Assembly (NCBI RefSeq): GCF_019880225.1
Contig: NZ_CP082284.1
Location: forward strand, 744,001 to 808,000
Direction: 5' to 3'
DNA length: 64,000 nucleotides
Origin: Halobaculum rubrum
Lineage (GTDB): Archaea > Halobacteriota > Halobacteria > Halobacteriales > Haloferacaceae
Shown here: piece after piece, positions 1 to 64,000 of the stretch
Layout: each line of letters begins with the position of its first letter
How positions within the stretch are numbered: the stretch's first letter is position 1
Program-made: the position numbers and the translations under genes
The notes under the pieces: model-generated
Databases searched by the model: none
Told to the model about the DNA's origin: nothing
What the model saw: the letters and a program-made list of their open reading frames with translations, nothing else

Positions 1-2
1 CC

Positions 3-68
3 GCGCTCCTGGGGCGCGACCTCGCCGCCCGCGTCGATCCGCGGGACGACCGGGAGGTGGGAGCGTGA
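3..68 (+). CDS. C-terminal end of an upstream gene, probably a CrcB paralogue (partial)
   Basis: Only the last 21 codons are inside the window. They read ALLGRDLAARV followed by a polar acidic tail and a TGA at 66-68. The TGA overlaps the GTG start of the next gene (crcB), so the two genes are translationally coupled. In haloarchaea crcB genes often occur as a tandem pair forming a heteromeric or dual fluoride channel, and a small-residue/ALLGR ending fits the last helix of a CrcB protein. Identity is inferred from this context and a very short stretch, so it remains tentative. Confidence 0.45.
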   Translation, partial: ALLGRDLAARVDPRDDREVGA

Positions 69-481
69 GCGTCGCGACCGCCGCCGCCGCCCCGCTCGTG
101 TCCGCAGCACCGCTCGCGGGCGTATTCGACCCCGCGCTCGTCGCGGTCGGCGGCGCGGTCGGGGCCGTCGCGCGCCACCTGCTCGGGTCGGCGGTCGACC
201 GCGAGGAGTTCCCGCTGGGGACGCTGACGGTGAACGTCCTCGGGAGTTTCCTGCTCGGGCTGCTCGTCTTCTGGCCCGTCGGCGGCGACGCGCTGCTGCT
301 GGCGGGAACCGGCGCCTGCGGCGCGTTTACCACCTTCTCGTCGTTCTCGGTGTCGACGGTGCAGTTGTGGGAGCGGGGCCACCGGAGCCGGGCCGCGCTG
401 TTCGTCGCCGCCAACACCCTGCTCTCGGGCGGCGGAGTCGGGCTCGCCGCCGTCGTGGCCGCCGTCGCCGGCGTGGCGTGA
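65..481 (+). CDS. crcB: Fluoride efflux channel CrcB/Fluc
   Basis: A 138-residue membrane protein of the CrcB/Fluc family, which exports fluoride passively across the cytoplasmic membrane as a dual-topology dimer. The hallmark signatures are visible: GAVARHLLG near residue 35, GTLTVNVLGSFLLG near 52-65 (the N of the family GT.xxN motif) and GACGAFTTFSSFS near 83-95, which contains the phenylalanine box and the central Na+/TTFS segment. Four hydrophobic segments are seen. The N-terminus is about 20 residues longer than usual and Ala-rich. The GTG start at 65 overlaps the upstream stop codon, which supports this start and an operon with the preceding CrcB-like gene. Confidence 0.93.
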   Translation: MSVATAAAAPLVSAAPLAGVFDPALVAVGGAVGAVARHLLGSAVDREEFPLGTLTVNVLGSFLLGLLVFWPVGGDALLLAGTGACGAFTTFSSFSVSTVQLWERGHRSRAALFVAANTLLSGGGVGLAAVVAAVAGVA

Positions 482-562
482 CCGAACGGCGCGGGGCAGT
501 TTCGGGTCGGCGAGCCTCCGGTGACCGAAACGCCCGAGTTCCCGCCCCGTGTGGTCGCAACT

Positions 563-1003
563 ATGTCACGACGCGTACTGGTTCCGCTCGATCAGTCCGA
601 GCAGTCCACGGAGGCCCTCGATCACGCGCTGGAGGTTCATGAAGGGGCGACGCTCGTCCTCGTCAACGTCGTCGACCCCACCCGGTGGGTGTCCGCCGGC
701 GACGGCGAGGGGATGGACCCGTACTACTCGAAGGAGTTGGAGGAGTCGGCGAAGGACGCGAGCGACGAACTGCTGGAGTCGTCCGCCGAGCGCGCCCGCG
801 ACCGCGGCGTCGCCGTGGAGACGGTCCGACTCGTCGGCGGGCCCGCGAAGTCCATCCTCGAGTACCTCGAGGACGAGGGCGACGACATCGACCAGGTGGT
901 GATGGGGAGCCACGGCCGGAGGGGGATCTCCCGGATGCTCATGGGCAGCGTCGCCGAGAAGGTGACGCGACGGTCGCCGGTTCCGGTGACGGTCGTCCGC
1001 TGA
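563..1003 (+). CDS. Universal stress protein (UspA family)
   Basis: A 146-residue single-domain Usp protein. It starts MSRRVLVPLDQS (first beta strand with the nucleotide-contacting Asp) and ends with the ATP-binding signature GSHGRRGISRMLMGSVAEKV followed by the last strand SPVPVTVVR, so it is of the ATP-binding Usp subclass. An in-frame ATG exists upstream at 521, but the conserved fold begins at 563, which is therefore preferred. It stands alone between crcB and the carotenoid oxygenase. A second Usp gene lies at 17754. Usp proteins respond to stress and energy state; the specific role is unknown. The stop codon lies in an exact tandem duplication. Confidence 0.9.
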   Translation: MSRRVLVPLDQSEQSTEALDHALEVHEGATLVLVNVVDPTRWVSAGDGEGMDPYYSKELEESAKDASDELLESSAERARDRGVAVETVRLVGGPAKSILEYLEDEGDDIDQVVMGSHGRRGISRMLMGSVAEKVTRRSPVPVTVVR

Positions 1004-1019
1004 GAGTCGTCCGCTGAGA
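992..1019. repeat. Exact 14-bp tandem duplication across the usp stop codon
   Basis: GTCGTCCGCTGAGA occurs twice in direct succession at 992-1005 and 1006-1019. The first copy carries the last codons and TGA stop of the Usp gene; the second copy supplies a second TGA 14 nt later. This is most simply a recent slippage duplication. Confidence 0.85.
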
Positions 1020-1038
1020 CGGTCGACGGCGGACCGTC
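1018..1038. terminator. Inverted repeat after usp
   Basis: GACGGTC (1018-1024) and GACCGTC (1032-1038) can form a perfect 7-bp stem with a 7-nt loop just after the Usp stop. There is no T-tract, so its role as a transcription terminator is uncertain. Confidence 0.35.
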
Positions 1039-1084
1039 GACTGTCGCGATCGGTTCCGGTCGCCGACACCGATTAGCCGCTCGC

Positions 1085-2617
1085 GTGCCTCTCGGAACCG
1101 TGACCGCTCATCCCGGCTTCCACTCGCTCCACGAGGAGACCGTCGAGACGCTCCCGGTCGAGGGCTCGATCCCCGACTGGCTCGTGGGCAGCCTGATCCG
1201 GAACGGCCCGGGCGCGTTCTCGTTCCCCGACGGCAGCGCCGTGGACCACTGGTTCGACGGGTTGGCGATGCTGTATCGGTTCACGTTCGACCCCGGCAAC
1301 CGGGGCGGAGGCGTCGCCGACGAGGACGCCGGCGGCGCCGGACGCGTCGACGGCGACGCGGTCCACTACCGCAACCGCTTCCTCCGCACCGACGCCTACG
1401 AGGCCGCCCGTGCGGGCGCGTTCGACGGCGGCTTCGCGACCGGCGAGACGACCCTGCGCTCGCGCCTGCTCACCTTCCTCCGGGAGCCGTACGACAACAC
1501 GAACATCGTGGCCGAGCGCGTCGGCGACGACTACCTCGCGCTCACCGAGTCGCCCCGGCGGGTCCGGGTCGACCCGAACTCTCTCGACGTCCTCGGGCAC
1601 GACGAGTACGAGGGGGACGCGCCGACGGGCCAACTGGCCTGCGCGCACCTCAAGCGCGACCCGGCGACCGGCACCCTCGTCAACGTCGAGACGGCGTTCG
1701 GACGCACGAGCCGGTACCACGTCCACGCGTTGACGCCCGACGGCGAGCGTCGCCACGTCGGCAGCGTCGAGACGGAGAAGCCGGCGTACCTCCACAGCTT
1801 CGCGCTCACGCCGCGGTACGTCGTGATCGCGGAGTTCCCGCTCCGGCTCGACCCCCTCCGGCTGTTCAAACCCGGCAGGCAGGCGCCGTTCATCGAGCAG
1901 TTCGAGTGGGAGCCCGACCGCGGAACGCGGGTGATCGTGCTGGAGCGCACCACCGGCGAGGTGGTCGCCGACCCGGTGACGGACGCCGTCTTCGGCTTCC
2001 ACCACGTGAACGCCTTCGAGCGCGACGGCGGCCGGGAGGTCGTCTTCGATCTGGAGACGGTCCCGGACGCGACGGCCATCGACTCGCTGTACCTCGACCG
2101 GCTCCGCGCGGGGAGTTTCGGCGCCCTCGGCGCGCAGGTGGACCGCTTCGTCGTCGACCTCGGGAGCGCGACCGGGACGGGGCGCTACCGCGCCGGCGAC
2201 GCGAGCGTGAGCCGCGAGACGCTGTACGACGGCGGCACGGCGCTGCCGACGGTGTCGCCCGCGCGGTGGTGCCGGCGCCACCGCTACGTCTACGCGATGC
2301 GCACCGACCGGCCCGTGAACGAGTGGGCAAGGGGGGTCCTGAAACTGGACACGGAAACCGGCGAGACGGTCGAGTTCGGCGACGGCGGCTACTTCGGCGA
2401 GCCGATCTTCGTGCCGAACCCCGCGGGCGACGCCGAGGACGACGGCGTCGTGCTCGTGGTGACGCTGGAGGCGGGTTCCGACGCGTCGTCGCTGGTGATA
2501 CTGGACGGCGAATCGTTCACGGAGCGGGCCAGGGCGCGACTCCCGCACGCCGTCCCCTTCGACTTCCACGGGCGCTACTTCCCGGAGGTGAGGGCGCAAC
2601 GGGCGGGAGAGGAGTGA
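1085..2617 (+). CDS. Carotenoid oxygenase (RPE65/CCD family)
   Basis: A 510-residue iron(II)-dependent carotenoid cleavage oxygenase. The family opens with GSLIRNGPG (residues 36-44), seen here. The four iron-ligand histidines fit H188 (CAHLK), H237 (LHSFALTP), H306 or H307 (GFHHVNAFE) and a C-terminal DFHGRYF near residue 498. No signal peptide is present, so it acts in the cytoplasm or at the inner membrane face on lipophilic carotenoids. Haloarchaea make bacterioruberin and retinal; whether this enzyme makes retinal or another apocarotenoid cannot be read from sequence. GTG at 1085 is used; a second GTG at 1100 (MTAHPGF) is an alternative start. Confidence 0.9.
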   Translation: MPLGTVTAHPGFHSLHEETVETLPVEGSIPDWLVGSLIRNGPGAFSFPDGSAVDHWFDGLAMLYRFTFDPGNRGGGVADEDAGGAGRVDGDAVHYRNRFLRTDAYEAARAGAFDGGFATGETTLRSRLLTFLREPYDNTNIVAERVGDDYLALTESPRRVRVDPNSLDVLGHDEYEGDAPTGQLACAHLKRDPATGTLVNVETAFGRTSRYHVHALTPDGERRHVGSVETEKPAYLHSFALTPRYVVIAEFPLRLDPLRLFKPGRQAPFIEQFEWEPDRGTRVIVLERTTGEVVADPVTDAVFGFHHVNAFERDGGREVVFDLETVPDATAIDSLYLDRLRAGSFGALGAQVDRFVVDLGSATGTGRYRAGDASVSRETLYDGGTALPTVSPARWCRRHRYVYAMRTDRPVNEWARGVLKLDTETGETVEFGDGGYFGEPIFVPNPAGDAEDDGVVLVVTLEAGSDASSLVILDGESFTERARARLPHAVPFDFHGRYFPEVRAQRAGEE

Positions 2618-2713
2618 TCGGATTGAATCCGGTCGAGTCGGATCGAACCGAACTCCCGTGGTACCACGACTCTCGGAAGGGTTATGCCGCGGACGGTCGT
2701 ACGTATATTTGCA

Positions 2714-2908
2714 ATGGCAAACGGAAAGGTTGATTTCTTCAACGACACTGGCGGCTACGGTTTCATTTCTACCGAGGACGAGGACGACGACGTGTTCTTC
2801 CACATGGAGGACGTTGGCGGTCCGGATCTGACGGAGGGTGAGGAGATAGAGTTCGACATCGAACAGGCCCCGAAGGGCCCGCGCGCGACGAACGTCGTCC
2901 GCAACTAA
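2714..2908 (+). CDS. Cold-shock domain protein (CspA family)
   Basis: A 64-residue single cold-shock OB-fold that binds single-stranded RNA/DNA. It shows the start ANGKVDFFND, the RNP1-like motif GGYGFI (residues 14-19) and the RNP2-like motif DVFFHM (near 28-33). It is strongly acidic, as usual in halophiles. The ATG at 2714 matches the universal Csp N-terminus, so longer in-frame starts are rejected. A TATA-like GTTATGCC at 2681-2688 sits about 30 nt before this ATG, consistent with a leaderless transcript. A 7-bp hairpin follows the stop. Confidence 0.93.
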   Translation: MANGKVDFFNDTGGYGFISTEDEDDDVFFHMEDVGGPDLTEGEEIEFDIEQAPKGPRATNVVRN

Positions 2909-2919
2909 GCCGGGTTACT

Positions 2920-2937
2920 CGTCGCCTCCGGGCGACG
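2920..2937. terminator. Hairpin downstream of cold-shock gene
   Basis: CGTCGCC (2920-2926), loop TCCG, GGCGACG (2931-2937): a perfect 7-bp stem with a UNCG-type tetraloop, 11 nt after the csp stop. Only a weak T-rich stretch follows (GATTTT near 2952). It is probably a 3' end or stability element and lies between the csp gene and the convergent gcvPB. Confidence 0.5.
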
Positions 2938-3081
2938 GTGAACGGTTACTTCGATTTTCGCGTACACAGCAACGGACGAGCGTTGCGACCGTTCGGTGAC
3001 ACGGCGGCTGCTCGGACTTCGACCGGCGTCGACGGAGTGAACTCGAACGACCCGACAAAACAGACAGCGGCGCGACCGGAA

Positions 3082-4596
3082 CTACTCGTCCGTGCCCAGC
3101 GCGTGCCAGGAGAGCCGCGGGGTCCGCGCCGCGGAGGTCTGGTCGACCCGTCGCGACGCGGTCCTCGTCGGCGCCGCGTGCAGTTCCTCGTCGCTGTCGG
3201 CGAACGCCTCGTTGAACGCGTTCGCCAGGTTCTCCAGCGAGCGCCTGTTCTCGACCTCCGTCGGCTCGGTCAGCATCGCCTCGGGCACCATCTCGGGCCA
3301 CTTCGTCGTCGGCGGGTGAACGCCGTAATCGAGCATCCCCTTCGCCACGTCGGCGGCGTCGCGGTCGCCCGCGGTCGCGGCGAACTCGTGGTGGAACGGG
3401 CCGTACGGAACCTCCATGTCGAGCAGGCTGGCCAGGTAGTTCGCGTTCAGCGTCGCCTTCGCGGAGGCGTCGAGCAGCCCCTCGTCGCCCAGCCGACGGA
3501 TGTACGCGTACGCCCGGATCAACACGAGCCAGTTGCCCGAGAAGCCGTGGACCTTCCCGATACTGTGTTCGGGGTCGAACAGCTCGTACTCGTCGTCCGC
3601 CGTCGCGTCGTTCGCGTGGCCGTGATCGTGTCCGGCCAGCGCGCCGCCGTCGGCGGCGGCGGCAGTGTCGCCGGCGCTTCCCGCCTCGCCGACCGTCCGG
3701 ACCCGCGGGCGCGGCAGGAACGCCGCCAACTCGTCGACGACGCCGACCGGCCCCGCGCCGGGGCCGCCGCCGCCGTGGGGCGTGGCGAACGTCTTGTGGA
3801 CGTTGTAGTGCATGATGTCGAAGCCCATGTCCCCCGGGCGGGCGCGCCCGAGCAGCGCGTTGAGGTTCGCGCCGTCGTAGTACAGTAGCCCGCCGGCGTC
3901 GTGGACCATCTCGGCGATCTCGGTGATGTCGCGCTCGAACAGCCCCACCGTGTTGGGGTTGGTGAGCATGAGCGCGGCGGTGTCCTCGGAGACGGCCGCC
4001 TCCAGCGCCTCCACGTCGACGCGGCCGTCCTCGCCGGAGGGGAGCTCGACCACGTCGTAGCCGGCCATCGCCGCGGTGGCGAAGTTGGTGCCGTGGGCCG
4101 ACGCCGGGATGATCACCTCGGACTTGTCGTTGCCGTGGTGCTCGTGGTACGCCTTCGCGACGGCGATGCCGGTGAACTCGCCGGCGGCGCCCGCGGGCGG
4201 CTGGAGCGTCACCGCGTCCATCCCGCCGATGGTCGCGAGGTACTCCTGCAGGCCGTGGAGGAGTTCCAGGTTCCCCTGCACGGTTTCGGGGTCGCGGTCG
4301 GGGTGGACCGCCGCGTTCGGGTCGGCGGCGACGGCGTCCGCGAACGAGGGGTTGTACTTCATCGTGCACGACCCCAGCGGGTACGGCCCCGCCTCGACGC
4401 TCCAGTTCATCTGCGACAGCCGGGTGTAGTGGCGCGCCAGCTCCGGCTCCGAGAGGCCGGGGAGCTCCAGCGAGTCACGCGTCAGGTCGTCCGGGAGCGC
4501 GGACCCCTCGCCGGGGTCGACCTCGGTGGAGTCCTTCTCCGAGAGGAGCGACTCGTTGCGCGTCTCGTCGCCGTAGCGAGCCTGGTCATAGTTCAC
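3082..4596 (-). CDS. gcvPB: Glycine dehydrogenase (decarboxylating) subunit 2, P-protein beta
   Basis: 504 residues. It is the C-terminal half of the split P-protein, which decarboxylates glycine with PLP and loads the aminomethyl group on GcvH. The PLP lysine is K268 in YNVHKTFATPHGGGGPG; LGSCTMKYN (75-82) and SAHGTNFA are further family blocks. The chosen GTG gives MNYDQARYGD; a GTG nine bases further upstream (4605) is possible. Residues about 305-336 are a Gly/Ala/Asp/His-rich stretch (GHDHGHAND) that looks like a halophile-specific loop insertion. It is the last gene of the minus-strand gcv group, 52 nt after gcvPA, and that gap contains overlapping inverted repeats. Confidence 0.95.
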   Translation of the reverse strand: MNYDQARYGDETRNESLLSEKDSTEVDPGEGSALPDDLTRDSLELPGLSEPELARHYTRLSQMNWSVEAGPYPLGSCTMKYNPSFADAVAADPNAAVHPDRDPETVQGNLELLHGLQEYLATIGGMDAVTLQPPAGAAGEFTGIAVAKAYHEHHGNDKSEVIIPASAHGTNFATAAMAGYDVVELPSGEDGRVDVEALEAAVSEDTAALMLTNPNTVGLFERDITEIAEMVHDAGGLLYYDGANLNALLGRARPGDMGFDIMHYNVHKTFATPHGGGGPGAGPVGVVDELAAFLPRPRVRTVGEAGSAGDTAAAADGGALAGHDHGHANDATADDEYELFDPEHSIGKVHGFSGNWLVLIRAYAYIRRLGDEGLLDASAKATLNANYLASLLDMEVPYGPFHHEFAATAGDRDAADVAKGMLDYGVHPPTTKWPEMVPEAMLTEPTEVENRRSLENLANAFNEAFADSDEELHAAPTRTASRRVDQTSAARTPRLSWHALGTDE

Positions 4597-4625
4597 GCGA
4601 ACCACCCCTGTGGTGAGGGTGAGCT

Positions 4626-4648
4626 CGTCGGACTACGTCCGACGTAGT
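4626..4648. repeat. Two overlapping, mutually exclusive inverted repeats between gcvPA and gcvPB
   Basis: Within 23 nt, CGTCGGA (4626-4632) pairs with TCCGACG (4638-4644), and ACTACGT (4632-4638) pairs with ACGTAGT (4642-4648). Both stems are perfect 7-bp matches but cannot form together. They lie in the 52-nt gcvPA-gcvPB gap, the second ending at the gcvPA stop codon. A role in intercistronic processing or in setting the expression ratio is inferred only. Confidence 0.55.
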
Positions 4649-5989
4649 TCATCGTACCACCTCCGCGACCGCGGCGACCAGATCGTCGGCCGCGTCGGCG
4701 TTCAGGTCGGTCACGCACACCTGCAGCGTCTCGTCGTCGAGGACGTGAACCGCGAAGCCACGCTCCTCCAGCCCGGCGGCGACGCCCGGGGCGTCGTCGA
4801 CGCCGACGGTGAACTCGCGGAAGTGGTGCCGGTCGTCGAGTGGCGCCTCGACGCCGTCGAGCGCGTCGAGGGAGGCCGCCACCGACGCCGCGTCGCGGAC
4901 GCAGTCCTCGGCGAGGGCGACGAGCCCCTCCGGGCCGAGGTAGGCCGCGTGCATCGCCGCCCGGAGCGCCACCCACGCCTGGTTCGTGCAGATGTTCGAG
5001 GTGGCGCGTTCCTTCCGGATGTGCTGCTCGCGCGTCTGCAGCGTCAGCGTGAACGCCCGGCGGTCGTCGGCGTCCTCGCTCTTTCCGACGAGGCGGCCGG
5101 GTACCTGCCGAAGGAACTCCTCCGAACAGGCGAACAGCCCGAGCCCCATCCCGTAGCTCGCGGGGAGTCCGAGGGCGCCGGCCTCGCCGACGACCACGTC
5201 GGCGCCGACCGCCGCCGGTTCCTCCAGCAGCGACAGCGCGACCGGGTCCGATCCGACGCAAAACAGCGCGTCGTGCTCGTCCGCGAGGTCGCCGATCGCC
5301 GCCAGTTCGGGCTCGATAGCGCCCGTCACGGTCGGCGTCTCGGCGTACACGAACGCGGTGTCCTCGTCGACCGCGCTCGCGAGCGCGTCGAGGTCCGCGG
5401 TGTTGTCGGCGTAGGGGTACGTCTCGACGGTCAGATCCGAGCCGTCGACGTAGTTGTCGAGGGTGCCGCGCTTGCCGTCGCGCAGGTCCTCTGGAACGAG
5501 CACGGTCGATCCGGTCGTCGAGCGGACGCGATCGGCCAACAGCGCCGCCTCCGCGAGCGCGGCCGCGGCGTCGTACATCGAGCAGTTCGCGACCGGCAGC
5601 CCCGTCAACTCGACGAGGATCGACTGGTACTCGAACAGCGCCTGCAGGAACCCTTGCGTGATCTCCGGCTGGTACTGCGTGTAGCTGGTGAGGAACTCGG
5701 AGCGCGAGGAGAGGTCGTCGACGACCGCCGGGACGTAATGCGAGTAGTGGCCCCGACCGAGGAACTCGGTGAGGTCGTCGTTGCGTTCGAACGTCTCCCG
5801 AAGGTCCGCTCTGACGGTGCGCTCGTCGCGCTGGGGAATGCCGAACTCCCCGTCGAAGGCGACCGTCTCGGGGATGTCGAACAGCTCGGCCTCGTCGTCG
5901 ACGCCGAGCGCGTCGAGCATCGCCGCCGTCTCGTCGGCGGTGTGGGGCGCGAACGGCGACCCGCCCGTTCCCGCGGACCGTCCGCTCAT
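4649..5989 (-). CDS. gcvPA: Glycine dehydrogenase (decarboxylating) subunit 1, P-protein alpha
   Basis: 446 residues, starting [20 protein letters not shown]; the homologous domain begins directly after this ([17 protein letters not shown]). It is the N-terminal half of the glycine decarboxylase and pairs with GcvPB to form the alpha2beta2 P-protein. Typical blocks are visible: [57 protein letters not shown]. Strong acidity and lack of insertions suggest a normal enzyme. A TATA-like ATATCTATGG on the minus strand near 6050-6058 lies about 65 nt upstream, so gcvPA-gcvPB may have their own promoter separate from gcvT-gcvH. Confidence 0.95.
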
Positions 5990-6156
5990 CGGGTGACCAC
6001 CCCGACACGTCCGTGTGGGTTGACCGCCGCCGCGTATCCGCGTCTGTCCATAGATATGCCTACGGCGCGCCCACCAAGAGTCGTTCGCTCCCGGGCGGTG
6101 CGGCCGGCTGTCGGGGCGAGCGTGAGACGTATCCGTCGGCGGCGCCGAGCGACGGC

Positions 6157-6354
6157 GTGACCGATCCGGTCGACCCGCCCAAGACCGACCCACTCGACGT
6201 CGACGACGAGGCGACGGTGTCGCCGCGACCGTACGCGGATCTCGTCGCGGGCGTGATGGAGGCGCGCGGCTGCGCGAAGCCCGCCGCCGAGGACTGGGTG
6301 GACGAACAGGGGCGGGAGGCGGCCGAGCGGTTCCTGCTCGCCCGGTGGACCTGA
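6157..6354 (+). CDS. Small acidic hypothetical protein
   Basis: 65 residues from GTG 6157, reading [15 protein letters not shown] at the start and ending [16 protein letters not shown]. The N-terminal third is Pro/Asp-rich and probably disordered; the rest (from [24 protein letters not shown]) is predicted to form two amphipathic helices. The coding frame has the strong third-position GC of neighbouring genes. It is the only plus-strand gene inside the gcv region, lying between the divergent gcvPA and the convergent lipoprotein gene. No function is recognised. A longer in-frame extension to 6013 is Arg-rich and judged non-coding. Confidence 0.6.
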
Positions 6355-6369
6355 CGAGGACGCGAGTCC

Positions 6370-7380
6370 CTACCCCTCCGTCGTCGGCGTCTCGGTGAAC
6401 GCCGACTCGTCCACCTGCAACGACGCCCAGTACACCGTCCCGTCGTAGCGGACGACGTACTCGCCGCTGGCGCGCCGCGACTCGGGGTCGTGCTCCCACT
6501 CGAGGACGACCGGGTCGCGCTCGCGGAACCGATCCACGAGCGATCGGAGCGCCTCGCTCGGCTCCTCGTCGCTGGCGACGTGGTACCCCGAGTAGTCGTC
6601 GCCGTCGGGCGCCGGCGTCTCGGGATCGATCGCGGCATCGAGGATCTCCCGCTCCTCGCGGGGGAGCACCGCCAGCGAGAAGCCGAACCGCTCGCGGAGG
6701 TCCGCGCCGAACGCGGCCGCTGACGCGACGCGCTCGGCCGTCAACTCGTAGGTGTAGACGGTGTACGTGGACGCGCCGTCGACCTCGAAGCGGGCCGGTC
6801 CGTCCGGCCAGACGACGACCGGGTACTCGAGCTCGGGGACGAGCACCGACTCCTCGACTGCCTCGGGACGATACGAGAGACTGGTTCCGATCCCGATCGG
6901 TCGCTCGTCGTCGTAGCCGCGCTCGGCGAGCACCGCCCTGTCCACCTCCGGAAGGTCCCCGTACCGGATCCGGTCGTTCGGCCCGGGCGTCTCCTCGCCC
7001 TCGTCGACCCGGATCGGGTTGATCGTCACGGAGAACGAGCGCAGTTCGCGGGAGTCGACCGTCTCCGCGGCGAACCGGTACACGCCGTCGTTCACGACGA
7101 CCGGCCGGTCGGTCGGGAGGGGAGCATGGGTGTCCTCGGTCGTTACGGGATCCTCATCGACGACGCGGACCGCGAGGTCGTCGCTGGGCTCCGGGTCGGC
7201 CCCACCCTCGGTACCGCTGTCGCCGAAGGTGTACAGCGCCTCGCGCGCGAGGCCGGCGTCGTCCTCGGCGGTCATGCGGAGGGAGGCGGTCGGGGAGGCC
7301 GCACAGCCGGTGCAGCCGCCGGTGGCCGTCGCCGCAAGCGTCGCCGTCGTCGCGAGGAACGACCGGCGGTCGAGTGGCAT
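6370..7380 (-). CDS. Tat-exported lipoprotein of unknown function
   Basis: 336 residues. The N-terminus [23 protein letters not shown] holds a twin-arginine motif, a short hydrophobic stretch and a lipobox (TGGC), so the protein is probably exported by Tat and lipid-anchored at Cys, as is common in haloarchaea. The mature part is acidic, with no cofactor motif recognised. It contains repeated two-strand patterns such as [13 protein letters not shown] and [21 protein letters not shown] near the C-terminus. It lies between gcvH and gcvPA on the same strand, but a role in glycine cleavage is not implied. Spacing to gcvH is 128 nt, so it probably has its own promoter. Confidence 0.75.
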
Positions 7381-7508
7381 GGCCGACGATACACGACAGA
7401 TCGGCAAGAAGTATCCGGAGACGAAAACGACGATTGTAGCGATCCGGCGCCGACCGGAGTGACCGCCGTCGGTTTCGGCGGCCGGTCGTCGGTTTCGGCG
7501 ACCGGTCG

Positions 7509-7883
7509 TCAGGCGATCTGGTCGCGGTACTCGTCGGCCGAGAGGAGGTCGTCGAGGTCTCCCTCCTCGACGTCGAGTTCGAGCATCCAGCCGTCGCCGA
7601 AGGGGTCGTCGTTGACCAGTTCGGGCGCGTCGAACAGTTCCTCGTTGACCGCGACCACGTCGCCGGAGACCGGCGCGTACAGGTCGGAGACGGCCTTGAT
7701 CGATTCGACGACGCCGAACTCGGCGCCCGCCGCCACGGCGTCGCCCTCGCTCGGCAGTTCGACGAAGACCACGTCGCCCAGTTCGTCCTGTGCGAACTCG
7801 GAGATGCCGACGCGGCCCGTCTCCGGGTCGATCCACTCGTGTGACTCGCGGTAGCGAAGGTCGTCGGGAACGTCGAAGCTCAT
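7509..7883 (-). CDS. gcvH: Glycine cleavage system H protein
   Basis: 124 residues, the usual length. It carries the aminomethyl group on a lipoyl arm between P, T and L proteins. The lipoylation lysine is K63 in [18 protein letters not shown], the conserved H-protein motif; the N-terminal RYRESHEWI and C-terminal DGWMLELDV are also typical. It lies 53 nt downstream of gcvT in the same orientation, so the two are likely cotranscribed. A dedicated lipoate protein ligase is not in the window. Confidence 0.97.
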
Positions 7884-7936
7884 CGTCTATCGGAGTTGCC
7901 GGGACGGGGGTACTTGGGTGTATCCGAACCGGCGCG

Positions 7937-9154
7937 CTACTCGAACGGGACCGCGACGACCTTCGCGCGCTTCTCGCGCCCGCGAACCACCACCCTGACC
8001 TCGGTCCCGGGGTCGGTGAGATCGACCGGGAGATACCCGAGCGCGATCGGCTTGTCGAGGCTCGGGCTCATCGTTCCCGAGGTGACCGTCCCGACGACGT
8101 GTCCGTCCTCGTTGGTCACGTCGTAGCCGTGGCGCGGGACCCCCCGATCGAGCAGCTCGATGCCGACGAACGTGTCCTCGACGCCCGCCTCCGCCTGCGC
8201 GGCGAGCGCGTCGCGCCCGACGAACTCGGCGTCCAGATCGACCGCGAAGCCGATGTCGGCCTCGTAGGGCGTCCGCGGCTCGTCCTCCGGGTCGAAGTCC
8301 TGCCCCGAGAGGAGGAACCCCTCCTCGATGCGCAGGGTGTCGCGCGCACCGAGGCCGCACGGCGTCGCGTCGGCGGCGAACAGCTCCCACACCGCCTCGG
8401 CGTCCGTCCACGGACACAACACCTCGAAGCCGTCCTCCCCGGTGTAGCCCGTGCGTGCGACCCAACAGTCCGCGCCGGCGAGGGGCGCGAACGTCGCCGA
8501 GAACCGCGAGAGGTCACGCACGTCCGGCCCGCCGTCGTCTACCGCGTCCGCGACGAGGTCGGGCGCGTCGGGACCCTGTACCGCGAACATCGCCCAGTCC
8601 TCGGTGACGTTGCGCACCTCGCAGTCGAGGCCCCACTCGTCGCGGTGGTCGACCCACCGCTCGTGCATCTGTGCGTCGTGGCCCGCGTTCGGGATGAACA
8701 GGTACGCGGGGACCGTCTCGTGACTGTCGCGCTCGCCGGCGTCGTCCCCGTCCGCGTCGACGGGTCCGGCGTCCGCGTCGACGGGGCCGGCGTCCGCGTC
8801 GACGGCGCCGTCGGCATCGTCGCCCGTCCGCTCCTCGTCAGGGAGTCGGTAGACGACGGTGTCGTCCAGCATGACGCCGTCCTCACGGGTGATCGCGGCG
8901 TACTGGGCGTCGCCCGGCGAAAGGCTGGTTACGTCGTTGGTCGTGAGGCGGTCCAGGAGGGTCGTCGCGTCGGGGCCGGCGACCTCGACCTCGCCCATGT
9001 GCGAGACGTCGAAGACGCCGGCCGACTCGCGCACCGCCGCGTGCTCGGCGCGGATCGAGTCGAACTCCACGGGCATGTCCCACCCGCCGAACTCGGTGAA
9101 CTTCGCGTCGCGCTCGGCGTGGACCTCGCGGAGGGGCGGCTTCCGAAGCGTCAT
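7937..9154 (-). CDS. gcvT: Aminomethyltransferase, glycine cleavage T protein
   Basis: 405 residues. T-protein transfers the methylene unit from the H-protein lipoyl arm to tetrahydrofolate and releases ammonia. The start MTLRKPPLREVHAERDAKFTEF matches the family N-terminus; GVFDVSHMGEVEV (46-58), GYTGEDGFEV and GLGARDTLRIEEG follow. Residues about 107-146 are an acidic low-complexity insertion containing GPVDADA repeats, encoded by three 21-bp tandem repeats. This sits at a surface loop between conserved blocks, so it probably does not disrupt catalysis. It is the first gene of the minus-strand gcv group. Confidence 0.95.
   Translation of the reverse strand: MTLRKPPLREVHAERDAKFTEFGGWDMPVEFDSIRAEHAAVRESAGVFDVSHMGEVEVAGPDATTLLDRLTTNDVTSLSPGDAQYAAITREDGVMLDDTVVYRLPDEERTGDDADGAVDADAGPVDADAGPVDADGDDAGERDSHETVPAYLFIPNAGHDAQMHERWVDHRDEWGLDCEVRNVTEDWAMFAVQGPDAPDLVADAVDDGGPDVRDLSRFSATFAPLAGADCWVARTGYTGEDGFEVLCPWTDAEAVWELFAADATPCGLGARDTLRIEEGFLLSGQDFDPEDEPRTPYEADIGFAVDLDAEFVGRDALAAQAEAGVEDTFVGIELLDRGVPRHGYDVTNEDGHVVGTVTSGTMSPSLDKPIALGYLPVDLTDPGTEVRVVVRGREKRAKVVAVPFE
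8750..8812. repeat. Three 21-bp tandem repeats inside gcvT
   Basis: GTCCGCGTCGACGG recurs at 8750, 8771 and 8792, exactly 21 bp apart, so each unit adds seven residues in frame (roughly GPVDADA on the minus strand). Small differences between units are at wobble positions. It is an in-frame microsatellite-like expansion in a surface loop of GcvT. Confidence 0.8.
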
Positions 9155-9387
9155 GTCTCCGAGGTCGGTCGGGGCAGAGTAATGGTTTGGTATTCCGGCG
9201 CGCCGCTTCCCGACCCCGCGCGACCGTCGCGGGTCGGCGACCGTGGAGTGGAGGACGGGATCGGGGCGGCCCCCGTCCGGACACGTTCGGGGCACGCACG
9301 CGAGCGCGGCACCCACCGCGGCCCGATGATCCGTTCTGATAATCCGGGGCGATCGACTAAGTCGACAGAGGGGCCGGCTGTGAACAG

Positions 9388-11091
9388 ATGGTCGAACTCG
9401 TGAGTAGCGCATCGTTCTACTGGTATATACTGGCGTACGTCGTCGCGATAGTCGGCTGCGCCGTCGCGCTCCGACGCGCGAGGCGGATCGACGACCGAGA
9501 AACGCGCGTGGGGCTGGTGGCGCTGCTCGTCACCAGCGGCAGTTGGGCGACCGCACAGCTGGGGTACCTCATCGCGCCGACCGGGACGCTCCAGTACGCG
9601 CTGTACCTGACCGGACTGATCGTCGGACTCACCACCATCGGCGGCTGGCTCTACTTCTGCTCGGCGTACACCGGCCGGTCGTTCCACCGGAACCGGACGT
9701 ACCGCCGGCTCGCCGTGGCCGTGTACGTCGCGATCGTCGCCGTGAAACTGACCAACCCGTTCCACGGGCTGTATTTCACCGCCGAGCCCATGACGACGCC
9801 GTTCCCCCACCTCGCGATCCAGCCGGGGCTGGCCCACTGGGTCGTCACGGGGCTGTCGTACTCGCTTGTCGCGGTCGGCTTCTTCATGCTGTTCGACCTG
9901 TTCCTCGAGGTGGATTTCGACACGCGCCCGTTGGCCGCGCTCGTGGGCGCGACTGCGCTCCCCGTGACGTTCGACCTCGTCGAGATGACGAGCACGACGA
10001 TCCCGGATCTGAGCCTCGAACCCGTGGGCGTCGCGGCGTTCGCGGTCGGGACGCTGTTCGTCTTCGAGGACCGGTTCCTCTCGATACAGCTGTCCGACGG
10101 CGTCGACGACGTGCTGATCTACCTCGACGGCGACGGCCGGATCCGGGAGGCGAACGGGCTCGCCCGCGAGCGCTTCCCCGAACTGCGCGGCGCACGCGGC
10201 CGGGCGCTGGAGGCCGTGCTCCCCGCCGTCGCCTCGGCCGTCGGCGACGACGAGGGGGTGCTCGAACGCCGGGAAGACGGCGAGGCACGCTACTACCTCG
10301 TTTCCACGACGGAGTTCGTCCGCGGCGGCGGCACGCTCGGGAGGCTGGCGATGCTGAGCGACGTGACCGACTCCGAACGGCGCAGGCGGGAGCTGGAGCG
10401 CCAGAACGACCAGCTCGAGTCGCTCGCGGCCGCGATGCGCCACGAGCTGCTCAACACCCTCCAGATCGTCGCCGGTCGCGTCGACATCGCCGGGAGGGAG
10501 CTGGAGTCCGGAGACGTCCAGTCGGCCCGGGAGTCGCTGCGGACCGCCTCGGGGACCGCCCAGCGAATGCGGGGGCTCGTCGAGGACTTCGCCGACGTGG
10601 CCCGGCAGGGCCGGACCGTCGAGGCGACCGAGTCGGTGCCGTTCGACGTGGCAGTCGGGGAGGCGTGGGCCGCGGTCGACACGGCGGACACGGAGCTCGT
10701 GAGCGACGGCGAGGGCACGATCGAGGCCGACGCCGACCGGCTCACCTCGCTGCTCGCGAGCGCGTTCCGCTTCGGCGTCCACAACGGCGCCGACCGGATC
10801 GCGGTCGAACTCGAGGGGGACGGCTTCTCGGTCGCCGGCGACGGCGACGACCACCACGACATGGACGCGGAGGCGTTCTTCGAGTACGGCGGCGCCGTCC
10901 CCGACGCCGAGGCGGGGATCGCGCTGCCGAACGTGCGGACGTTGGCGCGGGTCCACGGGTGGACGGCGACCGTCGACGACGAGTACGACGACGGGGTCAG
11001 AGTGGTGATCGAGAACGCGCACACGGAGCCGGCACGGTCGGCAACGCGGTCCGCAGCCGAGCGTGAGCCCGCCGCCTCGAGGGCTCAGTAG
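9388..11091 (+). CDS. 7TM-type membrane histidine kinase with PAS domain
   Basis: 567 residues. Residues 1-230 contain seven hydrophobic segments with the pattern of the archaeal His_kinase_7TM sensor module (LTNPFHGLYF near 121-130 is typical). A PAS-like region spans about 236-330 (DDVLIYLDGDGRIREAN), then a dimerisation/phosphoacceptor helix with H352 in MRHELLNTLQIVAGRVD. The C-terminal ATPase is weakly conserved: the N-box position reads LLASAFRFGVHNGA and the usual Asn is not obvious, while the last box (GIALPNVRTLARVHGW) is recognisable. It may therefore be an atypical or low-activity kinase. A palindromic TCGACTAAGTCGA sits about 30 nt before the start. Its stop overlaps that of gap by 7 nt. 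Confidence 0.82.
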   Translation: MVELVSSASFYWYILAYVVAIVGCAVALRRARRIDDRETRVGLVALLVTSGSWATAQLGYLIAPTGTLQYALYLTGLIVGLTTIGGWLYFCSAYTGRSFHRNRTYRRLAVAVYVAIVAVKLTNPFHGLYFTAEPMTTPFPHLAIQPGLAHWVVTGLSYSLVAVGFFMLFDLFLEVDFDTRPLAALVGATALPVTFDLVEMTSTTIPDLSLEPVGVAAFAVGTLFVFEDRFLSIQLSDGVDDVLIYLDGDGRIREANGLARERFPELRGARGRALEAVLPAVASAVGDDEGVLERREDGEARYYLVSTTEFVRGGGTLGRLAMLSDVTDSERRRRELERQNDQLESLAAAMRHELLNTLQIVAGRVDIAGRELESGDVQSARESLRTASGTAQRMRGLVEDFADVARQGRTVEATESVPFDVAVGEAWAAVDTADTELVSDGEGTIEADADRLTSLLASAFRFGVHNGADRIAVELEGDGFSVAGDGDDHHDMDAEAFFEYGGAVPDAEAGIALPNVRTLARVHGWTATVDDEYDDGVRVVIENAHTEPARSATRSAAEREPAASRAQ

Positions 11092-12143
11092 GCGTCGACG
11101 TACGCCGCCACGTCGAGCAGTCGGTTCGAGAAACCGTACTCGTTGTCGTACCACGTGAGGATCTTCGCGATGCCCTCGTCGTTCTCGCCGACGACGTTCG
11201 TCGAACGCAGATCGACGTACGAGGAGAACGGCAACCCGATGATGTCGCGGCTGACGACCTCGTCGTCGGTGTAGCCGAGCACGCCCGCGAGCGGACCGGC
11301 GTCGGCCGCGTCGCGGAACGCCTCGTTGATCTCGTCGGCCGACGGCGACGACTCCAGGTCGACGACCAGTTCGGTGAGCGAGCCGTTGGGGACCGGGACG
11401 CGCATCGCCATCCCGTCGAGTTTGCCCTGCAGTTGGGGCAGTATCTCCGTCGCAGCCTGTGCGGCGCCCGTCGAGGTGGGAACGATGTTCTCGGCGGCCG
11501 CGCGACCCCGGCGGGTCTTCGCTTTCGGGCCGTCGACGAGGTTCTGACTCCCCGTGTAGGCGTGGACCGTCGTCAGCGTCCCGGAGGCGATGCCGAACTC
11601 CTCGTCGAGCACCTTCGCGACCGGCGTGACGGAGTTGGTCGTACAGGAGGCGTTCGAGACGACCGACTCGCCCTCGTACTCGTCGGCGTGGTTGACACCG
11701 TACACGAGCTGCTTGACCGGCTCCTCGCCCTTCGGCGGCGCGGAGATGATCGCAACGTCGGCGCCCGCCTCCACGTGTCGCTCGGCGTCGCTTTTCGTGC
11801 GGAAGACGCCGGTGCACTCCAGCGCGACGTCCACGTCGAGGTCGTCCCACGGGAGGTCGGCGGGGTCCTGCTCGTCGAGGAGCGGAACCGAGGTGCCGCC
11901 GATGCTCAGCGCGCGCGCGTCGGCGTCGTACTCGACGCCGTCGAGGCGGCCCATCACGGAGTCGTAGGAGGCGAGATACCGCATCTCCTCGCCGTCCATC
12001 ACGTCGTTGATGCCCACGAGCTCGATCCGCGGGTCCTCCAGCACCGCGCGGAAGACGTTGCGGCCGATCCGACCGAACCCGTTCAGGCCCACCCGGACCG
12101 GCTCGTCTCCGTTGTTGCCCGCTTCGAGGTACGATTTACTCAT
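11085..12143 (-). CDS. gap: Glyceraldehyde-3-phosphate dehydrogenase, type I (NAD type)
   Basis: 352 residues of the bacterial-type (class I) GAPDH, which interconverts glyceraldehyde-3-phosphate and 1,3-bisphosphoglycerate in glycolysis and gluconeogenesis. The Rossmann motif GFGRIGRN is at 22-29, an Asp in INDV (D47) indicates NAD preference, catalytic Cys is C167 in SNASCTTNS, and its His partner is H194 in TTVHAYTGSQ. ATG at 12143 gives a 13-residue polar leader before the core. The gene is convergent with and overlaps the kinase stop, and it shares a 178-bp divergent upstream region with hsp20. Confidence 0.95.
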   Translation of the reverse strand: MSKSYLEAGNNGDEPVRVGLNGFGRIGRNVFRAVLEDPRIELVGINDVMDGEEMRYLASYDSVMGRLDGVEYDADARALSIGGTSVPLLDEQDPADLPWDDLDVDVALECTGVFRTKSDAERHVEAGADVAIISAPPKGEEPVKQLVYGVNHADEYEGESVVSNASCTTNSVTPVAKVLDEEFGIASGTLTTVHAYTGSQNLVDGPKAKTRRGRAAAENIVPTSTGAAQAATEILPQLQGKLDGMAMRVPVPNGSLTELVVDLESSPSADEINEAFRDAADAGPLAGVLGYTDDEVVSRDIIGLPFSSYVDLRSTNVVGENDEGIAKILTWYDNEYGFSNRLLDVAAYVDAY

Positions 12144-12287
12144 ATCCGAATAACCGATGTCCGGAACCTTATCGCTTGTGGGTCCGTCGGAACGAACCCG
12201 CCGGTACGCTGTCGCAGCGGCGGGAGCGCCGTCGCGCCGGCGCACTCGTCGTCGCCGAGGGCGCCGGGACGCTTCCGAGGGGAGAAG

Positions 12288-12295
12288 GTTTATTC
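12288..12295 (+). promoter_or_regulatory. TATA-like box for hsp20
   Basis: GTTTATTC with a purine-rich GGAGAAG just before it (BRE-like) lies about 31 nt before the hsp20 ATG at 12322, which suggests a leaderless or nearly leaderless mRNA. Confidence 0.6.
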
Positions 12296-12321
12296 GGGGG
12301 AGCGAACTACCTCGGGTGAGT

Positions 12322-12690
12322 ATGCGCGACGACCGCGACGATCCGTTCGGCGACATCTTCGATGAGATCGAGCGGATGATGAGCGAGATGGCCGGCGAGC
12401 CCGGCGGCGACGCCGGCTTCGGCGACGAGACCCACGTGTCGGTGTACGAGGAGGGGGAGACGCTCCGTCTCGTGGCCGACCTGCCGGGAGTCGACAAGGA
12501 CGGGATCGACCTCCAGTGTGACGGCCGAACCCTGACGATCTCCGCGGAGGGCGACGGCCGACGCTTCGACGAGCGGGTTCGGCTCCCCGTCCGTGTCGAC
12601 GAGCACTCCGCGGCGGCGGCGTTCAACAACGGCGTGCTCGAGGTCACCTTCGACGCGCTGGAGCCCTCCGCCGACATCGACGTCGAGTAA
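12322..12690 (+). CDS. Small heat-shock protein Hsp20
   Basis: 122 residues. An N-terminal Asp/Met-rich segment (MRDDRDDPFGDIFDEIERMM) precedes an alpha-crystallin domain from about residue 40 to 120, with [17 protein letters not shown] and the closing AAFNNGVLEVTF (the family A.xxNGVL motif). It is an ATP-independent holdase chaperone. The typical C-terminal I-x-I anchor is absent; the end ADIDVE only resembles it. GTG 12316 (two codons upstream) is an alternative start. Neighbours are gap (divergent) and a RimK-like gene (convergent). Confidence 0.9.
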   Translation: MRDDRDDPFGDIFDEIERMMSEMAGEPGGDAGFGDETHVSVYEEGETLRLVADLPGVDKDGIDLQCDGRTLTISAEGDGRRFDERVRLPVRVDEHSAAAAFNNGVLEVTFDALEPSADIDVE

Positions 12691-12726
12691 CGGCGACGGT
12701 CGTCGACGACAGTCCGATCCCCGCTT

Positions 12727-13653
12727 CTACTGCGCTGCCGTCCGCCGCACCAGCGCCGCCAGATCCGCGTCGAACCCCTCGCGGTACTTCTCGGCGGCGT
12801 CGATCGTCGGCCGGGCGTTCGTCTCCGAGACGACGAGTCGACCGTCCGACTCCAGCAGGTCGACCCCGAGCAGCGGGACCCCCAGCGTTTCGGCCGCGCG
12901 CTCGGCGAGTCGCCGTGCCGATTCCGGGAGGTCGACGCCCTCGGCGACGGCGCCCCGGTGGACGTTGTGCTTCCACTTCCCCTCGGCCAGCGCCGCCTCG
13001 GGGAGTCTGCGCTCCACGGCGCCGGCGTAGGCGCCGTCCAGCACCATGACCCGGTAGTCGGTCGCGGCGGGGAGGAACTCCTGCAGCAGGTACGACTTGT
13101 CGCCGGTCGCGCGGTAATCGTGGACGAGGTCGAGGTAGTCCGTCACGCCGAGCAGCGAGTCCGGATCGGTCACCTTCGCGACGCCGACGCCGCGCGTCGT
13201 CGAGTTGGGCTTCACGACCAGCGGGTAGCCGATCTCGTCGGCCGCGGCCAGCACGGCCTCGTCGTCGGCGGGGTTCGAGACCAGCCGCGTCGCCGGAACG
13301 GGGAGCCCCGCGTCCGCCAGCGTCGCGAGCGCGCCGGCCTTGTTGCGGGAAGCCAGCACCGCGTCCTTGCCGTTCACCCACGGCACCCCGAGGCGGGCGT
13401 CGACGACCGCCCCCTCCATCAGCCGCGACGGGTACACCCAGCCGGCGTCGAAGCCGTCGAACTCCGTCTCGGCTTCCGCGTCGGCGGCGGTTTCGGGTTC
13501 GCCGCCGCCGGCGACCCGGAGCACGCGCTCGTCCGGCCGGACGTGATCGACGGCGATGCCGTGCGGTGCGAGGCGCTCGCGCAGTCGCTCGAACGTCTCC
13601 GCGCGCGTGGTCACCGCGAGCCGGAGGTCGGGGTGGGACGGCGCCGTCGACAT
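12727..13653 (-). CDS. ATP-grasp ligase, RimK-like family
   Basis: 308 residues. ATP-grasp enzymes of the RimK type join a carboxylate to an amine through an acyl phosphate. Seen are DAVLASRNKAGALATLADAGLP (lysine-containing pre-grasp helix), YPLVVKPNSTTRGVGVAKV (ATP lid), LLQEFLPAATDYRVMVLDG (adenine/ATP contacts) and LGVDLLESDGRLVVSETNARP (metal-binding E and N). This matches the MptN/CofF/LysX/RimK superfamily; the substrate cannot be assigned. An N-terminal domain (1-95) is diverged, with an acidic loop. It stands alone, and its upstream region faces the divergent TFS-like gene. Confidence 0.85.
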   Translation of the reverse strand: MSTAPSHPDLRLAVTTRAETFERLRERLAPHGIAVDHVRPDERVLRVAGGGEPETAADAEAETEFDGFDAGWVYPSRLMEGAVVDARLGVPWVNGKDAVLASRNKAGALATLADAGLPVPATRLVSNPADDEAVLAAADEIGYPLVVKPNSTTRGVGVAKVTDPDSLLGVTDYLDLVHDYRATGDKSYLLQEFLPAATDYRVMVLDGAYAGAVERRLPEAALAEGKWKHNVHRGAVAEGVDLPESARRLAERAAETLGVPLLGVDLLESDGRLVVSETNARPTIDAAEKYREGFDADLAALVRRTAAQ

Positions 13654-13910
13654 CGGTCTGTCGGACTCGACGGTCGCCCGGCGTATAGCGGTTCGGCTCG
13701 CGGTACGGGTGACCGACACGACGCCGAAACCCGTGTATGTGGTGTTGTACCCGGAGAACTGTCGGAACACCCACCTCACGACTCCGCGCGGTGGCTTCCG
13801 AGAGCCAGAGGAATCCGAGACGATGCTCGAGGACTACGGGGTGGAATTGAGCCCGCCGATACCTCGGTACAGTCAACATAGACAATTGCCAGACATCCGC
13901 GACCGATCGG

Positions 13911-13924
13911 GAATTAATACATAT
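13911..13924 (+). promoter_or_regulatory. AT-rich TATA box of the TFS-like gene
   Basis: GAATTAATACATAT lies about 30 nt before the ATG at 13952, in an otherwise GC-rich background. It fits a strong haloarchaeal TATA box and a leaderless transcript. Confidence 0.65.
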
Positions 13925-13951
13925 GCCCACAACCGTGTATCCCTCCGTCAT

Positions 13952-14269
13952 ATGCAATTCTGTAACGAGTGTGATTCGATGATGCACACGGAGGGCGACA
14001 CGTGGGTGTGTCGCTCCTGTGGGACCGAGGAGCCGCGGGACTCGCAAGCGGAATCGGCGATGACGACCCGGGATGGACAGCGGGACGACGGGGCACCCGC
14101 CGTGGCCGACGCGACACGGGGCTCCGCCGAGACGATGCAAGAGCCCTGTCCGGCGGACGACTGCGAGGGCGAGCGGGCCCATTACGAGATGATACCGAAG
14201 CCGGGCGGCTCCTACGAGGTCCGGCTGTTCACCTGTGTCGAGTGCGGCCACAAGTGGCGCGAATCCTGA
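13952..14269 (+). CDS. TFS/TFIIS-like transcription factor lacking the catalytic acidic pair
   Basis: 105 residues with the two zinc ribbons of archaeal transcription factor S: C4, C7, C20, C23 at the N-terminus and C66, C71, C95, C98 at the C-terminus, ending HKWRES. In canonical TFS the tip of the C-terminal ribbon carries an Asp-Glu pair (RSADE) that enters the polymerase funnel and stimulates RNA cleavage. Here the aligned loop reads IPKPGGSYEVRL, with Gly-Gly at the DE position. Cleavage stimulation is therefore unlikely. By analogy with TFS4 of Sulfolobus it may inhibit or modulate RNA polymerase. It borders an AT-richer patch with a methyltransferase. Confidence 0.85.
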   Translation: MQFCNECDSMMHTEGDTWVCRSCGTEEPRDSQAESAMTTRDGQRDDGAPAVADATRGSAETMQEPCPADDCEGERAHYEMIPKPGGSYEVRLFTCVECGHKWRES

Positions 14270-14352
14270 CGGCGCATCTCGCGACCCCCGGCGCGTACAT
14301 CCGCACAGACCGCCACACCGGACTCTCAACTCCCGTCGAACTCGATCGTCTG

Positions 14353-15072
14353 TTACACAGGTCTCGCGACGTAGTAGAGTCCCCTCTCGAAGAACCGGAG
14401 GGGTGAGTCTCGTTTCCCAATCACGGCCTCCAGTCGGAACCCTGCCCCACGGAGCTGACGCCACTGGTGAAGGGGGTTCGAAAAATAGGTCTCGAGGGCG
14501 ATGCGGTCGCGCCTGTCTACTTTATATCTGCGCGAGCTCCGGTCTCTGTTCTCCGGGGCCAGATAGAACTTCCGAAGGAACCCCCAGTCACTGACGAGAG
14601 CGGGCAGTGTGTACCACGTATTGTGACTGCTGAACGCGAAGGTTCCGTTGGGGTTCAGGACGCGCCAGATCTCGGAGAGCGCTCGTAAGCGCTCGGTGGC
14701 CGGGTACGGGTAGTCCAGACCGTTATACGAGAACAACACATTGTCGAATGAGTTGTCAGCAAAGGGGAGCCGAGTCGCATCCGCTATCCCCAGCGCCGCA
14801 TCTCCGGTCAGAGATCTGGCCGCTTCCACCATTGGTTCGCTTACGTCTACCGCGACGACATCGAGGCCGCCGTCCACGAGTTGCACCGTGGTCCGACCGG
14901 CCCCACACCCCAGGTCCAGCACGGATTCCCCCGCAGAGAAGTACTTTTCAGCGATCTCCCGCTCTTGTGGAAAGAGCCCATCTTCGAGTTGCCCCTCAGC
15001 CCGGGCGATCTTTTCGGTCGTTGAGAACGCATCCACGTTTCCCCCGTGATCAGTCTGTGAGTGGTCGTCCAT
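14353..15072 (-). CDS. Class I SAM-dependent methyltransferase
   Basis: 239 residues. SAM-binding motif I is VLDLGCGAGRTT (residues 51-62), followed by VDVSEPMVEAAR (motif II) and ADATRLPFADNSFDNVLFSYNGLDY (motif III/post-I region), as in UbiE/type-11 methyltransferases. The substrate-binding C-terminal part (NTWYTLPALVSDWGFLRKFYL) is not diagnostic. The gene is less GC-rich than its neighbours and includes codons unusual for the window, which suggests horizontal acquisition. ATG at 15072 is used; an ATG ten codons upstream (15102) is also possible. Confidence 0.8.
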   Translation of the reverse strand: MDDHSQTDHGGNVDAFSTTEKIARAEGQLEDGLFPQEREIAEKYFSAGESVLDLGCGAGRTTVQLVDGGLDVVAVDVSEPMVEAARSLTGDAALGIADATRLPFADNSFDNVLFSYNGLDYPYPATERLRALSEIWRVLNPNGTFAFSSHNTWYTLPALVSDWGFLRKFYLAPENRDRSSRRYKVDRRDRIALETYFSNPLHQWRQLRGAGFRLEAVIGKRDSPLRFFERGLYYVARPV

Positions 15073-15653
15073 GCATTTTGGGAGTCGGGCGTTCGGAGGC
15101 ATCGCTCAGTTCGCTCGCCCGCAGAGCTTCGAGACGATCCGTCCATCCAGCGTCTTCGTAGTCAGCGTCGGGCAGGAGTGCAACTCCGGTTCAGACTTCG
15201 CGTTATACGAGGACAGGCGGGAATTATTCGCCCCGGCCTACCGGGGTCGGCTCGATTCTTCTGTATTCTCTGTGGTGCTGTCGGCCCCGCACCATCGGGT
15301 GAGGTGAAGAGATCCCCTCGAATCATCTTCACTCTGGGGGAGTTGGTCGCTCTCACTTTACTACAGACAGCATACTGTTCTGGAATGTGGGGCGGTTGCT
15401 GAGTAGACCCTCTGTATCTCGAACCGAGTTTTTCATACTGTATCGATAGGATTCTACTCCGGATCGGTAGCGGATCAGCTGTACGTACCGATCCCTACCG
15501 AACCCATCCTCAGTCGAAGTTCTCGGCAGATCCGTTCAGTCCCGCCCTTGCCGCGACGCGCGCTGTGCTCCTGACTCGCTCGGCTACGACACGCCCCCAC
15601 ACGCGCATCCGGAGAAACGAGGCTTCTTACGGCGCGACGCGGTATCGAGGGGT
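15073..15653. other. AT-richer 580-bp gap without a convincing gene
   Basis: No ORF here has haloarchaeal codon bias or a recognisable product; overlapping reading frames of 60-137 codons on both strands look like shadows. The GC content falls and T-runs appear (GAGTTTTTCATACTGT near 15425). Together with the adjacent methyltransferase it looks like foreign or decayed DNA. A TATA-like CTTCTTACGG near 15620-15630 probably serves the gene at 15654. Confidence 0.5.
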
Positions 15654-16307
15654 ATGAGCGATTCCGACGTTCCCTCGCAGGTGCCCGTGGAGTGCCCGGG
15701 CTGTGGCGAGGAGACACCCCACGAGGTGCTGAAGCCCGGCGGCCACGCCACGGTGCAGTGTACGGTCTGCGGCCACACCCACAAGGTCGAGGTGCCGGAG
15801 CCGACGACCATCGACGTGGACGTCGTCGTCTCCCAGGACGGCGAGTCGTACACCGCGACGCTCGATGGCGAGCCCGACCAGCAGGTCGAGGTCGGCGACG
15901 AGTTCATCGTCGAGACCGAGGCGGCGATCCAGCAGGTACGCGTCACCTCGATCGAGCTGTCGGGCGACCGTCGCGTCGAGGAGTCCGACCTCGACCACGC
16001 CGCGACCGTCTGGACACGCGTCGTCGACAACGTCGCCGTCAACATCACCGTCCATCCCAAGGACGGCCGTCGCGACGAGACCCGGAGCCTGAAGGTGTAC
16101 GTCCCCGGCGACTACGAGTTCACGGTCGGCGAGACGGTCTCGTTCGGCGACGACGAGATCGAGATCGAGGGCGTCCAGGTTCGCGACGAGTCCGCCGACA
16201 CCTACCGCCACGAGAAGTTCGACCACGAGGGCGACATGGTGTACGCGAAGGACGTGAAGCGCGTGTACGCCCGCGACACGAAGACGGCCGCCTGGTCGGC
16301 CTGGTAA
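15654..16307 (+). CDS. HVO_0476-type zinc-ribbon protein
   Basis: 217 residues. An N-terminal zinc ribbon uses CPGC (14-17) and CTVC (36-39), followed by an acidic region with a beta-rich domain (VDVVVSQDGESYTATLDGE) and a long C-terminal domain containing HPKDGRRDETRSLKVYVPGDYEF and DTYRHEKFDHEGDMVYAKDVKRVY. This pattern corresponds to the conserved haloarchaeal HVO_0476 family. Function is unknown; a zinc ribbon plus OB/SH3-like beta domain suggests nucleic-acid or RNP binding. The ATG at 15654 is supported by an AT-rich box about 30 nt upstream. Confidence 0.8.
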   Translation: MSDSDVPSQVPVECPGCGEETPHEVLKPGGHATVQCTVCGHTHKVEVPEPTTIDVDVVVSQDGESYTATLDGEPDQQVEVGDEFIVETEAAIQQVRVTSIELSGDRRVEESDLDHAATVWTRVVDNVAVNITVHPKDGRRDETRSLKVYVPGDYEFTVGETVSFGDDEIEIEGVQVRDESADTYRHEKFDHEGDMVYAKDVKRVYARDTKTAAWSAW

Positions 16308-16403
16308 GGCCCGGTCCGCCCGGGAGCGTCGGGCGGTCCAACGGCGGCACGGCGGACCGACTAGTACCTAGTTTGACAACCCGCAAGCGCGACGCGTCAC
16401 TCG

Positions 16404-17657
16404 ATGGTCGTGCCCACCGCCGATCCGGTGGTCGAGGTGCTCGTCCCCCTGCTCCTCGCGCTGGCGCTGGGTGCGCTCGTCGGCCTCGAACGCGAGCAAA
16501 GCGAGTCCGGCGGGTCGTTCGCGGGGAGTCGGACGTTTCCGCTGTTCGCGCTGTACGGCGCGCTGGTTCAGGCGTTCTTTCCGAGCGCGCTCCCGCTCGC
16601 GGTCGGGGTGATCGTCGTCCCCCTCACCGTCGCGTACGTCGGGAAGGTCTGGTACGAGCGCGACATCGGCCTGACGACGCTCGTGGCCGCCCTCCTCACG
16701 GTCCTGCTCGGCGCGATGACGACCCACTCCGACCGCGGTGCGGTCGTCGCCATCGTCGTCGCCGGCGCGGTCACCGTGCTGCTGTCGGTGAAAGACCCCG
16801 TCCACGAGTTCGCCGACCGGATCGATCCCCACGAGCGGCGGGCGTCGGCGAAGTTCGTCCTCGTCGTCCTCGTCGTCCTCCCGGCGTTGCCCGACCGTTC
16901 GGTCGACGCGCTCTACGGGCTCAACCCCCGGTTCGTCTGGCTGATGGTCGTCTTCGTCACCGGCCTCGGGTTCGTCGCGTACCTGCTGGGACGCGTCCTC
17001 GGGACCGAACGCGGCATCGCCGTCACCGGGGTCGTCGGCGGGTTCGTCTCCTCGACCGCGACGACGGTGTCGATGGCGGAGAAGACGGTCCAGAACGCGA
17101 CTCTGTATCACGTCTGCGCGTTCGCGGTCGTCACCGCCTCGATCGTGATGTTCCCGCGGGCGCTCATCGAGGTCGCGGTCGTCAACCCCGCGTTGCTCCC
17201 GAGCGTCGCGCCGCCGCTCGGCGCGATGACCGCGGTGGGCGTGGTCGCCGCCGGGGTGCTCTACTGGCGGACCGCCGCCGAGGAGACGGTCGAACCGGAG
17301 GAGCTCAAGAACCCGTTTCGCCTCCGACCGGCGCTCCTGTTCGGGGCCGTGTTCGCGGTCGTGTTGCTCGTCGCCGAGTCCGCCAACGAGTGGTTCGGCT
17401 CCGCCGGCGTGTACGCGACGGCGTTCTTCTCCGGACTGGCGGACGTCGACGCGATGACGATCACCCTGAGTCGGCTCGCGGCGGACGGAACGGTCCCGCC
17501 CGAGGTCGCCACGACGGGGATCGTCATCGCGGCCGTCGCGAACACCCTCGTCAAGGTCGCACTGGCGTGGCTCATCGGCACCCGTGAGCTGGGGAAACTC
17601 GTGACCGTCGTGCTCGGCGTCGTCGTCGTGAGCGGACTCGTCCTCCTCGGGGTCTGA
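16404..17657 (+). CDS. MgtC/SapB plus DUF4010 membrane protein
   Basis: 417 residues with about 11-12 hydrophobic segments. The N-terminal domain has the MgtC/SapB signature LLLALALGALVGLERE (16-31) followed by GSRTFPLFALYGAL. The C-terminal half, with VTGVVGGFVSSTATTVSMAEK (about 212-232) and GLADVDAMTITLSRLA, is the DUF4010 domain. Proteins of this architecture are thought to be transporters or regulators of transport; the substrate is unknown. A CTAGTACCTAG palindrome at 16361-16371 lies about 35 nt before the start and probably overlaps the promoter. Confidence 0.85.
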   Translation: MVVPTADPVVEVLVPLLLALALGALVGLEREQSESGGSFAGSRTFPLFALYGALVQAFFPSALPLAVGVIVVPLTVAYVGKVWYERDIGLTTLVAALLTVLLGAMTTHSDRGAVVAIVVAGAVTVLLSVKDPVHEFADRIDPHERRASAKFVLVVLVVLPALPDRSVDALYGLNPRFVWLMVVFVTGLGFVAYLLGRVLGTERGIAVTGVVGGFVSSTATTVSMAEKTVQNATLYHVCAFAVVTASIVMFPRALIEVAVVNPALLPSVAPPLGAMTAVGVVAAGVLYWRTAAEETVEPEELKNPFRLRPALLFGAVFAVVLLVAESANEWFGSAGVYATAFFSGLADVDAMTITLSRLAADGTVPPEVATTGIVIAAVANTLVKVALAWLIGTRELGKLVTVVLGVVVVSGLVLLGV

Positions 17658-17753
17658 TCCCGGAGTTCCGGAGCGACCGCGGTCGCGACCGTCGATTCCC
17701 ATCGGTTCGGAATGGCGCGGTAGCGTTTGTGCCTCGGGGTGAAACAGTTGGAT

Positions 17754-18200
17754 ATGTACTCGACGGTCCTGATCCCGACCGACGGAAGCAAGGGAACCGA
17801 CGGCGCCATCGACCACGCTATCGACGTCGCCACCACGTACGACGCGGCGCTCCACACGCTCTACGTGGTCGATACCGATATCGGCGTCGACGCGTCGATC
17901 GCCGGGACGTTCGACGCCCTCGAGGACGTCGGGCGGGACGCGATCGACGAGGTCGTCAGCCGCGGGGAGGCCGCCGGCGTCGACCAGATCGAGGGCGCGA
18001 TCGCCCAGGGGAAGCCCCACCGCGCGATCCTCGAATACGTCGACGAGCACGACGTCGATCTGGTCGTGATGGGCACCCACGGCCGCACGGGGCTGAACCG
18101 GTACCTGATCGGGAGCGTCACCGAACGAGTCGTCAGGCTCTCCGACACGCCGGTGTTGACGGTTCCGATGCGACCCGACGACGCCGAGGAGCCGTCGTGA
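17754..18200 (+). CDS. Universal stress protein (UspA family)
   Basis: 148 residues, one Usp domain. It begins MYSTVLIPTDGSKGTD (nucleotide-binding first strand) and has GTHGRTGLNRYLIGSVTERV followed by TPVLTV, so the ATP-binding G-x2-G-x9-G(S) motif is intact. ATG 17754 gives the conserved N-terminus; an in-frame ATG at 17727 adds nine residues. It is monocistronic, downstream of the MgtC-like gene with a 96-nt gap. Confidence 0.9.
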   Translation: MYSTVLIPTDGSKGTDGAIDHAIDVATTYDAALHTLYVVDTDIGVDASIAGTFDALEDVGRDAIDEVVSRGEAAGVDQIEGAIAQGKPHRAILEYVDEHDVDLVVMGTHGRTGLNRYLIGSVTERVVRLSDTPVLTVPMRPDDAEEPS

Positions 18201-18410
18201 CCGGCCGAGCCAGGCGACCAAAGCGCGTCGTCGTCGAGTTCGCCGACGAGGAGGACGTCGACCACATCGCCCCGGAGCACACGCGCGGACGACGGCGGAA
18301 CGGCCGGCGGACGGGGTGCCACGGGGATCGTCGCCCGGCCGCCGAGCGCTCCCGTGTCGCTCGTCCGGCGACCGGACTGCCGCTCGGTACCCCCGGGGCC
18401 CAAAGTACCG

Positions 18411-18454
18411 GTCGGTGCTTACCGACGGATGAGAACGGCTGGCGGGATATATAG
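18411..18454 (+). promoter_or_regulatory. Inverted repeat plus TATA box before a small DNA-binding-type gene
   Basis: GTCGGT (18411-18416), loop GCTT, ACCGAC (18421-18426) forms a perfect 6-bp inverted repeat. A clear TATA box GATATATAG follows at 18446-18454, and GTCGG/CCGAC half-sites recur just after it (about 18461-18477). The rest of the 312-bp gap from 18201 holds nothing recognisable. The arrangement fits an autoregulated promoter for the 49-residue protein at 18514. Confidence 0.6.
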
Positions 18455-18513
18455 ATCGGGTCGGCGTCACACCGACCGAGCCGGTGCACCACGGCGACTG
18501 ACGGCCTTCCACC

Positions 18514-18663
18514 ATGACATACACACTGGAGATCAGCGACGAACTCAGGGACCGACTGGACGACCACCTCGAGGCGGACGAATCGTACGAGGAGTTCATC
18601 GCGGAGTTGGTCACCGTGTACGAGACCGAGGGGACGTTCCTCCAGGAGGGATACTCGGAGTGA
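18514..18663 (+). CDS. Small haloarchaeal protein, ribbon-helix-helix/antitoxin-like (DUF7557-type)
   Basis: 49 residues: it begins MTYTLEISDELRDRLDDHLE and ends in a short acidic tail (FLQEGYSE). The start is a beta strand with alternating hydrophobics (YTLEIS) followed by two helices (DELRDRLDDHL, SYEEFIAELVTVYE), the layout of a ribbon-helix-helix fold. Such short proteins are widespread in haloarchaea and annotated as DUF7557-type; no toxin partner is adjacent. Codon use is typical of the genome. It has a strong TATA box 60 nt upstream and dyad symmetry around it, consistent with autoregulation. Confidence 0.7.
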   Translation: MTYTLEISDELRDRLDDHLEADESYEEFIAELVTVYETEGTFLQEGYSE

Positions 18664-18879
18664 TCCGGCGCGGCGCGTGAGGATGCCGAGGACGAACGGG
18701 TGACGTCGGTCCGGCGTCGCAGGAGGAACGGCGCATACAAGTGTGAACTGTTCGACACAAACGCGCTTCAGCGAGCCCTTTTGAGGTCATCTACGGAACC
18801 ACCGACCCATGCGATCCACGCCAGGACGTCGAGATCGACGATCGAGCGGTCGAGTCCGGCCCCGCCCCGGAGGCCGACG

Positions 18880-19959
18880 ATGAGCGAGTGGCGAGTCGCG
18901 GACCCGAGCGCCCGGCTCACCGATCCCGATGCGGCCGAGCAGCCCCGAGAGACGACGTTCGCCGACGCGGCGGGTCGCGCGAACTTCGTCGTCCACGAGC
19001 CGACCGCGCTCCCCGACGACTGCGCGGTCGAGACGGTGACGTATCGACCCGAACAGCCGCCGGGCAGACCCGAGGGAGTCGACGCGGCGGACATCGGGCA
19101 GACGCCGTGGAGCGACGGCAACCCAGCAAGCGTCCGGGCGGTCGTCCGCGGCGACGGACGGGCGCTGCGTATCAAGCAGTTCCTGTACGACTGGGCGCCG
19201 CCGGCCGCCGGCGTCGCGCCGCTGTGGCGGACCCCCAACCCGACGCCCGTCGAGTGCGACGACGCCGTCGGCTGGCTCGGGACGGACTACGAGGGCAGAC
19301 GCGGCGCGTGTCTCCAGCGCGAGCGCGCACAGATCGAGATCTCCGTCACCGACGGCGCGTTCGACGACGACGAACTCGCGGCGGTGCTGCGCGGGTTCGC
19401 CCCGGCGGACGCGGCCGCGAGCCGCGGCGTCCGCGAGGCGCCGTTTCACGCGCTGCACTACTGGGTCAGGTACGGCTGTCGCCCGCCCGCCGTCCCCCAC
19501 GGCCTGTGGGACTATTCGGGACCTCGCCCGTACGACGAGAGCCGACCCGTTTCCATGAACGCGCTCGCGCGCGAGCCGCCCGCCCGGCCGCTGGTTCCCG
19601 CGGACGACGACGCGTTCGTCCTCGACTCTGCGCTGGCGTTTCCCGACGCGGACGCGGTCGAGGTCGTCCTCCGGAGCCGGGCGAACGGGAGCGACCACCT
19701 CTGGATCACCGCCGCGGCCGAGGGAAGTCCGCTCGCGCCCGCCATCCCCCCGGAGCCGGCCGACCAGTCCTGCGAGCGTCGCGGGCGGATCGACTGCCGC
19801 GACACGGCCGTTCACTACGCCGCCCTCGACGAGGCGTACGGCGCGTGGGAGGCGCTGTGGCGCGAGGAGGGAACCCGATACGCCGCGTGGGCCGGCCCCT
19901 CGCTCGCGCTCGACGGCGCCGGGGTTCGCGACGTGATCGACGGGATGACCGTGCCCTGA
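18880..19959 (+). CDS. Conserved haloarchaeal protein of unknown function
   Basis: 359 residues, soluble and acidic, starting MSEWRVADPSARLTDP. It seems to contain two related halves: an N-terminal part with WSDGNPASVRAVVRGDGRALRIKQFLYDWAPP and WLGTDYEGRRGACLQRERAQIEISV, and a C-terminal part with VVLRSRANGSDHLWITAAAEGSP and CRDTAVHYAALDEAYGAWEALWREEGTRYAAWAGP. No catalytic or cofactor motif is recognised. The in-frame upstream extension is Arg/Ser-rich and rejected. It is probably monocistronic; the methyltransferase gene follows after 134 nt with its own TATA box. Confidence 0.7.
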   Translation: MSEWRVADPSARLTDPDAAEQPRETTFADAAGRANFVVHEPTALPDDCAVETVTYRPEQPPGRPEGVDAADIGQTPWSDGNPASVRAVVRGDGRALRIKQFLYDWAPPAAGVAPLWRTPNPTPVECDDAVGWLGTDYEGRRGACLQRERAQIEISVTDGAFDDDELAAVLRGFAPADAAASRGVREAPFHALHYWVRYGCRPPAVPHGLWDYSGPRPYDESRPVSMNALAREPPARPLVPADDDAFVLDSALAFPDADAVEVVLRSRANGSDHLWITAAAEGSPLAPAIPPEPADQSCERRGRIDCRDTAVHYAALDEAYGAWEALWREEGTRYAAWAGPSLALDGAGVRDVIDGMTVP

Positions 19960-20093
19960 GTCGGAGGAGATCGCCGCCGGCGCCGGCCGCCGAACGCTCC
20001 CGCGATTTCTCCGCCGGAATCCCCGATCGAACCCCGGTTGTCACGCCGGAGGGATGGCCTTTTATCGGTCCGGCGAAGCGTCGTGGACAAGCC

Positions 20094-21020
20094 ATGCCGA
20101 GCGACGAGCGGACGGGGCTGACTGTCCACGAGCTGTTCCTGCTGTGGGCGGCCCGACGGACCGGGATACTCGAGGCGCTGCTGTCGACGGCGGGGACGCC
20201 GGCGGCGGTGGCCGCGGCGACCGACGTCGCCGAGCCGTCCGCCGAGCGCGTCGTTCGGGCGCTCGCGCGGATCGGGTTCCTCGAGCGCGTGGGCGACGAG
20301 TACGAGCCGACGAACCGAGCGCTCGGGCTGCTCGCCAAGCGCGACGTGCGCTCGATCGGGCCGATCCCACACGAGCTCGACCGACTCGACGAGCTGGTCG
20401 AGCTGCCCGAAACGCTGGAGACGGGCGTGGCGCCCGAGCGTCACGACGAGTGGGGGGCGAACGCGCTGGGAGCCCACTACGCCACCGACGAGGCGACCGT
20501 TCGCGCGTCCGTCACCGCCGCCGTGCGGGCCCTCCCCGACGCCCGGTCCGTCGTCGACCTGAGCGGCGGATCCGGCGTGTACGCCCGCGAGTTCGCCGCT
20601 CGCGGTCTCGACGCGACGCTGGTCACGTCGCCGGCGACGGCCGAGCGGCTGGGCCGAGTGCACGGCGATCGCGTCCGGATCCACGCGGACGTTCCCGCGA
20701 CGCTCGACTCCGGCTTCGACGTGGCGTTTCTCGGCGACGCCCTCTCCGCGATGGGTCCCGCTGCGGCGCGCGCGACCTGCTCGGTCGCCGCCGACCTCCT
20801 CGGCGACGACGGGGCCGTCGTCGCGACGGACGTGTTCGCCGACGGGGACGACGTGGCGGCGGTCACGGCGGAGGTCCGCGGGCTCGCGGCCGACCACGGC
20901 GGCGCCCACGCGCCCGAAGCCGTCCGCGACTGGTTGATCGACGCCGGGCTCGCCGACGTGCGAGTGTCAGCGATCCCCGGAACGGATCGCGGCGCCGCGA
21001 TGGGAACACTCGACACCTGA
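20094..21020 (+). CDS. SAM-dependent methyltransferase with N-terminal winged helix
   Basis: 308 residues. Residues about 10-80 form a dimerisation/winged-helix module (LFLLWAARRTGILEALLSTAGTPAAVAAATDVAEPSAERVVRALARIGFLERVGDEYEPT), as in plant-type O-methyltransferases and their archaeal relatives. The SAM domain follows with VVDLSGGSGVYAREFAARG (motif I, where the usual Gly-x-Gly-x-Gly is recognisable) and FDVAFLGDALSAMGP. The substrate is unknown. A TATA-like CCTTTTATC lies about 30 nt before ATG 20094, supporting the start. Confidence 0.8.
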   Translation: MPSDERTGLTVHELFLLWAARRTGILEALLSTAGTPAAVAAATDVAEPSAERVVRALARIGFLERVGDEYEPTNRALGLLAKRDVRSIGPIPHELDRLDELVELPETLETGVAPERHDEWGANALGAHYATDEATVRASVTAAVRALPDARSVVDLSGGSGVYAREFAARGLDATLVTSPATAERLGRVHGDRVRIHADVPATLDSGFDVAFLGDALSAMGPAAARATCSVAADLLGDDGAVVATDVFADGDDVAAVTAEVRGLAADHGGAHAPEAVRDWLIDAGLADVRVSAIPGTDRGAAMGTLDT

Positions 21021-21146
21021 TCGTCGATATCCGACGTTCTGTAGTATGTTTCCGGTCAGACACCACCAATAGCGGTGTAAAACCCATGTTTTGTCGTGTG
21101 ATCTCGCGTTCGATTTCGTCGATCCCGCTCCCACGGATCGGCGATC

Positions 21147-21155
21147 TGTTTTAAG
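21147..21155 (+). promoter_or_regulatory. TATA box of the GT2-GH26 unit
   Basis: TGTTTTAAG lies about 28 nt before the GTG at 21179 and suggests a leaderless transcript for the polysaccharide gene pair. Another AT-rich stretch (GTGTAAAACCC) lies about 75 nt further upstream. Confidence 0.55.
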
Positions 21156-21178
21156 CCAACACGACGCGTGCAGTCACC

Positions 21179-22639
21179 GTGAGTTCCAGATCGGTTCGGG
21201 ATACCGATCTCGTAGTGTCAACCGGACGAACCCAGTCCCCTTCGAGATCGATCGAGAGTGTTCCGCTCGTGAGCGCGGGCGTCGTGTCACCGGAGACAGT
21301 TCGAGTCGTCGGGGACGGGTGGGAGTTCGTCGTGTCGTCGCCCGAGGTGTTCGTGGCGTTCGTCCTCTGGCAGCTGTTGCTGTTGTACACCGTTCCGGTA
21401 GCGTTCTGGGACTACGAGGTGCTCGTGTACGCGGTCCATTTGTGGCGCCGCGAACGGAGCAGCGACCCCACCGTGTCGTGGGATCTCGACGCCGTCCAGG
21501 TGCGTGTCCTGACGATCGACAACGAGCGTGTCGTTCAGCGGACGGTCGACTCGCTGCCAGACGGGATCGTCGACGTGGTCGTCGTCGCGGAGGCGCCGAT
21601 CGCCGTCGACGGCGCGGAGGTGCTCGTCGTCCCGGAGGAGTTCAGCTGTACGGCGACCCACAAGGGGCGGGCCGTCGAGTGGGCCCGACGCTATCACCCT
21701 ACCGACCGTGAGTACGTGCTGTATCTCGACGAGGACACGGACGCGTCGGCGCTGACGTGTATCCCGTCGAACGCCGACGTGGTCCAGTTCCGCGAACGTC
21801 CGTCCAGAAGCGACGGCCTCCTCCCGTTCCTCGCGGAGATCCACCGGATCGGCTTCAACGTCGAACAGCGGGCGTTCCCGTTCTTCGACGTCCCGTTTTA
21901 CGCGTGGGGCGGCGGTATCGCGATCCGCCGGAGCCTGGAGGAGCAGGTCACGTGGGACACCCAGACGATCGTCGAGGACTCCGTGTTCCTCTGGCGGGCG
22001 GTCCTGGAGTTCGGGGCGACGCTCGAGATCGCCGACGTGTACCTGCGCAACCAGGCACCCCCGTCCGTGTGGGCGATGATCTCACAGCGCCGTCAGTGGC
22101 TTACCGGCACGCGGTCGCGGTCGAACCTGCTTCCGCGGGACTACCGGTCGCTGTATCACCTCCGCGATCTCGGGTGGGCGCTGTCGACGTTCGGGCCGCT
22201 CCTGTGGGTCGCATCGCTCGCGAGCTACCTCGGGTACACGGATCTCTCGCTGCTTCCGGTGTTCTTCCCGGAGGCGTACACCGCGCTGTCGCTGCTCCTG
22301 CTGGGACACGTGTACGCGTGGTCGGTGATCGGGCTGGTCGCCTACCGGCCGCATCCGGCGGTGTGGGTGTTCCTGCTCGTGTTCACGCCGTTCGTCGTCA
22401 CCCTCCACTCCGCAGGCGCGCTGTACGGGATGGTGCGGCCCGCGAAGTCGTTCGCGGTCACACGGAAGGTCGTCGACGTCGCCCCTGCCGCCATCGAGGA
22501 CGCACTGATGGACGCACTCGACCTCGACGAGAACCAGCCGAACGCCGAACCCCCCGTCGAGAGCGACGGCGGCGAACACGTACTTCACGAGGCGTCGGCG
22601 GACGGGGATCGCCTGTCCCGGACGAAGAGGTCACGATGA
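21179..22639 (+). CDS. Membrane glycosyltransferase, family 2 (processive, BcsA/egghead-like)
   Basis: 486 residues. Two N-terminal hydrophobic segments (about 57-90) precede a cytosolic GT-A domain. Seen are DEDTD at 184-188 (metal/UDP-sugar site), VEDS at 265-268 (catalytic base block) and QRRQW at 303-307, the Q-x-x-R-W motif of processive synthases such as cellulose and hyaluronan synthase. About four TM segments follow (315-430). This predicts synthesis and coupled export of a beta-linked polysaccharide; the sugar is unknown. The gene overlaps the next (GH26) by ATGA, so the pair is translationally coupled. GTG start is chosen from the TATA box at 21147. Confidence 0.85.
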   Translation: MSSRSVRDTDLVVSTGRTQSPSRSIESVPLVSAGVVSPETVRVVGDGWEFVVSSPEVFVAFVLWQLLLLYTVPVAFWDYEVLVYAVHLWRRERSSDPTVSWDLDAVQVRVLTIDNERVVQRTVDSLPDGIVDVVVVAEAPIAVDGAEVLVVPEEFSCTATHKGRAVEWARRYHPTDREYVLYLDEDTDASALTCIPSNADVVQFRERPSRSDGLLPFLAEIHRIGFNVEQRAFPFFDVPFYAWGGGIAIRRSLEEQVTWDTQTIVEDSVFLWRAVLEFGATLEIADVYLRNQAPPSVWAMISQRRQWLTGTRSRSNLLPRDYRSLYHLRDLGWALSTFGPLLWVASLASYLGYTDLSLLPVFFPEAYTALSLLLLGHVYAWSVIGLVAYRPHPAVWVFLLVFTPFVVTLHSAGALYGMVRPAKSFAVTRKVVDVAPAAIEDALMDALDLDENQPNAEPPVESDGGEHVLHEASADGDRLSRTKRSR

Positions 22640-23679
22640 CGACACGGCGAGGACGACAGGGTGCCCGAAACGCTCGAGCCGGCGCCTCGAGCCGCCCGGC
22701 GATCGACGGGTCGGACGGTCGTCTCGGCGGCGCGTTTCTCGGAACGGCACCCGAGTCGCTCGAACGGGCCGCCGCCGCGGAGGCGTGGCTCTCGACCCGA
22801 CTGGACGTCCAGACCGTCTTCGAACCGTGGGCGACGGCGCCGGCGGCGATCGACGATCTGTTCGACAGGCTGGGGACGCTGTGGGACGCCGGGCGGACGC
22901 CGCTGCTCACGTGGGAACCGTACACGCGAACGCCCGCCGAGACGCCGGACGACCTCCTCGACCGTCTCGTCCGCGGCGGGTACGACGAGTACCTCTCGCG
23001 ATGGGGTCGCTCGCTCGCGGCGTGGCTCGCGGGTCCCGACGGCGAGCACGACACCGACGACGATCGTGGCCTCCTGCTCCGGCCGATGCACGAACCCAAC
23101 GGCGACTGGTATCCGTGGGCTCCGGCGGCGGCCGGCGTGCCGGCGACGACGTACGTTCGGGCGTGGCGACGGATCCACCGGATCGTGACCGACGAGCTCC
23201 CCGCCGGCGCCGCCGTCTCGTGGGTGTGGGCGGTCAACCACGTCGACGTGGGCGACGTTCGCGCCGAGGCGCTGTTTCCCGGCGACGACGTCGTCGATTG
23301 GGCCGGTGTCGACGGGTTCAACTGGGGAACGAGTCAGCCGTGGAGCGAGTGGCACAGTCCGGAGGAGGTCTTCGGGCCGATGCTCGTCCGCATCGCCGCC
23401 TGTACGACACGCCCGCTGTGTGTGCCCGAGTTCGGCTGCGGTTCCGAGCGCATGGACGGGTCGGACCCGGACGCGAAAAGCGCGTGGCTCGCGGCGGCGT
23501 TCGAACTGTTCGGGGACCGCGACGTTCGCCTCGCGAGCTACTTCGGGACCGACAAGGAGACCGACTGGGCCGTGTTCGGCGGCGAACACGGCGCGAACAC
23601 GTTCCGCATCGGCGGGACGCCGTACCGGACGTACCCGGGGTTCAGACGCGGCTACCTCGCGTTCGTCGACCGCGACTGA
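22636..23679 (+). CDS. Glycoside hydrolase family 26-like protein
   Basis: 347 residues. After a 30-residue Arg/Ser/Gly-rich N-terminus come GH26-type blocks: AGRTPLLTWEPYTR, LLRPMHEPNGDWYPW with the acid/base E153, SWVWAVNHVDVGDV, and CVPEFGCGSERMDG with the nucleophile E265. Family 26 enzymes cleave beta-mannans or mixed beta-1,3/1,4-glucans. No hydrophobic signal peptide is visible, so secretion is not obvious; a basic N-terminus lacking a Tat hydrophobic stretch argues for a cytosolic or membrane-associated role. Translational coupling to the synthase recalls cellulose operons, where a hydrolase trims the nascent chain. Confidence 0.82.
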   Translation: MTTRRGRQGARNARAGASSRPAIDGSDGRLGGAFLGTAPESLERAAAAEAWLSTRLDVQTVFEPWATAPAAIDDLFDRLGTLWDAGRTPLLTWEPYTRTPAETPDDLLDRLVRGGYDEYLSRWGRSLAAWLAGPDGEHDTDDDRGLLLRPMHEPNGDWYPWAPAAAGVPATTYVRAWRRIHRIVTDELPAGAAVSWVWAVNHVDVGDVRAEALFPGDDVVDWAGVDGFNWGTSQPWSEWHSPEEVFGPMLVRIAACTTRPLCVPEFGCGSERMDGSDPDAKSAWLAAAFELFGDRDVRLASYFGTDKETDWAVFGGEHGANTFRIGGTPYRTYPGFRRGYLAFVDRD

Positions 23680-23758
23680 ACAGTGTCGACCGGTCGTGGC
23701 CGCGCGCACCCCTACGCCCGCCGACAGCTGTTTGTCACCTCGGACCGATCTCCGGACG

Positions 23759-24088
23759 ATGCCCTCCAGTCGTGCCCGCGTCGGCTCACGAACTGCACCG
23801 ACCGCCCGCGCGACGCTCGGCGTGACCGCCGCGTTGCTGACCGTCCTCGCGCTCGCTCGGGCCACCCCGCTCCCCGCGGAGACTACCGTCGTCGCGTGGC
23901 CGGCGCTCGCGGCGGCGTTCCTGCTCGATACGGCGTTGTACAACGAGGCGGGGATCGTCGTCGGCGACGCAGGCTTCTGGGCGCTGGCCGTCGTCGGCTG
24001 CTACGTCGAGGCGATCGCGGTCGTTGCCGTCGCACGGTGGGTACGGCGCCGTGTCGGTCCGTCGCGACGCGGCGAGCCGTCGTCCTGA
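23759..24088 (+). CDS. Small hypothetical membrane protein
   Basis: 109 residues starting MPSSRARVGSRTAPTAR. Three hydrophobic segments are seen (about 18-38, 43-56 and 72-93), with a basic C-terminal tail WVRRRVGPSRRGEPSS. A conserved-looking loop LLDTALYNEAGIVVGD lies between segments two and three. No family is recognised. It follows the GH26 gene after 79 nt on the same strand but has no clear link to it, and is convergent with a winged-helix gene. Confidence 0.65.
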   Translation: MPSSRARVGSRTAPTARATLGVTAALLTVLALARATPLPAETTVVAWPALAAAFLLDTALYNEAGIVVGDAGFWALAVVGCYVEAIAVVAVARWVRRRVGPSRRGEPSS

Positions 24089-24104
24089 TCCGGATCCGCC
24101 GGGG

Positions 24105-24398
24105 TCAGCGGGCCTGGGCCGACGATTCTGGCGCGATACCGACCGCCGTGTCGTCGGTCGGCTCCTCGGCGTCGGCGAGCGAGTAGAAGCGCTGGCGGGC
24201 GTCCATGATGTTCAACTCCTCGTGCAACACCTCGGCGTCGCGGAGTTCCTCCAGCGCGTACCGCACCGTGCGCTGGGGGAGCAGCGTCTCCTCGGCGAGC
24301 GCCGCCTGAGTCAGGCGCTCGTGGTTCTCCAGGACGACGAACACGAGCTTCGCGCTCGGGGGGAGGTCGGCGACTGCCTCGCGGCGGTCTGCGTTCAT
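24105..24398 (-). CDS. Winged-helix transcriptional regulator
   Basis: 97 residues. A compact wHTH of the MarR/TrmB kind occupies residues 10-75: LPPSAKLVFVVLENHERLTQAALAEETLLPQRTVRYALEELRDAEVL, then a wing ending RFYSLAD. The recognition helix is LPQRTVRYALEEL. The C-terminal tail is acidic and disordered. There is no ligand domain, so DNA binding is likely constitutive or partner-dependent. It is divergent from pcm, with a 138-bp shared upstream region. Confidence 0.8.
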   Translation of the reverse strand: MNADRREAVADLPPSAKLVFVVLENHERLTQAALAEETLLPQRTVRYALEELRDAEVLHEELNIMDARQRFYSLADAEEPTDDTAVGIAPESSAQAR

Positions 24399-24536
24399 CG
24401 TCTCGGTTCACAGGCGGCACCGCAAAGACGCTCGCCGTAGAGTGCGCGTGTCGCGCACAGCCGTTCCCTGCAGGCCGGGCCCAGTCGTCCGACGCCTAGC
24501 GTGCGGTTCATATTCGACGAGCGCCTTCGCCCGATA

Positions 24537-25310
24537 ATGGACGGACCCGACCCGGCGCTGTTGCGCGAGGACATGCTCGACTCTGTCGAGCACAGCCTCG
24601 GGCGGTCGATCGCGCCGGCGGTTCGCGAGGCGATGGCGACGGTTCCCCGCGAGGAGTTCGTCGCCGAAGCGCCGTACGCGAACCGTGCGGGCGAACAGGG
24701 GGGAGCGCGCGTGCTCTCGCCGGCGACGGTCGCGCGGCTGCTGTCGACGCTCGAGCCGGCCGCGGGCGAGGAGACCCTCGTCGTCGGCGCCGGCGTCGGC
24801 TACACCGCGGCGGTGCTCGCGGAGGTCGCGGGAGCGCGCCACGTGCACGCCGTCGACATCTCGCGGCGGCTGGTGTACGACGCGCGCCAGAACCTCTCGG
24901 CGGCCGGCTACGACGCCGTGCTCGTCGACCGCGCGGACGGCGCGCGCGGGCTGCCGGCGTACGCGCCCTTCGACCGGATCGTCGTGGAGGCGGCCGCCGT
25001 CGAGCCGCCGCCCGACCTCGTCGACCAGCTCGCGCCCGACGGTCGCCTGGTGCTCCCGCGCGGCCGCGGCGCCGACCAGTCGGTCGTCGCCTACGAGTCC
25101 GACGACTCCGGGAGCGTTCGCGAGGCCGAGACGGCCGGACCGGTGTCGCTGTCGCCGCTGCTCGTCGAGGGCGAGCAGGCCGGCGCCGGCGTCCGGAACC
25201 GTACCCGCCGGGAGGACGCCGAGTTCTCCGAGCAGGGGTACTTCGCGAAGACCGGCTGGGAACACGAGTGGATCGACTGGGACGACCGGCTCGCCGGAAC
25301 CGACCGCTGA
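24537..25310 (+). CDS. pcm: Protein-L-isoaspartate O-methyltransferase
   Basis: 257 residues. It repairs isoaspartyl residues in aged proteins using SAM. Family blocks are visible: REAMATVPREEFV, GEQGGARVLSPATVARLL, TLVVGAGVGYTAAVLAEV (SAM motif I) and HVHAVDISRRLV. The usual QGQTISQP substrate loop is replaced by EQGGARVLSP, as in the haloarchaeal 'pcm-like' group, so substrate preference may differ. A C-terminal extension (about 200-257) is specific to this group. ATG 24537 is preferred over GTG 24501 because a TATA-like TTCATATTCG lies 25-30 nt upstream of it. Confidence 0.85.
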   Translation: MDGPDPALLREDMLDSVEHSLGRSIAPAVREAMATVPREEFVAEAPYANRAGEQGGARVLSPATVARLLSTLEPAAGEETLVVGAGVGYTAAVLAEVAGARHVHAVDISRRLVYDARQNLSAAGYDAVLVDRADGARGLPAYAPFDRIVVEAAAVEPPPDLVDQLAPDGRLVLPRGRGADQSVVAYESDDSGSVREAETAGPVSLSPLLVEGEQAGAGVRNRTRREDAEFSEQGYFAKTGWEHEWIDWDDRLAGTDR

Positions 25311-25419
25311 GTCGGACGGTCCGCGCTCGGGTCGTTCACGCCGCCGCGCAGTCGGGGTCGCGTCCTCGTCGCGTCGCTCCGAGGGATTTTACCGCCGGCC
25401 GTCCCCACGAGCGAGCGAC

Positions 25420-27120
25420 ATGGACGCCGACGCCGCCGACGCGTTCGCGCCGCTCGCCGACGGGGGACGGCCGGAGTGGTACCGCGACGCGGTCGTGTAC
25501 AGCCTCGACGTGAAGACGTTCCGGGACAGCGACGGCGACGGCTGGGGCGACTTCAGGGGACTGATCGACCGCCTTGACTACCTCGAAGACCTGGGCGTCG
25601 ACTGCCTGTGGATCCGGCCGTTCTACCCCAGTCCCCTCCGGGACAACGGCTACGACGTGGCCGACTACCGCGACGTGGACGAGCGCCTGGGATCGCTCGA
25701 CGCCTTCGACGACCTGGTGGCCGAACTCGACGCGCGCGGGATACGGCTGATCACGGACCTCGTGCTCAATCACACGTCCGTCGAGCACGAGTGGTTCCGA
25801 CGCGCCCGCGAGGACCCCGACTCGAAGTACCACGACTACTACCTGTGGACGAGCCACGTCGACGAGGCGTACCACACCCAGAACATCTTCCCCGAGTTCG
25901 AGGACGGCGTCTGGTCGTACGACGAGGTCGCGGGCAAACACTACTTCCATCAGTTCTACGGCTACCAGCCGGACCTGAACGTCGCCAACCCCGACGTACA
26001 GGAGGAGCTGTTTTCGATCGCGGAGTTCTGGCTGGAACGGGGCGTCGACGGCTTCCGCATCGACGCGGCCCACCCGATGATCCTCCCGAAGGGGCACGAC
26101 GCCCACCGGCTGGAGGACCCGCAGCGGCTCTTTCGCGAGCTGAAACGCCGCGCCCGTGCGGTGAACGACGAGGCCGTGCTGCTGGCGGAGGCGGACGACG
26201 AACCCGACCGGCTGGACTTCTACTTCGACGGCGGCGAGGGGTTCGACGCGCTGTTCAACTTCGTCGGCAACTCCCACGTCACGTACGGCGTCGGCGTCGG
26301 CGACGCCTGGCCGCTGTACCGGATGTTCGAGCAGATCCCCGACGCACAGCCCGACGGTCACGTCTGGTGGGCGAACTTCCTGCGCAACCACGACGAGTGG
26401 AACCTCCTGAAGCTCCCGCACGAGGCGCTCGAGCACGCCCGCGAGGAGTTCCGTCAGGGCGGCGACGGGGGCGACTCGTGGATCTTCGGCCGGGGCCACC
26501 GCCTCCGGCTGGCGGACCTGTACGACGGCGACCACGACCGGATCGCGATGGCTCACTCGCTTCTGCTGTCGTTGCCGGGCACCCCGATCGTGAACTCCGG
26601 CGACGAGATCGGCATGCACGCCGATCTGGCCCTTCCCGAGCGGCAGGCCGTCCGCACGCCGATGCGATGGGACGGCGCCGAACCGAACGCGGGCTTCTCG
26701 ACGGCCGACCCCGAGGACCTCGTGATCCCCGTCGACGGCACCGGCTGGCCGGGCGTGTATCAGGCGGACGCCGCCGGCCAGCGGGGGCACCCGGGCTCGC
26801 TGTTCGAGCGCGTCGCGAGCGCGGTCGACGCCCGGAAGCGGTGCCCCGAGATCGCACGCGGCGACTGTTCGATCGTCCACGTGGAGCCGGACGACCTGTG
26901 GGCCCACCGCTTCGATCACGACGGTCGCGTCCTCCTCGCGGTCCACAACCTCGCCAGCGAGCCTCGCGAGGTCCTCGTCGGGTTCGACGTCGATCCCGGG
27001 GACGCCGAGCGCGTCCTCGGGGACGCCGACTACCGCGTCGACGACGGCTGCGTCACGGTGACGCCCGACGGGTGCGGGTACCTCTGGCTGCGGGGCGAGA
27101 CGCGACACAGCGACGGGTGA
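25420..27120 (+). CDS. GH13 alpha-glucan enzyme, trehalose synthase-like
   Basis: 566 residues of the alpha-amylase superfamily. Conserved regions: DLVLNH at 113-118, GFRIDAAHP with nucleophile D215, LLAEADD with acid/base E257, RNHDEW with transition-state D325. The N-terminal WYRDAVVYSLDVKTFRDSDGDGWGDFRGL and FYPSPLRDNGYDVADY closely resemble trehalose synthase (maltose alpha-glucosyltransferase), which interconverts maltose and trehalose. A C-terminal beta domain follows. No signal peptide, so it is cytosolic. A TATA-like GGATTTTACC lies 30 nt before the ATG. Other GH13 transglycosylases (amylosucrase-like) are possible. The stop directly abuts that of the convergent kinase. Confidence 0.85.
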   Translation: MDADAADAFAPLADGGRPEWYRDAVVYSLDVKTFRDSDGDGWGDFRGLIDRLDYLEDLGVDCLWIRPFYPSPLRDNGYDVADYRDVDERLGSLDAFDDLVAELDARGIRLITDLVLNHTSVEHEWFRRAREDPDSKYHDYYLWTSHVDEAYHTQNIFPEFEDGVWSYDEVAGKHYFHQFYGYQPDLNVANPDVQEELFSIAEFWLERGVDGFRIDAAHPMILPKGHDAHRLEDPQRLFRELKRRARAVNDEAVLLAEADDEPDRLDFYFDGGEGFDALFNFVGNSHVTYGVGVGDAWPLYRMFEQIPDAQPDGHVWWANFLRNHDEWNLLKLPHEALEHAREEFRQGGDGGDSWIFGRGHRLRLADLYDGDHDRIAMAHSLLLSLPGTPIVNSGDEIGMHADLALPERQAVRTPMRWDGAEPNAGFSTADPEDLVIPVDGTGWPGVYQADAAGQRGHPGSLFERVASAVDARKRCPEIARGDCSIVHVEPDDLWAHRFDHDGRVLLAVHNLASEPREVLVGFDVDPGDAERVLGDADYRVDDGCVTVTPDGCGYLWLRGETRHSDG

Positions 27121-29178
27121 TCACTCCCCGCCGTCGGCGTCGGCGACGATCGGGAACCGAGCGATGACGACCGCGCCGCCGTCCGGGCCGTCCTCGTAGC
27201 CCGCGGTTCCGCCGACGGCGTCGATCGTCCATCGAACGAGCCACAGGCCGACCCCCTGCCCGTGCTCGGTCGGAGTCTCGGCGCCCGACTCCAGGGGCGC
27301 GCGGCTGTCGAGGGTGATCCCCGGCCCGTCGTCGGCGACGCGAAGCACCGCGTCGTCGCCGTCGACCGACAGCGAACCCCGAATCGTCGGATCCTCCACG
27401 TGTTCGATCGCGTTCGAGATCAGCTCATCCGTCACCAGCGAGATCGGGGCGGCACCGGCGACGGTGACCGGCTCGTCGGGCGTCGACACGAGAACCGCCG
27501 CGTCGTCGGCGTCGGCCGCGAGCGCGCTCGCGACGTCGACCACGACCGCCGCCGCGTCGACCGGGTCCGAGTCACCGTCGACGGCGACGTCCTCGCGGAA
27601 CCGACGGGCGCTGTCGGACAGATCGAGGATGTCGGCGGCCGCGTCGCGGATCCGGTCGACGTCGGCTCGCACCGAATCGAGGTCGACAGCGTTCGACGAT
27701 GCGTCGGAGTCGGGCCGACCGTCCGGTACCACGGCCTCGATCTCGGCGAGTGCGTGGTCGACCTGCTCGGCGTAGCCGAGCACGACGTTCAGTCGGTTGC
27801 GGACGTTGTGTCTGAGGACACGATCGAGCACGGTGAGCCGCTGCTCGTGGGACACCCACTCGGTCACGTCGCGCTGGAACCCGAGGTAGTGCGTCACCTC
27901 CCCGTCGGGACCACGGATGGGCGAGATATCGAGCGCGTTGTACCACTTCCGGCCGTCGCTGCGCGTGTTCAGCAAGACGACCGACGCCTGCCTGCCGGCG
28001 TCGATGGCGCGTCGGAGCCGTGCGACCGGCTCCGGGTCCGTCGCGCCAGTCTGGAGTATTCGGGGGTTGTGTCCGAGGAGTTCGTCGTCGTCGAGCCCTG
28101 TGAGCCGCTTGAACTCGTTGTTGGCGTAGATGAGCTGCTCCTCTTCGGTGGAGTGGTCCGCGATGGTGATCCCGACCGTCGCCTCGTCCATCGCGCGCCG
28201 GTACAGCGCCAACCGCTCCTCGCGCTCGCGGCGCTGACTGAGGTCGTGGGCGACCACCTGTACGTCGCCGGCGCCGGCGTCGATCGCGGTCAGCTCGACC
28301 GGAACCCCGCTCGGCGGACCGGCAGTGGGCTCGATCAACGGCTCCGGGGCCGGCTCCTCCGCGGTGTTCGCGTCATTCGATCCGACATCGACCGTCGACG
28401 GCGCCGCACCCGCTCCGGAGTCGGCTGTCGACTCGGCCCCTCCGTCGGCGTCACGGACCACGGTGCGACACAGCGCCGTCTCGACGGGTTCGCTGCGTCC
28501 GTTCCGCGTCGCGGCCTCCAGCGCGCGGGCGACGCTGTCGCGGTCGACCGAGGGGACGAGGTCCACGAAGTCGCGGCCATGAACCGCGTCCGCGTCGACA
28601 CCCAGGATCGACGCGGCGGCGGGGTTCGCGTACGCCACCCGACCGTCGGCGCAGACGAAGACGGCGTCCGGCAGCCGGCGGACGATCCGCCGGTTTCGGT
28701 CACGGCTCTCCTCGAGCCCGGTCGCGAAGCGGCGCGCACGGGCGAGCGTCCGTAGTCGTCGAGCGAGCCTCGCGCGCCGGATCGGCGCGTCGATCACGTC
28801 GGCGACGTGGTCGCCCGTGTCGCCGAGACGGGAGAGGACGGACTCCGCGTCGTCGGAGCGTTCCGGGACGAACAGCAGCGTCGGGATGTACGTCCCTGTC
28901 GACTTGCGGTGGGCGGCGAGCGCGTCGGCGACACCCCGTAACCCGTCCACGTCGAACAGGCAGACGTCGAAGGTCGCATCGAACGGGGCCGGGGCGTCGG
29001 GATCGACGATTCGCGGCTCGAGCCCGTCGCCGTCGGCGAGCAACTCGCGGAGCAGGCCGCGGTCGGCGTCGTCTTCGACGACGAGCAGCACCGTGATCCG
29101 GGACGGCTCCGCCGGCGCGACCCCGTCGCTCACTGGAGCCTCCGTCCCGTCCGGGTCGGTCGTCGGGTCGTCGGTCAT
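27121..29178 (-). CDS. Hybrid receiver-PAS-PAS histidine kinase
   Basis: 685 residues, soluble. Order: receiver-like domain (28-148; VVEDDADRGLL and FDVCLFDVDGL with a possible phospho-Asp at 76/78), PAS 1 (about 160-315, interrupted by an acidic disordered insertion at 245-290), PAS 2 (about 325-440), HisKA-type helix with H457 (RVLRHNVRNRLNVVLGYAEQ), and an HATPase with DELISNAIEH (N-box), ADDGPGI (G1) and GQGVGLWLVRW (G2). PAS 2 has the LOV-like motif GHNPRILQTG, but Pro replaces the flavin-binding Cys, so it is not a classical light sensor. Convergent with zero gap to the GH13 gene. Confidence 0.85.
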   Translation of the reverse strand: MTDDPTTDPDGTEAPVSDGVAPAEPSRITVLLVVEDDADRGLLRELLADGDGLEPRIVDPDAPAPFDATFDVCLFDVDGLRGVADALAAHRKSTGTYIPTLLFVPERSDDAESVLSRLGDTGDHVADVIDAPIRRARLARRLRTLARARRFATGLEESRDRNRRIVRRLPDAVFVCADGRVAYANPAAASILGVDADAVHGRDFVDLVPSVDRDSVARALEAATRNGRSEPVETALCRTVVRDADGGAESTADSGAGAAPSTVDVGSNDANTAEEPAPEPLIEPTAGPPSGVPVELTAIDAGAGDVQVVAHDLSQRREREERLALYRRAMDEATVGITIADHSTEEEQLIYANNEFKRLTGLDDDELLGHNPRILQTGATDPEPVARLRRAIDAGRQASVVLLNTRSDGRKWYNALDISPIRGPDGEVTHYLGFQRDVTEWVSHEQRLTVLDRVLRHNVRNRLNVVLGYAEQVDHALAEIEAVVPDGRPDSDASSNAVDLDSVRADVDRIRDAAADILDLSDSARRFREDVAVDGDSDPVDAAAVVVDVASALAADADDAAVLVSTPDEPVTVAGAAPISLVTDELISNAIEHVEDPTIRGSLSVDGDDAVLRVADDGPGITLDSRAPLESGAETPTEHGQGVGLWLVRWTIDAVGGTAGYEDGPDGGAVVIARFPIVADADGGE

Positions 29179-29314
29179 CGACCAACTCCGGGGTGCCGGA
29201 GAGGGCGCCGTGGAGGACCGGTCATGGAGGCATCAAGGGATCAGCGTACTTAATCATGAGGAATAGAGTCGTGACACGCGAAACGGTTTTCACGTGATCG
29301 AGTGACACGCCGAC

Positions 29315-29797
29315 ATGGCATACAGCTACGAACCGCACTACTTCGAGGACTTCGAGGAGGGACAGGAGTTCGTGAGCGTCGGGCGCACCGTCACCGAGTC
29401 GGACTTCGTGATGCACTCGGCGCTGACGGGCGACTGGACGGAACTGCACACGAACGCCGAGTACGCCGAGGACAACGCCTTCGGCGAGCGCATCGCCCAC
29501 GGTCCGATGACGTTCGTGCAGGCGACGGGGTTCGTCTATCGGTCGGGCATCGTCGAGCGCACCGCCCTCGCGTTCCTCGGGATGAACTACATGGACCTCC
29601 CGAACCCCGTGTTCATCGGCGACACCATCTCGATGGAGATGGAGGTGACGGAGACGAAGGACGTGTCTAGCCGCGACGACGCCGGCCTCGTCGTCATCGA
29701 CTGCGAGGTGACGAAGGGGGACGGCACCGTCGTCCTGCAGGGCGACATGAAGTTCCTGATCAAGACGCGCGCCGATGCCGACGACCCGCACGCGTAG
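29315..29797 (+). CDS. MaoC family hydratase/dehydratase
   Basis: 160 residues, a single hot-dog fold of the (R)-enoyl-CoA hydratase/MaoC type. The hydratase signature is ALTGDWTELHTNAEYAEDNAFGERIAHGPM (about 36-65), including the catalytic Asp and His (D..xxxH) and the GxxIAHG segment. It lies convergent to the phenylacetyl-CoA epoxidase operon. In the bacterial pathway the ring-opening enzyme PaaZ carries a MaoC-type domain that hydrolyses oxepin-CoA, so a stand-alone MaoC protein here may take that step; this is inferred from position only. Confidence 0.88.
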   Translation: MAYSYEPHYFEDFEEGQEFVSVGRTVTESDFVMHSALTGDWTELHTNAEYAEDNAFGERIAHGPMTFVQATGFVYRSGIVERTALAFLGMNYMDLPNPVFIGDTISMEMEVTETKDVSSRDDAGLVVIDCEVTKGDGTVVLQGDMKFLIKTRADADDPHA

Positions 29798-29872
29798 TCG
29801 AGGAGCGGCCCCGCGGCGACGATCAACGCGTCCACAACACGGTCAACGCGCCCGCGACGACGACCGCGTCCA

Positions 29873-30061
29873 TCAGCCGAACCGCTCGAACGGCTCGCCG
29901 CACTCGCGACAGACGTGCATCGAGCGGCACAGGCCCGGCCCCTTCGGGTGCTCGCGCTCGGTGTCGGTCGAGCCGCAGTACGGGCACTCGGCGGGGTCGT
30001 CGTCCGCGTCGCCCCCGGCGACCCCCGCGGCGACGCTCGGGTCGGGAACGTTCCGGCGCAT
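29873..30061 (-). CDS. Zinc-ribbon protein corresponding to the C-terminal part of PaaD
   Basis: 62 residues, MRRNVPDPSVAAG followed by an acidic linker and the ribbon CPYCGSTDTEREHPKGPGLC...VCRECGEPFERFG. The end matches the C-terminus of bacterial PaaD/PaaJ (CPRCGS ... CNACGEPF.xF), the maturation/scaffold subunit of phenylacetyl-CoA epoxidase. In bacteria this is fused to the DUF59 domain; here it is a separate gene whose ATG overlaps the DUF59 gene's TGA by one base (TGATG). The two products therefore probably act together as a two-part PaaD. Last gene of the operon. Confidence 0.8.
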   Translation of the reverse strand: MRRNVPDPSVAAGVAGGDADDDPAECPYCGSTDTEREHPKGPGLCRSMHVCRECGEPFERFG

Positions 30062-30528
30062 CACACGCTCAACCCGAACTCGCGGAGGGCCTCCCGCCCC
30101 GCGTCGGTCACCATCGCGACGGTCCACTCCGGCGAGTACCGCAGGCGAACGTCGGCCGCCTCGACGCCCGGCGCCGTCTCGGCCGCACAGCGCACGTCGT
30201 TCGTGATCATGTCGCGGGCGGGACAGCCGGTGTAGGTGAGGGTCATCTCGATCTCGCAGCGCCCGTCCCCGTCGACGGCCACGTCGTAGATCAGGCCGAG
30301 GTCGACGACGCTGACCGGCATCTCGGGGTCGTCAACCTCGTACAGCGCGTCCCACACGTCCGCCTCGACGCCGGTGGAACCCGCGCCGGTCTTCGGGTAC
30401 GCCTCGGGCGCCTCGCCGTCCTCGTAGGAGGTGTGCGCGCACGCCTCCGCGTCGGACGGGGCGCCCGTGCCGTCCGCGGCGTCGCCGGCGGACCCGCCCG
30501 GCACGTCCGTCGGCATGTTCGTCGGCAT
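30061..30528 (-). CDS. paaD: PaaD, MIP18/DUF59 domain part
   Basis: 155 residues. A disordered acidic N-terminal stretch (about 1-50) precedes the DUF59/MIP18 fold: VWDALYEVDDPEMPVSVVDLGLIYDVAVDG, then MTLTYTGCPARDMITNDVR with the conserved Cys of iron-sulfur/metal maturation proteins. In bacterial paa operons PaaD is needed for a functional epoxidase, probably in metal-centre assembly. The zinc ribbon usually fused at its C-terminus is the next gene. The start directly abuts the paaC stop; a second ATG four codons downstream is an alternative. Confidence 0.88.
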   Translation of the reverse strand: MPTNMPTDVPGGSAGDAADGTGAPSDAEACAHTSYEDGEAPEAYPKTGAGSTGVEADVWDALYEVDDPEMPVSVVDLGLIYDVAVDGDGRCEIEMTLTYTGCPARDMITNDVRCAAETAPGVEAADVRLRYSPEWTVAMVTDAGREALREFGLSV

Positions 30529-31431
30529 CTACGCCTCCTCCCCCCGCAAGCGCGCGGGACGGTCGAAGTCGACCTCGCGGTGCGTCGCGGTGAACGCCTC
30601 CCGCAGATCGACCCACGCGTCCGTGTGGCTCCCGTCGCGGCCGCGGGCCTCCGGACGGGTGACCTCGTCGGGCTCCGGGACGACGAGCCCGTACCCCTCC
30701 AGCGTCGGGACCACCGTGTCGAGCCACTCCTCTCGCATCGACGCGAGCGACTCGCGGCGGAACCCGGCGGTCCGGATTCCGGCCTCGTGGTCGCCCGGAT
30801 ACCACAGCGACAGCGCGTGCGGGAACAGGTCGTCGAGGGCGGCCTGCAGGCGCCCGCGGGCCTCGTCGTCGCTCGCGAGGCGTTCGAGCCAGCTCAGCGC
30901 GTGTTCGCGGTGATACTCCTCCTCGGCGAGCGCCTTGCCGACGCGGTCGGCGAGGGGGGCGTAGCTGGTGTCGACCAGCGCCTCCAGACGGATGCGCTCG
31001 GCCACGTCGTACAGGTACGTGCGGACGACGACGTCGCCCCAGCCGTCGTCGGCGAAGGGGCGCTCGACGAGCGTCGCGTGCGTCCAGTCGTCGGCCGGAC
31101 GGCGCCAGATGCACTCCTCCTCTGAGTAGCCGAGCTCCTGCAGGAGGTCGTACCACAGGCGCGCGTGGCCGAACTCGTCTTGCGCGACGTTGGCGAGCGC
31201 GAGGTCCGACTCGATGGTCGGCGCGTAGATCTGCCACTCGGTGAGTCGCTCGGCGTGGACGAACTCGTCGTCCGCGAGGCGGAAGAGCAGCCCCTCCAGC
31301 GCGACCTGCCCTTCGGGGGTGAGATCGCCGCGGTCGAGGGAAGCGACAGCGGGCGCGTCGGTCTCGTCGGTCGTGCCGCCGTCCGCGACGCGCTCGGCGT
31401 CGCCGTCGGTCGCGTCGTCGCTTCCGCTCAT
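30529..31431 (-). CDS. paaC: 1,2-phenylacetyl-CoA epoxidase, structural subunit PaaC
   Basis: 300 residues of the ferritin-like fold. PaaC is the non-catalytic partner of PaaA; seen are LADDEFVHAERLTEWQIYAPTIESDLALANVAQDEFGHARLWYDLL (helices 1-2) and LAEEEYHREHALSWLERL. An acidic 35-residue N-terminal extension is disordered. The start overlaps the paaB stop (ATGA). With PaaA it forms the heterotetrameric core that epoxidises phenylacetyl-CoA, the entry step of aerobic phenylacetate and phenylalanine degradation. Confidence 0.92.
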   Translation of the reverse strand: MSGSDDATDGDAERVADGGTTDETDAPAVASLDRGDLTPEGQVALEGLLFRLADDEFVHAERLTEWQIYAPTIESDLALANVAQDEFGHARLWYDLLQELGYSEEECIWRRPADDWTHATLVERPFADDGWGDVVVRTYLYDVAERIRLEALVDTSYAPLADRVGKALAEEEYHREHALSWLERLASDDEARGRLQAALDDLFPHALSLWYPGDHEAGIRTAGFRRESLASMREEWLDTVVPTLEGYGLVVPEPDEVTRPEARGRDGSHTDAWVDLREAFTATHREVDFDRPARLRGEEA

Positions 31432-31769
31432 AGCTCGCCCTCCGATTCGAGCTGCTCGCGACGCTTCCGGGCCGCCTCGCGCTGTTCGGCCTCGCTGTCT
31501 TCCACTTCCTGGGCGAACGACGCGTCGATGTCGTTGTACGTCATCGCCCAGCGGTAGGACTTGTCGGTGCGGCCGCCGAGGGCGGCCTCCTCCGCGTCGA
31601 CCTCGCCGATCTCCGACTGCGGCACCACCCACAGGGAGTTGGTCTGCATCCGGCGAGCGTGCTGGATCTGTGCGAACAGCTTCGCCATCTCCCGGTCGGG
31701 CGCGTGGACGTTACCGACGTGGCGGTGGTAGTCCCCCGGCTTCTCCTGTCTGAACACTTCCCAGATCAT
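31428..31769 (-). CDS. paaB: 1,2-phenylacetyl-CoA epoxidase subunit PaaB
   Basis: 113 residues. PaaB is a small bridging subunit, needed for function. Conserved blocks: MIWEVFRQEKPGDYHRHVGNVHAPD, ARRMQTNSLWVVPQSEI and YRWAMTYNDIDASF. It is 2 nt after paaA and overlaps paaC by four bases, so the operon is tightly coupled. Confidence 0.93.
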   Translation of the reverse strand: MIWEVFRQEKPGDYHRHVGNVHAPDREMAKLFAQIQHARRMQTNSLWVVPQSEIGEVDAEEAALGGRTDKSYRWAMTYNDIDASFAQEVEDSEAEQREAARKRREQLESEGEL

Positions 31770-31771
31770 GG

Positions 31772-32710
31772 TCAGTCGGCCGCCTGCGGCGTTCCCGGGG
31801 CGCCGCGCTCCCAGCTGTCGAGGCTCTCGCGGACCCACGCGACGGCCTCCTGCCGGCGGGCGCGCGAGCCGATCTGTTCGTGGCTTCCCTCAAAGTCGTT
31901 CTTCGCGATGGTCCAGAACTCCTCCCAGTCGAGGTCGTCCTCGCGGACGGCCATCGTTCCGTCGTCGCGCTCGAAGACCCGGGGATACTCGGGGATCTCC
32001 AGGCCGTACTTCTCTGCTTTCGGGATGTACATGTTCAGAAACGAGTTGCGGAGCTCGTCGTTGGAGGTCGTCTTGAGGCCGACCTCCTGTGCGAAGTCGT
32101 TGTGGGTGGACTCGTCGTTCGTCGGCCCGAAGAACTGGAGGATGCGCGGCCACCACTCCTCGAACGTCTCCTGCGTGCGCTCCTGTGTCGCCTTCGACCC
32201 CCGCATCAGCTCCCGCAGGATGGACTCGCCGTGCTTGACGTGGAACCCCTCCTCGAAGCACACCTTGTCCATCGCGTGGGCGTACGGCGTCCAGCTCGTC
32301 GACTTCAGGGTGGCCTGCCGGCGCATGGCGCCGCCGTCGACGAAGAAGTCGATCATCGGCGCCTCGTACCACGAGTCCACCGGGTAGTGGAAGCAGTTGA
32401 GGAACGTTCCCTCGCCCGTTTGCAGTTCCGCGAGCATCTCGTCGCGCGTCTTCACGCCGAGCGTCTCGGCCGCGCGGTACAGCAACTGCGCGTGGCCGAT
32501 CTCGTCTTGCACCTTCGCGGTGTTCGCCAGCTTCCGGTCGAGCGACGGCGCGTGCCGGGTGAACTCCTTGTCGAGGTAGCCGCCCATCACCTCGCTGTTG
32601 GCGTGGAACTGGATCATCCGGGTCGCCGCCCGACGGTACTCCTCGGGCATGTCGTCGTTCGGACCGAACTGCCGCGGTCCGGCCCGGTCTTTGACCGCCT
32701 CGATGTCCAT
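31772..32710 (-). CDS. paaA: 1,2-phenylacetyl-CoA epoxidase catalytic subunit PaaA
   Basis: 312 residues, the di-iron oxygenase subunit. Metal-ligand motifs of the carboxylate-bridged centre are visible as KVQDEIGHAQLLYRAAE (E..H) and CFEEGFHVKHGESILREL (E..H), with the tyrosine/His-rich CFHYPVDSWYEAPMIDFFVDGGAMRRQ in between. It uses O2 and electrons from a reductase (PaaE, not found here) to form the ring epoxide. First gene of the paaABCD operon; its promoter lies in the 95-bp region shared with the divergent Bat-type gene. Confidence 0.95.
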   Translation of the reverse strand: MDIEAVKDRAGPRQFGPNDDMPEEYRRAATRMIQFHANSEVMGGYLDKEFTRHAPSLDRKLANTAKVQDEIGHAQLLYRAAETLGVKTRDEMLAELQTGEGTFLNCFHYPVDSWYEAPMIDFFVDGGAMRRQATLKSTSWTPYAHAMDKVCFEEGFHVKHGESILRELMRGSKATQERTQETFEEWWPRILQFFGPTNDESTHNDFAQEVGLKTTSNDELRNSFLNMYIPKAEKYGLEIPEYPRVFERDDGTMAVREDDLDWEEFWTIAKNDFEGSHEQIGSRARRQEAVAWVRESLDSWERGAPGTPQAAD

Positions 32711-32761
32711 GATGATCGATCCTTCACGTTGTTGGCCTTACCGATTCGCCCGTTCATACGG

Positions 32762-32781
32762 GTGTTTTATATGTTGAACAC
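32762..32781. promoter_or_regulatory. Dyad over the shared TATA region of paaA and the Bat-type regulator
   Basis: GTGTT (32762-32766) and AACAC (32777-32781) flank TTATATG. TTTTATAT can serve as TATA box for the plus-strand regulator at 32806, and its reverse complement ATATAAAA for the minus-strand paaA. One protein bound here could block or activate both directions. Confidence 0.55.
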
Positions 32782-32805
32782 GCTACCGTCCCACACGATC
32801 TGCCA

Positions 32806-33444
32806 ATGATCGAGGAGTGTCTCGCCGTCGAGGTGCGCGTGAGCGGCGACGACTGCCCGCTCGCCGAGGCGACGGCGGCGACGCGGGTGCCGGTGCGCGC
32901 GGAGCCGCCGCAGTTGCGCGCCGACGGCAACGTCCTCCTTCGGTTCGGGGCGCCGCGCGACGACGACCTCGCGGCGCACCTCGACGCCGACGACCGGATC
33001 CGCTACCTCCATCGCTCGCGGGCCGGCGAGCGCGACACCTATCGGTGCCTCTCGAAGCACCCGTGCGCCGTCCACGAGCTCGTCTCGGCGGGACTGCTCG
33101 TCGAGGACGTGAGCTACCGCGACGGCGACGCGACGGTCACGGGGGCCGTCGTCGGTCACGAGGTGCTGCGCGGCGTGATGGAGACCGCGGGCGAGACGGT
33201 CGGCGTCCGCCTGACGCGGACGTATCCGCTGCGCGAGGAAGCCGATCCCGTCGCCGGACGGTTCGGACTCACCCCGCCACAGATAGCGGCGCTGCGGGCG
33301 GCGGTCGAGGCGGGGTACTTCGACGTGCCCCGAGCGACGACCTCAGAGGCGGTCGCCGACGAACTCGGCGTCTCGAAGAGCGCGTTCCTCGAACGCCTCC
33401 GGCGGGCGGAAGCGACGCTGTACCGGGAGCTGTTCGGGAGCTGA
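32806..33444 (+). CDS. Bat-type helix-turn-helix regulator, probable regulator of the paa operon
   Basis: 212 residues. The C-terminal 60 residues are a bacterioopsin-activator HTH (HTH_10): LTPPQIAALRAAVEAGYFDVPRATTSEAVADELGVSKSAFLERLRRAEATL. The N-terminal part is a diverged sensing module (RYLHRSRAGERDTYRCLSKHPCAVHELVSAGLLVEDVSYRDGDATVTGAVVGHEVLRGVM) that contains two Cys residues and may bind a ligand or CoA ester. It is divergent from paaA with a common promoter region, so it most likely controls phenylacetate degradation. Confidence 0.85.
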   Translation: MIEECLAVEVRVSGDDCPLAEATAATRVPVRAEPPQLRADGNVLLRFGAPRDDDLAAHLDADDRIRYLHRSRAGERDTYRCLSKHPCAVHELVSAGLLVEDVSYRDGDATVTGAVVGHEVLRGVMETAGETVGVRLTRTYPLREEADPVAGRFGLTPPQIAALRAAVEAGYFDVPRATTSEAVADELGVSKSAFLERLRRAEATLYRELFGS

Positions 33445-33602
33445 CGAGTGACGAACGGCGGCGCCGCCGAACCGCGGATCAGATCGCACGCCCGCGTCGA
33501 CACGGTGAATGTTTCCGATTCTCGAATCGCCGTAAAGCGGCGTATCCGGGGCTGAAACACTGGAATCGCGCCAGTTATACCCGCTCGACGGAAACCGCTA
33601 GT

Positions 33603-33779
33603 GTGACGCGAACAGACCTCGATACAGCCGACCGCCCCGTCTCCCTCTCGAGCCACGCCTATCGGATCACCGTCGACGACGGGCGAGAGACGTTCGACGC
33701 CCTCGAGATCTGCGACGAGCAGCGTCCCGAGGCGTATCTGATGTCCGACACGGTCCGCTCGCTCGACGCAATGCGGTGA
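33603..33779 (+). CDS. Small haloarchaeal protein of unknown function
   Basis: 58 residues from GTG 33603: it opens VTRTDLDTADRP and ends DEQRPEAYLMSDTVRSLDAMR. The closing pattern with E/D-x-x-x-P-x-A-(Y/W)-(L/I)-x-S-D is common among short haloarchaeal proteins (DUF7331-like). A TATA-like GTTATACCC lies about 25-30 nt upstream, supporting the GTG start and a leaderless mRNA. No function is known. Confidence 0.6.
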   Translation: MTRTDLDTADRPVSLSSHAYRITVDDGRETFDALEICDEQRPEAYLMSDTVRSLDAMR

Positions 33780-33833
33780 CGGACGGGCTGAAGTAGCTTC
33801 TCGCGCGCATCGACGTCCAGTTCTCATCGGCGC

Positions 33834-34066
33834 TCACTCGCCCAGTCGGTCCGCCAGCAGGTCGTCCAGCCACGCGAACTCGTCGTCGGTGACCTCGTGG
33901 CCGACGCCCTCGGTCACGTTACCGCCGAGCGCACGGAGCACGTCCCCGTGGTTGACCGTCCGCTTCACCAGTCGGAGGCCAAGCGTCCCGACGTAGAAGT
34001 CGAGGTTCGCCTGTGCGTCGCCGACCATCGACGTGACGTGATGGATGCCCGAGTGTCGGTGAACAT
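33834..34066 (-). pseudogene. Remnant: start of a VOC dioxygenase fused by deletion to the end of a carboxylesterase
   Basis: The minus-strand frame reads IHHVTSMVGDAQANLDF (continuing YVGTLGLRLVKRTVNH), the N-terminus of a ring-cleaving dioxygenase/glyoxalase (VOC) protein, then switches to LRALGGNVTEGVGHEV and DDEFAWLDDLLADRLGE, which look like the C-terminal helix and catalytic-His region of a phospholipase/carboxylesterase. These genes are neighbours in many haloarchaea, so one deletion removed the middle. In addition the true start ATGTTCACCGACACT at 34066 is one base out of frame with the rest (a missing C in the expected ACT-CCG-GGC), so even the fusion is not translated from its own start. 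Confidence 0.75.
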
Positions 34067-34217
34067 TCGAATACCGTCCGTTAGGAGCACAGCGTGTTAC
34101 GTGGCAGCGGCGACGACACCGTGGTCACCGATCGGACGGTGCGCGGTAGACGAGACAATCGAGGGATCGGCCAGTTCAGGCGAAAGAATCAATCACGAGC
34201 GCAACGTCCGGTCAGTT

Positions 34218-34391
34218 ATGAACGACGTTGTCGATCGGCGTGGGTTCACTCTCGGCCGTCGATCCGACAGGGTCACCGTCGCCCGTCGACCGACCGGCGG
34301 CGACGCGTTCGACCTCGGGGGGACGGTCGGCGGTTCCGACGGTTCCAACGACACCGATAATCGCCCGACCCGCGGCGGAGGCGACCGGTGA
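34218..34391 (+). CDS. Possible small protein upstream of a HalOD1 protein
   Basis: 57 residues, from MNDVVDRRGFTLGR through a Gly/Asp/Asn-rich tail (GGTVGGSDGSNDTDNRPT). The composition is low-complexity and may be noncoding. Its stop codon overlaps the GTG of the following HalOD1 gene (GTGA), which is the main argument that it is translated. No homologue is recognised. Confidence 0.35.
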   Translation: MNDVVDRRGFTLGRRSDRVTVARRPTGGDAFDLGGTVGGSDGSNDTDNRPTRGGGDR

Positions 34392-34693
34392 ACCCCGACC
34401 CCGCCGAGTCGGTGTCGGTTACCTACGACGAGGAGACCGGCGAGTACACTGCCACGTTCGACGCGGACGCCCTCGACGCGAGCATCGCGGTCGTCGAAGC
34501 GACCGCGTCGATCCGCCGCGAGGCGCCCGATCGCCACGCGCCGCTGTTCGAGGTCATCGATCCGGACGCCCTCGACCGGATCTGTGAACGCAGCAGCAAC
34601 GACGACACCTTCGTGGAGTTCTCGTATCTCGATCACCGGGTCCGCGTCCGCAGCGGCGGGAACATCTCCGTCGTTCCGAAACCGGCGAAATAG
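34388..34693 (+). CDS. HalOD1 output-domain protein
   Basis: 101 residues. Residues about 30-100 correspond to the haloarchaeal HalOD1 output domain: SIAVVEATASIRREAPDRHAPLFEVIDPDALDRICERS, then FVEFSYLDHRVRVRSGGNISVV. Such domains appear at the C-terminus of receiver proteins or as stand-alone units in haloarchaeal signalling, with unknown action. The preceding part (VSVTYDEETGEYTATFDAD) is a short beta hairpin also found in such proteins. GTG start overlaps the previous stop. Confidence 0.8.
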   Translation: MNPDPAESVSVTYDEETGEYTATFDADALDASIAVVEATASIRREAPDRHAPLFEVIDPDALDRICERSSNDDTFVEFSYLDHRVRVRSGGNISVVPKPAK

Positions 34694-34769
34694 CGTCGCC
34701 TGGACTCCAGGCCGTACCCCGGCCGTATCTCCGGCCGCGCCTCCGCCCGTCAGTCTTCGCCGCCACGCG

Positions 34770-35648
34770 CTACGCTTTTTCGCGTCCACCCTCGTCGCGC
34801 GTCGGCTCGTCCGCCGGCACCGTCCCGAGTTCTTCGGGGGGCTGTGTACCGAACGCGTCGCTGTGCGGATCGACGTCGGCGACGAACCGCATCGTCGCGA
34901 GGTTCCCCGCGAGGCCGAGGACGGCGCCGAGCGGGAGCCCCACCGCCAGGCCGACGAGCGGAACCGAGACCACGAACGCCGAGATCACCGGCGAGACGAC
35001 GACGACCGCCGCCACGAACCCGACGGCGTACGAGAGGTACGCCCCGCCGTCGACCGCGAGCGCGTAGGACGCCCGCGTCGCCGAGAGGAGATCCGTCTCC
35101 CGAAGGACGAGGAGGTACGGCGTCGCGTACAGGAGGTAGGTCGCGACCGCGATGGCTACCAGCGCGAACAGCATCACGACGATACCGAGTCCGGACGACG
35201 CACCCACGAGGAGGACGAGCGGCGAAAGCGCGATCACCGGCGCCACCGTGAACACGAGGAACGCGGGTAGGTAGCGACGGACGTGCCCGCCGAACCGGTA
35301 GGGTTCCCCCGCCAGCGCGTTCGCGAGCGACCCGAAGTAGCCCGCGGACAGCGCGCTCGACACGAGCAAGCCGCCGACGGCCAGCGCGAGGGCCGCCGGG
35401 CTCCGGACGGCGCTCGGCGGGACGCCGGCGTCGACGCCGCCCCCGTTCGGGACCGAAACGAGGCTCCACGTCGAGAGCACGGACGCCGGGAGCGTGAACC
35501 GAACGCCGACGTGAACGCCGTCGAACGCGAGCACGGACTGGATCTTGCCCGTATCCAACGCCGCGAGGACGAGGGGAACCAGCGCGAGCGGGAGATGTGA
35601 GAGCGCGTCGTCGACGCCGTCCGAGAGCCGCGTCGTGATGGAGGGCAC
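34770..35648 (-). CDS. Polytopic membrane protein of unknown function
   Basis: 292 residues from a GTG (VPSITTRLSDGVDDAL). Six hydrophobic stretches: about 20-35, 80-105, 130-155, 158-180, 205-230 and 232-258. A central acidic/basic segment AYFGSL-type loop (SAGYFGSLANALAGEPYRFGGHVRRYLPAFL) is followed by the last TM bundle, which resembles membrane domains of the haloarchaeal DUF7847-like family. A hydrophilic, acidic tail follows (DVDPHSDAFGTQPPEELG). No transport or catalytic motif is recognised. An in-frame upstream extension to 35714 is Arg-rich and rejected. Confidence 0.7.
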   Translation of the reverse strand: MPSITTRLSDGVDDALSHLPLALVPLVLAALDTGKIQSVLAFDGVHVGVRFTLPASVLSTWSLVSVPNGGGVDAGVPPSAVRSPAALALAVGGLLVSSALSAGYFGSLANALAGEPYRFGGHVRRYLPAFLVFTVAPVIALSPLVLLVGASSGLGIVVMLFALVAIAVATYLLYATPYLLVLRETDLLSATRASYALAVDGGAYLSYAVGFVAAVVVVSPVISAFVVSVPLVGLAVGLPLGAVLGLAGNLATMRFVADVDPHSDAFGTQPPEELGTVPADEPTRDEGGREKA

Positions 35649-35714
35649 GGACGGCCGTGTTCTATCCCCGCTCGATAGTCTTTGTGGGAAATGCTGTCGG
35701 CGGCGGCCGTGCAA

Positions 35715-36236
35715 TCACTCGGCCACGACGAGTACCCGCGTGTTCCCGCGCCTGTCCGCGTACTGTCCGCCGGCCGGCGGCTTGATCGAGACGCTGAGCG
35801 TCCCCTGCTCGCGGTTCGGGCCGAGCGTCGGGGCGACGGCGACCGTCGCCGTGCCGTTCGCCCCGGTTCGGGCGGTTGCGACGCCGTCGAGGCGGGCCGT
35901 GTCGCCGGCGACGACGATCGTCGCGTCCGCGACCGGGCGGCCGTCGGCGTCGACGACCGTCACCGAGAGGTCCTGCTCGCCCGGCGTCGTGACCTCCGGC
36001 GTCGGGCGCGCGTCGAGTTCGGTGACGGCGAGCCCCTGCACGCCGCTGATCATGTTGAGCATCACGCTGAGGCTGGCGACGCCGACGACGAGCGCGATCA
36101 CGAGTCTGACCGGGAGCCCCTCGATGGCGCGGTCGTCGCGGCGCAGTTCCGCGAGGCGGCGACGCTCCGTCGCCGCGGCCGAACGGAGTCGAGCGCGGAA
36201 GTCGTCTCGGGTCGAGGAGGTGCTGTCGGGAGACAC
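35715..36236 (-). CDS. Single-TM protein with extracellular Ig-like domain
   Basis: 173 residues from GTG (VSPDSTSSTRDDFRARL). A charged N-terminal part with EIRRDDRAIEGLP-type sequence (LRRDDRAIEGLPVRLV) leads to one TM helix (VIALVVGVASLSVMLNMISG, about 55-75). The rest is a beta-rich domain with DLSVTVVDADGRPVADATIVV ... GTATVAVAP, the pattern of carboxypeptidase-regulatory/Ig-like repeats, facing outside. This architecture is common in haloarchaea next to archaellum or secretion genes, but here it is next to a HerA-like ATPase in divergent orientation. Function unknown. Confidence 0.7.
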   Translation of the reverse strand: MSPDSTSSTRDDFRARLRSAAATERRRLAELRRDDRAIEGLPVRLVIALVVGVASLSVMLNMISGVQGLAVTELDARPTPEVTTPGEQDLSVTVVDADGRPVADATIVVAGDTARLDGVATARTGANGTATVAVAPTLGPNREQGTLSVSIKPPAGGQYADRRGNTRVLVVAE

Positions 36237-36311
36237 ACGTCCCGGTGGCCCCGGATTCGTATTTGAACGCTCGCACGAGGGTTCATCACGGATACCGAGA
36301 CCATCCCCGCC

Positions 36312-37457
36312 GTGCACGTGATCGGCAGGGAGAACGGCGGGACCGGGTACGGACGCGAGCCGGAGGGCGACGACGAGTCCCGGTCGAAGGATCGACCGAC
36401 CGCCGGACCGATCGCGCCGCTCGGGCGGTTTCGCGCCCCGGACGACAGCGTCGGCGCCCGCGTGGCCGTCGACGTCGACAGCCCACACGCGGCGCTCGTC
36501 GTCGGTAAACGCGGGGCGGGCAAGACGCACACGCTCGCGGTGTTGGCGGAAGGCGTGGTCGCGGCCGACGGGGTCGCGCCGGTGGTGATCGATCCGATGG
36601 GCGTGCTCTCCGGACTCGCGGCCGACGGCGGGACGGTTCACCGTCATCCCCGGGTCAGGCCTGACGCGGTCCCGCCGGCGGCGTGGCCGACGCTGCTGGA
36701 TCTGGATCCGGCGGGCGCGGTCGGTTCGCTCGTGTGGCGCGCGGTCGCCGAGTCGTCGGCTCCGTCCGTCGCTGCCGCGCGCGAGTACGTCGACGACGCG
36801 GACGCCGCCCGCCCGGCCCGTCGTGCCGCGGACACGCACCTCGCGCTCGCGGCCGAGTGGGACGCGTTCGACCCCGACGGGCTCGCGCCGCGGGCGCTGG
36901 CCACGGGCGAGCCGACGGTGCTCGACTGCTCCGGTCTCCCGCCGGCCGCGGCCGGGGCGGTCTGTGCCGCCGTCGCCCGCGGGCTGTACGACGCGCGAGT
37001 TCGAGAGACGATCGACCGCCTGCCGTGGCTGTTCGTCGACGAGGCGCACGCGTTCTTCGACGGCGTCGCCGGCGACGCGCTGGCGACGCTGCTCACCCGC
37101 GGCCGCGCGCCGGGCGTCTCGCTCGCGTGTGCCACGCAACGACCCGCGGCGCTGCCGGCGGTCGCGGTCTCGCAGGCGGACCTGCTGGTGGCTCACCGGC
37201 TGCACAGCCGCGCCGACATCGACGCGCTCGCGGCGGCCAGGCCGCTCGCGGTCGCCGACGGCCTCGCCGAGCGGCTGCCGACCGGCGTCGGCGAGGCGCT
37301 CGTCGTCGACGACGCGAGCGAGACCGCGACCACGGTGCGGGTCCGCGAGCGCCGGACCCCGGACGAGGGTGCAAGTCCCAGGGCGAGCGACCGCGGTCGA
37401 GGCGACCCGGACGGCGAGAACTGCGACCGGGACGATCGAAACGAGCCCGACGAGTGA
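36312..37457 (+). CDS. HerA-type P-loop ATPase
   Basis: 381 residues. An N-terminal disordered acidic segment (1-40) precedes the ATPase: Walker A VVGKRGAGKTHT (62-73), Walker B LFVDEAHAFFD (about 249-259), TRGRAPGVSLACATQRPAAL (sensor/arginine block) and a C-terminal acidic tail. This fits HerA/VirB4-like DNA translocases, and closely resembles the haloarchaeal stand-alone 'ATP-binding protein' group. No NurA nuclease, Mre11 or Rad50 is next to it, so it may have a separate role. GTG start at 36312 follows the divergent TM protein by 75 nt. Confidence 0.78.
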   Translation: MHVIGRENGGTGYGREPEGDDESRSKDRPTAGPIAPLGRFRAPDDSVGARVAVDVDSPHAALVVGKRGAGKTHTLAVLAEGVVAADGVAPVVIDPMGVLSGLAADGGTVHRHPRVRPDAVPPAAWPTLLDLDPAGAVGSLVWRAVAESSAPSVAAAREYVDDADAARPARRAADTHLALAAEWDAFDPDGLAPRALATGEPTVLDCSGLPPAAAGAVCAAVARGLYDARVRETIDRLPWLFVDEAHAFFDGVAGDALATLLTRGRAPGVSLACATQRPAALPAVAVSQADLLVAHRLHSRADIDALAAARPLAVADGLAERLPTGVGEALVVDDASETATTVRVRERRTPDEGASPRASDRGRGDPDGENCDRDDRNEPDE

Positions 37458-37506
37458 AGCGTTATCCGGGCCGACACCCAAGCGGGGGCATGGACGTGAT
37501 GCGGTC

Positions 37507-37650
37507 GTGAGCGCCGGCGGCGGGGACGGCTCGATCCGAACGAAGCTCGTCGCCGGCGCGGTCGAGAAGCCGGTGCTCGGCGTGTTCGTCGTGGTGATGC
37601 TGCTGATGGCCGCCGGGTTTCTCGTCGCGTTCCTGCTGGTTGTCCTCTGA
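37507..37650 (+). CDS. Small single-TM protein
   Basis: 47 residues from GTG: MSAGGGDGSIRTKLVAG, then a strongly hydrophobic helix (about 24-46: LGVFVVVMLLMAAGFL to the end). It follows the HerA-like gene after 49 nt and may be cotranscribed. Nothing more can be said about its function. Confidence 0.5.
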   Translation: MSAGGGDGSIRTKLVAGAVEKPVLGVFVVVMLLMAAGFLVAFLLVVL

Positions 37651-37866
37651 CCGACTGATCGACAGTGCCCCATTTTCTAGGGAGGTCTCGCGGTGCGTCT
37701 CCGCCAACGGCAGCGTACGGTCGAACGCGGCGTACATCTCCTCGGTGACATCGGCGGTATCGACATGGAGCAGTCAGCACACGATCACTTGCCCCACGGC
37801 GGGAGGCTGTAGACTGAGGGGTTAGTGGCCGATCTGGACGTTGCCCCAATAACCTCGGAGAACCGG

Positions 37867-38298
37867 TTATTCGTACGGAATAGATCCGTCAAATTCGTAC
37901 TCCTCAGCCCAGTTAATCGAAGGGTGGTCGATATCGGCGGAGAATCGAAGCTCCATCTTCTGTGATGTTGCGTCATCGACCCTGATCCAATAGAACGTTC
38001 CCGTCTCTGGATATCGAACGAGAAACGCATCAACCGAATCGGCGTACGTCGTCTCGTGATACGCGCCGTCCCGCGTCGTTTGTGAGTGTGTATTGAACCG
38101 TATCGTCTCAGACTTGTTCTGCCAAGCGGTCTTGCACTGAACACGGAACAGTCGGTCTCCGTTGTCGACGATCAGATCGTACGCGTCGTTGTCACCGAAC
38201 GGGATCGAGACGTTGTATCCGTTCGAGATCAGAGTTCGAAGTGCGTCGGCTTCCGTTTCGTCGCCTACCTGTTTGGTGTTCACCGTTCCATGGGCCAT
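37867..38298 (-). CDS. PD-(D/E)XK endonuclease, group I intron-associated type
   Basis: 143 residues. The nuclease core is visible: ETEADALRTLISNGYNVSIPFGDN (helix, then strand), YDLIVDNGDRLFRVQCKTAWQNKSE with the catalytic D...(V)QCK pattern (D, Q/E and K), as in the intron-encoded endonuclease family (for example I-Ssp6803I-like). No intron or intein surrounds it. It is AT-richer and uses codons rare elsewhere (ATA, AGA, AGT), so it is horizontally acquired. It lies 216 nt from tRNA-Asp. Its start codon is inside a 9-bp inverted repeat. Confidence 0.8.
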   Translation of the reverse strand: MAHGTVNTKQVGDETEADALRTLISNGYNVSIPFGDNDAYDLIVDNGDRLFRVQCKTAWQNKSETIRFNTHSQTTRDGAYHETTYADSVDAFLVRYPETGTFYWIRVDDATSQKMELRFSADIDHPSINWAEEYEFDGSIPYE

Positions 38299-38325
38299 AT
38301 TCCAGATAGTTTGTCATGGAATATG
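38296..38325. repeat. Perfect 9-bp inverted repeat over the endonuclease start
   Basis: CATATTCCA (38296-38304) and TGGAATATG (38317-38325), 12-nt spacer. The left arm includes the start codon complement (CAT at 38296-38298) of the minus-strand endonuclease gene. It may be an operator, a ribosome-blocking hairpin, or a recognition site of the nuclease itself. Confidence 0.7.
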
Positions 38326-38513
38326 AAATTGAGATCGGATCTCGCCACAACGAGCGCTTCCGAAGCTGAACGAGGATATGACACACAGGGGGTTCGAACT
38401 ACGGTTGCATCAGATACCTCTGTTCGTTCAACACTTGAGGTTCGCGCGTACTGTGGATCCGCTGCGGCACGGATAGCTCGCACCGCACATCGTTCAAAAC
38501 GTGTCGGAAGAAG

Positions 38514-38586
38514 CGCCCGGAGCGGGATTTGAACCCGCGTCACAACCGTGACAGGGTTGTATGATGGGCCACTACACCATCCGGGC
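38514..38586 (-). tRNA. tRNA-Asp (GTC)
   Basis: 73 nt on the minus strand. The acceptor stem GCCCGGA pairs with TCCGGGC. The anticodon stem CAACC/GGTTG encloses the loop CTGTCAC, anticodon GTC (Asp). The T arm reads GCGGG-TTCAAAT-CCCGC. There is no intron and no encoded CCA. The discriminator base is G, as expected for aspartate tRNA. Confidence 0.95.
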
Positions 38587-38797
38587 GTGCATCGCGTCGG
38601 CGGGTTTCCACCACGCCTCTGCGCATTCATTCCTTTCCCGGGTACGTAATTAAGACTTCTCATCCGATCCCGCCGTGTCCCGCGATACCGTGCGCCGTAA
38701 CGTTCATATCCGCGGGGACGGATCGGCTACCGTGCAAGCGGTGTGGTGGCCAGCTACCGGTCCCCAACTCGTTTGACAAGCGTTATGTGGCCGGGAC

Positions 38798-38806
38798 GTA
38801 TATACC
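38798..38806 (+). promoter_or_regulatory. TATA box of the RNA polymerase operon
   Basis: GTATATACC, preceded by a GC-rich BRE-like stretch, lies 70 nt before rpoH, which predicts an mRNA leader of about 45 nt. The 289 bp between tRNA-Asp and rpoH otherwise hold no gene. Confidence 0.6.
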
Positions 38807-38875
38807 GCCGTAGTATCTCGTGAAGACTTCTCCCCAGCAAACACGGCCGCGCGCGACCACGAACTTCCCCAAGCC

Positions 38876-39106
38876 ATGGTAAACGTAAGCGAACACGAAC
38901 TCGTACCCGATCACACGCTCCTCGAGGACGACGACGAGATCGAGGAGGTGCTCGACGAGTACAACATCAAACGGACAGATCTCCCCAAGATCAAGCGGAC
39001 GGACCCCGCGGTGCCCGACGAGGCCGAGACGGGCGACGTGATCCGCGTCGAACGGGACTCACGAACCACCGACACGGCGATCGTCTACCGACTGGTGGTA
39101 GAATGA
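38876..39106 (+). CDS. rpoH: DNA-directed RNA polymerase subunit H (Rpb5 homologue)
   Basis: 76 residues, typical archaeal length (C-terminal domain of eukaryotic Rpb5 only). Seen: [35 protein letters not shown] and the ending [22 protein letters not shown]. It sits in the jaw of the polymerase. First gene of the rpo cluster; its TGA overlaps the rpoB'' ATG (ATGA). Confidence 0.97.
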
Positions 39107-40668
39107 ACAGGGAGGCACGACGCTCCGTCTCCCGGGAGTACTTCTCCCAGGAGCGGCTCGCGGAGCACCACTTCCGGTCGTTCAACAACTTCCTCGACCG
39201 CGGCATGCAGCGCGTGGTCGACGAGAAGGAGACGATCGAGACCGACATCGGCGACAAGGAGGGGCAAGAGCCCGTCTACGTCGAACTCGGCGACGTTCGG
39301 ATGACGACCCCGCGCGTCCGCGAGGCCGACGGCTCCGAGGAACTGCTGTACCCGCAGGAGGCGCGCCTCCGGAACATCACCTACGCCGCCCCGGTCTTCA
39401 TGGAGATGAAGATCATCCGCGGCGGCGAGGACGAGCCGGAGACCGTCGTCGACCAGACCGAGACGAAGGTCGGCCGGATGCCGATCATGGTCGGCTCGAA
39501 CAAGTGCAACATCTCCGGGTTCTCCGACGAGGAGCTCATCGAGATCGGCGAGGACCCCGTCGACCCCGGCGGCTACTTCATCGTCAACGGCTCCGAGCGC
39601 GTGCTCATGACCAGCGAGGACCTCGCGCCCAACAAGATCCTCGCGGAGTACGACTCGAAGTACGGCGACGAGATCCAGGTCGCCAAGACGTTCTCTCAGC
39701 GCCGCGGCTACCGCGCGCTCGTCCTCTGTGAGCGCAACCGCGAGGGGCTGCTCGAGGTGAGCTTCCCGTCGGTGTCCGGCTCGGTCAACTTCGTCACGCT
39801 CGTGCGCGCCCTCGGGCTGGAATCCGACGAGGAGATCGTCCACCGCGTCTCCGACGACCCCGAGATCGTGAAGTTCATGCTGGAGAACCTGGAGGAGGCC
39901 GACGTTCAGACCGAGGAGGAGGCCATCGAGACCCTCGGCGAGCGCGTCGCCTCGGGCCAGGGGAAGAACTACCAGCTCAAGCGAGCCAACTACGTCATCG
40001 ACCGCTACCTCCTGCCGCACCTCCACGAGGAGGGCGTCGAGGAGGAGGACGTCCGCATCAACAAGGCGTACTACCTCTGCCGGATGGCCGAGGCCTGTTT
40101 CGAGCTCGCGCTCGACCGCCGCGAGTCCGACGACAAGGACCACTACGCCAACAAGCGCCTCAAGGTCTCGGGCGACCTGATGACGGACCTGTTCCGGACG
40201 GCGCTCAACAAGCTGGCGCGCGACGTGAAGTACCAGCTCGAGCGCGCCAACATGCGCAACCGGCAGCTCACCGTCAACACGGTCGTTCGCTCGGACGTGC
40301 TGACCGAGCGGCTCGAACACCCCATCGCGACGGGGAACTGGGTGGGCGGCCGCTCGGGCGTCTCCCAGCTCGTCGACCGGACGGACTACATGGGCGTCCT
40401 GTCGCACCTTCGTCGCCTCCGCTCGCCGCTGTCGCGGTCGCAGCCGCACTTCGAGGCGCGGGACCTGCACGCGACCCAGTGGGGTCGTATCTGCCCCTCC
40501 GAGACCCCGGAGGGCCCGAACTGCGGGCTGGTGAAGAACTTCGCGCAGGCGATGGAGCTCTCCCAGAACGTCGAGGACGAACAGGGACTGAAGCGAGAAC
40601 TCGCGTCCATGGGTGTCGAGGGGATCCCCGGCATCAAGGGCGTCGACCGCGCGTCCGCGGACGACTAA
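39103..40668 (+). CDS. rpoB2: DNA-directed RNA polymerase subunit B'' (N-terminal half of beta)
   Basis: 521 residues. The split N-terminal half of the Rpb2 homologue, as in haloarchaea and methanogens. Blocks include [23 protein letters not shown] and [18 protein letters not shown] near the end (fork loop). Contacts DNA in the main channel. It overlaps rpoH at the start and lies three bases before rpoB'. Confidence 0.97.
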
Positions 40669-40671
40669 CAT

Positions 40672-42501
40672 ATGGCAAGCCAACAACGAGAAGCGAAAGT
40701 CTACGTCAACGGGAGCCTGGTCGGGACCCACCCGGATCCGACCCAGCTCGCTGCACAGATCCGTGAGGCGCGCCGCCGCGGCGACGTCTCCGACATGGTG
40801 AACGTCTCGGTGAAGGACCGCACCAACGAGGTCATCGTCAACGCCGACGCCGGCCGCGCTCGGCGGCCGCTCATCGTCGTGGAGAACGGGGAGCCGCTCC
40901 TCGACGACGAGACGATCGAGGCGCTGGAGGACGGCGAGATCGAGTTCGAGGACCTCGTCGACCACGGCATCGTCGAGTTCATCGACGCCGAGGAGGAGGA
41001 GGACATCTACGTCGCCACCGACGAGGAGGACGTCAACTCGCGGACGACGCACCTGGAGATCGACCCGCAGCTCATCTTCGGCATCGGTGCGGGGATGATC
41101 CCGTACCCCGAGCACAACGCCTCGCCGCGCATTACAATGGGCGCGGGGATGATGAAGCAGTCGCTCGGACTGCCGTCGGCCAACTACCGCATCCGGCCGG
41201 ACACGCGCCAGCACCTGCTCCACTACCCGCAGCTGTCGATGGTCAAGACGCAGACCACCGAACAGATCGGGTTCGACGAGCGTCCCTCGGCGCAGAACTT
41301 CGTCGTCGCGGTCATGTCCTACGAGGGGTTCAACATCGAGGACGCGCTCGTCATGAACAAGGGGAGCGTCGACCGCGCGATGCAGCGCTCGCACTTCTTC
41401 CGGACCTACGAGGGCGAGGAGCGCCGCTACCCCGGCGGCCAGGAGGACCGCTTCGAGGTCCCCTCCCAGGACGTGCGCGGCGCTCGAGGCGAGGACGCGT
41501 ACACCCACCTCGACGAGGACGGCCTCGTCAACCCCGAGACGAAGGTCGACGAGAACTCCGTCCTGCTGGGGAAGACGTCGCCGCCGCGGTTCCTCGAGGA
41601 GCCCGACGACATGGGCGGGCTCTCCCCACAGAAGCGGCGCGAGACCAGTGTCACGATGCGTTCGGGCGAATCCGGTATCGTCGACACGGTCACGCTGATG
41701 GAGGGCGAGGACGGCTCGAAGCTCTCGAAGGTCTCGGTGCGCGACGAGCGGATCCCCGAGCTCGGGGACAAGTTCGCGTCCCGGCACGGCCAGAAGGGCG
41801 TCGTGGGGCACCTCGCTCCGCAAGAAGACATGCCGTTCACCGAGGACGGGCTCGTTCCCGACCTCGTGATGAACCCGCACGCGCTCCCGTCGCGCATGAC
41901 GGTGGGCCACGTGCTGGAGATGCTCGGCGGCAAGGTCGGATCGCTGGAGGGACGCCGCGTCGACGGCACGGCGTTCCAGGGTGAAGACGAGGACGCGCTC
42001 CGCTCGTCGCTGGAGGAGCACGGGTACAAGTCCTCGGGGAAGGAGGTCATGTACTCGGGCGTCACCGGCGAGAAGATCGAGGCGGAGATCTTCGTCGGGA
42101 CGATCTTCTATCACAAGCTGTACCACATGGTGAGCAACAAGCTGCACGCCCGTTCGCGCGGGCCGGTGCAGGTGCTCACCCGCCAGCCGACCGAGGGGCG
42201 CGCCCGCGAGGGTGGTCTCCGCGTCGGCGAGATGGAGCGGGAGGTGCTCATCGGCCACGGCGCCGCGCTGGCGCTGAACGAGCGGCTGCTCGACGCCTCC
42301 GACAAGGAGACGGTGTACATCTCCGAGGAGACGGGGATGGTGGCCGTCGAGGACGTGGAGCAGCGTCGGATCTACGACCCCATCACGGGCGACGAGGACG
42401 ACATCCACGAGATGGAGATCAGCTACGCGTTCAAGCTGCTGCTCGACGAGATGAAGGCGCTCGGCATTCGACCGACCCTCGAACTTGAGGACGCAGTCTA
42501 A
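40672..42501 (+). CDS. rpoB1: DNA-directed RNA polymerase subunit B' (C-terminal half of beta)
   Basis: 609 residues. Contains the NTP-channel and hybrid-binding blocks of the second half of Rpb2: [45 protein letters not shown] (active-site lysines), [20 protein letters not shown] and the ending with the zinc-free archaeal C-terminus ([25 protein letters not shown]). No insertions seen. Two nucleotides separate it from rpoA'. Confidence 0.97.
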
Positions 42502-42503
42502 CT

Positions 42504-45455
42504 ATGGCAGGCCAGACACCCAAAGAGATCGGCGGCATCAACTTCGGGCTGATGGACCCGGAGACGTATCGAGACATGTCCGCGACGAAGGTCATCACCG
42601 CGGACACGTACGACGACGACGGCTACCCCATCGACATGGGGCTGATGGACCCGCGGCTGGGCGTCATCGACCCGGGACTGGAGTGCCGCACCTGCGGCAA
42701 ACACTCCGGGTCCTGTAACGGGCACTTCGGCCACATCGAGCTGGCGGCGCCCGTCATCCACGTCGGCTTCACGAAGCTCATCCGTCGGCTGCTGCGCGCG
42801 ACGTGCCGCAACTGCGGCCGGCTCGCGCTCACCGAAGAGGAGAAAGACGAGTACAAAGAGAAGCTCGTCCGCACGAAGGATCTGGGCGGCGACCCCACCG
42901 ACGTGCTGAAGTCGGCGGTCCGACAGGCCCGCAAGGCCAGCACCTGCCCGCACTGCGGCGAGCCGCAGGCGGACATCAAACACGAGAAGCCGACCACCTA
43001 CTACGAGGTGCAGGACGTGCTCTCGGGCGACTACTCGGAGCTCATCACCCGCGCGATGCAGCCCGACGAGCCCGAGGACGACGACGAGGAGGTCGACGAG
43101 AGCGAGGCGATGTCCCCGATGGATCTCGCCGACGAGACGGGCATCGCGCTCGACCGGATCAACGAGATCCTCTCCGGCGAGTTCCGCCCCCGCAAGGAGG
43201 ACCGCAAAGCGCTGGAGAAGGCGCTGGGCATCGACCTCACCGTCGAGGACATGAACAAGCTGATGCCGAGCGACATCCGCGACTGGTTCGAGGACATCCC
43301 CGACGAGGACCTCGAACCCCTCGGCATCCACCCGCAGAAGTCCCGCCCCGAGTGGATGATCCTGACGGTGCTGCCGGTCCCGCCGGTCACCACCCGTCCC
43401 TCGATCACGCTGGACAACGGTCAGCGCTCCGAGGACGACCTCACACACAAGCTGGTCGACATCATCCGGATCAACCAGCGGTTCATGGAGAACCGCGAGG
43501 CCGGCGCCCCGCAGCTCATCATCGAGGACCTGTGGGAGCTGCTCCAGTACCACGTCACCACCTTCGTCGACAACGAGATCTCGGGCACGCCGCCGGCGCG
43601 CCACCGCTCCGGTCGCCCGCTGAAGACGCTCTCCCAGCGCCTCAAGGGCAAGGAGGGTCGCTTCCGCGGCTCCCTGTCGGGCAAGCGCGTGAACTTCTCC
43701 GCGCGGACCGTCATCAGCCCCGACCCCACCCTCTCGCTGAACGAGGTCGGCGTCCCCGAGCGGGTCGCCGAGGAGATGACACAGGTGATGAACGTCGCCG
43801 AGCGCAACCTCGACCGCGCCCGGCAGTACGTCCGCAACGGGCCCGAGGCCCACCCCGGCGCCAACTACGTCAAGCGGCCCGACGGCCGCCGGCTGAAGGT
43901 AACCGAGAAGAACTGCGAGGAGCTGGCCGAGAAGGTCGAGCCGGGCTGGGAGGTCAACCGCCACCTGGTCGACGGCGACATCGTGATCTTCAACCGGCAG
44001 CCCTCGCTGCACCGGATGTCGATCATGGCCCACGAGGTCGTGGTCATGCCGTACAAGACGTTCCGGCTGAACACGACCGTCTGCCCGCCGTACAACGCCG
44101 ACTTCGACGGCGACGAGATGAACATGCACGCGCTCCAAAACGAGGAGGCGCGCGCGGAGGCGCGCGTCCTCATGCGCGTGCAAGAGCAGATGCTCTCGCC
44201 ACGCTTCGGCGAGAACATCATCGGCGCCATCCAGGACCACATCTCGGGGACGTACCTCCTCACCCACGAGAACCCCGAGTTCACCGAGACGCAGGCGCTG
44301 GACCTGCTCCGGGCCACCTCGGTCGACGAGCTGCCCGAGCCGGACGGCACCAACGAGGCGGGCCAGGCGATCTGGACGGGTCGAACCGTCTTCTCGGAGC
44401 TGCTGCCCGACGACCTGAACCTCGAGTTCACCTCCTCGACGGGCGACATCGTCCGCATCGAGAACGGCCAGCTCGTCGAGGGGACCATCGACGAGGACGC
44501 CGTCGGCGCGTTCGGCGGCGAGGTCGTCGACACCCTCACGAAGGTGTACTCGAAGACGCGTGCCCGCGTGTTCGTCAACGAGGTGGCGTCGCTCGCGATG
44601 CGCGCCATCATGCACTTCGGCTTCTCGCTGGGTATCGACGACGAGTCGATCCCGCCGGAGGCGACCGAGCAGGTCGACGAGGCGATCGACTCGGCGTACG
44701 AGCGGGTTCAGGAGCTGATCTCGACGTACGAGGGGGGCGATCTGGAGAGCCTGCCCGGCCGGACGATCGACGAGACGCTGGAGATGAAGATCATGCAGAC
44801 GCTCGGCAAGGCCCGCGACTCCGCGGGCGAGATCGCCGAGGACCACTTCGCCGACGACAACCCGGCGGTCATCATGGCTCGCTCGGGCGCCCGCGGGTCG
44901 ATGCTGAACCTGACCCAGATGACGGGCTGCGTCGGCCAGCAGGCGGTTCGCGGCGAGCGCATCAACCGCGGCTACGAGGACCGCACGCTCGCGCACTACG
45001 AGGCGGACGACCTCTCGGCGGAGGCCCACGGCTTCGTGGAGAACTCCTACCGCTCGGGGCTCACCCCCGAGGAGTTCTTCTTCCACGCGATGGGCGGCCG
45101 CGAGGGACTGGTCGACACTGCGGTCCGGACCTCGAAGTCCGGCTACCTGCAGCGTCGCCTCATCAACGCGCTCTCGGAACTGGAGACGCAGTACGACGGC
45201 ACGGTTCGGGACACCTCCGACACCATCGTCCAGTTCGAGTTCGGCGAGGACGGCACCTCGCCGGTGAAAGTGTCCTCCAACGAGGACACCCCCATCGACA
45301 TCGAACAGATCACCGACCGCGTCGTCGACGCGGAGTTCGGATCCGAGGAGGAGAAGGAGCGCTTCCTCGGTCGCCGCGAGGCGCCGACGAACCTCTCGGA
45401 GTACGCCGGGCCCGGCCTCGACAAGGCGGGCGGCGTGGGGGTGAGCGATGACTGA
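42504..45455 (+). CDS. rpoA1: DNA-directed RNA polymerase subunit A' (N-terminal part of beta')
   Basis: 983 residues. Zinc-binding clamp [18 protein letters not shown] and [14 protein letters not shown] near the N-terminus; active-site magnesium motif [13 protein letters not shown] (about 532-544); bridge-helix and funnel region [19 protein letters not shown]. It has an acidic insertion near 175-195 ([18 protein letters not shown]), common in halophilic forms. The last 8 nt overlap rpoA''. Confidence 0.97.
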
Positions 45456-48180
45456 CAGCGGGTCGGTCGACCGCTTCGTCGACGCGCACGACGGGGTCAC
45501 CGAGGACATCGCGCTGGTCGTCGAGGACACCGAGTTGCCGCGGCGACTGAAAGACGAGATCTACGAGAACATCGACGGGCGCGGCGGCGTGACCGTCGAG
45601 CAGGCCAACGAGATCGCCCAGGCCTCCGAGTCGCGCTACCTCGACACGCGCGTCGACCCGCTCGACCCCGTGGGGACCGTCTCCGCGCAGAGTATCGGCG
45701 AGCCCGGAACGCAGATGAGCGTCCCCGCGGACGAACGCGTGCTCGTCAGCCGGAACGGCGAGACCGACGTGGCCGAGATCGGACCGCTCGTCGACACGCT
45801 GATGGAGTCCCTGGAGGTTCGCGAGATCGACGGCCACGAGGTCGCACTCGCGCCCGAGGGGCTGGAGGTTCCGAGCCTGCGGACGGACGAACAGGTCGAG
45901 TGGAAGCCGGTCGAGGAGATCAGCCGGCACGAGACGCCCGAGGAACTGCTTCGGTTCGAGCTGCAGTCCGGGCGGACGATCCGGGCGACGAAGGCCCACT
46001 CGTTCGTCACCCGCCGCGACAACGATGTCGTCCCGGTGACAGGAGCAGACCTCGACGAGGGAGACTGGATCCCGGTCGTCGCGGACCTCGACGGAGCCAG
46101 CGACGCTCCGGACGCTGTCGACCTTCGAGAGCACCTCTCGGGCGAGAACTACTGGTTCACGTCGACGCTCACCGACGGAGGCGCGACCACCGATGCGACG
46201 TTCCCCGCCGGGAACTCGCAGGTCGCAAACAAGCGATCGGCGCTCGACGCCGGCGACATCGAGGAGGGATACGCGTATCCGGTTGGGGGGAGCGTCGGCC
46301 TGCCCGAGGAGCTTCCGCTCGATGAGACGACCGGATTCTTCTTCGGCGCCTGGCTCGCCGAGGGGAACGTGACGGAGTACTACACCTCCGTGTCGAACGT
46401 CGACGAGACGTTCCAGGAGGGCGTTCGGGCGTTCGCAGAGCGGTACGACCTCTCGGTGAACGAGTACGAGAACACGAGCGGGTTCGCCGACGGCTACGAT
46501 ATCCGTGTGAACGGAACGGTCCTCGCGGACCTGCTTCGCGCGACGTGTATGGACGACGGCGAGAAGGTCGTCCCCGGATTCGCCGTCGGCGCCCCGGACG
46601 AGTTCGTCCGCGCACTCCTTTGCGGCTACTTCAGCGGCGACGGCAACGTCGGGTCGAACTCGATCCGGTCGAGTTCCACGAGCGGGCGACTCACCGCCGG
46701 CATCGCGCTACTGCTGTCGCGTGTCGGAGTCTACGCCACGCTCGGCCGGACCGACGACTCCCGGACGCTTCGCGTCCCCGCGAAGCACGTCGGACGGTTC
46801 CACGATCGCGTCGGGATGGTCGGCGAGCGCGGCGCCGCGCTCGCCGACCTCGCCGACGCGGTCGACGCCGACGGACCGGACACGACCGACCAGGTCCCGA
46901 ACTTCGGCGACGCGCTGCGCGAGGTCGCCTCGGAGGCCGGCATCCCGAGCCGGCAGGTGAACGCCGCGACGAACCGACAGCGGATCGGTCGGAACCGCCT
47001 CGCCCGACTCCTCGAAGAGGCGAAGGAGGCCGGCGTCGATTCCGAGGCGCTCGTCGAACTCGAACGCGCCGTCGACGGAGACGTAGTCTGGGACCGCATC
47101 GCCTCGATCGAGACGGTCGAGAGCGACCACGAGTACGTGTACGACTTCTCGGTGGAGGGGCTGGAGACGTTCACCACCGCCGAGGGCGTCGTCACGCACA
47201 ACACGATGAACACGTTCCACTACGCGGGCGTCGCGGAGATGGACGTGACCCAGGGGCTCCCCCGGCTCATCGAGCTGGTGGACGCCCGGAAGACGCCGGA
47301 CACGCCGATCATGGTCGTCCACCTGGACGAGGAGCACGCGACCGACCGCGAGAAGGCCCACGAGGTCGTCTGGCAGCTGGAGGCGACGAAGATCCTCGCG
47401 CTCGGGGACGTGTCGACGAACGTCGCGGACATGATCGTCCGCGTCGACCTCAACGAGGACACGCTGTTGGAGCGGTGGCCCACCCACGAGGACCCGACGG
47501 AGATCGCCGGCATCGTCGCCGACATCATCGAGGACTCGTTGGGCGTCTCCACACGCCACTCGGGCACGGCGATCGAGTTCGGCCCCGACGAGCCGAGCTA
47601 CCGCGAGCTGCTCCAGCTCGTCGAGGAGCTCCGGGACATCGTGTTCAAGGGGATCGAGGAGGTCTCTCGTGTCGTCATCCGGAAGGAGGAGGTCGACGAC
47701 GACGGCGACGAGGAGTACGTCCTCTACACCGAGGGGTCGGCGTTCGCCGACGCCCTGGAGATCGAGGGCGTCGACGCCTCCCGGACCACGTGTAACAACA
47801 TCCACGAGATCTACCGGACGCTCGGCGTCGAGGCGGCCCGCGAGACCATCATCAACGAGACGATGGAGACGCTCGAGGAGCAGGGGCTCGACGACGTGAA
47901 CATCCGCCACCTGATGCTCGTCTCGGACATCATGACGAACCGCGGCACCGTCGAGTCGATCGGCCGCCACGGCATCTCCGGGTCGAAGGACTCCGTACTC
48001 GCGCGCGCGGCGTTCGAGGTGACGGTGAACCACCTGCTCGACGCGGCGATCCACGGAGAGGCCGACGACCTCAACGGCGTCATCGAGAACGTCATCGTCG
48101 GGAAGCCGGTGTCGATCGGCACCGGCGACGTGGACCTCCGGATGGGCTCGGCCCCCGACGTGAAGTCCGCGGACGACTGA
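45448..48180 (+). CDS. rpoA2: DNA-directed RNA polymerase subunit A'' with embedded intein
   Basis: 910 codons, of which 495 are an intein (residues 91-585). The extein is thus 415 residues, the usual RpoA'' length. The N-extein ends [10 protein letters not shown] and the C-extein resumes [22 protein letters not shown], which is the trigger-loop segment that moves in each nucleotide-addition cycle. Without splicing the polymerase cannot be active, so the intein is under strict selection to splice. The C-terminal region has [27 protein letters not shown] (jaw/cleft) and ends SADD. The start overlaps rpoA' by 8 nt. Confidence 0.96.
45718..47202 (+). mobile_element. Intein in RpoA'' with LAGLIDADG homing endonuclease
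   Basis: 495 residues. It begins with Ser ([10 protein letters not shown], a Ser1 intein rather than Cys1) and ends VVTHN, followed by Thr as the +1 extein residue. The block B motif is [11 protein letters not shown] (T..H). Two DOD/LAGLIDADG-type helices, [12 protein letters not shown] and [12 protein letters not shown], show an intact-looking homing endonuclease with acidic residues (E and D) at the metal positions. The splice site is in the RNA polymerase trigger loop. Inteins at this site are known in haloarchaea and related archaea. Confidence 0.93.
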
Positions 48181-48182
48181 CG

Positions 48183-48608
48183 GTGCGCGTCGAGATCACC
48201 GACGAGGCGCGGCGGTACATCGGGACGTTCGACGAGCTCGTCGGCGTCGCGCCGACGGACTGCCTCGTGGTCGAGGGCGGCGATCGGCTCGTCTTCCTCG
48301 TCCCCGCGGGCGAGATGGCCGAGGCGGTCGGCCCCGGCGGGAAGACCGTCGAGCGCGTCGAGGAACAGCTCGGCGCGTCGGTCGAGCTGGTCGAGGACGC
48401 CGACACCCCCGAGGCGTTCGTCGCGAACGCGCTCGCGCCGGCGGCGGTTCGGGGCGTGACGGTGAGCCGGCAAAACGACGTCGTCGCGTACGTCGAGGTC
48501 GCCGAGGCCGACCGCGGGGTCGCCATCGGCGCCGGCGGCTGCAACATCGAGATCGCGCGGACGCTCGCGAAGCGCCACTTCGACATCGACGACGTGCAGT
48601 TAGCCTGA
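48183..48608 (+). CDS. nusA: NusA-like KH-domain protein
   Basis: 141 residues with two KH folds, without the S1 and N-terminal domains of bacterial NusA. The KH GxxG loops read GPGGK (near 56) and GAGGC (near 120). It binds RNA and probably assists elongation or termination, although archaeal mechanism is unclear. Directly downstream of rpoA'' with two bases between; GTG start. It is the last gene before a hairpin-T5 terminator. Confidence 0.92.
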   Translation: MRVEITDEARRYIGTFDELVGVAPTDCLVVEGGDRLVFLVPAGEMAEAVGPGGKTVERVEEQLGASVELVEDADTPEAFVANALAPAAVRGVTVSRQNDVVAYVEVAEADRGVAIGAGGCNIEIARTLAKRHFDIDDVQLA

Positions 48609-48615
48609 GCCTCCC

Positions 48616-48638
48616 GTCGGTACGCGCCGACTGTTTTT
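48616..48638 (+). terminator. Hairpin plus T-tract after nusA
   Basis: GTCGG (48616-48620), loop TACGCG, CCGAC (48627-48631), then TGTTTTT (48632-48638). It is the clearest intrinsic-type terminator in the window and closes the rpo-nusA transcription unit. The T-run lies about 30 nt before the mscS ATG and could also serve as its TATA element, so the two roles may overlap. Confidence 0.7.
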
Positions 48639-48664
48639 CCGGCTCGACCGCGAGCCACGGCGGG

Positions 48665-49549
48665 ATGAGGTCGTTCCGGATCGAGGCGCCCGAGCCGGTG
48701 CCGGTTCCCGTGCCGGTCGGCACCGCGACGGACGCGCTCGTGAGTGCGCTCGTCACGGCTGGCTGGATGCTCGCGGTCGCGATTCCGGCGTACGCTGTCG
48801 GTCGAGTCGTGGTCGTTCCCGCGACCGCCCGCGTCGTCCGCTCGCGGAACCCGCACAACCCGACGATCGTCGACGCGACGCGAACGTACGTGACCGTGCT
48901 GGTGCTCGTCGTCGCGGCGATGTTGGGGCTCGTCGCCGGCGGCTACGGGCGGACGCTCGCCAGTTCCACCGTCGTCATCGCCGCCGTGACGCTCGCGGTC
49001 GGCATCGCCGGGCAGGACCTCATCGGGTCGCTCGTCAGCGGCCTGTTTCTCGTCGCCGACCCGGAGTTCAACGTGGGCGACTGGATCGAATGGCCCGGCG
49101 GCGAGGGTCGCGTCGAGCGGGTCGACTTCCGCTCGACGCGTGTCGGAACCGTGGCAAACGCGGTCGTCACCGTTCCGAACACCGTACTGACGGCCGACGC
49201 GGTCGTTCGTCCGTACGCTCGAGGCCACGTGCGGGCGCGGGAGACGGTCCCGGTGGCATACGGCGACGATCTCGCGGGGGCGACGCGGGAACTCGCTGTC
49301 GCCGTGGCGACCGTCGAGGGCGTCGCCGACGCCACCGCTCCGAGAGCGTGGATCGAGACGCTCGGCGACGACAACGTGACCCTGACCGTCGAGTACCGGA
49401 TCGACGATCCGACCGTCTCCCGCGTCAAACACGTCCGCGCGACCGTCAGGGATCGGGCCGTCGACGCGCTCCAGTCTATCGGAGCGACGCCCGGACCGCC
49501 GGCCGGTCGCGAACTCTCCGGAGCGGTCACGACGGGTGACTTCGAGTGA
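48665..49549 (+). CDS. Mechanosensitive channel, MscS family
   Basis: 294 residues. Two or three N-terminal TM segments (about 20-50, 75-95, 98-118), then the pore/beta domain: VGIAGQDLIGSLVSGLFLVADPEFNVGDWIEWPGGEGRVERVDFRSTRVGT, the family hallmark, and a C-terminal alpha/beta vestibule. It opens under membrane tension to release osmolytes, relevant for a halophile facing rain. It separates nusA from rpsL, which in many haloarchaea are adjacent, so it appears to have been inserted into the ancestral rpo-str cluster. Confidence 0.92.
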   Translation: MRSFRIEAPEPVPVPVPVGTATDALVSALVTAGWMLAVAIPAYAVGRVVVVPATARVVRSRNPHNPTIVDATRTYVTVLVLVVAAMLGLVAGGYGRTLASSTVVIAAVTLAVGIAGQDLIGSLVSGLFLVADPEFNVGDWIEWPGGEGRVERVDFRSTRVGTVANAVVTVPNTVLTADAVVRPYARGHVRARETVPVAYGDDLAGATRELAVAVATVEGVADATAPRAWIETLGDDNVTLTVEYRIDDPTVSRVKHVRATVRDRAVDALQSIGATPGPPAGRELSGAVTTGDFE

Positions 49550-49739
49550 CCCGTGGCCGGTCGGTGTCGACGACGCTCGCTGCGCGCCGTATTCGAGCGG
49601 AAACGCCCGCTGCGCCCGTCGACGTAAGCCGCGAAACGGACGCAGATCGGACGAGAGGTACCGCTAATCGCCTCTCGCGTCGTCTCGCCGTCGCGGAAAG
49701 GGAACCCTTAGGTAGCTCCGCTGAAAACCACAGTGCACG

Positions 49740-50168
49740 ATGGCCAACGGCAAATACGCCGCGCGGAAGCTCAAGAAGGACCGCCAGAAGCGGCGGTGGT
49801 CCGACTCCGAGTACGCGCGACGCGAGCGCGGTCTCTCCGAGAAGTCCGACCCCCTCGAGGGCGCCCCCCAGGGTCGCGGTATCGTCCTGGAGAAGGTGGG
49901 TATCGAGGCGAAACAGCCCAACTCGGCGATCCGGAAGTGCGTCCGGGTTCAGCTCATCAAGAACGGGAAGCAGGTCACGGCGTTCTGTCCCGGCGACGGC
50001 GCGATCTCGTTCATCGACGAGCACGACGAGGTCACCATCGCGGGGATCGGCGGCGCGAAGGGTCGCGCCATGGGCGACCTCTCCGGCGTCAACTACAAGG
50101 TCGAGAAGGTGAACGGCGTGTCGATGATCGAACTCGTCCGCGGCAACGCGGAGAAACCCGTCCGATAA
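49740..50168 (+). CDS. rpsL: Small ribosomal subunit protein uS12
   Basis: 142 residues, archaeal length. [20 protein letters not shown] is the N-terminus, and [49 protein letters not shown] is the decoding-centre block (PNSAIRK), with the Lys that mutates in streptomycin resistance in bacteria. An AACCCTTAGG box about 30 nt upstream suggests its own promoter, consistent with separation from the rpo unit. Stop and next ATG overlap (TAATG). Confidence 0.97.
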
Positions 50169-50800
50169 TGAGCGAGTCAGAGCAAGACGCCGACGCCGAG
50201 ACGTCGGAACCGGACGAGTCCGCCGACTCCGAGGAGGCCGTCGAGAACGCGCTGCTGTTCGGCGAGTGGGACGTCTCGGAGATGGAGTACTCCGACCCGT
50301 CCACGCGGAAGTACATGACCGTGACTCCCATCGCGCACACGATGGGTCGCCACGCGTCCAAGCAGTTCCAGAAGTCCGAGATCTCGCTGGTCGAGCGGCT
50401 CATCAACCGCCTGATGCAGACCGACGAGAACACCGGCAAAAAGCAGCAGGCCCAGCGCATCGTCCGCGACGCCTTCGACACGATCCACGCGCGCACCGAG
50501 GACAACCCGGCGCAGGTGCTCGTCGAGGCCGTCGAGAACGCCGCCCCGCGCGAGGAGACCGTCCGTCTGAAGTACGGCGGCATCTCGGTCCCGAAGGCCG
50601 TCGACGTCGCGCCCCAGCGCCGCGTCGACCAGTCGCTGAAGCTCATCGCCGAGGGCGTCCAGGGCGCCAGCTACAAGACGACGACCAGCGCCGCCGACGC
50701 GCTCGCGGACCAACTCGTCGGCGCCGCCCGCTACGACGTCCAGACGTACGCCATCTCCCAGAAGGAGGAGGCGGAACGCGTCGCCGCCGCCGCGCGCTGA
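50168..50800 (+). CDS. rpsG: Small ribosomal subunit protein uS7
   Basis: 210 residues, including a 25-residue acidic N-terminal extension typical of haloarchaea. Conserved block: NRLMQTDENTGKKQQAQRIVRDAFDTIHARTEDNPAQVLVEAVENAAPREETVRLKYGGI and the end YDVQTYAISQKEEAERVAAAAR. It nucleates the 30S head. In other archaea EF-2 and tuf follow the str cluster directly; here they are at 55 and 59 kb with unrelated genes between. Confidence 0.97.
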   Translation: MSESEQDADAETSEPDESADSEEAVENALLFGEWDVSEMEYSDPSTRKYMTVTPIAHTMGRHASKQFQKSEISLVERLINRLMQTDENTGKKQQAQRIVRDAFDTIHARTEDNPAQVLVEAVENAAPREETVRLKYGGISVPKAVDVAPQRRVDQSLKLIAEGVQGASYKTTTSAADALADQLVGAARYDVQTYAISQKEEAERVAAAAR

Positions 50801-50996
50801 CCGCGACGGCACCGACGCGACACTCGCGGCACGGCCGCCGCGTCCGCTCCGTTTCGCGTTCGTCGGCAGAACTCACCCGCGAGCGACCGCGTTCGATCCG
50901 CTCCGTGCGCGCATCGGCTCTCTCCGTGCGCGCAGCGTCCCGCACACCGTCGCTCGATTCGAACCGCTCACGGAGGGTCGGTCGGCCGATACCCGG

Positions 50997-51332
50997 TCAG
51001 CGCTCGGGCCCGCAGATGTCGTCGAGGGACCGAACGGACCGGAGGAGCGGTCGAACCCGATCGTACGCGGGGCCACACGAGACCGTCCCCGCGTCGCGGT
51101 TCCAGTCGATAACGTTCGAGTCGGCGAGCTTCGGGAGGTGGACGTGTCTGAGATGGAGAGACAGCGCGTCGATGTCTTCCTCCGGTCCGGCGATGTCGTC
51201 GGGAACGGACACGGCTCCCTCGGACGGCGACCGGTCGGCCAACTCGAAGAGGAGCCGCCGCCGGGGTTCGTCCGCGAGGAGTTCGAACCACGTGTCGTAC
51301 GTTTCCGCCGACACGTGCGTGTCCTCGGACAT
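50997..51332 (-). CDS. Winged-helix protein of the DUF7344 type
   Basis: 111 residues: MSEDTHVSAETYDTWFELLADEPRRRLLFELADRSP, then DIDALSLHLRHVHLPKLADSNVIDWNRDAGTVSCG. A winged-helix domain with the characteristic haloarchaeal LSxxRRR(Y/L)xLxxL start (LADEPRRRLLFEL) and a basic H-L-P-K recognition turn. Such proteins are numerous in haloarchaea, and their targets are mostly unknown. It is isolated between rpsG (convergent) and the aldolase gene. Confidence 0.75.
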   Translation of the reverse strand: MSEDTHVSAETYDTWFELLADEPRRRLLFELADRSPSEGAVSVPDDIAGPEEDIDALSLHLRHVHLPKLADSNVIDWNRDAGTVSCGPAYDRVRPLLRSVRSLDDICGPER

Positions 51333-51436
51333 GAGTCCGAGAACACGTTGTAAGCACTTTGCCGTTTCGGCTGTATCTGCCGGAACCCAACCGCGACGGC
51401 GACCTCGATCGAGCGTCGCGACGGCGTGCCCGCCGG

Positions 51437-52087
51437 CTACTGCCCGTAGCCGTCGAACTGCTCGATGGCGGTGTCGAGTTCCGACTCCGGGAGTTCCGTC
51501 GGCTCGCCGACGGCAGACGACTGAAGATACAGCCGCGAGAGGTCCTCGACGTGGGTGGTGTGCTCCAGCGCCGTCTCGATGTCGTCGGCAGTGACGACGA
51601 CCCCGTGGTTCTCGATGAACGAGGCCGTGGCGTTCGCCTCCTCCATCGCGGCGACGACGTTCGCGGCGAGTTCCTCGGTGCCGTAGGGGGCGTACTCGGC
51701 GACGGGAACCCGCTTGCCGACGGCGACGATCATGTAGTGGATCGGGGGGAGCTCCTCGTGAAGCACGGCCATCGTCGTCGCCCACGGCGAGTGGGTGTGG
51801 ACGATCGCGTCGGAGCCGTAGCCGCGGTAGATGTGGCGGTGCATCGGCACCTCGCTCGAGGGCTTCATCCGGCCGGCGACTCGTTCGCCGTCCAGATCCA
51901 CGACCGGCACGTCGGCGGCGTCGAAGGCGTCGTAGGCGACGCCGGTCGGCGTGACGGCGAAGCGGTCGCCGTCGCGGACGCTGAGGTTCCCGGTCCGCCC
52001 GGGCGTGAGCCGCGCGAGTTCGGGCGCGTGCTCGACGACGGCCTCGCGGGCCCCACGGAGAACCGCCGGGTTCGCCTCGTCGCTCAC
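51437..52087 (-). CDS. Class II aldolase/epimerase family (L-fuculose-1-phosphate aldolase-like)
   Basis: 216 residues. Zinc ligands H97, H99 (VHTHSPWA) and H161 (ENHGVVV), with catalytic E79 in [17 protein letters not shown] is the phosphate loop. The family includes fuculose-, rhamnulose- and ribulose-phosphate aldolases and epimerases. The start GTG overlaps the HAD gene's TGA (GTGA), so the two are coupled; a HAD phosphatase plus aldolase suggests dissimilation of a deoxysugar phosphate or 5'-deoxyribose salvage. Confidence 0.85.
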
Positions 52088-52839
52088 AGCGCCACCTCCG
52101 TCACCGCGGCCAACGAGTCCAGGCGGTAGTCCGGCGTCCGGATATCGTTCGGGTCGGCCGCGGTGCCGCCGGCGTCGGCGGCGTCCGCGTCGCCGGCTCC
52201 TCCGTCGGCATCGGCGTCCGGTCCGTTGAACAGCGCCGTTTCCATCCCGAGCGCGTTGCCGCCCTCGATGTCGTTTACGGGCGAGTTGCCGACGACGAGC
52301 GCCTCCGAGGGCGTTCGGTCGAGCCGGGCGAGCGCCGTCGTGAAGACCGGCGCCGCCGGCTTCTCGCGGCCGACCTCCTCGCTGGTGACGAGCGCGTCGA
52401 GGCGGTCGTCGATCCCGAGGCGCGCGAGTTTGCGCAGTTGGACGCGCGTCGTGAGGTTCGTCACGACCGCCACGTCGACGCCGGCGTCCCGGAGCGCATC
52501 GAGGGCGGGGCGAGCGTCGTCGAAGGCCGTCATCTCCGCGAGGTACGCGTCCCAGTAGGCGTCGCCGAGCGCGCGCGCGAGGTCGGCGTCGAACGACCCC
52601 GGGAGGTCCGCGACCAGCCGCTTGTAGTAGATGTGGCGGCTGTGGCTGCTGGCGGTAGCCCCGACCTCGCGTTTGGTCGCGCTGCGAGCGCACGCGCGTC
52701 GCGCCTCGAACGCGTCGGCGTCGAGGCCGCCGCCGCGGTCGCGGTACGTCTCGAAGGCGGCGCGCGTGCCCGCCTCGTTACACGGGCCGTACGGGTAGAG
52801 CGTGTCGTCAAGATCGAACAACACGGCGTCGACAGCCAT
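52084..52839 (-). CDS. HAD family hydrolase
   Basis: 251 residues. HAD motifs: [15 protein letters not shown] with nucleophile Asp (8-12), [14 protein letters not shown] (motif II Thr), [13 protein letters not shown] (motif III Lys) and [18 protein letters not shown] (motif IV). The cap domain (about 25-90) is the alpha-helical C1 type, as in phosphoglycolate- and sugar-phosphatases. A Gly/Ala/Asp-rich C-terminal linker ([17 protein letters not shown]) is a halophile feature. It is the upstream gene of the aldolase pair. Confidence 0.87.
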
Positions 52840-53007
52840 GCCCAGTGCTGCGTCCCCTCGCCGCATAGGTGTTCGGTCCCCATCGACGTCGACCGGGACC
52901 GAGCCGGTCCCCGAACCGACGCCACCGCTCACCCTCGCGTTCGCGATGGTATCGTTAGTGATACCCGGAGGACGAGACATTTACCCGGGGAACGCGGTGG
53001 CTCGCGC

Positions 53008-53427
53008 ATGGAACCGGTCACCCGCCCGTTCGTGGGTGTCGTCGTCGCGGTGCTCGCGGGCGCGGCCGCCGGCGTCCCGTTCCTGCGGACCGTGGCGGCC
53101 CGCCGGGCGTTGCGGCCGTTCGGCGGCGGTCCGGACGGCGACGACCCGTACGCTGCGGCGGGCGTGTTCGTCGGGCTCTCGACCGCGTACGCCGGGCTCG
53201 TGGTTCTCTCGGGTGAGACCGCCGTCGACGCGGGACCGTTCGGGCTCACGGTGACGCTGCTGCTCCCGTTCGGCTTCGGCGTCGCCGCCGCGACCGTGTG
53301 GCTGCCGTCGGTCGGGATCGAATGGCGGCCGACCGGTGAGGCACGCACGGACGCCACGCTCACGTTCACGGCGTTTCTCGCGACCCTCACCGCGACGGCC
53401 GCTGGCGGGTGGCTGTTGCTCGGGTGA
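53008..53427 (+). CDS. Small membrane protein of unknown function
   Basis: 139 residues. Four hydrophobic segments (about 10-28, 50-70, 75-100 and 118-138), separated by short acidic loops (GGGPDGDDPYAA). No motif is recognised. A TATA-like CATTTACCC about 26-30 nt upstream fits ATG 53008. It is divergent from the HAD-aldolase pair. Confidence 0.7.
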   Translation: MEPVTRPFVGVVVAVLAGAAAGVPFLRTVAARRALRPFGGGPDGDDPYAAAGVFVGLSTAYAGLVVLSGETAVDAGPFGLTVTLLLPFGFGVAAATVWLPSVGIEWRPTGEARTDATLTFTAFLATLTATAAGGWLLLG

Positions 53428-53572
53428 CCCGTCGAGCACGCGGTCGGCGCCCGGGGGACCCGGTCGGCGACGAACGTTCAAGTACTGAAACGGCACCAGT
53501 GGGGACCACGGGCGATGGGCGCGCCCGTCCGGCTCGCGAGCCATATCGGTTCCCCGAAGATAACCGTCGGTT

Positions 53573-54136
53573 TCAGGCGGACCGGCGGCCGAGCCGCCCG
53601 AACGCCAGCACGCGGCCGCCAGCGAGGAGCGCGAGGCTCGTCCCCGTGACCAACAAGAACGGGACGTAGTCGCCGCGGGCGTTCGCGGCGAACACGCCGA
53701 CGGCGAGGACGGCGCCGACCACGCCGACGGTCGCGAGTCCCGACCCCGCGCCGACGTGCCAGCCGTCCCGCGCGCCGCGGGACCGGGCCGCCGATCCGCC
53801 GATCGCGGCGACGGTCGCGAGGGCGGCGAGGAAGCCGGCGAACGCCGCGTCGTAGGCGCCCGAAGTCGGGAACGTCGGGAGGACCGGTTCGAGCCAGTCG
53901 AACGCGACGACGAGGAGGTACCCGGGGACGCCGAACGGCGGCAACGGCACCGCGTACAGGAGCGCGTACAGCCCGACGACGACGACGGCCGCGGCGACCC
54001 AGTCGCGCAGGAGCGTCACCGGCGCGTACGGCGGTCGAGTCGTCCCGCCGCCGTCGGTCACGGGCGGGCTCGGAGCGACCGTGTCGCCGTCCGGTCGGTC
54101 GGCTCCGGTGGACTCCGTGGAGGGGTCGGATCCCAT
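53573..54136 (-). CDS. Membrane protein of unknown function
   Basis: 187 residues from ATG 54136 (MGSDPSTESTGADRPDGD), with an in-frame ATG at 54187 as alternative. An acidic, Pro/Thr-rich N-terminal 45 residues precede four or five hydrophobic segments (about 45-70, 75-95, 100-125, 128-150, 155-180). It lies just after the DUF5781-like gene on the same strand and may be cotranscribed with it. Function unknown. Confidence 0.65.
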   Translation of the reverse strand: MGSDPSTESTGADRPDGDTVAPSPPVTDGGGTTRPPYAPVTLLRDWVAAAVVVVGLYALLYAVPLPPFGVPGYLLVVAFDWLEPVLPTFPTSGAYDAAFAGFLAALATVAAIGGSAARSRGARDGWHVGAGSGLATVGVVGAVLAVGVFAANARGDYVPFLLVTGTSLALLAGGRVLAFGRLGRRSA

Positions 54137-54223
54137 GGCCGACCCTTCGCGGTCGCTCGCGAAGTAGCTACCGCCGTCACCCACCATCGGAGTCCTCGGT
54201 TCCGTCGGGACCCGTCCCCGTGA

Positions 54224-54988
54224 TCAGTCCGCGGCGGCCGAACCGCCGCCCGCGTCGACGGCGTACAGCCGCGCGGCGTCGACCAGCGCCTTGCGGTACT
54301 CCGACTCCGACGGGTCCGCCGCGAGCGACCGGAACAGCCGAGTGAAGCCCTGCACGTCGACCTCCGGGGCGTCGTCGGCGGCGGCGTGGACCAGATCGTA
54401 CAGGCGATGTCCCTCGTCGACGAGACCGTGGCGTTCGCACATCGCCAGCGCGAACGCGGCGTTGACCGCGGTGATGTCCGGGTCCGAGCCGGGCGTCATG
54501 CGTCGCGAGTCGGGATGGGGGTGATCGCGCGGGCGGTCGGCGACGGCCGCGGCCAACTGCGACTCGAAGAACGTCGCCAGCTTCTCGCCCGGGCCGACGG
54601 AGAGCGTGATGTCGTCGGCGTACACGTCCTTCATGTGGTTCGCGATCTGGTAGCAGTGGTGCACCTTCCGGCGCTCGACCGACGCCCCCGACAGCGCGAG
54701 AAACAGCGCCTCGTCCGTCGACTGGTGGTGCGACGGGTGCGGCTCCTCGTAGCGAGCCATGTGCGACAGCTCGTGGAGCGCGAGCTCGCGTGCCATCGCC
54801 GAGGTGGCGGCCTTCCGGGAGACGTTGAGCACGTGGCGGTCGTCGTAGTGGCCCGCCCACGTCCGCTCGTCGGGATTCTCGCGAACCTGGACCTCGACGG
54901 GAAGCGAGAGGTCGTGTTCGGTCTCGAACAGCGTCGCCGCCCCGAGGAAGGGGTCGGGCGGGACGGCGCCGCGGACTCGGATATCCAT
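54224..54988 (-). CDS. Putative metallopeptidase-like protein with HELSH motif (DUF5781-like)
   Basis: 254 residues. The segment ELALHELSHMARYEEPHPS carries an HExxH zinc motif (H-E-L-S-H) on a helix, 75-85 residues from the start, typical of metalloproteases, and further His/Glu residues follow that could act as the third ligand (HPSHHQ). The remainder is alpha-helical. No signal peptide or TM segment is visible, so it is cytosolic. Such haloarchaeal proteins are annotated DUF5781 and are uncharacterised. ATG 54988 is chosen; in-frame ATG codons lie at 55003 and 55123. Confidence 0.7.
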   Translation of the reverse strand: MDIRVRGAVPPDPFLGAATLFETEHDLSLPVEVQVRENPDERTWAGHYDDRHVLNVSRKAATSAMARELALHELSHMARYEEPHPSHHQSTDEALFLALSGASVERRKVHHCYQIANHMKDVYADDITLSVGPGEKLATFFESQLAAAVADRPRDHPHPDSRRMTPGSDPDITAVNAAFALAMCERHGLVDEGHRLYDLVHAAADDAPEVDVQGFTRLFRSLAADPSESEYRKALVDAARLYAVDAGGGSAAAD

Positions 54989-55130
54989 GTGTGTGATTGG
55001 CATGGTCCGGATCGATTTGACTCTTGTGCCGATCGAGTGGGCGCACGACGGCGATCGAACCGACCCACGAGACGGCGTACCACGCGGTGTGGCCCGTGGA
55101 TTCGAGGGTTTCGGCGTCGGCAAAGCACTA

Positions 55131-55140
55131 CCCTTTTGAC
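55131..55140 (+). promoter_or_regulatory. TATA-like element of EF-2
   Basis: CCCTTTTGAC, after a BRE-like GGCAAAGC, lies about 28 nt before the EF-2 ATG at 55164 and suggests a leaderless mRNA. Confidence 0.5.
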
Positions 55141-55163
55141 CGGGCGGAGAATACCGGTCGGTA

Positions 55164-57356
55164 ATGGGCCGACGAAAGAAAATCGTACAGGAATGTGAGG
55201 AACTGATGGATCAGCCGGAGCAGATCCGGAACATCGCCATCGCTGCTCACGTCGACCACGGGAAGACGACACTGACGGACAACCTGCTCGCCGGCGCGGG
55301 CATGATCGCCGACGCGGACGAGGCGACGCAGCTCGTGATGGACACCGAGGAGGACGAGCAGGAGCGCGGGATCACCATCGACGCGGCGAACGTCTCGATG
55401 ACACACGAGTACGAGGAGGAGAACCACCTCATCAACCTCATCGACACGCCCGGCCACGTCGACTTCGGCGGGGACGTGACCCGCGCGATGCGCGCCGTCG
55501 ACGGCGCGCTGGTCGTGGTCGACGCCGTCGAGGGCGCGATGCCCCAGACGGAGACCGTCGTCCGGCAGGCGCTCCGCGAGGGCGTCAAGCCGGCGCTGTT
55601 CATCAACAAGGTCGACCGCCTCATCTCCGAGCTCCAGGAGGGGCCCGAGGAGATGCAACAGCGGCTTCAGGCGGTCATCTCCGACGTGAACGAGCTCATC
55701 CGCGGGATGACCGAGGAGATGGACGACATCGAGGAAGACTGGACCGTCTCCGTCGAGGAGGGTACCGTCGGGTTCGGCTCGGCGCTGTACAAGTGGGGCG
55801 TCTCGCTCCCGTCGATGCAGCGCACCGGCATGTCGTTCGGCGACATCATCGAGCTGGAACAGAACCACGAGCGGCAGGAGCTCCACGAGCGCACGCCGCT
55901 GTCGGACGTCGTGCTCGACATGGTCGCCGAGCACTTCCCGAACCCGCTGAAGGCGCAGCCGTTCCGCGTCCCGCGCATCTGGCGCGGCGACGACGAGTCC
56001 GATGTCGCCGAGAGCATGCGAACCGTCGACCGCGACGGCGACATCGTCTTCATGGCGACCGACATCGGGATGGACCCGCACGCCGGCGAGATCGTGACGG
56101 GTCGCGTCTTCTCGGGCACGCTCGAGAAGGGCCAGGAGCTGTACGTCTCCGGCACCGCGGGGAAGAACCGCGTCCAGTCGGTCGGGATCTACATGGGCGG
56201 CGAGCGCGAGGAGCTCGACCGGGGCGTCCCCGCGGGCAACGTCGCGGCCGTCACCGGCCTGAAGGACGCCATCGCGGGCTCCACGGTCTCCGACAAGGAG
56301 ATGACGCCGTTCGAGTCGATCGAGCACATCTCCGAGCCGGTCATCACCAAGAGCGTGGAGGCGAAGTCGATGGACGACCTGCCGAAGCTCATCAAGACGC
56401 TCCAGCAGGTCGCCAAGGAGGACCCGACCATCCGCGTGGAGATCAACGAGGACACGGGCGAACACCTCATCTCCGGGCAGGGTGAGCTCCACCTCGAGGT
56501 CATCACCCAGCGCATCCAGAAGAACCAGGGCATCCCGGTGCAGACCGGCGAGCCCATCGTGGTGTACCGCGAGCAGCCGCAGGAGGGCTCTCGCGAGGTC
56601 GAGGGCGTCTCGCCGAACCGTCACAACAAGTTCTACATCACCGTCGAGCCGATGGCGGACGACGTCGTCGAGACGATCCAGCGGGGTGAGGCGTCGATGG
56701 ACATGCCCGAACTGGAGCGCCGCGAGGCGCTGCAGGAGGCCGGCATGGACAAGGACACGTCCCAGAACGTGGAACACATCCACGGGACGAACGTCCTCAT
56801 CGACGACACGAAGGGGATCCAGCACCTGAACGAGACGATGGAGCTGGTCGTCGAGGGCCTCGAGGACGCGCTCGACGACGGTCCTCTCGCCGCCGAGCCC
56901 GTGCAGGGCGCACTGTTGCGCCTGCACGACGCGCGGCTGCACGAGGACACCATCCACCGCGGCCCGGCGCAGGTCATCCCCGCCGTCCGGGACGCCGTCC
57001 ACCGCGCGCTCATCGACGGCGAGATCCGCCTGCTCGAGCCGATCCAGGACGTCCGCATCGACGTGCCCAGCGAGCACATGGGGAACGCCTCCGGCGAGAT
57101 CCAGGGCCGCCGCGGCCGCGTCGACGACATGTACCAGGAGGGCGACCTCATGGTCATCGAGGGCATCGCGCCCGTCGAGGAGATGATCGGCTTCTCCAGC
57201 GACATTCGCTCGGCCACCGAGGGCCGCGCCTCCTGGAACACGGAGAACGCGGGCTTCCGCGTGCTGGTCGACAACCTCCAGCGCGAGAAGATCATGGAGA
57301 TCCGCGAGCGCAAGGGCATGAAGCTGGAACTGCCCCAGTCGATCGACTACATCTGA
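55164..57356 (+). CDS. fusA: Archaeal elongation factor 2 (translocase)
   Basis: 730 residues. GTPase motifs: [10 protein letters not shown] (G1), RGITI (G2), DTPGHVDF (G3), NKVD (G4) and the domain II-V blocks. The conserved diphthamide loop near the C-terminal half reads [19 protein letters not shown], with the modifiable His. It drives tRNA-mRNA translocation. No insertion is present. It is followed by a T-rich stretch. Confidence 0.97.
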
Positions 57357-57389
57357 GGTAGCGCACCGGCCGGCGCGGTCGGAACCCGC

Positions 57390-57405
57390 TTTTCTCTCTC
57401 GTTCT
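57390..57405 (+). terminator. T-rich stretch after EF-2
   Basis: TTTTCTCTCTCGTTCT begins 34 nt after the EF-2 stop, without a strong hairpin. Archaeal RNA polymerase stops at such T-rich tracts, so this is a probable terminator. Confidence 0.45.
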
Positions 57406-57580
57406 CGCTCCCGGCGGGTCGCGCCGGCAGGAGCCGTCGGTTCGGTCGGCCGCGACTCCGTCGAACCGTCGATGGCTCCGTCGGTCCGTCGAACCGTCGA
57501 CGATACCGCCGATACGCCGATGGACCGTCGGCTGATTCACAGGATCGTTCACACACTGGCAAGCATCGCCACGGTGGAAG

Positions 57581-57590
57581 GCTTATCATC
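57581..57590 (+). promoter_or_regulatory. TATA-like box about 28 nt before ATG 57613
   Basis: GCTTATCATC, preceded by GGTGGAAG (BRE-like). The start of transcription would be at or near the ATG at 57613, giving the ACT/homoserine dehydrogenase unit either a leader of about 205 nt or a leaderless short first ORF. Confidence 0.5.
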
Positions 57591-57612
57591 TCCCCGTCTA
57601 CACAGGGCAAGT

Positions 57613-57816
57613 ATGCCAAGTGGCACGACCCACGGTCGGCGCGACGGCTGCGAACGAGCGACCCAGCCCCGCACGCCGATCACAATTATCGGGTCCGGAG
57701 CCACACCCCCCGGCGGAACACGGTCGACGGCGGACACGAGCGGCGAGGCCGGCAGTCGTCGCGTCGGCGACAGCGCCCCGGCGGGGACGGACGCGGCCGA
57801 CCGGAGGGCACGGTAG
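57613..57816 (+). CDS. Possible short ORF preceding the ACT-homoserine dehydrogenase unit
   Basis: 67 codons starting MPSGTTHGRRDGCERATQ, 10 of them Thr, with a Thr/Ile cluster TPITII in the first half. It ends with TAG directly before the ATG of the ACT gene (57817), in the same frame. A TATA-like box places transcription start at this ATG. Third-position GC is raised but lower than in definite genes, and the product is basic, unlike most haloarchaeal proteins. It might be a leader peptide that senses Thr/Ile, an N-terminal extension read through, or noncoding leader RNA. Confidence 0.35.
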   Translation: MPSGTTHGRRDGCERATQPRTPITIIGSGATPPGGTRSTADTSGEAGSRRVGDSAPAGTDAADRRAR

Positions 57817-58416
57817 ATGCCCTCCGAGTCGACGCCCGCCTCCGGCGAGCAGCCGGTGGCGTCCGAGGAGGCCCCGGAGACGGACGGCGGCCACAAGACC
57901 GAGTTGCAGGCACACACCATCAGGCTCGAGTTGGTCGACGAACCCGGACAGCTGCTGGCGGCGCTGAAGCCCATCGCCGACCACGGCGCGAACCTGCTGT
58001 CGATCTTCCACGAGCGCGGGAGCCTCACGCCGCGGGGCCGGATCCCCGTCGAGGTCGACATCGAGTGTCCGCCGGACCGCTTCGAGGGGCTCCTCGCGGA
58101 CCTCCGCGACCGCGGCGTCAACGTGATCCAGGCCGACGCCGAGGAGTACGGCGACGAGGTGACGGTCGTTCTCGTTGGCCACCTCGTGGACACGGACCTG
58201 TCGGACACGCTCAAGAAGATCCAGGACTGCTCGGGGGCCTCGGTCGCCGACATCGACCTGTCGGCGCCGGCGGGCGCCGGCTCGTCGGCACACTCGAGCG
58301 CCCGGCTCCGCCTGCGGGCACACGCCGGCGAGACGGCGCGCGTCGTCGAGACGGTCCGAGAGGTCGCCGCCGAGAAGGACATCGACGTCATCGCGCCCCT
58401 GGAGGGCAGCCGATGA
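57817..58416 (+). CDS. ACT-domain amino acid-binding protein
   Basis: 199 residues. Two ACT folds: LVDEPGQLLAALKPIADHGANLLSIFHERG and a second at 110-180, with IQADAEEYGDEVTVVLVGHL linking. The N-terminal 35 residues are acidic and disordered. It overlaps the homoserine dehydrogenase gene (ATGA), so it likely is the regulatory partner that confers amino-acid (Thr/Ile) control, a role that in other organisms is played by an ACT domain fused to that enzyme. Confidence 0.88.
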   Translation: MPSESTPASGEQPVASEEAPETDGGHKTELQAHTIRLELVDEPGQLLAALKPIADHGANLLSIFHERGSLTPRGRIPVEVDIECPPDRFEGLLADLRDRGVNVIQADAEEYGDEVTVVLVGHLVDTDLSDTLKKIQDCSGASVADIDLSAPAGAGSSAHSSARLRLRAHAGETARVVETVREVAAEKDIDVIAPLEGSR

Positions 58417-59387
58417 AGCTCTGCGTCCTCGGGGCCGGCGCGGTCGGCCGCTCGGTCGCGGAGCTGGCACCCGAGTACGGCCACACGGTGACGGCGCTGG
58501 CCGACTCCTCGTCGGCGGTCCTCGATCCGAACGGCGTCGACGTGGAGACGGCGCTCGCGCGCAAGGACGCCGGCGAGGCGCTCGGCGGCGACGACCCCGG
58601 CGACGCGCTCGCCGCGGAGTACGACGTGCTCGTGGAGGCGACGCCGACGACGCTCGGCGACGCCGAGCCGGGGTTCTCGCATCTGCGCACCGCACTGGAG
58701 CGCGATAACCACGTCGTGCTCGCGAACAAGGGCCCGGTCGCCGAACGCTACGCCGACGTGCGCGCGCTGGAGGCCGACTCCGCGGGCGAGGTGTACTTCG
58801 AGGCGACCGTCGGCGGCGCCATCCCGGTGTGTGCGACCGTCGACGACCTGGGGGCCGAGCACGTCTCGGCGGTCCGCGGCGTGCTCAACGGGACGGCGAA
58901 CTTCGTGCTCTCGCGGATGGCCGCCGAGGGACTCGACTACGACCACGTGCTCGCGGAAGCCCAGGATCTCGGCGTCGCCGAGGCGGACCCATCCTTCGAC
59001 GTGGAGGGCACCGACGCGGCGCTGAAGTGCGTCATCCTGGCGAACGCGCTGCGCGAGGCCGACTGCGACTCCCTCGAGGAGCTTCGGGAGGTCGAGGTGA
59101 CACTCGCTGACGCCGACGTGGAGGGGATCCGCGACATCCCGGGCAGCGCCCTGGAGTTGGCCGCCGAGGACGGCCGGACCGTTCGGCTCGTCGGCGAGGC
59201 GACCCGCGACGGCGTCAGCGTCGGCCCGCGACTGATCCCCGAGAACGGGACGCTGTCGGTGACGGGCACCCGAAACATCGTCGAGATCGACCACGAGTAC
59301 GCGGGCGGACTCGCGATCTCCGGCCGCGGCGCCGGCGGCGAAGAGACCGCGAGCGCGGTGCTGGCCGACGTGGCCCGTCTGGAGTAG
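58413..59387 (+). CDS. hom: Homoserine dehydrogenase
   Basis: 324 residues. Rossmann motif LGAGAVGRSV (6-15), catalytic-domain block RGVLNGTANFVLSRMAAEGLDYDHVLAEAQDLGVAEADPSFDVEGTDAALK, with the conserved Lys of the substrate site at the end, and NKGPVAERY. It reduces aspartate semialdehyde to homoserine on the way to Thr, Met and Ile. The C-terminal ACT domain of bacterial enzymes is missing; the upstream ACT protein probably supplies it. A GC-rich gap of 244 bp without a gene follows. Confidence 0.93.
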   Translation: MKLCVLGAGAVGRSVAELAPEYGHTVTALADSSSAVLDPNGVDVETALARKDAGEALGGDDPGDALAAEYDVLVEATPTTLGDAEPGFSHLRTALERDNHVVLANKGPVAERYADVRALEADSAGEVYFEATVGGAIPVCATVDDLGAEHVSAVRGVLNGTANFVLSRMAAEGLDYDHVLAEAQDLGVAEADPSFDVEGTDAALKCVILANALREADCDSLEELREVEVTLADADVEGIRDIPGSALELAAEDGRTVRLVGEATRDGVSVGPRLIPENGTLSVTGTRNIVEIDHEYAGGLAISGRGAGGEETASAVLADVARLE

Positions 59388-59571
59388 CCGGGTCGAGCGA
59401 CCACCGGGCGACTCCCAGCGGGGCGATCGAACGACCGACAGCGGAGCCGCCGGTCGCCGACTGTCGCAGCCGCCGCGGTCGTCGACCGGCCGTGCAAATC
59501 CGACACACGGCACGGACACACACGCAAAATCGCATGAGGGCGCAGGGATACGCTGCTGAACGTATCGAAAT

Positions 59572-59580
59572 GGTTTTAGG
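59572..59580 (+). promoter_or_regulatory. TATA-like box of the tuf-rpsJ unit
   Basis: GGTTTTAGG, preceded by CGAAAT (BRE-like), lies 52-60 nt before the tuf ATG, predicting a leader of about 25-30 nt. Confidence 0.5.
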
Positions 59581-59631
59581 GCGTTCGGACGTTACAAGAC
59601 CTTACAGAGCGCCTCAGCGCGTGATTCCACT

Positions 59632-60897
59632 ATGAGCGACAAACCCCACCAAAATCTGGCCATTATCGGCCACGTCGACCACGGGAAGTCTACGCTCGTC
59701 GGGCGGCTCCTCTTCGAAACAGGGAGCGTCCCCGAGCACGTAATCGAGCAGCACCGAGAGGAGGCCGAGGAGAAGGGCAAGGGCGGCTTCGAGTTCGCCT
59801 ACGTCATGGACAACCTGGCCGAGGAGCGAGAGCGCGGTGTCACGATCGACATCGCCCACCAGGAGTTCGACACCGACGAGTACTACTTCACCATCGTCGA
59901 CTGCCCGGGCCACCGTGACTTCGTGAAGAACATGATCACGGGCGCCTCGCAGGCCGACAACGCGGTGCTCGTCGTCGCGGCCGACGACGGCGTCGCGCCC
60001 CAGACCCGCGAGCACGTCTTCCTGGCGCGCACGCTGGGCATCAACGAGCTGATCATCGGGATCAACAAGATGGACCTCGTCGACTACGACGAGGGCAAGT
60101 ACAACGAGGTCGTCTCCGAGGTCGAGGACCTGCTCAACCAGGTCCGGTTCGGCACCGAGGACGCGAGCTTCATCCCGATCTCGGCGTTCGAGGGCGACAA
60201 CATCGCCGATCGCTCGGACAACACGCCGTGGTACGACGGCGAGATCCTCCTGGAGGCCCTCAACAGCCTGCCGGAGACGGAGCCGCCGACGGACGCGCCG
60301 CTTCGGCTGCCCATCCAGGACGTGTACACCATCTCGGGTATCGGAACCGTCCCCGTCGGACGGATCGAGACCGGCGAGATGACCCCCGGCGACAACGTCT
60401 CCTTCCAGCCGTCCGACGTCGGCGGCGAGGTGAAGACGGTCGAGATGCACCACGAGGAGGTCGACTACGCGGGGCCCGGCGACAACGTCGGCTTCAACGT
60501 CCGCGGCGTCGGCAAGGACGACATCCGCCGCGGCGACGTCTGTGGTCCCGCGGACGACCCGCCGTCGGTCGCCGAGACCTTCCAGGCGCAGGTCGTCGTC
60601 ATGCAGCACCCGTCGGTCATCACGGCCGGCTACACGCCCGTCTTCCACGCCCACACGGCGCAGGTCGCGTGTACCATCGAGTCGCTCGACCAGAAGCTGG
60701 ACCCGTCCAGCGGCGAGGTCGACGAGGAGAACCCGGACTTCATCAAGTCCGGCGACGCGGCCATCGTGACGGTGCGCCCACAGAAGCCCCTCAGCATCGA
60801 GCCGTCCAGCGAGATCCCGGAGCTGGGTTCCTTCGCGGTCCGCGACATGGGTCAGACCATCGCGGCCGGCAAGGTGCTCTCCGTCAACGAGCGGTAA
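59632..60897 (+). CDS. tuf: Elongation factor 1-alpha (EF-Tu homologue)
   Basis: 421 residues. G1 [12 protein letters not shown] (14-25), [12 protein letters not shown] (switch I), DCPGHRDF (G3), NKMD (G4). The tRNA-binding domains follow and end with [19 protein letters not shown]. It delivers aminoacyl-tRNA to the ribosome. Directly adjacent to rpsJ (TAA then ATG), as in other archaea. Confidence 0.98.
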
Positions 60898-61212
60898 ATG
60901 CCCGAGCAACAAGCGCGCGTCCGACTCGCGGGCACGAGCCCCGACGACCTGGACGCCATCTGCGACGACGTCCGCGAGATCGCGGACAAGACCGGCGTGG
61001 CGCTGTCGGGCCCCATCCCGATCCCCACGAAGACGCTCGAGGTCCCGTCGCGAAAGTCCCCGGACGGCGAGGGGACGGCGACGTGGGAGCACTGGGAGAT
61101 GCGCGTCCACAAGCGGCTGATCGACATCGACGCCGACGAACGCGCGCTCCGTCAGCTCATGCGGATCCAGGTCCCGAACGACGTCTCCATCGAGATCGTC
61201 CTCGAGGACTGA
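60898..61212 (+). CDS. rpsJ: Small ribosomal subunit protein uS10
   Basis: 104 residues. [73 protein letters not shown] is the complete S10 signature, including the loop that contacts the ribosome and Nus factors. It is coupled to tuf with no spacer, and followed by a 6-bp hairpin. Confidence 0.98.
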
Positions 61213-61224
61213 CCTGAGGCGCAC

Positions 61225-61240
61225 CGGACCACACGGTCCG
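61225..61240 (+). terminator. Hairpin after rpsJ
   Basis: CGGACC (61225-61230), loop ACAC, GGTCCG (61235-61240), 13 nt after the rpsJ stop; CGTTTTCC follows 20 nt later. Possible transcription terminator of tuf-rpsJ. Confidence 0.5.
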
Positions 61241-61316
61241 ATATCTGACGCCGATCTCTCCGTTTTCCGCTCCGTAGCGACGCCACCGTTTTGCGCCACC
61301 GGCGCCAGCGATCGGT

Positions 61317-61937
61317 ATGGACCCTCCGGCGGCGTCGGCACGGTCCCGCTCGAACCCGCTGCGTCCGGTCGCCGAGACGCTGGCGGCGATGGCGGTCGTC
61401 TCCGGCGCGTTCTGGCTCGTCGGAGCCGTCGCGAGGCCGCTGGCGAGCTCGCTGTTCGTGCTGTCGACGCCGGTGGTCGTACGGCCGTGGACGCTGGTGA
61501 CGAGCGTGTACGCCCACGCCGGGCTCGGGCACCTCCTCGCGAACGCCGTCGTGGTGGCGGTCGCCGGCCTCCCGGTGGCCGCGAATACGACCCGGGCGCG
61601 GTTTCACGCGTTCGTGCTCGCGACGGGCGCGCTCGCCGGGCTCGCACAGGTGTGGCTCGGCGGCCTGCTCGCTCCGTCCGGTGTCGGCGTCGTCGGCACC
61701 AGCGGCGCCGCGTTCGCGCTCGTCGGCTACGTCGTCGCCGCCAACCCGGCCGTCGACGCGCTCGGACGGCTCGCCCGACGACTGGACGCGCCGCCGCGCG
61801 TCGTGGTCGGTGCCGTCGCCGTCCTCGCGCTCCTCGTCGCCGTCGCGTTCAGCGGCCCCGGAAGCGCGCTGATCGCCCACGTCGTGGGGCTGGCGTGCGG
61901 GCTGGGGGCCGGTCGGCTGCGGCTGCTTCGTGTGTGA
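61317..61937 (+). CDS. Rhomboid intramembrane serine protease
   Basis: 206 residues with six hydrophobic segments. The family motif HAGLGHLLANAVVV (67-80; H72 and N76), active serine S129 in GVVGTSGAAFALVGY, and the partner His at 188 in GSALIAHVVGL are all present. It cleaves membrane proteins within the lipid layer. Short basic tail. No substrate is suggested by the neighbourhood. Confidence 0.87.
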   Translation: MDPPAASARSRSNPLRPVAETLAAMAVVSGAFWLVGAVARPLASSLFVLSTPVVVRPWTLVTSVYAHAGLGHLLANAVVVAVAGLPVAANTTRARFHAFVLATGALAGLAQVWLGGLLAPSGVGVVGTSGAAFALVGYVVAANPAVDALGRLARRLDAPPRVVVGAVAVLALLVAVAFSGPGSALIAHVVGLACGLGAGRLRLLRV

Positions 61938-62000
61938 GGAACGCACGAGGGAGGGTCGAAACGGAACCCTCAAGTGCGATCCCGGGGTTCGATACAGTGC

Positions 62001-62072
62001 GGGCTCGTAGATCAGTGGTAGATCGCTTCCTTCGCAAGGAAGAGGCCCTGGGTTCAAATCCCAGCGAGTCCA
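62001..62072 (+). tRNA. tRNA-Ala (CGC)
   Basis: 72 nt. Acceptor GGGCTCG pairs with CGAGTCC, including the alanine identity pair G3-U70; discriminator A. D arm GATC-AGTGGTA-GATC, anticodon stem CTTCC/GGAAG with loop TTCGCAA (anticodon CGC), and T arm CTGGG-TTCAAAT-CCCAG. No intron, no encoded CCA. The gene borders a low-GC accessory segment. Confidence 0.95.
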
Positions 62073-62369
62073 CTCCCCTTCGCGGTTCTCAAGAAGGTCT
62101 CGTTATTCCGGTAGTGACCGGTGTTTCTCCACCGTTTCCGTCTTAGCGTCTCGTAATAATACCCCCCGGCACGGGAGAGTTCACAACGGGGAGTCTTCCG
62201 GGCCGTCGGAGTCTCACGATTACAGCGAAGGATTCGGGGGGCGATCAGCGTGAAACCGTTCGTCCGCGCGTCCCGCCTGTACGACGCCGCGACCTCCGTT
62301 CATAAGCACCGACTCGTTCAGCAACTCGGGTACCGCGGGATTCGGCCCCCGGTGCATACCCTTGACCAC
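62073..62369. other. Gap after tRNA-Ala, possible element border
   Basis: AT-richer than the flanks and without a convincing gene. No copy of the tRNA 3' end was found downstream within the window. It contains T-runs (GTAATAATACC near 62152) and the upstream region of the DUF7386-like gene. Confidence 0.4.
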
Positions 62370-62630
62370 ATGACCGACCGAACCAGCCTCAAGCTGACCG
62401 ACGAGCGGAAACGAGAGTTCGACCGAGCCGCCGAGATCGTCGCCTCCGGCCCCGAAGACGATCCGCCGCGCTCGAAAGTGATCGATGCCGCGCTTCGGCA
62501 CCTCATCGAGTCGAAAGAGAACATCGAGGGCGCCCGCGACGACGTGGACCCGACCACGATTCAGAAAGTCGCGAACACGTCCGTTCTCGGGTTGCGGTAC
62601 CGGACGCGCGTCGAGAGTCGGTTTCGGTAG
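62370..62630 (+). CDS. Small ribbon-helix-helix-like protein (DUF7386-type)
   Basis: 86 residues: MTDRTSLKLTDERKREFDRAAEIVAS, then DPPRSKVIDAALRHLIESKENIEGARDDVDPTTIQKVANTSVLGLRYRTRV. The start is a beta strand and two helices, as in an RHH DNA-binding protein. This family (DUF7386) is typical of haloarchaeal viruses, plasmids and integrated elements. Convergent with the lipoprotein gene with a single base between the stop codons. Confidence 0.75.
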   Translation: MTDRTSLKLTDERKREFDRAAEIVASGPEDDPPRSKVIDAALRHLIESKENIEGARDDVDPTTIQKVANTSVLGLRYRTRVESRFR

Positions 62631-62631
62631 C

Positions 62632-63077
62632 TCAGAACGTGAAGCTTCGACTTGATTCGGCTTCGACCTCCTCAACGCCTGCGTAGTAGTATTCTTCCAC
62701 GTTCCGGTGTGAGACAGCGATTCACGGGTATTCCCGTTCGACAGGTCAGCCATCTGCCGGGCCTTCGCCCGAGCGCGGTTCATCGCTTCCTCCGAGTAGA
62801 AGCGCGCGTCTTCCGTGTTCGCCGCGTCCCGCGCCTCCTCGAAACTGTCCGCCGCCGAGTCGAACAGCGACGACGCCGCGCCGTACTCGTTTTGTGCTCC
62901 TTCCGTGTTTCCAGCGTCTTTCATCTCGGCCGCCTGGGATGCCGTCGAGTTTGCTTCCCCGTACAGGGTGCGGCCCTCGCTGTACGACTGAACGACGGCA
63001 TCGTTCGCGAGGCAACCCGTAAGTCCGCCGAGGAGGGCCAGAGACGCCGACGACGTGATGAACCCCCTACGGTTCAT
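62632..63077 (-). pseudogene. Tat lipoprotein gene with a 2-nt frameshift near the 3' end
   Basis: Starts MNRRGFITSSASLALLGGLTGC (twin Arg, hydrophobic stretch, lipobox) and continues as a helical, Ala/Glu-rich protein (YSEGRTLYGEANSTASQAAEM, DAANTEDARFYSEEAMNRARAK). After SNGNTRESLSH the frame is lost: a CACAC run (GTGTG at 62707-62711 on the plus strand) has one extra dinucleotide. Removing two bases restores RNVEEYYYAGVEEVEAES and a TGA at 62632-62634, one base from the DUF7386 stop. The restored protein is 147 residues. As is, the frame runs on to 62220, antisense to DUF7386. May be real decay, phase variation or a sequencing error. Confidence 0.8.
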
Positions 63078-63159
63078 ATTTTTAGCTCTACAACTGGGTT
63101 GATAAATCTATGAGCCGTCGGTATCAGAGCCGAGTACCACACGCAGAAAACGAACGTCT

Positions 63160-63306
63160 CTACTCCTCGCCGCCGTCCGCGATCCGCTTCCCGCCGGCAC
63201 GGTAGTCCTCCGGGTCGCCGCCGAGATCTTCTGCGAGCGCTTCCCGCAGTTCCTCGCCCTGCTCTTCCATCGCCTCCTTGAACTCCGCGAGTTCCTCGTC
63301 GGTCAT
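63160..63306 (-). CDS. Small acidic hypothetical protein
   Basis: 48 residues: MTDEELAEFKEAMEEQGEEL, then REALAEDLGGDPEDYRAGGKR, ending IADGGEE. One long amphipathic helix and an acidic tail. The ATG overlaps the stop of the upstream gene (ATGA), so it is translationally coupled to the DUF7718-like gene; strong GC third-position bias supports coding. Function unknown. Confidence 0.7.
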   Translation of the reverse strand: MTDEELAEFKEAMEEQGEELREALAEDLGGDPEDYRAGGKRIADGGEE

Positions 63307-63677
63307 TGGTTCCGTATTCCGTGCCATTCCTCGTACCTCTTGATATACCGTTCACCGTGTTCGGATAAGTGTTCTTCGGCGAACGACAACGCCTCGCTCG
63401 GCGGCATCGGCGGGGACACCTCTCCACCGTCGATCTGCTCGCCGTCGCGGTACACGTCCATGTGGACGCCCTCTTCCAGCACGTCGTGCCCGAAATCCGA
63501 TTCAGGGTCATGGTCAAAGCGCACGACGGGTTCCCACCCGTTGCCCCGGTCGTACTCGATCTGCACGACGAAGCGGGTTATCGTCCCGTTGTCGGAGGTG
63601 TAGCCGATTCGCCGCCGTACGCGGTAATCGAGCGGAGTGGTGAACTCGCGATCGTACTCGCGCGGGTCGTCACTCAT
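63303..63677 (-). CDS. Small hypothetical protein (DUF7718-like)
   Basis: 124 residues: MSDDPREYDREFTTPLDYRV, RRRIGYTSDNGTITRFVVQIEY, then VVRFDHDPESDFGHDVLEEGVHMDVYRDGEQ and a C-terminal helix FAEEHLSEHGERYIKRYEEWHGI. A compact alpha/beta protein with a conserved HDPESxxGHDxxEEGxHMDxYRDG block, found in haloarchaeal plasmids, proviruses and islands. It might be an antitoxin or toxin-system partner, which cannot be decided. Overlaps the winged-helix gene by 8 nt and the 48-residue gene by 4 nt. Confidence 0.75.
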   Translation of the reverse strand: MSDDPREYDREFTTPLDYRVRRRIGYTSDNGTITRFVVQIEYDRGNGWEPVVRFDHDPESDFGHDVLEEGVHMDVYRDGEQIDGGEVSPPMPPSEALSFAEEHLSEHGERYIKRYEEWHGIRNQ

Positions 63678-63954
63678 CGTCGCGTTCGAGGTCTGAGGCG
63701 TCGAGGTCGCCCGAGAGGAATTCACGGCCGAGTCCCGAAAGCTCGTACAATCCGCTTTCCTCGCTCTTCTGGAGTAATCCTTCTTCGGCTAATTCTCTCA
63801 GACGCTTATTCACATACTGCCGATCGTACTCGATGTTGGCAGAGATCACCTTTGCGGACGCCTCTATGTCGTGATTCTCGAAGAATAGTAGAACCTCGTA
63901 ATCAACAGGGCTGAACCACGACACTCGTTCTACCATTTCATCAATCCGGCTCAT
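63670..63954 (-). CDS. Winged-helix protein, PhiH1 repressor-like
   Basis: 94 residues: MSRIDEMVERVSWFSPVDYEVLLFFENHDI, then ASAKVISANIEYDRQYVNKRLRELAEEGLLQKSEESGLYELSGLGREFL. wHTH with recognition helix YDRQYVNKRLREL and a clear wing. The family is typical of haloarchaeal proviruses and plasmids (PhiH1 repressor type). It is the first gene of the three-gene operon (63954 to 63160) and probably its regulator. The window ends 46 bp upstream. Confidence 0.78.
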   Translation of the reverse strand: MSRIDEMVERVSWFSPVDYEVLLFFENHDIEASAKVISANIEYDRQYVNKRLRELAEEGLLQKSEESGLYELSGLGREFLSGDLDASDLERDDE

Positions 63955-64000
63955 GCCGTCTCAAAAGGCGGTTCTATGTGGTTTCAATCTAACTACGTTC

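Follow-up and report, generated by a model that had tools for sequence, protein, structure and literature searches.

A horizontally mobile TFS paralogue of haloarchaea with a rebuilt hairpin tip that is predicted not to support transcript cleavage

The question raised by this locus is what a TFS-like protein could do for its host once the residues that promote transcript cleavage are gone. The protein is encoded at 13952-14269 on the forward strand of the window, the stretch of 64,000 nucleotides of Halobaculum rubrum that we analyzed, and its translation (MQFCNECDSMMHTEG...MIPKPGGSYEVRLFTCVECGHKWRES) is 105 aa long. The initial annotation had likened it to TFS4 of Sulfolobus, a virus-induced inhibitor of RNA polymerase. 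We call it and its close relatives C-type. Databases name them just 'RNA polymerase subunit M' or 'RPA12/RPB9/RPC11 family', and among the papers reached by our literature searches there was no study of them. The multiplication of TFS genes in Halobacteria has already been noted (PMC5715097), and among the papers found none studied a haloarchaeal TFS paralogue. Our reading, to which we give a probability of about one half, is that the C-type is a haloarchaea-specific, horizontally mobile, non-cleaving subfamily of TFS that arose from a second haloarchaeal paralogue, the B-type, and acts as a natural cleavage-dead factor.

The C-type has the fold class of a TFS/RPB9-type double zinc ribbon. As in archaeal TFS/TFS1 (TIGR01384; PF02150 and PF01096), two Cys4 ribbons are joined by a linker in a protein of about 105 aa with a conserved N-terminal ribbon and a C..CGH.WR end. 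The claim that both ribbons are intact holds, since translation places cysteines at C4, C7, C20 and C23 and at C66, C71, C95 and C98. The third cysteine pair is C-X4-C and not C-X2-C, a spacing that is common to the C-type and to the B-type of Halorarius, its closest relatives that carry the catalytic Asp-Glu (DE) pair. The N-terminal ribbon (residues 1-30, 13952-14041) matches Pfam Zn_ribbon_RPB9 with 39.1 bits against a cut-off of 25.2 and is conserved with TFS1 and the B-type. The C-terminal ribbon (residues 64-105, 14141-14266) gives only a weak match to Zn_ribbon_TFIIS, with 15.1 bits against a cut-off of 21. In the NCBIfam ranking TFS is nearest but scores 40.8 against a cut-off of 64.75 bits (TIGR01384), followed by TFS4 (NF047723) with 30.1 against 120 bits. 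Thus the C-type differs from TFS1 in falling below the TIGR01384 and C-ribbon Pfam cut-offs and in lacking the DE pair, as well as in being accessory and mobile. The AlphaFold model has two ribbons and a C-terminal hairpin with strands 75-81 and 90-95, and its confidence is moderate at the tip (pLDDT block 67). Fold searches and profile searches of the PDB returned RPC10/RPC11, RPA12, RPB9 and TFS4 (7oqy_Y), all of which bind the funnel/jaw of the polymerase.

The same genome carries three TFS-like genes, and the window copy is the only one without DE. Canonical TFS1 (C1:1759651; 30% identity to the window protein) has the tip GAADEPP, KQTGAADEPPT in the alignment, and the B-type (C1:2090862; 48% identity) has RAADESE, KQIRAADESET in the alignment. 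The tip of the window protein, P82-F93 at 14195-14230 (PKPGGSYEVRLF), reads PKPGG(SYE), with G86 and S87 at the positions of the catalytic D and E. PKPGG had been described correctly, but the canonical tip it was set against, RSADE, is not the one found in this genome. The alignment shows no DE pair shifted elsewhere in the tip, where the sole acidic residue is E89, opposite a non-catalytic Glu of the B-type. The earlier expectation that the usual cleavage stimulation is lost is what one would predict for this protein, because DE is absent and the biochemistry of TFS and TFIIS is well established. The length of the hairpin is close to normal. There are 23 residues between the cysteine pairs of the C-ribbon, compared to 24 in TFS1 and 25 in the B-type, and the hairpin is therefore expected to extend to roughly the same depth as in TFS. 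The protein is acidic overall, and its C-ribbon has a net charge of -4 and one tip lysine, K83.

At a threshold of E<=1e-45, 130 of 391 haloarchaeal species genomes and 48 of 86 genera carry the C-type, and the DNA pattern of the tip was absent from the non-haloarchaeal genomes sampled in the phylum. Among 89 distinct coding sequences P82-S87 does not vary, which puts the loss of the DE pair far beyond chance, and Y88, E89, L92 and F93 each vary once. K83 is the single tip lysine in all 89, and the tip codons vary synonymously. No other part of the protein is as constrained as the tip, whose amino-acid entropy is 0.03 bits and whose dN/dS is 0.013 compared to 0.165 for the N-ribbon, 0.31 for the linker and 0.23 for the whole gene, and therefore the tip has a selected job.

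The C-type descends from TFS genes by way of the B-type. When a tree of 40 proteins is rooted on TFS1, it forms one clade (100/100) that is nested in the B-type on a long stem branch of 0.74, and the B proteins from Halorarius and from a related bin group with it (100/98). In two Halorarius species (L105:6001-6727 and L106:6001-6736) a C gene precedes a B gene by about 80-90 bp, with both read in the same direction. This arrangement is likely left over from the duplication that gave rise to the subfamily, and the position of C directly upstream of B suggests, as the simplest account, that the gene was first duplicated in tandem and its tip was rebuilt afterwards. We infer that the B-type ancestor was duplicated in an organism like Halorarius; the cleavage tip would then have been rebuilt as PKPGGSYEVRLF, after which horizontal transfer spread the gene together with its promoter.

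The signs of transfer are clearest when the two paralogues are compared. In 20 genomes with both genes the pairwise distances of C and B are uncorrelated (rho 0.05, p 0.49). Where both genes are present, identity between genera is higher for C than for B, both for DNA (84.9% and 73.9%) and at fourfold sites (74% and 55%). The C tree intermingles families, with 27 changes of family label against a minimum of 7, and some pairs that cross families are well supported, among them Halorubrum aquaticum and Halosimplex aquaticum (100/84); many of its inner branches are unsupported, so individual transfers should not be over-read. Copies lie on plasmids of at least ten genera. No gene family recurs next to the C-type across loci, and no conserved operon partner was found. 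Because the distances are unlike those of B, the families are intermixed, common neighbors are missing, plasmids carry copies and the site in the window is empty in relatives, the comparisons indicate that the C-type has passed from species to species on its own, as one gene.

That site is an insert of about 1.9 kb at 13705-15585 (edges +-15 nt), between the genes for a RimK-like ATP-grasp protein and a CPxCG zinc-finger protein. It holds the C-type gene and a class I SAM methyltransferase (14353-15072, reverse strand; Pfam Methyltransf_25/11), and it is missing at the site in 10 of 10 Halobaculum relatives, in which the two flanking genes adjoin or are split by other short sequence. The interval (13614-15654 in the window) is a variable site whose short cargo differs among Halobaculum species. 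GC content is 62-63% at the locus compared to about 69% around it. A search of 166 other genomes of the family at E<=1e-60 returned no match to the methyltransferase, and this absence marks it as foreign. The proposal of a horizontally acquired patch is thus right, but the methyltransferase is confined to this genome and does not accompany the C-type at other loci. We rejected a defined mobile element, as the edges of the insert showed neither terminal nor target-site repeats and flank conservation ends at varying points.

What travels with the gene is a variable amount of flanking DNA, about 50-130 bp upstream, including the promoter, and 10-370 bp downstream. In the window, comparison with copies elsewhere places the upstream segment that travels across genera at 13857-13951, and at 14270-14307 a short downstream segment that copies in other genera also share, both on the forward strand. 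The upstream segment contains a TATA-like box (AATACATATG / ATACATATG) at about 13917-13925 (+), roughly 30 nt before the ATG, so the TATA box that had been noted is real and is the gene's own. Judged from the putative start site, the C-type mRNA would be nearly leaderless. At six loci a second promoter type (AAACCTATATTTGTCAC-like) replaces the common one. A palindrome, TCGGA-N14-TCCGA, spans the BRE/TATA region from about -46 to -22 relative to the ATG. With up to one mismatch allowed it is present in 62 of 93 copies, and in these relatives it is possibly an operator. For the window copy, where the palindrome is degenerate with 3 mismatches, we do not claim one. Five loci have up to about 370 bp of noncoding DNA 3' of the C-type that is conserved across families. 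The flanks, including this long downstream segment, had no Rfam match to a structured RNA. At four loci in different genera a short MITE-like insert that begins with TACGGT(T/C)... directly follows the C-type stop codon, with approximate insertion sites.

Taken as a cleavage-dead factor, the C-type would dock on the polymerase as TFS does, with its N-terminal ribbon on the jaw/lobe and its C-terminal ribbon in the NTP-entry funnel. The near-full-length hairpin would enter the pore but offer no carboxylates for the second Mg2+. It could then compete with TFS1 and the B-type and displace TFS from the funnel, which would leave backtracked complexes unrescued and slow transcription when the C-type is expressed. 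Polymerase binding, pore entry, inhibition and conditional expression are all steps that we infer. The nearest precedents are mutants: TFS1-AA makes the polymerase less processive, and mutants of the TFIIS-AA kind and of GreA act as dominant negatives (PMC5715097). Like TFS1-AA and TFIIS-AA, the C-type keeps the full scaffold and a near-full-length hairpin without catalytic carboxylates; it differs in being natural and in having a conserved proline/glycine-rich tip in place of alanines. A bacterial parallel is Gfh1, an inhibiting Gre homologue, which is likewise a secondary-channel factor made into a regulator after loss of cleavage, although its fold is unrelated and its tip is acidic. Given its nearly invariant tip without the acidic pair and its spread between species, the C-type is probably a transferable brake on transcription that evolved naturally. 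That the gene is accessory, has a strong promoter of its own, moves by transfer and is lost in places agrees with a factor of conditional use and perhaps some cost. The almost invariant tip may, however, serve a specific contact with an effect other than blocking.

Such a contact is central to the main rival, a helpful role like that of RPB9, which we consider doubtful but worth keeping in mind. The C-type would then associate with the polymerase, stably or transiently, leave it unblocked and under some condition modulate pausing, termination, fidelity or repair, with PKPGG as a specific positive contact. RPB9 also has two ribbons and lost cleavage while keeping its fold (PMC5715097). RPC10/RPC11, RPA12 and RPB9 are the best sequence and fold matches, the C-type shares their fold without the cleavage residues, and its near-invariant tip also speaks for this role. 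The distribution of the gene argues the other way. RPB9 is a stable subunit of every RNAPII, whereas the C-type is an accessory, horizontally acquired gene in only a third of species, often plasmid-borne and truncated in some genomes, which is unlike a constitutive subunit, and canonical TFS1 and the B-type are still in the genome.

It is unlikely that the C-type is a true functional equivalent of TFS4 (NF047723; PDB 7oqy chain Y), which would make it an allosteric inhibitor, induced by viruses, whose binding opens the DNA channel wider and destabilizes initiation and elongation complexes. The domain plan is the same, both are DE-less paralogues encoded beside a canonical TFS1, the C-type has its own promoter, and TFS4 is among the profile and fold matches. 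The features that make TFS4 an inhibitor are nevertheless missing. In TFS4 the hairpin is shortened and carries 2-3 lysines; the tip swap replaced 15 TFS1 residues by 7, TFS4 depends on three lysines, and its Lys-to-Ala mutant does not inhibit (PMC5715097). Its positively charged C-ribbon binds acidic patches of the funnel without reaching the active site (PMC8448823). The C-type has one tip lysine instead of a cluster, its hairpin is shorter by 1-2 residues and not by about 8, and its C-ribbon is acidic. Together with the low NF047723 score, these differences weaken the initial comparison, and identification of the window protein as TFS4 is not supported. It is because of the acidic ribbon, the single lysine and the near-full-length hairpin that we favor a dead cleavage factor, for which TFS1-AA and TFIIS-AA are the nearer precedent. 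Since the C-type arose independently, from within the haloarchaeal B-type, any equivalence would be convergent at best.

Still less likely is that the second zinc ribbon was redirected away from the host polymerase pore to another partner, such as a nucleic acid or a plasmid or virus polymerase factor. A tip unlike any known TFS tip and the long branch at the origin of the C-type would agree with this, but the N-ribbon motif that TFS uses to dock is common to the C-type, TFS1 and the B-type. Cleavage promoted through the single tip acid is very improbable: E89 is kept in 88 of 89 copies, but its counterpart in the DE-bearing B-type is non-catalytic, the tip has no Asp and published DE mutants are dead. 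Truncated copies in some genomes might suggest a decaying pseudogene that lost its active site, which is ruled out by the constraint on the tip in particular and by intact genes in 130 species.

As for the truncated copies, an unannotated one comprising residues 1-52 is found on pNRC100 and pNRC200 of Halobacterium salinarum NRC-1 (NC_002608.1:274921-275076; NC_010369.1:8090-8245). In one relative (L014:1381-1671, genome G001) the 3' half of the C-type continues in frame into the first part of a nucleotide-sugar-dehydrogenase-like ORF, which could be a deletion or an assembly chimera.

A role in the response to viruses is possible but unsupported. We scanned about half of the loci with heuristic gene calling, and the roughly 127 nearest genes around 38 loci showed no defense association, with scattered PADLOC hits that were largely TnpB-like Cas12 models; the neighbors had diverse housekeeping Pfams. 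A viral origin was rejected, as no relative was confirmed in IMG/VR or phage records. Such a gene goes unmentioned in the main text on the transcriptome of Haloferax gibbonsii infected with HFTV1 (PMC12542753). More tentatively, the C-type could be a self-promoting, single-gene cassette for a global RNA polymerase brake that moves between genera and confers a switchable dormancy or anti-virus response. Such a brake would have evolved independently of Sulfolobus TFS4 and would work through its new proline-glycine tip in place of lysines.

The nearly invariant non-catalytic tip of the C-type in 130 species shows that loss of DE with redesign of the tip is a repeated, selected route, and that a non-catalytic TFS factor can be a transferable accessory gene. 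The organisms are culturable and some Haloferax species carry the C-type, which allows a direct test of whether dead cleavage factors act as physiological brakes.

Follow-up and report, generated by a model that had tools for sequence, protein, structure and literature searches.

A leaderless Lic26A-type GH26 hydrolase gene overlapping a membrane GT2 synthase gene in Halobaculum rubrum: a possible two-gene beta-glucan cassette

That a cell should maintain an enzyme to cut the very polymer it builds is a long-standing puzzle, one raised again by a gene pair in a 64,000-nucleotide stretch of Halobaculum rubrum DNA (NZ_CP082284.1:744001-808000, hereafter the window). An earlier note, made from the sequence alone, had described a membrane polysaccharide synthase of glycosyltransferase family 2 (GT2) overlapping by ATGA with a GH26-like hydrolase, and the two open reading frames confirm both the claimed coordinates and the overlap (Table 1). 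What the synthase makes, what the hydrolase cuts, and on which side of the membrane the cut is made are the questions considered here. Elsewhere in this part of the window lie genes for an MgtC/DUF4010 membrane protein (16404-17657) and a PCMT-family methyltransferase (24501-25310), with no evident link to the pair.

Both domain matches lie above the curated Pfam cut-offs (20.2 bits for PF02156). Against the nearest relative, G087, dN/dS is about 0.28 for each gene (0.170/0.597 for GT2 and 0.174/0.604 for GH26), which, together with the recurrence of the pair in many genomes, places the observation beyond chance. The synthase may begin at an alternative GTG at 21269, since in G087 the orthologous protein begins about 30 residues further in, with no start codon upstream of that point. 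The spacing of a possible TATA box would fit a leaderless transcript beginning at the GTG at 21179.

Table 1. Features of the gene pair, in window coordinates
Feature	Position	Strand	Basis and remarks
TTTTAA, possible archaeal TATA box	21149..21154	+	Sequence alone; about 27 nt upstream of GTG 21179
GT2 membrane synthase	21179..22639	+	GTG start, 486 aa; PF13632, 29.8 bits; family profile matches BcsA, E 7e-4
Single N-terminal hydrophobic segment, residues 58-76	21350..21406	+	Hydropathy; at least one such segment in 20/21 family members
DEDTD, DxD metal/nucleotide motif, residues 184-188	21728..21742	+	D184, E185, and D186 invariant in 21 members
VEDS, TED-like catalytic base motif, residues 265-268	21971..21982	+	E266 and D267 invariant in 21 members
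QRRQW, deviant Q(Q/R)xRW motif	22085..22099	+	Gln306 instead of the Arg kept by the other 20 aligned members
Three C-terminal hydrophobic segments, residues 331-349, 369-387, and 394-412	22169..22414	+	Hydropathy; three in 21/21 members
ATGA start/stop overlap of GT2 and GH26	22636..22639	+	Read from sequence
GH26, Lic26A-type endo-beta-glucanase (predicted)	22636..23679	+	ATG start, 347 aa, without leader; PF02156, 28.5 bits
Basic N-terminal tail of GH26, residues 1-28, no hydrophobic core	22636..22719	+	Residues 1-19 pLDDT <50, disordered in model
W93-E94-P95, Glu at the position of the mannanase -1 subsite His	22912..22920	+	Alignment with CtLic26A (E) and three haloarchaeal mannanase-type GH26s (H)
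Catalytic acid/base Glu153 (HE motif)	23092..23094	+	Invariant in aligned relatives
Catalytic nucleophile Glu265	23428..23430	+	Invariant in aligned relatives

The claim had been staked on the pair recurring in relatives, and it proved to be a conserved, co-inherited unit in other haloarchaea. A search with the window GH26 found relatives in 37 of 391 Halobacteria genomes, and 43 of the 48 lichenase-type copies in Halobacteria have a membrane GT2 gene within 3 kb. Twenty-six of these adjoin the synthase family of the window, which has one N-terminal and three C-terminal hydrophobic segments (the 1+3 family), and 17 adjoin a BcsA/HAS-like family. Adjacency by chance would be roughly 1-2%, a rough estimate from about seven such GT2 matches in the 3.06-Mb genome to which the window belongs.

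Neighborhoods of 15 kb were compared. Synthase and GH26 lie in tandem in the window, G087, G001, G004, G131, G344, and G342, are convergent in G274, and are divergent in G253 and G159, while eight Halococcus genomes carry a synthase, a tandem GH26 with a leader, and then a leaderless GH26 on the other strand. The genes overlap by 4 or 8 bp in G087, G004, G131, and Salinirubellus salinus, and a short gap separates them in G001; public annotation of the S. salinus pair (L234) is alike, with GT2 at 4929-6089 and GH26 at 6082-7056. In 12 pairs, the distances between synthases rise with those between hydrolases (r = 0.77, Mantel p = 1e-4), a figure that still includes shared host ancestry. As the order and strand of the pair vary, the link would be functional rather than purely inherited, and a functional link between synthase and hydrolase is well supported. 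Most 1+3-family synthases have no GH26 neighbor (a search with the window GT2 matched 162 of the 391 genomes, distant matches included, vs. the 37 with GH26), and the genes that do surround them (scpA-like, ferritin-like, nucleoside hydrolase, histidine kinase, and transposase genes) include no consistent partner.

The surroundings of the pair differ between genomes. On the 249-kb S. salinus plasmid (NZ_CP104004), the pair follows a GT4 gene and precedes, by about 1.4 kb, a gene for a CBASS oligonucleotide cyclase. A UDP-glucose dehydrogenase gene (L088:8193-9482), with epimerase-like and GT4-like genes in the same neighborhood, gives the pair an exopolysaccharide setting. In a second arrangement (L046-L051 and L090-L102), a GH26 with a Tat leader accompanies a multi-span BcsA/HAS-like GT2; a small GT or a DUF2334 protein is encoded close by in some of these genomes.

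The DxD and ED carboxylates of a processive GT2 synthase are in place (D184/D186 and E266/D267), within the DEDTD and VEDS motifs that the earlier note had singled out. Glu138, also invariant in the family, lies near the first-Asp region of the GT-A nucleotide site, where its pairing with BcsA-like GT2s is ambiguous in the profile alignment. A phmmer search of the PDB with the window synthase by itself gave no match; only the profile of 21 relatives found the Rhodobacter cellulose synthase BcsA, and weakly (Table 1). The family is further tied to the BcsA/HAS-like haloarchaeal family (hhalign, probability 96). Segment counts come from hydropathy, an AlphaFold model built with five sequences (pLDDT 39.6) having been set aside: in nearly all members of the synthase family, three C-terminal hydrophobic segments follow a single N-terminal one (occasionally a pair), compared with four to six N-terminal and two to three C-terminal in the BcsA/HAS-like family. 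No PilZ domain was matched in the window synthase or in any of the 21 members.

This layout, one N-terminal and three C-terminal segments in about 420 aa, is like that of NodC. NodC has about 400 aa, the same segment arrangement, and DxD, ED, and QxxRW motifs (PMC4132801), but the partner of the window synthase is a hydrolase rather than a deacetylase, and no specific sequence match to NodC was found. NodC is without an export channel, and its short oligomers are passed to cytosolic enzymes (PMC4132801).

The hydrolase is a Lic26A-type GH26, closest by sequence and structure to CtLic26A and with a Glu in its TWEP motif, so that the former label “GH26-like” was right and can be sharpened. Among solved structures, phmmer found Clostridium thermocellum endoglucanase H (Lic26A) at E = 3e-27 over residues 28-319, and mannanases over a short stretch only (E about 1e-4). 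The AlphaFold model (pLDDT 90, built with 31 sequences) aligns with Lic26A (2bvd) at a VIA-align Z of 33.2 over 270 residues (1.8 Å, 31% identity), with mannanases at about 21-25, and with AlXyn26A at 23. The (beta/alpha)8 barrel is evident from the first 30 VIA-align rows, each of which is a GH26 chain or comes from an entry with GH26 (Z 33-22), in a comparison that covers the families on Foldseek's own list, from which the rows were drawn. Both catalytic Glu residues are kept, as had been claimed, E153 and E265 being unchanged in alignments of 16 and 31 relatives.

Of the two substrates that the earlier note had suggested trying, beta-mannan and mixed beta-glucan, the evidence does not support the first as a likely one. 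A His at the -1 subsite is conserved in GH26 mannanases (His-136 of BoMan26B; PMC6556568), and we rejected a beta-mannanase reading, as Glu94 stands in that column and the fold scores favor Lic26A over the mannanases (Z 33 vs. about 24). In the tree, the mannanase-type proteins branch off as a clade of their own (100%), and Lic26A is placed with the lichenase-type rows. Beta-1,3-1,4-glucan is thus a likelier target than mannan because of the Lic26A grouping and the Glu at the mannanase His position, and hydrolysis of mixed-linkage beta-glucan is our best guess from sequence and model. The claim would have suffered had the protein grouped with inactive relatives; it groups with an active lichenase instead and the claim is not refuted.

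The basic N-terminus without a visible signal peptide, described earlier, was borne out: the tail is disordered in the model, basic tails are also found in G087 and G001, and no earlier in-frame GH26 start supplies a signal peptide upstream (the top 13-residue mean hydropathy, 1.14, comes from a stretch inside the GT2 gene translated in another frame). Leader state differs with the partner synthase. All 17 haloarchaeal GH26s beside a BcsA/HAS-like multi-span synthase have Tat-type leaders, often with a lipobox, and those beside the 1+3 family comprise 11 with Tat leaders and 15 without any. All 15 leaderless haloarchaeal copies therefore adjoin a 1+3 synthase (Fisher p = 6e-5, ignoring relatedness).

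Over the whole GH26 tree, leader state changed at least five times, three of them within haloarchaea, and with about three changes there a test by phylogenetically independent contrasts of leader and partner cannot reach significance. One leaderless haloarchaeal group holds the window, G087, G001, G274, and the second copies of Halococcus, and another, elsewhere on the tree, holds G004, G131, and G344; both adjoin the 1+3 family. A bacterial leaderless clade (L135, L146, L152, and L165) overlaps or abuts BcsA-like GT2s with more membrane segments, so a missing leader is not tied to the 1+3 layout in every lineage; the literature searched gave no account of a bacterial pair of this kind. The earlier note had called action inside the cell or at the membrane, suggested by the missing leader, unusual. 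The leader is indeed absent, but this is no peculiarity of the window: leaderlessness arose on two or more occasions in haloarchaea and on one in the bacterial clade, in every case next to a synthase. In Halococcus (L077-L084), leadered and leaderless GH26s stand side by side after one synthase, and GH26-containing open frames of over 1000 aa are also present.

From the features computed for the pair (overlap, co-inheritance, a Lic26A-like fold with its catalytic residues, absence of a leader, and a NodC-like segment count), we infer a beta-glucan product, action of both enzymes on the same molecule, and a hydrolase that stays in the cytosol. At the membrane, GT2 would draw on a cytosolic sugar nucleotide to form a glucan or gluco-oligosaccharide with beta linkages, and the co-translated leaderless GH26 would cut this product on the cytoplasmic side, fixing its length, or removing stalled chains, ahead of export or other use. 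The product would have to be short or slowly exported, and so reachable from the cytosol, for GH26 to set or reset its length. As a whole, such a two-gene glycan cassette, with a cytosolic endo-beta-1,3-1,4-glucanase cutting what its own synthase makes, is a tentative reading to which we give a little less than an even chance. The earlier note had suggested that the hydrolase may act inside the cell or at the membrane; the repeated origin of leaderlessness next to synthases strengthens the former, and judged from the protein sequences a cytosolic site of action is likely.

Several other readings have to be weighed against this cassette. The hydrolase might leave the cell by an unrecognized route and trim or release exported exopolysaccharide, as is thought for BcsZ and CcsZ. 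The sequence is compatible with leaderless release, close relatives beside the same synthase family carry Tat or Tat-lipoprotein leaders (Halococcus, L088/L089, and L103), and CcsZ has an N-terminal signal/anchor (PMC7710045); nevertheless, all 15 leaderless haloarchaeal copies lack any leader, even when alternative upstream starts in the window are considered, and the retention by Halococcus of leadered and leaderless copies side by side suggests two compartments, so that we regard extracellular editing as distinctly unlikely. The same architecture could also serve another polymer, such as a mixed-linkage or beta-1,3/1,4 xylan, glucomannan, or another beta-glycan, given that GH26 also includes mannanases and mixed-linkage xylanases, that AlXyn26A aligns with the model, and that the sugar donor of the synthase is not readable from sequence. 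Since the lichenase is well ahead of every other match in both structure and sequence, and shares the -1 subsite Glu with the window enzyme, this is improbable. Least probable by our estimate, and very much so, is a catabolic role in which GH26 degrades imported or recycled glucan oligosaccharides beside an incidental synthase: it would fit the cytosolic location suggested by the missing leader, but hydrolases of this type as a rule lie next to synthases, and scavenging is made less likely by the lack of any GH1 or GH3 beta-glucosidase match in the organism's own genome.

A different doubt concerns this strain rather than the family. The earlier note took QRRQW as an intact motif, but every one of the 20 other aligned members has QxxRW and the window synthase does not; the codon at position 306 is CAG here and CGG in G087, one base apart. 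The equivalent Arg-to-Ala mutants of NodC and yeast chitin synthase 2 (ScCHS2) are inactive (PMC4132801), and with the Arg kept by 20 of 20 relatives, the synthase of this strain may be impaired, weak or even dead, owing to R306Q. The cassette could then be decaying in this genome, with the hydrolase as a leftover, a course of events seen in related species: in G052, of the same genus, a 173-aa in-frame fusion (L052:6961-7482) joins the synthase N-terminus (to about residue 137-145) to the GH26 C-terminus (from about 305) and is a deletion relic of a pair with the same gene order, and two GT2 genes beside GH26 have an in-frame TGA. Both full-length frames in the window are open, however, the two genes have the same low dN/dS against G087, the neighboring Arg305 might partly stand in for the lost Arg, and Gln306 is possibly a sequencing error; we consider decay unlikely on balance, if the most credible of these alternatives to a working cassette.

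The two interrupted GT2 genes (L088 in G253 and L089 in G159) lie beside intact Tat-leader GH26s and have a single TGA each, at a Trp position, at sites that differ between the two species. In-frame stops also occur in many other synthase-family matches listed by the class search.

The likeness to bacterial cellulose and alginate operons drawn by the earlier note holds for the theme of a synthase plus a hydrolase but not for the parts. BcsA/BcsZ and clostridial CcsA/CcsZ operons likewise unite a membrane GT2 synthase with an endo-hydrolase; the window hydrolase, however, is a GH26 rather than a GH8 or GH5 enzyme and is without an export signal, and so is not a cognate hydrolase of the exported GH8 (BcsZ) type. 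The synthase diverges from BcsA, whose eight membrane helices form a channel, with fewer predicted membrane segments, no PilZ match, and no other subunit genes adjacent. BcsZ and CcsZ act outside (PMC7710045), and action of Agrobacterium CelC on lipid-linked intermediates has been proposed but not established (PMC3520766). CtLic26A (endoglucanase H, PDB 2bvd/2cip) shares with the window enzyme its fold, the catalytic Glu pair, the TWEP -1 subsite, and a KETDW C-terminal motif, but belongs to a secreted enzyme that degrades plant polysaccharides, whereas the window GH26 is leaderless and sits beside a synthase.

Other systems resemble one half of the pair or its setting. The mixed-linkage glucan synthases RiGT2 of Romboutsia ilealis and BgsA of Sinorhizobium are GT2 enzymes whose product is a lichenase substrate (PMC10374906), but the RiGT2 paper names no GH26 partner. 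In Actinoplanes missouriensis, the GH26 gene for WpsE lies within the exopolysaccharide biosynthesis cluster wps-1 (PMC13390465), which is of the Wzx/Wzy type and not a two-gene synthase pair; its authors were aware of no characterized Wzx/Wzy cluster with a GH26 (PMC13390465). We found no description of a GT2-GH26 pair in haloarchaea or bacteria in a literature search covering few subscription journals, in agreement with the earlier impression that a two-gene system of this kind in haloarchaea is little described. No account of the choice of GH26, of the missing leader, or of an archaeal two-gene form seems to exist in the literature searched; the families and the theme of synthase plus hydrolase are known.

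The locus provides a hint to the substrate of a haloarchaeal synthase family that is annotated just as “glycosyltransferase family 2” and is found in about one third, or more, of the searched genomes, and a lead to a possible beta-1,3-1,4-glucan in archaea, of which no earlier description was found. One GH26 family stands beside synthases both with a leader (outside) and without (apparently inside), in Halococcus within one locus, so that where and why the cut is made can be tested by comparing pairs. A broader proposal is that a polysaccharide or oligosaccharide synthase is paired, in haloarchaea and independently in some bacteria, with a cytosolic endoglucanase that gauges or keeps check on the chain ahead of its export, the leader having been lost repeatedly beside synthases; this we hold to be somewhat unlikely. 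If true, a cytosolic check of the chain before export would be an unrecognized step in synthase-dependent glycan systems, whose described partner hydrolases act outside the membrane. To a specialist, the repeated loss of the leader next to synthases would come as a surprise. The bacterial hosts of leaderless GH26s (L135, L146, L152, and L165) are Desulfobacterales, a deltaproteobacterial MAG, Desulfuromonadaceae, and Thermodesulfovibrionia.
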